Shown piece after piece: positions 1 to 6,454 of a stretch of DNA of 6,454 bases (position 1 is the first letter of the stretch; every line of letters begins with the position of its first letter). Location of the stretch: positions 1 to 6,454 of the forward strand of contig JAJRTK010000197.1 of assembly GCA_024278345.1 (NCBI GenBank), in the 5' to 3' direction. The notes beneath the pieces were generated by a model. It was not told the origin of the DNA. It saw only the letters and a program-made list of their open reading frames with translations, and did not search any database. This stretch comes from a bacterium (GTDB taxonomy: Bacteria; CSSED10-310; JAJRTK01). A program made the position numbers and the translations under genes.

Positions 1-1
1 G

Positions 2-37
2 CTCGATCATGGGCTTTGGCGACTCCCGATCATCGAG
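2..37. other. Imperfect hairpin just beyond the stop of the ComEC-like gene
   Basis: CTCGAT (2-7) pairs with ATCGAG (32-37), and GGG (11-13) with CCC (25-27). There is one bulge, one mismatch and an 11-nt loop. It lies 3 nt past the stop codon of the minus-strand hydrolase gene, so it could end that transcript. No T-tract is visible, and the window edge hides what lies further left. It may be only a chance stem. Confidence 0.3.
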
Positions 38-39
38 GC

Positions 40-1068
40 CTAGATTGCCTTCGGCTTGCTGGAGACGATTTTGTAGCGTTTGCCGTCGGTGAAGAGGAGG
101 ATGTGTCCGCTTCTGTCGGTTCTGTGGACCTTTGCGCCGATGGCAGCGTAGCGCTTGAGGGTTTCCTCGTGGGGGTGGCCGAAGAGATTGTTCCGGCCGC
201 AGGAGACGAAGACGTGAAGGGGTCTTGTGAGGTCGAGGAAAAGTTTCGAGCTGGCATAGCGGGAGCCGTGGTGGGCGGCCTTTAGGAAGGTAGACCGGAG
301 GCCGTCGCCATATTCGGCAAGGTCGTGTTCGGTTTCTTCTTCGGCATCGCCGGGGAGCAGAATGCTGACGCGGCCATAGGCCAGGCGGAGAACCAGGCTG
401 TTGGCGTTGGCGTCGGACCGAGAGCCGGAAATGTAGGGCCGTGGCGGGGCCAGGATCTGAGCGGCCACTTCGTTGCCAAAATCGAGGCGGTCTCCGGGCT
501 TTACGATTTGGTAGTCGATGGCGCCCGCCGATTTTTCGATGGTTTCCAGAACATCCAGGTAGAGCGGTGAAGTGAAGGCGAAGCCGGGATCGTAGAATCT
601 CTGGACGGGGATGGATTCCAGGATGTAGGGGAGTCCTCCGATGTGATCGGCATGAGCGTGAGACATGACGAAGGCGTCGAGCTGGTGGATGCCGTGTTCT
701 TGGAAGAATGGCAAGATCCGGTCCCGGCCGGCGGAGAATCCTTTCTGGAGGTCTGGTCCCGGTCCGGCATCGATAAGGATGTTCCGCTTGTCGGGGGTTT
801 GGATGAAGATGGAGTCTCCCTGGCCGATGTCCAAGAAGGCGACGATCAATTGGCCGTCCGGGAATGGAAGGATGGTCCTTGCCTGAGGATCGGCGGCAAA
901 GAGAAGATTGGAGAGCCAGAGGCTGGCACAAACCAGGGCGAAAGCCAGCAGGAAGAGGTTTTCCTTGCAGAGCAGCCGTCCTCTTGCCGCGAAGAAGCTT
1001 GCCTGGATCGCCCGTCGCTGAGCGATGTGGCGGTCAAGTCTTTTCCGGATTGGCGAAGAGGAGGGCAT
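40..1068 (-). CDS. Membrane-anchored metallo-beta-lactamase-fold hydrolase, ComEC C-terminal-domain type
   Basis: Predicted metal-dependent hydrolase of the ComEC/Rec2-related metallo-beta-lactamase superfamily, probably acting outside the cytoplasmic membrane. From the ATG at 1068 it is 342 aa. A basic N-terminus is followed by one hydrophobic segment (about 38-58). The fold then shows FLDIGQGDS (78-86), LIDAGPG (98-104), the metal-binding SHAHADHIGG (136-145), PGDAEEE (239-245), AAHHGS (264-269) and FGHPH (296-300). All motifs expected of the family are present, so it looks active. Full ComEC DNA-uptake channels carry many membrane helices and a competence domain; these are absent, so this is a stand-alone hydrolase domain and a role in DNA uptake cannot be assumed. 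Nuclease or phosphodiesterase activity is inference. An in-frame ATG at 1161 would add 31 residues but has no Shine-Dalgarno; the ATG at 1068 has AAGGA 5 nt upstream, hence this start. A fragment of a second copy lies at 4587-4640. Confidence 0.88.
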   Translation of the reverse strand: MPSSSPIRKRLDRHIAQRRAIQASFFAARGRLLCKENLFLLAFALVCASLWLSNLLFAADPQARTILPFPDGQLIVAFLDIGQGDSIFIQTPDKRNILIDAGPGPDLQKGFSAGRDRILPFFQEHGIHQLDAFVMSHAHADHIGGLPYILESIPVQRFYDPGFAFTSPLYLDVLETIEKSAGAIDYQIVKPGDRLDFGNEVAAQILAPPRPYISGSRSDANANSLVLRLAYGRVSILLPGDAEEETEHDLAEYGDGLRSTFLKAAHHGSRYASSKLFLDLTRPLHVFVSCGRNNLFGHPHEETLKRYAAIGAKVHRTDRSGHILLFTDGKRYKIVSSKPKAI

Positions 1069-1073
1069 GGCAT

Positions 1074-1078
1074 TCCTT
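1074..1078 (-). promoter_or_regulatory. Ribosome binding site deciding the start of the ComEC-like gene
   Basis: Read on the minus strand, AAGGA is followed by a 5-nt spacer and the ATG at 1068-1066. The upstream in-frame ATG at 1161-1159 has no comparable motif before it. This supports the shorter 342-aa protein. Confidence 0.55.
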
Positions 1079-1157
1079 AGATGGCAGGTTCTGATCGGTG
1101 GTTTCGGGCCTTGTGAGCTGTTGCCGGGGAGTGGCTCATCGCGCCGGTTTTTCTCCT

Positions 1158-1245
1158 TCATAAGACCGTACTAAGACTGTCTTTCGAAAGGCTACACGAA
1201 GCGGGAGCTGGAAGTCTAGTTTGCTCCCATGGGGCTGCGTAGGGT
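1158..1245. repeat. Spacer repeat, left copy (direct repeat of 4638-4725)
   Basis: This non-coding spacer between the ComEC-like gene and the regulator fragment is repeated at an offset of exactly 3480 bp. Counting by eye, 81 of 88 positions agree; 1171-1227 is identical over 57 bp, and the last 18 bp differ at three sites (1228, 1231, 1235). It contains the perfect 10-bp palindrome CTTTCGAAAG at 1181-1190. Its position between divergent genes suggests promoter or operator content, but I see no convincing -35/-10 pair in this copy. Homology to the right copy stops at 1245, just before the place where the right copy has a possible -10 element. Confidence 0.92.
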
Positions 1246-1256
1246 CATCGGCGCCG

Positions 1257-1382
1257 GTTGATCGCGATGATGGCCTTGCCCACGGTGCTGGCGATTGTGT
1301 TGAGAAGCCCTTCAACGATGAGGATCTGTTGGCGAAAACCGGTTGCGCTACTCAAGCTCCGGGAACTGAGTGAGTCGCTCCG
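1257..1382 (+). pseudogene. Fragment of a response regulator receiver domain, frameshifted, paralogous to 5059-5183
   Basis: This stretch aligns with the end of the receiver domain and the linker of the intact regulator gene (5059-5183) at roughly 75-80% nucleotide identity. The frame starting at 1257 reads VDRDDGLAHGAGDCVEKPFN and continues DEDLLAK, matching the intact protein's ADRIDGLTHGADDYIGKPFN and NEELLAK; the conserved Lys-Pro of the receiver is kept. About one extra base near 1341-1345 then shifts the frame, and homology continues in the next frame as ALLKLRELSESLR. The receiver N-terminus with the acidic pair and phosphoacceptor Asp is missing: compared with the right copy, 322 bp are lost between the spacer repeat and this fragment. 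No histidine box follows. An open frame runs on to a TAA at 1471-1473 but mixes the two frames and is not a credible gene. Confidence 0.85.
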
Positions 1383-1438
1383 TATGGAGCATCAATGCAG
1401 TCCTTGGCTTACGGAAGACTTGGCAATTGAGTCGAAGC

Positions 1439-1469
1439 CTGAGGGAAACGCAACCTGCGTTCTGAGGGA
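1439..1469 (+). other. Small hairpin flanked by an 8-bp direct repeat, just before the next gene's ribosome binding site
   Basis: AACGCA (1447-1452) and TGCGTT (1456-1461) form a 6-bp stem with a 3-nt loop, flanked by CTGAGGGA at 1439-1446 and 1462-1469. The right-hand repeat contains the GAGGG (1464-1468) that could serve as Shine-Dalgarno for the ATG at 1476, so the stem could affect access to it. This could also be chance. Confidence 0.3.
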
Positions 1470-1475
1470 TTAAGA

Positions 1476-2738
1476 ATGAGATGCAACCTCGGAGTTCTCC
1501 CGAGTCTTTCACGATGGAGGGTTGCGAAGCAGTGCCAGACGGGCCTTCACGAAGTGCTAGGATCGAATGGTGTCAGCGGCGTAGGCGCCACTGGGTGGAG
1601 GAGTCGCCACTTGCGAAGGGGCTGGTGGGGGAGGTGGCTTGGATGCTGGAGCTCCGTGGTGAGATGTTCGGGACTCATCTTCTTTTTGGTCGAATCCCTT
1701 TCCGGTTTTGCCTCGCAGTCCCTTGGAACTCCTCTTGCCAGGGATCTGGCGACTCTTGTGGTCTATTCCAACGCAGACCGTGATCGGCTGGTTGTTGACG
1801 GGAGAGATTACGGTTCGACTCGAAGTGGTGGCAGGTCCATCGAAGTGTCTCTGGGGCGACACGAGGTTCGAGTGGAAAAAGGGCTCATCGGTTGTGAGAT
1901 TCGGGTCTGGTTGCGAAAAGGGGAAGAGCTTACCCTGTATGCAGATCCTTGGAAGAACAGCTTCGGGCTGGTTTCCTCACTTGGCCAACCCGTTACGTCG
2001 AAGGTCGAGAGGAATGGCGATTTTTGTTTTGACTGCGCCACAGTTCGAGTGGCCAATCAGTGCAATCGAGCACTTTGGATCGCCATGTACCTCAAGGGCT
2101 ACCGAGCCGATGTTTGGGAAATGCACAAGTGGTACAGGTTGAATCCTGGTGAGCAAACCGAAATTCTCAGCACGAGAAATCGGTATTTTGGAGTCTACGC
2201 CCAGAGTGCGGATTGGCAATCCTATTGGGCGGGAAATGCGAGGGAGGTCATCGATGGCGCGGAATATTGGTTCACGGAAGTCGATATCGGAACCCGGGTG
2301 ACCACCTACACTTATCGATTTGGTTGTGGCTCGGCTCCGACCGTAGATACTTTCTCTCAAAGCAGCAGAGGCAAGAAACCCGAAAGAGACGGGACACCAT
2401 TGCTTGCCTTGATGGCGCAAGTGCGGGGAAGTTGGATCGTCGAAAACTCAAAAGAGAGCTCAGTTATGCAAATGTGGATTCGAGCTGATGGGCAGGTAGA
2501 TCAGCTTCGCACTACCACGATGGGGATGCAATTCAATGGCGGAAAGCCTATTGTCGTTGATCGCAACGTTGGCACGATAAGGGTTGTCGCCGCAACAAAG
2601 ATGAAAATACAATTCAAACATTCGACTTTGACCGCGACCTATTGGCCGGAGACAGATCAGCTAGAGACTGTTTGCAGAGAGCCATATTATAGTCAGTATA
2701 TTTACGACCGACGGACGGGGACGAACCGTGGACGTTGA
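1476..2738 (+). CDS. Exported or membrane-anchored protein with PEGA-like and DUF1036-like regions, function unknown
   Basis: 420 aa; I do not recognise a named family over the whole length. Residues 1-60 are rich in Trp, Arg and Gly and look unlike a conserved domain. A hydrophobic stretch at about 61-80 (VVRCSGLIFFLVESLSGFAS) could be a signal peptide or anchor. Residues 92-157 (VVYSNADRDRLVVDG, then LGRHEVRVEKG) resemble a PEGA-type beta domain. Residues 188-270 (VRVANQCNRALWIAMYLKG, then KWYRLNPGEQTEI and RYFGVYAQ) resemble DUF1036-type domains. Residues 315-410 form a beta-rich C-terminal region starting GSWIVENSKESSVMQMW. These matches are from memory and approximate. The ATG at 1476 has GAGGG 7 nt upstream. 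In-frame GTGs at 1656 and 1659, with GGAG just before them, would give about 360 aa and place the hydrophobic stretch at the N-terminus, so the start is open. Base composition looks AT-richer than flanking genes (one 60-base stretch near 2600 is 45% GC). Confidence 0.7.
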   Translation: MRCNLGVLPSLSRWRVAKQCQTGLHEVLGSNGVSGVGATGWRSRHLRRGWWGRWLGCWSSVVRCSGLIFFLVESLSGFASQSLGTPLARDLATLVVYSNADRDRLVVDGRDYGSTRSGGRSIEVSLGRHEVRVEKGLIGCEIRVWLRKGEELTLYADPWKNSFGLVSSLGQPVTSKVERNGDFCFDCATVRVANQCNRALWIAMYLKGYRADVWEMHKWYRLNPGEQTEILSTRNRYFGVYAQSADWQSYWAGNAREVIDGAEYWFTEVDIGTRVTTYTYRFGCGSAPTVDTFSQSSRGKKPERDGTPLLALMAQVRGSWIVENSKESSVMQMWIRADGQVDQLRTTTMGMQFNGGKPIVVDRNVGTIRVVAATKMKIQFKHSTLTATYWPETDQLETVCREPYYSQYIYDRRTGTNRGR

Positions 2739-2757
2739 GCCGAGTGGGAGTTGCCGA

Positions 2758-2775
2758 ATTGGCTTTGCAGCCAAT
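2758..2775 (+). other. Hairpin in the spacer after the PEGA/DUF1036-like gene
   Basis: ATTGGCT (2758-2764) pairs perfectly with AGCCAAT (2769-2775) around a 4-nt loop. It starts 20 nt past the stop codon, 4 nt before a second and stronger hairpin. There is no U-tract, so factor-independent termination is not evident. Confidence 0.5.
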
Positions 2776-2779
2776 GATA

Positions 2780-2800
2780 GGGCAGGCGTCCCGCCTGCCC
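2780..2800. repeat. GC-rich palindromic element (9-bp stem, 3-nt loop)
   Basis: GGGCAGGCG (2780-2788), TCC loop, CGCCTGCCC (2792-2800): a perfect 9-bp inverted repeat. Weaker pairing of the flanking GATAG and CTATTATC may extend it. It resembles, from memory, a short palindromic sequence scattered between genes in several bacterial lineages, so it may be one member of a genome-wide interspersed family. It could also act as a transcript end or mRNA-stabilising stem between the genes ending at 2738 and starting at 2858. Only one copy is in this window. Confidence 0.6.
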
Positions 2801-2857
2801 TCGGGCTATTATCTGGGCCGTGAGAAGACTTCCGGTGGCTCCAGGTGAGGAGAAAAA

Positions 2858-4504
2858 ATGATGCGTTTCGCGGGTTTGCCTGTGCTGGTTTTGCTGACCT
2901 TCCTTGTTTTTGGGGGCCAGTTTCCAAGCCGCGCTCGGGCGGAGACCAACGGCTCGGAGAGCAAGCTTCAAGGCCTGGTGCCTTCCGATGCCACGATGGT
3001 GATGGTTCTCGATTCCAGAGCGATGGTTGGGTCGGAGTCTCTCCGTGATATCTGGGAGGTGTTCAAGTGGTTCCTTCCGGAGGTTTCAAGGTCTGTTCCG
3101 GCCTTTCTGGCCCAATGCCACCTCGATTTTTCTCGCGACCCTTTCTCATTCATCGTTTCCATTGATCCCAGGGGGTTCGTGTTGGCCGTCGTGGGCGACC
3201 TGGACAAAGAAGCGGTTCTGCGGGCGTTCGATTCTCAGGGGCTGGCTGTTTCAAAGCAATCTTACAAGGGGCATGTTCTCTATTCTCTTTCCGCAGGCGA
3301 CGAACAAGGGGAACAAGGGGGCGCTTCCTCTTCCATGGCCTTTTTGCCCCATGGGCTGCTCCTAGGCCCGACGGAATCCGTGCAAGTGAGTATGGGAAGC
3401 ACGGAGATCCCGAGGCAGGCGATGCTCGTTCCGCCCTCCTCGGGAAGCCTTCTGACCTTGGCTTGGGGAAAACCGGAATTGGAGCTTGCCGGAGAGCACG
3501 TTCCGTCCAAGGTGCCACCGACTTTTCCCAGTGTTTTGCGCAATCTAAAAAGTCTGCGCCTACGATTTGGCTTGCGGGAGGAGATGGCGTTGGAGTTTGC
3601 GGCAACGTTTGAGAGCAGTGCTGACGCTCGCGCTTTTCAGGCTCTCCTTGAAGAGATGAGGCGAACGGTGGTTTCGGGCCAATGGATTCATACCGAGAGC
3701 GGTGCAATCATACCGGAGCTCTATCTGTCCAGCCCACTGTCACCCGTCAACCCTGATGTGCAAGAAATGGCTCGGAATGCGGCGGTGGCTTCTTACGATG
3801 CGAGGGTTGCGGCGCGGATCGTGGTGCCTGGTGACTTGACGCGGGCAATGGTACGTCAGATTCAGCGTGAAATGACTGCCCAAAATGTAAGGGAGACCAA
3901 TACGGGTACGGAGATCCGGCTTCCTTCAGCGCCGTTATCCTGGACATTGCACCAATCCCAGGGATCTCTGAGTTATTATGCCACCGAGTTTGCCAGCGGC
4001 GGGGGCTCCCTTCAGGTTTCAAAAAAACTGATGAGCGCGGAGCTCAAGCGGAGATCCACCAGCGAGCTAGTCCAGGGAATCAGAGCCTCTTTACTGCAGG
4101 CCGGGTTTTCTGTGGTTTCCCTGAGAATCGCGGCAACCAGCAAAGCCAGAGAAGCCATCGCAATCGAGTACCGGGAAGGAGGGATCTCCCACTACTTGAT
4201 CGCGTTTTCCAAGGATGAGATGGAGAAGACCGGATTGGTGGAATACCTCTATTATGTGGACGGTTGGTCAGGCTCGCCGGAAAACTTTTCCGTGATCAAG
4301 GAGACAGTGGAATTCGTTGCCATGGGAATTATTGGGAATGTTTCCTCCGAGGTTGCCGCCATCCATGTCCGCCAACAGATGCGGGACTATGTCAACGATT
4401 ACCGCCTGATGTCCAACACTTTGACCATGATGCACAATTCAAGCATGGCAATCATAGCCAATATGCCGGGGGCCGAGGGTTGGGTCGTGGTGGATCCGAA
4501 CTGA
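2858..4504 (+). CDS. Secreted protein of unknown function (548 aa)
   Basis: I cannot assign this to a family with confidence. The N-terminus is a textbook signal peptide: MMR, a hydrophobic core (about 7-20), then FPSRARA with probable cleavage after Ala28. The mature protein opens with a segment (about 37-55, LVPSDATMVMVLDSRAMVGS) of the kind seen in periplasmic proteins of the DUF3352 sort; this is only a resemblance. The rest alternates beta-like and helical segments with no visible catalytic motif and no second membrane segment. Cysteine is almost absent (one at about residue 87), and there is no lipobox. The start is clear: GAGGAG (2846-2851) lies 6 nt before the ATG. The gene is 119 bp from the upstream orphan gene and separated from it by two hairpins, so co-transcription is uncertain. 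It ends 82 bp before the fragment of the ComEC-like gene, so the two orphan genes sit between the two copies of the duplicated unit. Confidence 0.8.
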   Translation: MMRFAGLPVLVLLTFLVFGGQFPSRARAETNGSESKLQGLVPSDATMVMVLDSRAMVGSESLRDIWEVFKWFLPEVSRSVPAFLAQCHLDFSRDPFSFIVSIDPRGFVLAVVGDLDKEAVLRAFDSQGLAVSKQSYKGHVLYSLSAGDEQGEQGGASSSMAFLPHGLLLGPTESVQVSMGSTEIPRQAMLVPPSSGSLLTLAWGKPELELAGEHVPSKVPPTFPSVLRNLKSLRLRFGLREEMALEFAATFESSADARAFQALLEEMRRTVVSGQWIHTESGAIIPELYLSSPLSPVNPDVQEMARNAAVASYDARVAARIVVPGDLTRAMVRQIQREMTAQNVRETNTGTEIRLPSAPLSWTLHQSQGSLSYYATEFASGGGSLQVSKKLMSAELKRRSTSELVQGIRASLLQAGFSVVSLRIAATSKAREAIAIEYREGGISHYLIAFSKDEMEKTGLVEYLYYVDGWSGSPENFSVIKETVEFVAMGIIGNVSSEVAAIHVRQQMRDYVNDYRLMSNTLTMMHNSSMAIIANMPGAEGWVVVDPN

Positions 4505-4586
4505 CCTTTCCTTCTGGTGCTAGAGGACCGAAACCACGGGAATTGCCAGGATTGGCCCCATGGAAGTGCCATCAGATTCCCAGCGG

Positions 4587-4640
4587 GTGAAGGCGAAGCC
4601 GGGATCGTAGAATGTCTGGATGGGGATGATGTGGCGGTCA
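4587..4640 (-). pseudogene. Internally deleted fragment of a second ComEC-like hydrolase gene
   Basis: Positions 4587-4628 match 572-613 inside the intact hydrolase gene at 40 of 42 positions; on the minus strand they read IPIQTFYDPGFAFT against IPVQRFYDPGFAFT. The sequence then jumps: 4628-4640 is identical over 13 bp to 1024-1036, near the 5' end of the gene (coding LDRHI). It jumps again at 4638-4640 into the spacer repeat. Offsets of 4015, 3604 and 3480 bp mean deletions of 411 and 124 bp relative to the intact copy. Metal-site motifs and the start codon region are gone, so this cannot encode a working enzyme. Everything left of 4587 (4505-4586) shows no clear similarity to the hydrolase gene. 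Confidence 0.87.
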
Positions 4641-4725
4641 GGAGGCCGTGCTAAGACTGTCTTTCGAAAGGCTACACGAAGCGGGAGCTGGAAGTCTAGT
4701 TTGCTCCTATTGGGTTGCGTAGGGT
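4638..4725. repeat. Spacer repeat, right copy (direct repeat of 1158-1245)
   Basis: Second copy of the 88-bp spacer, including the 57-bp identical core (4651-4707) and the palindrome CTTTCGAAAG at 4661-4670. Here it lies directly upstream of the intact regulator gene, 42 bp from its start, so it probably forms part of that gene's promoter region. Divergence between copies is confined to the two ends. Confidence 0.92.
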
Positions 4726-4730
4726 AGAAT
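4701..4730 (+). promoter_or_regulatory. Possible promoter of the regulator gene
   Basis: TTGCTC (4701-4706) and TAGAAT (4725-4730) are separated by 18 nt. The -10 matches the sigma-70 consensus at five of six positions, the -35 only at three. It would give a leader of about 30 nt. In the left repeat copy TTGCTC is kept but TAGAAT is not, consistent with that copy no longer driving a regulator gene. This rests on consensus matching by eye. Confidence 0.3.
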
Positions 4731-4756
4731 CTTTCCTAGGCAACAACCTGCAGCTT

Positions 4757-4761
4757 GGAGG
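4757..4761 (+). promoter_or_regulatory. Ribosome binding site deciding the regulator start
   Basis: GGAGG directly abuts an ATG at 4762, leaving no spacer, but lies 6 nt before the in-frame ATG at 4768. The second ATG is therefore the likely start. Confidence 0.65.
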
Positions 4762-4767
4762 ATGCCG

Positions 4768-5442
4768 ATGGTTTCCCACGCTGACGATGGAGCGGGGCGA
4801 CAGACAATCCTTGTGGTCGATGACCTGTTCGCGAACCGTCTTTCGCTGGAGGCATTGCTCACCAAGGCCAATTATCGGGTTGTCACCGCGGCGGACGGGA
4901 AGGAGGCGCTGGCACTGGTGGAGAGGGAAAAGCCAGCTCTGGTGCTGCTGGATGTCTTGATGCCAGTGATGTCTGGAACGGAAGTCCTCCAGGAGCTCAA
5001 GCGCCGGGATGAGACTCGCTTGATCCCGGTGGTCATGCTTTCTATCCAGTCGGCCATCGCTGATCGCATCGACGGCTTGACCCACGGTGCCGACGATTAT
5101 ATTGGAAAGCCCTTCAACAACGAGGAGCTGCTAGCCAAAATCCGGGCGCTCCTCAAGATCCGCGATCTGAGTGAGCAGCTCCGCAACGCGGAAAAGCTGG
5201 CGGTTTTGGCTCAGGTGGCCGTCAGCGTCAATCACCAGATCAACAATCCCCTTTCGGCGATCCTCTATTCCGTGGAACTGCTGGAGCATGATTTGGGTGG
5301 GGATGAGCAAGGAGCGCGGGAGCAATTGCAGACCATTCGGGATGCGCTGGAGCGGATCAAGTCGGTGATGTTTCGCCTTCGGGGCGCCACTGAAGTGGTT
5401 CCAATTTGCTATTTGGGCGACATTGAGATGTTGGATTTCTGA
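4768..5442 (+). CDS. Response regulator receiver fused to a histidine phosphotransfer (HisKA-like) domain, no ATPase domain
   Basis: 224-aa cytoplasmic two-component protein. Residues about 13-130 form a CheY-like receiver with all key residues: acidic pair Asp18-Asp19, phosphoacceptor Asp62 (VLLDVLMP), Ser92, and Lys114-Pro115 (GKPF). A helical linker (LLKIRDLSEQLRNAEKL) leads to a HisKA-type dimerisation helix with the H-box VSVNHQINNPLSAIL, phosphorylatable His156, and a second helix (about 182-205). The protein ends about 20 residues later without the N, G1 and G2 boxes of a kinase ATPase domain, so it cannot autophosphorylate. It could relay phosphate between its receiver and histidine or pass it to a partner, as stand-alone phosphotransferases do; this is inference. 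The usual Glu/Asp after the H-box His is Gln here. There is no DNA-binding domain. The gene lies downstream of the right spacer repeat, and a decayed paralog lies at 1257-1382. tpiA starts 64 bp downstream. Confidence 0.88.
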   Translation: MVSHADDGAGRQTILVVDDLFANRLSLEALLTKANYRVVTAADGKEALALVEREKPALVLLDVLMPVMSGTEVLQELKRRDETRLIPVVMLSIQSAIADRIDGLTHGADDYIGKPFNNEELLAKIRALLKIRDLSEQLRNAEKLAVLAQVAVSVNHQINNPLSAILYSVELLEHDLGGDEQGAREQLQTIRDALERIKSVMFRLRGATEVVPICYLGDIEMLDF

Positions 5443-5454
5443 AGTTCGAACCGT

Positions 5455-5474
5455 CGCCACGGGAAGAGGTGGCG
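5455..5474 (+). other. Hairpin between the regulator gene and tpiA
   Basis: CGCCAC (5455-5460) pairs with GTGGCG (5469-5474) around an 8-nt loop, with possible outer pairing of GTTC and GAAC. It starts 12 nt after the regulator stop codon. No T-run follows, so it is at best a weak terminator or attenuating stem. Confidence 0.3.
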
Positions 5475-5506
5475 GGAACCTCATGGCGGGATCAGGGGTG
5501 GCATAA

Positions 5507-6415
5507 GTGGCCCAAGTCATTAGTGAATGGGAAGTGCGTGCGGCAGCGTCTTCGGGTTTTTTGATGGTGCCGGAGGGCGCGTTGGTGACTCCTCTTGCTC
5601 GTGAGGTTGCTCGGGACTTGGGAATCAAGCTTGGCAGTCGCCCTCGGGTGGAGCGGCGGAAATTCGTCTTCGGTAATTGGAAGATGAACCTGTCCTTGGA
5701 TGCCGCGGTCTGGCTTCTTCAGTCTCTTGCCGGTGCGCCGGAGTTGCGCTCTTGTCGGGCTGGGATAGGGGTTTTCCCGTCCTACCCCTACCTGGTGCTG
5801 GCCAAGGCGCTGCTGGAGGGGAGTTGTATTGGTCTGGGCGCCCAGGATTTGCACCAGGAAAAGGAGGGTGCCTTTACGGGTGAGGTCTCCGGCTCCATGC
5901 TGGAGAGTCTGTGCCAATATGTGCTGGTGGGCCATTCGGAGCGTCGGCGTTACCGGGACGAAACCTCTGACCTGGTTTGGAAGAAGGCCAAGGTGGCGCT
6001 GGCCCATGGCTTGACGGCGGTTGTGTGCGTTGGTGAATCGGCTCGGGATCGCGAGGGGAACCGCACTTCGGTGGTGTTGCGTGAGCAATTGGCTGGAGTT
6101 TCGGCGGCAGTGGCTTCTGGTGAGGCCCAGCGGTTGATCGTCGCCTACGAGCCGATCTGGGCCATTGGAACTGGGCGGCGTGCGGGCCGGAGCGAAATTG
6201 AGTTAGCCCACGGTCAAATTAGGGGCCTGCTCCGCTCGGCTCTAGGGGACGTGGGCGATGAGATACCGATCTTGTATGGTGGAAGTGTTCAGCCAGATTC
6301 GTGTGCCGAGCTCGCGGCTTCGGTTTCCATTGATGGATTTCTAGTGGGAGGCGCATCCCTGGACGAGGATTCGTTCGTGGGGATTGCCATGGCCTTCCGG
6401 GAGACGAACGGATGA
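5507..6415 (+). CDS. tpiA: Triosephosphate isomerase with an EutQ-like N-terminal extension
   Basis: Interconverts glyceraldehyde 3-phosphate and dihydroxyacetone phosphate in the cytoplasm, serving glycolysis, gluconeogenesis or the Calvin cycle. The TIM barrel begins at about residue 51 with FVFGNWKMN (catalytic Lys59), then GAQDLH (111-116), VGHSERR (141-147, catalytic His143), AYEPIWAIGTG (213-223, catalytic Glu215), YGGSV (257-261) and LVGGASL (279-285). All catalytic and phosphate-binding motifs are intact. At 302 aa it is about 50 residues longer than the usual 250. The extra N-terminus contains ISEWEVRAAASSG and VPEGALVTPLAREVARDLGI, resembling the start of EutQ and related microcompartment-associated proteins, so it looks like a real small module. 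The start is GTG at 5507, with AGGGG (5494-5498) 8 nt upstream; starting later would cut into the extension. The next gene, an RpiB-type isomerase, overlaps the stop codon by ATGA, indicating an operon. Confidence 0.95.
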   Translation: MAQVISEWEVRAAASSGFLMVPEGALVTPLAREVARDLGIKLGSRPRVERRKFVFGNWKMNLSLDAAVWLLQSLAGAPELRSCRAGIGVFPSYPYLVLAKALLEGSCIGLGAQDLHQEKEGAFTGEVSGSMLESLCQYVLVGHSERRRYRDETSDLVWKKAKVALAHGLTAVVCVGESARDREGNRTSVVLREQLAGVSAAVASGEAQRLIVAYEPIWAIGTGRRAGRSEIELAHGQIRGLLRSALGDVGDEIPILYGGSVQPDSCAELAASVSIDGFLVGGASLDEDSFVGIAMAFRETNG

Positions 6416-6454
6416 GACTCTTGATCGTCGGTGCGGATCACGGTGGGTTCGAAC
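6412..6454 (+). CDS. rpiB: Ribose-5-phosphate isomerase B family (RpiB/LacAB), 5' part only
   Basis: Only the first 14 codons are in the window: MRLLIVGADHGGFE. This matches the conserved RpiB opening, (I/V)-G-x-DH-(A/G)-G-(F/Y)-E, which carries phosphate- and substrate-binding residues. RpiB interconverts ribose 5-phosphate and ribulose 5-phosphate; relatives act on galactose 6-phosphate, allose 6-phosphate or tetrose phosphates. The ATG overlaps the tpiA stop in an ATGA arrangement, suggesting translational coupling. Other TIM-RpiB pairs, such as those in erythritol catabolism, mean the substrate cannot be fixed from this fragment. The gene runs off the right edge. Confidence 0.8.
   Translation, partial: MRLLIVGADHGGFE

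Follow-up and report, generated by a model that had tools for sequence, protein, structure and literature searches.

The 6,454-base stretch of DNA that was analyzed here (the window) carries a hydrolase gene, an 88-bp spacer and a regulator gene twice over, and each copy of this unit has lost a different gene. The window is the whole of one contig (C121) of a 6.06-Mb draft genome in 550 contigs, which is 87.9% complete and 2.1% contaminated. In our judgement, its sequence is best read as a duplication that was followed by complementary decay. The gene-pair duplication is real but modest and ordinary in kind; as an example of complementary decay it is small and clean, and in it the divergent promoter region appears to outlast the genes on each side. 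The features of the window are as follows:

40-1161, minus strand: intact stand-alone MBL-fold hydrolase of the ComEC C-terminal type, 373 aa (Lactamase_B and TIGR00361 matches)
572-613: source-side copy of the hydrolase fragment, 95% identical to 4587-4628
1025-1036: second source-side hydrolase stretch, 12 nt, 12/12 identical to 4629-4640
1158-1245: left spacer copy, upstream of the hydrolase, 81/88 identical to 4638-4725, a pair unique in the genome
1248-1382, plus strand: dead response-regulator remnant, 30/133 mismatches against 5050-5183
1476-2738, plus strand: exported-type protein X with a borderline PEGA domain (PF08308, 19.1 bits against a cut-off of 20.8), start uncertain
2858-4504, plus strand: exported-type protein Y, 548 aa, with a paralogue at G000:C275
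4587-4640, minus strand: hydrolase remnant, 54 nt, 2/54 mismatches against 572-613 plus 1025-1036
4638-4725: right spacer copy, upstream of the regulator, 92% identical to 1158-1245
4762-5442, plus strand: intact REC-DHp protein, 226 aa (Response_reg 99.3 bits, HisKA 32.4 bits)
5507-6415: triosephosphate isomerase (TIM), downstream of the regulator
6412-6454: start of an RpiB-like gene (MRLLIVGADHGGFE), 14 codons, overlapping the TIM stop and cut by the contig end

When the window was compared with itself, three pairs of direct repeats rose above background, with order and orientation conserved between the copies: the hydrolase fragment (572-613/4587-4628; 95% identity, BLAST E 3e-10), the spacer (1158-1245/4638-4725; 92%, E 1e-25) and the regulator fragment (1248-1382/5050-5183; 76%, E 3e-22). 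A fourth, short match (1025-1036/4629-4640; 12/12 identical) links the hydrolase fragment with the spacer. The repeat-pair matches greatly exceed what chance would give; the short inverted repeats also present in the window were judged to be chance. A sequence-only reading of this DNA had described the order hydrolase (minus), spacer, regulator (plus) as occurring twice, and the three collinear two-copy stretches bear out both that order and the coordinates given for the two units. The complementary inactivation that it proposed is likewise borne out. The left hydrolase and the right regulator are open and full length; the left regulator and the right hydrolase are truncated, and the left regulator is frameshifted as well. 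What remains of the right hydrolase is 42 nt and 12 nt joined across a 411-nt deletion, with ~121 nt more deleted before the spacer. The left regulator remnant spans codons ~97-141 only, the start, the phosphorylation-site region and the C-terminal part being gone. A 1-nt deletion and a 2-nt insertion disrupt its frame relative to 5050-5183, and GAGDC stands in place of the GADDY/F (or similar) of related REC proteins, near-invariant REC positions having been replaced. Mismatches in this remnant fall on 14/44 third codon positions vs. 16/89 others (p = 0.08), which is suggestive only of a once-working paralogue. Alignment scores no better than those of shuffled sequences were obtained for regulator sequence at 1383-1475 and for diverged hydrolase sequence at 4505-4586. 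The deletion junctions share at most 1-3 nt, as would fit the usual pattern of illegitimate deletion.

The intact hydrolase had been read as a ComEC-like gene, and a ComEC-type MBL domain is indeed present, with a PF00753 (Lactamase_B) match of 53.5 bits, above the cut-off, and the motifs SHAHADH (HxHxDH type) and HHGS. The gene is nevertheless not ComEC: its TIGR00361 match (147 bits against a family cut-off of 190) is confined to the C-terminal third of ComEC, and the Competence membrane domain PF03772 was not found in 40-1161. No clear ribosome-binding sequence precedes the listed ATG at 1161; Met31 at 1071, with AAGGA in front, is likelier to be the true start. Similarly, the label of response regulator suits the REC domain of the protein at 4762-5442 but not its output, since a HisKA/DHp domain is present and a DNA-binding domain is absent. 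Both the REC and HisKA/DHp matches are above cut-off, and neither a HATPase nor a DNA-binding output domain was found by domain search. Full-length homologues of this protein (36-38%) occur outside the phylum in two genomes (G013 and G031; loci L206 and L207), each encoded directly downstream of a larger predicted protein. A scan of named genomes returned generic REC relatives only, a plasmid collection gave only relatives below 60% identity, and PADLOC gave only weak, generic MBL and REC matches. As for the two genes between the copies, X and Y look exported, as judged from their hydrophobic N-termini and as had been claimed, but they are not simply orphans. Y has a paralogue in its own genome (28% identity over 463 aa, E 2.6e-39), and X, with its borderline PEGA domain, has a single partial match there, on contig C211. 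A GC-rich palindrome, GGGCAGGCGTCCCGCCTGCCC, lies between X and Y at 2780-2806; it has the look of a dispersed repeat, and no exact copy was found in 668 kb of the same genome.

The two copies have not diverged equally. The hydrolase and spacer copies differ at 9/142 positions (6%) and the regulator copies at 30/133 (23%; Fisher p = 1.2e-4), and the contrast persists for the hydrolase fragments alone (2/54 vs. 30/133, p = 0.001). The divergence of the parts thus differs ~3.5-fold where one event would be expected to leave it similar; these estimates are rough since the fragments are short, and the contrast is softened somewhat by ascertainment, short fragments being detectable only when similar. 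A dead fragment should drift neutrally on either side of the unit, and a single event with one clock therefore does not fit. Duplication followed by reciprocal loss, as first suggested, stands as far as the repeats and the complementary losses are concerned, but not as one event of a single age (p ~1e-4). Functional constraint could account for the 57 identical nucleotides of the spacer (see below), but not for the near-identity of the dead hydrolase fragment. Two histories fit the unequal ages: the hydrolase-promoter side was either homogenized by gene conversion or copied once the regulator pair already existed.

We consider it somewhat probable that one local duplication was followed by complementary deletion, that the divergent promoter region was kept at both survivors and that conversion came later. 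In the single founding event, a short segment composed of the hydrolase (minus), the promoter region and the REC-DHp regulator (plus) would have been duplicated locally, with X and Y left between the copies. Internal deletions would have killed the regulator of the left copy and the hydrolase of the right copy, so that one working gene of each remains. The spacer would have been kept in both copies, acting leftwards for the hydrolase and rightwards for the regulator, and we propose that it survived twice because each remaining gene still needs it. The hydrolase-promoter side would have been homogenized after the regulator copies had diverged by ~23%, most simply by gene conversion, and now differs by 6%. 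Since the copies were redundant, chance could have removed either one of each gene, and the selection to keep both genes that the sequence-only reading suggested is conjectural. The 3.2 kb between the copies, where X and Y lie, calls for further events, a point against this account. Neither an ancestral compact unit nor two intact units was found in seven other genomes of the phylum, all of them from other families.

The unequal ages would also be expected had there been two events, an old duplication of the regulator and a later copying of a left-side hydrolase piece, with its promoter, to a place ahead of the right regulator, in which case the right hydrolase was never a whole gene. The much younger appearance of the hydrolase/spacer copies speaks for such a history, as does the lack of any detectable trace of the 3' half of the hydrolase at 4505-4586. 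However, the late copy must reproduce, on landing, the placement toward the regulator that is found in the left unit, whereas conversion after one duplication explains this placement without coincidence, and we regard two events as possible but rather unlikely. An assembly artefact, in which the contig joins variants of two strains or places, is brought to mind by a window that is an entire contig of a fragmented, slightly contaminated draft. Yet strain duplicates in a join would not show the 6-23% divergence and the separate deletions seen between these copies, and a long exact repeat at the breakpoint is absent; such an artefact is very improbable. Finally, two unrelated insertions of dispersed repeats might have carried the gene pieces by chance, and the genome does hold many dispersed repeat families. 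Direct repeats are common in 60 other contigs of the genome (668 kb), most of them dispersed families on 15-35 contigs or single-contig repeats, some inside genes, but the window repeats are members of none of these families. The sequence-only reading had held that many dispersed copies of the fragments would refute it; no further copy of the three repeats was found in the 6.06 Mb searched. Since other copies are absent from the draft genome, unrelated insertions are scarcely credible, the missing 12% of the genome being their only loophole. The dispersed repeats in the sampled contigs (L128-L199) are ~50-280 bp long, as in the GTGGGTCCAGGGAGC family, and those found on 15-35 of the 60 contigs often lie at contig ends.

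The spacer copies themselves show 7/88 mismatches and share a 57-nt identical core (1171-1227/4651-4707), which is upstream of both surviving genes. At the 23% divergence seen next door, a core of this length would arise by chance with a probability of (0.774)^57 = 5e-7, and it could represent a shared divergent promoter retained by both genes. By eye, a TAGAAT, which might serve as a -10 element, was noted directly after the right spacer, 18 nt past a TTGCTC, and TTGCTC-TAGAAT is a possible candidate for the regulator promoter. The left copy is without TAGAAT, its deletion starting exactly where the right copy has that motif. A consensus promoter scan found no promoter in either spacer. The identity of the core despite drift in the neighboring remnant could alternatively mean that selection acts on the spacer itself, as a regulatory site at two places with the gene fragments as passengers. 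Against this, there is no other copy in the genome, and the other genomes of the phylum gave no convincing match (best E 0.34); Rfam holds no matching RNA family, and fold z-scores of -1.5 to 1.3 on both strands indicate no unusually stable fold. The core also had no match in IMG/VR. Moreover, recency or conversion accounts for the identity equally well, leaving a selected spacer improbable.

In seven other genomes of the phylum, every one from another family, the hydrolase homologues belong to a different operon, and the loci read there showed no regulator homologue next to them. The homologue is downstream of ComEC and a ComEA-like helix-hairpin-helix (HhH) gene in three genomes (G001, G002, G007) and follows the ComEA-like gene on another contig in a fourth (G003). 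It is followed by a PD-(D/E)XK gene in G002, G003, G005, and G007. DeoC and thymidine phosphorylase are encoded upstream of ComEC in G001, G002, G003, G005, and G007, with a BMC-H shell gene ahead of them in G001, G003, and G007. The five genomes thus share a cluster of the form (BMC-H shell)-DeoC-thymidine phosphorylase-ComEC-ComEA-like HhH-(MBL hydrolase-PD-(D/E)XK), in which DNA-uptake genes are linked to deoxyribose catabolism (L200:8588-16196, L203:2261-10919, L231:8269-14694, L204:2083-11041, L275:817-6898). Among 30 DeoA loci fetched from a search of 386 genomes, ComEC adjoined DeoA only in loci of this phylum. In the genome of the window, the operon appears dispersed, since ComEC-ComEA (C466), BMC-H-DeoC (C353), DeoA (C57) and the hydrolase are on separate contigs. 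The DeoC on C353 (L230:10141-11578), next to the shell gene, has an encapsulation-like N-terminus, and the neighbors of the pair are a PhoD-like phosphatase and a family 5 solute-binding protein in place of ComEC.

At the right end of the window, TIM has an N-terminal extension of ~45 aa (VPEGALVTPLAREVARDLGIKL; window 5507-5660) with matches in three other genomes: an RpiB has it as its C-terminal tail (G004), a small protein encoded downstream of AldDH carries it close to a shell gene (G075), and it recurs in a frame that adjoins DeoC and a shell gene (G079; L237:931-1647, L238:1234-1725, and L243 near 8770). The extension resembles the microcompartment type, and a second, standard TIM is encoded on contig C91. 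Metabolosomes of the SPU (sugar phosphate utilization) type are marked by DeoC and RpiB, joined by TIM in one founding example; they have been proposed to degrade DNA-derived sugars (PMC4207490, PMC8217296), with detritus suggested as the source of the DNA (PMC8217296). Tentatively, we picture a DNA-as-food system in this phylum, in which DNA would be taken up by ComEC/ComEA and cut by the MBL hydrolase and PD-(D/E)XK protein, and deoxyribose burnt via DeoA, DeoC, TIM, and RpiB in a microcompartment. Here the hydrolase would have left the uptake operon and been paired with the REC-DHp regulator beside TIM-RpiB, the pair then being duplicated and pruned with the shared promoter kept at both genes; this is possible, though doubtful as a whole. 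Neither "competence" nor "nuclease" appears as a word in the main text of the 2021 catalogue (PMC8217296), and no paper on microcompartments together with ComEC was found in a literature search outside which most subscription papers fell; the link between DNA uptake and microcompartments may therefore be unreported so far. With an uptake route encoded in the same operon, the idea of a DNA-burning microcompartment (PMC8217296) would become testable. This link, in which a hydrolase family is physically tied to DNA-uptake genes and deoxyribose-microcompartment enzymes in several families of a phylum about which little is known, is of more interest than the duplication itself and merits separate study.

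Set against known systems, the window resembles reciprocal loss after local duplication in that each copy retains one gene and a remnant of the other; it departs from that pattern in the unequal ages of its parts and in the missing outgroup with the ancestral state. Residues 107-352 of the hydrolase align with ComEC/Rec2 (TIGR00361) 443-663, and the MBL metal motifs are present, but the window protein stands alone with a hydrophobic N-terminal segment, lacks PF03772 and scores below the family cut-off. SPU loci combine DeoC (PF01791), RpiB (PF02502) and shell genes; unlike these, the window contig has no shell protein, DeoC or AldDH, the shell and DeoC genes of this genome being on C353. On the side of resemblance, it ends in TIM and the start of an RpiB-like gene, and the TIM extension resembles tails found elsewhere beside AldDH, DeoC, and shell genes.
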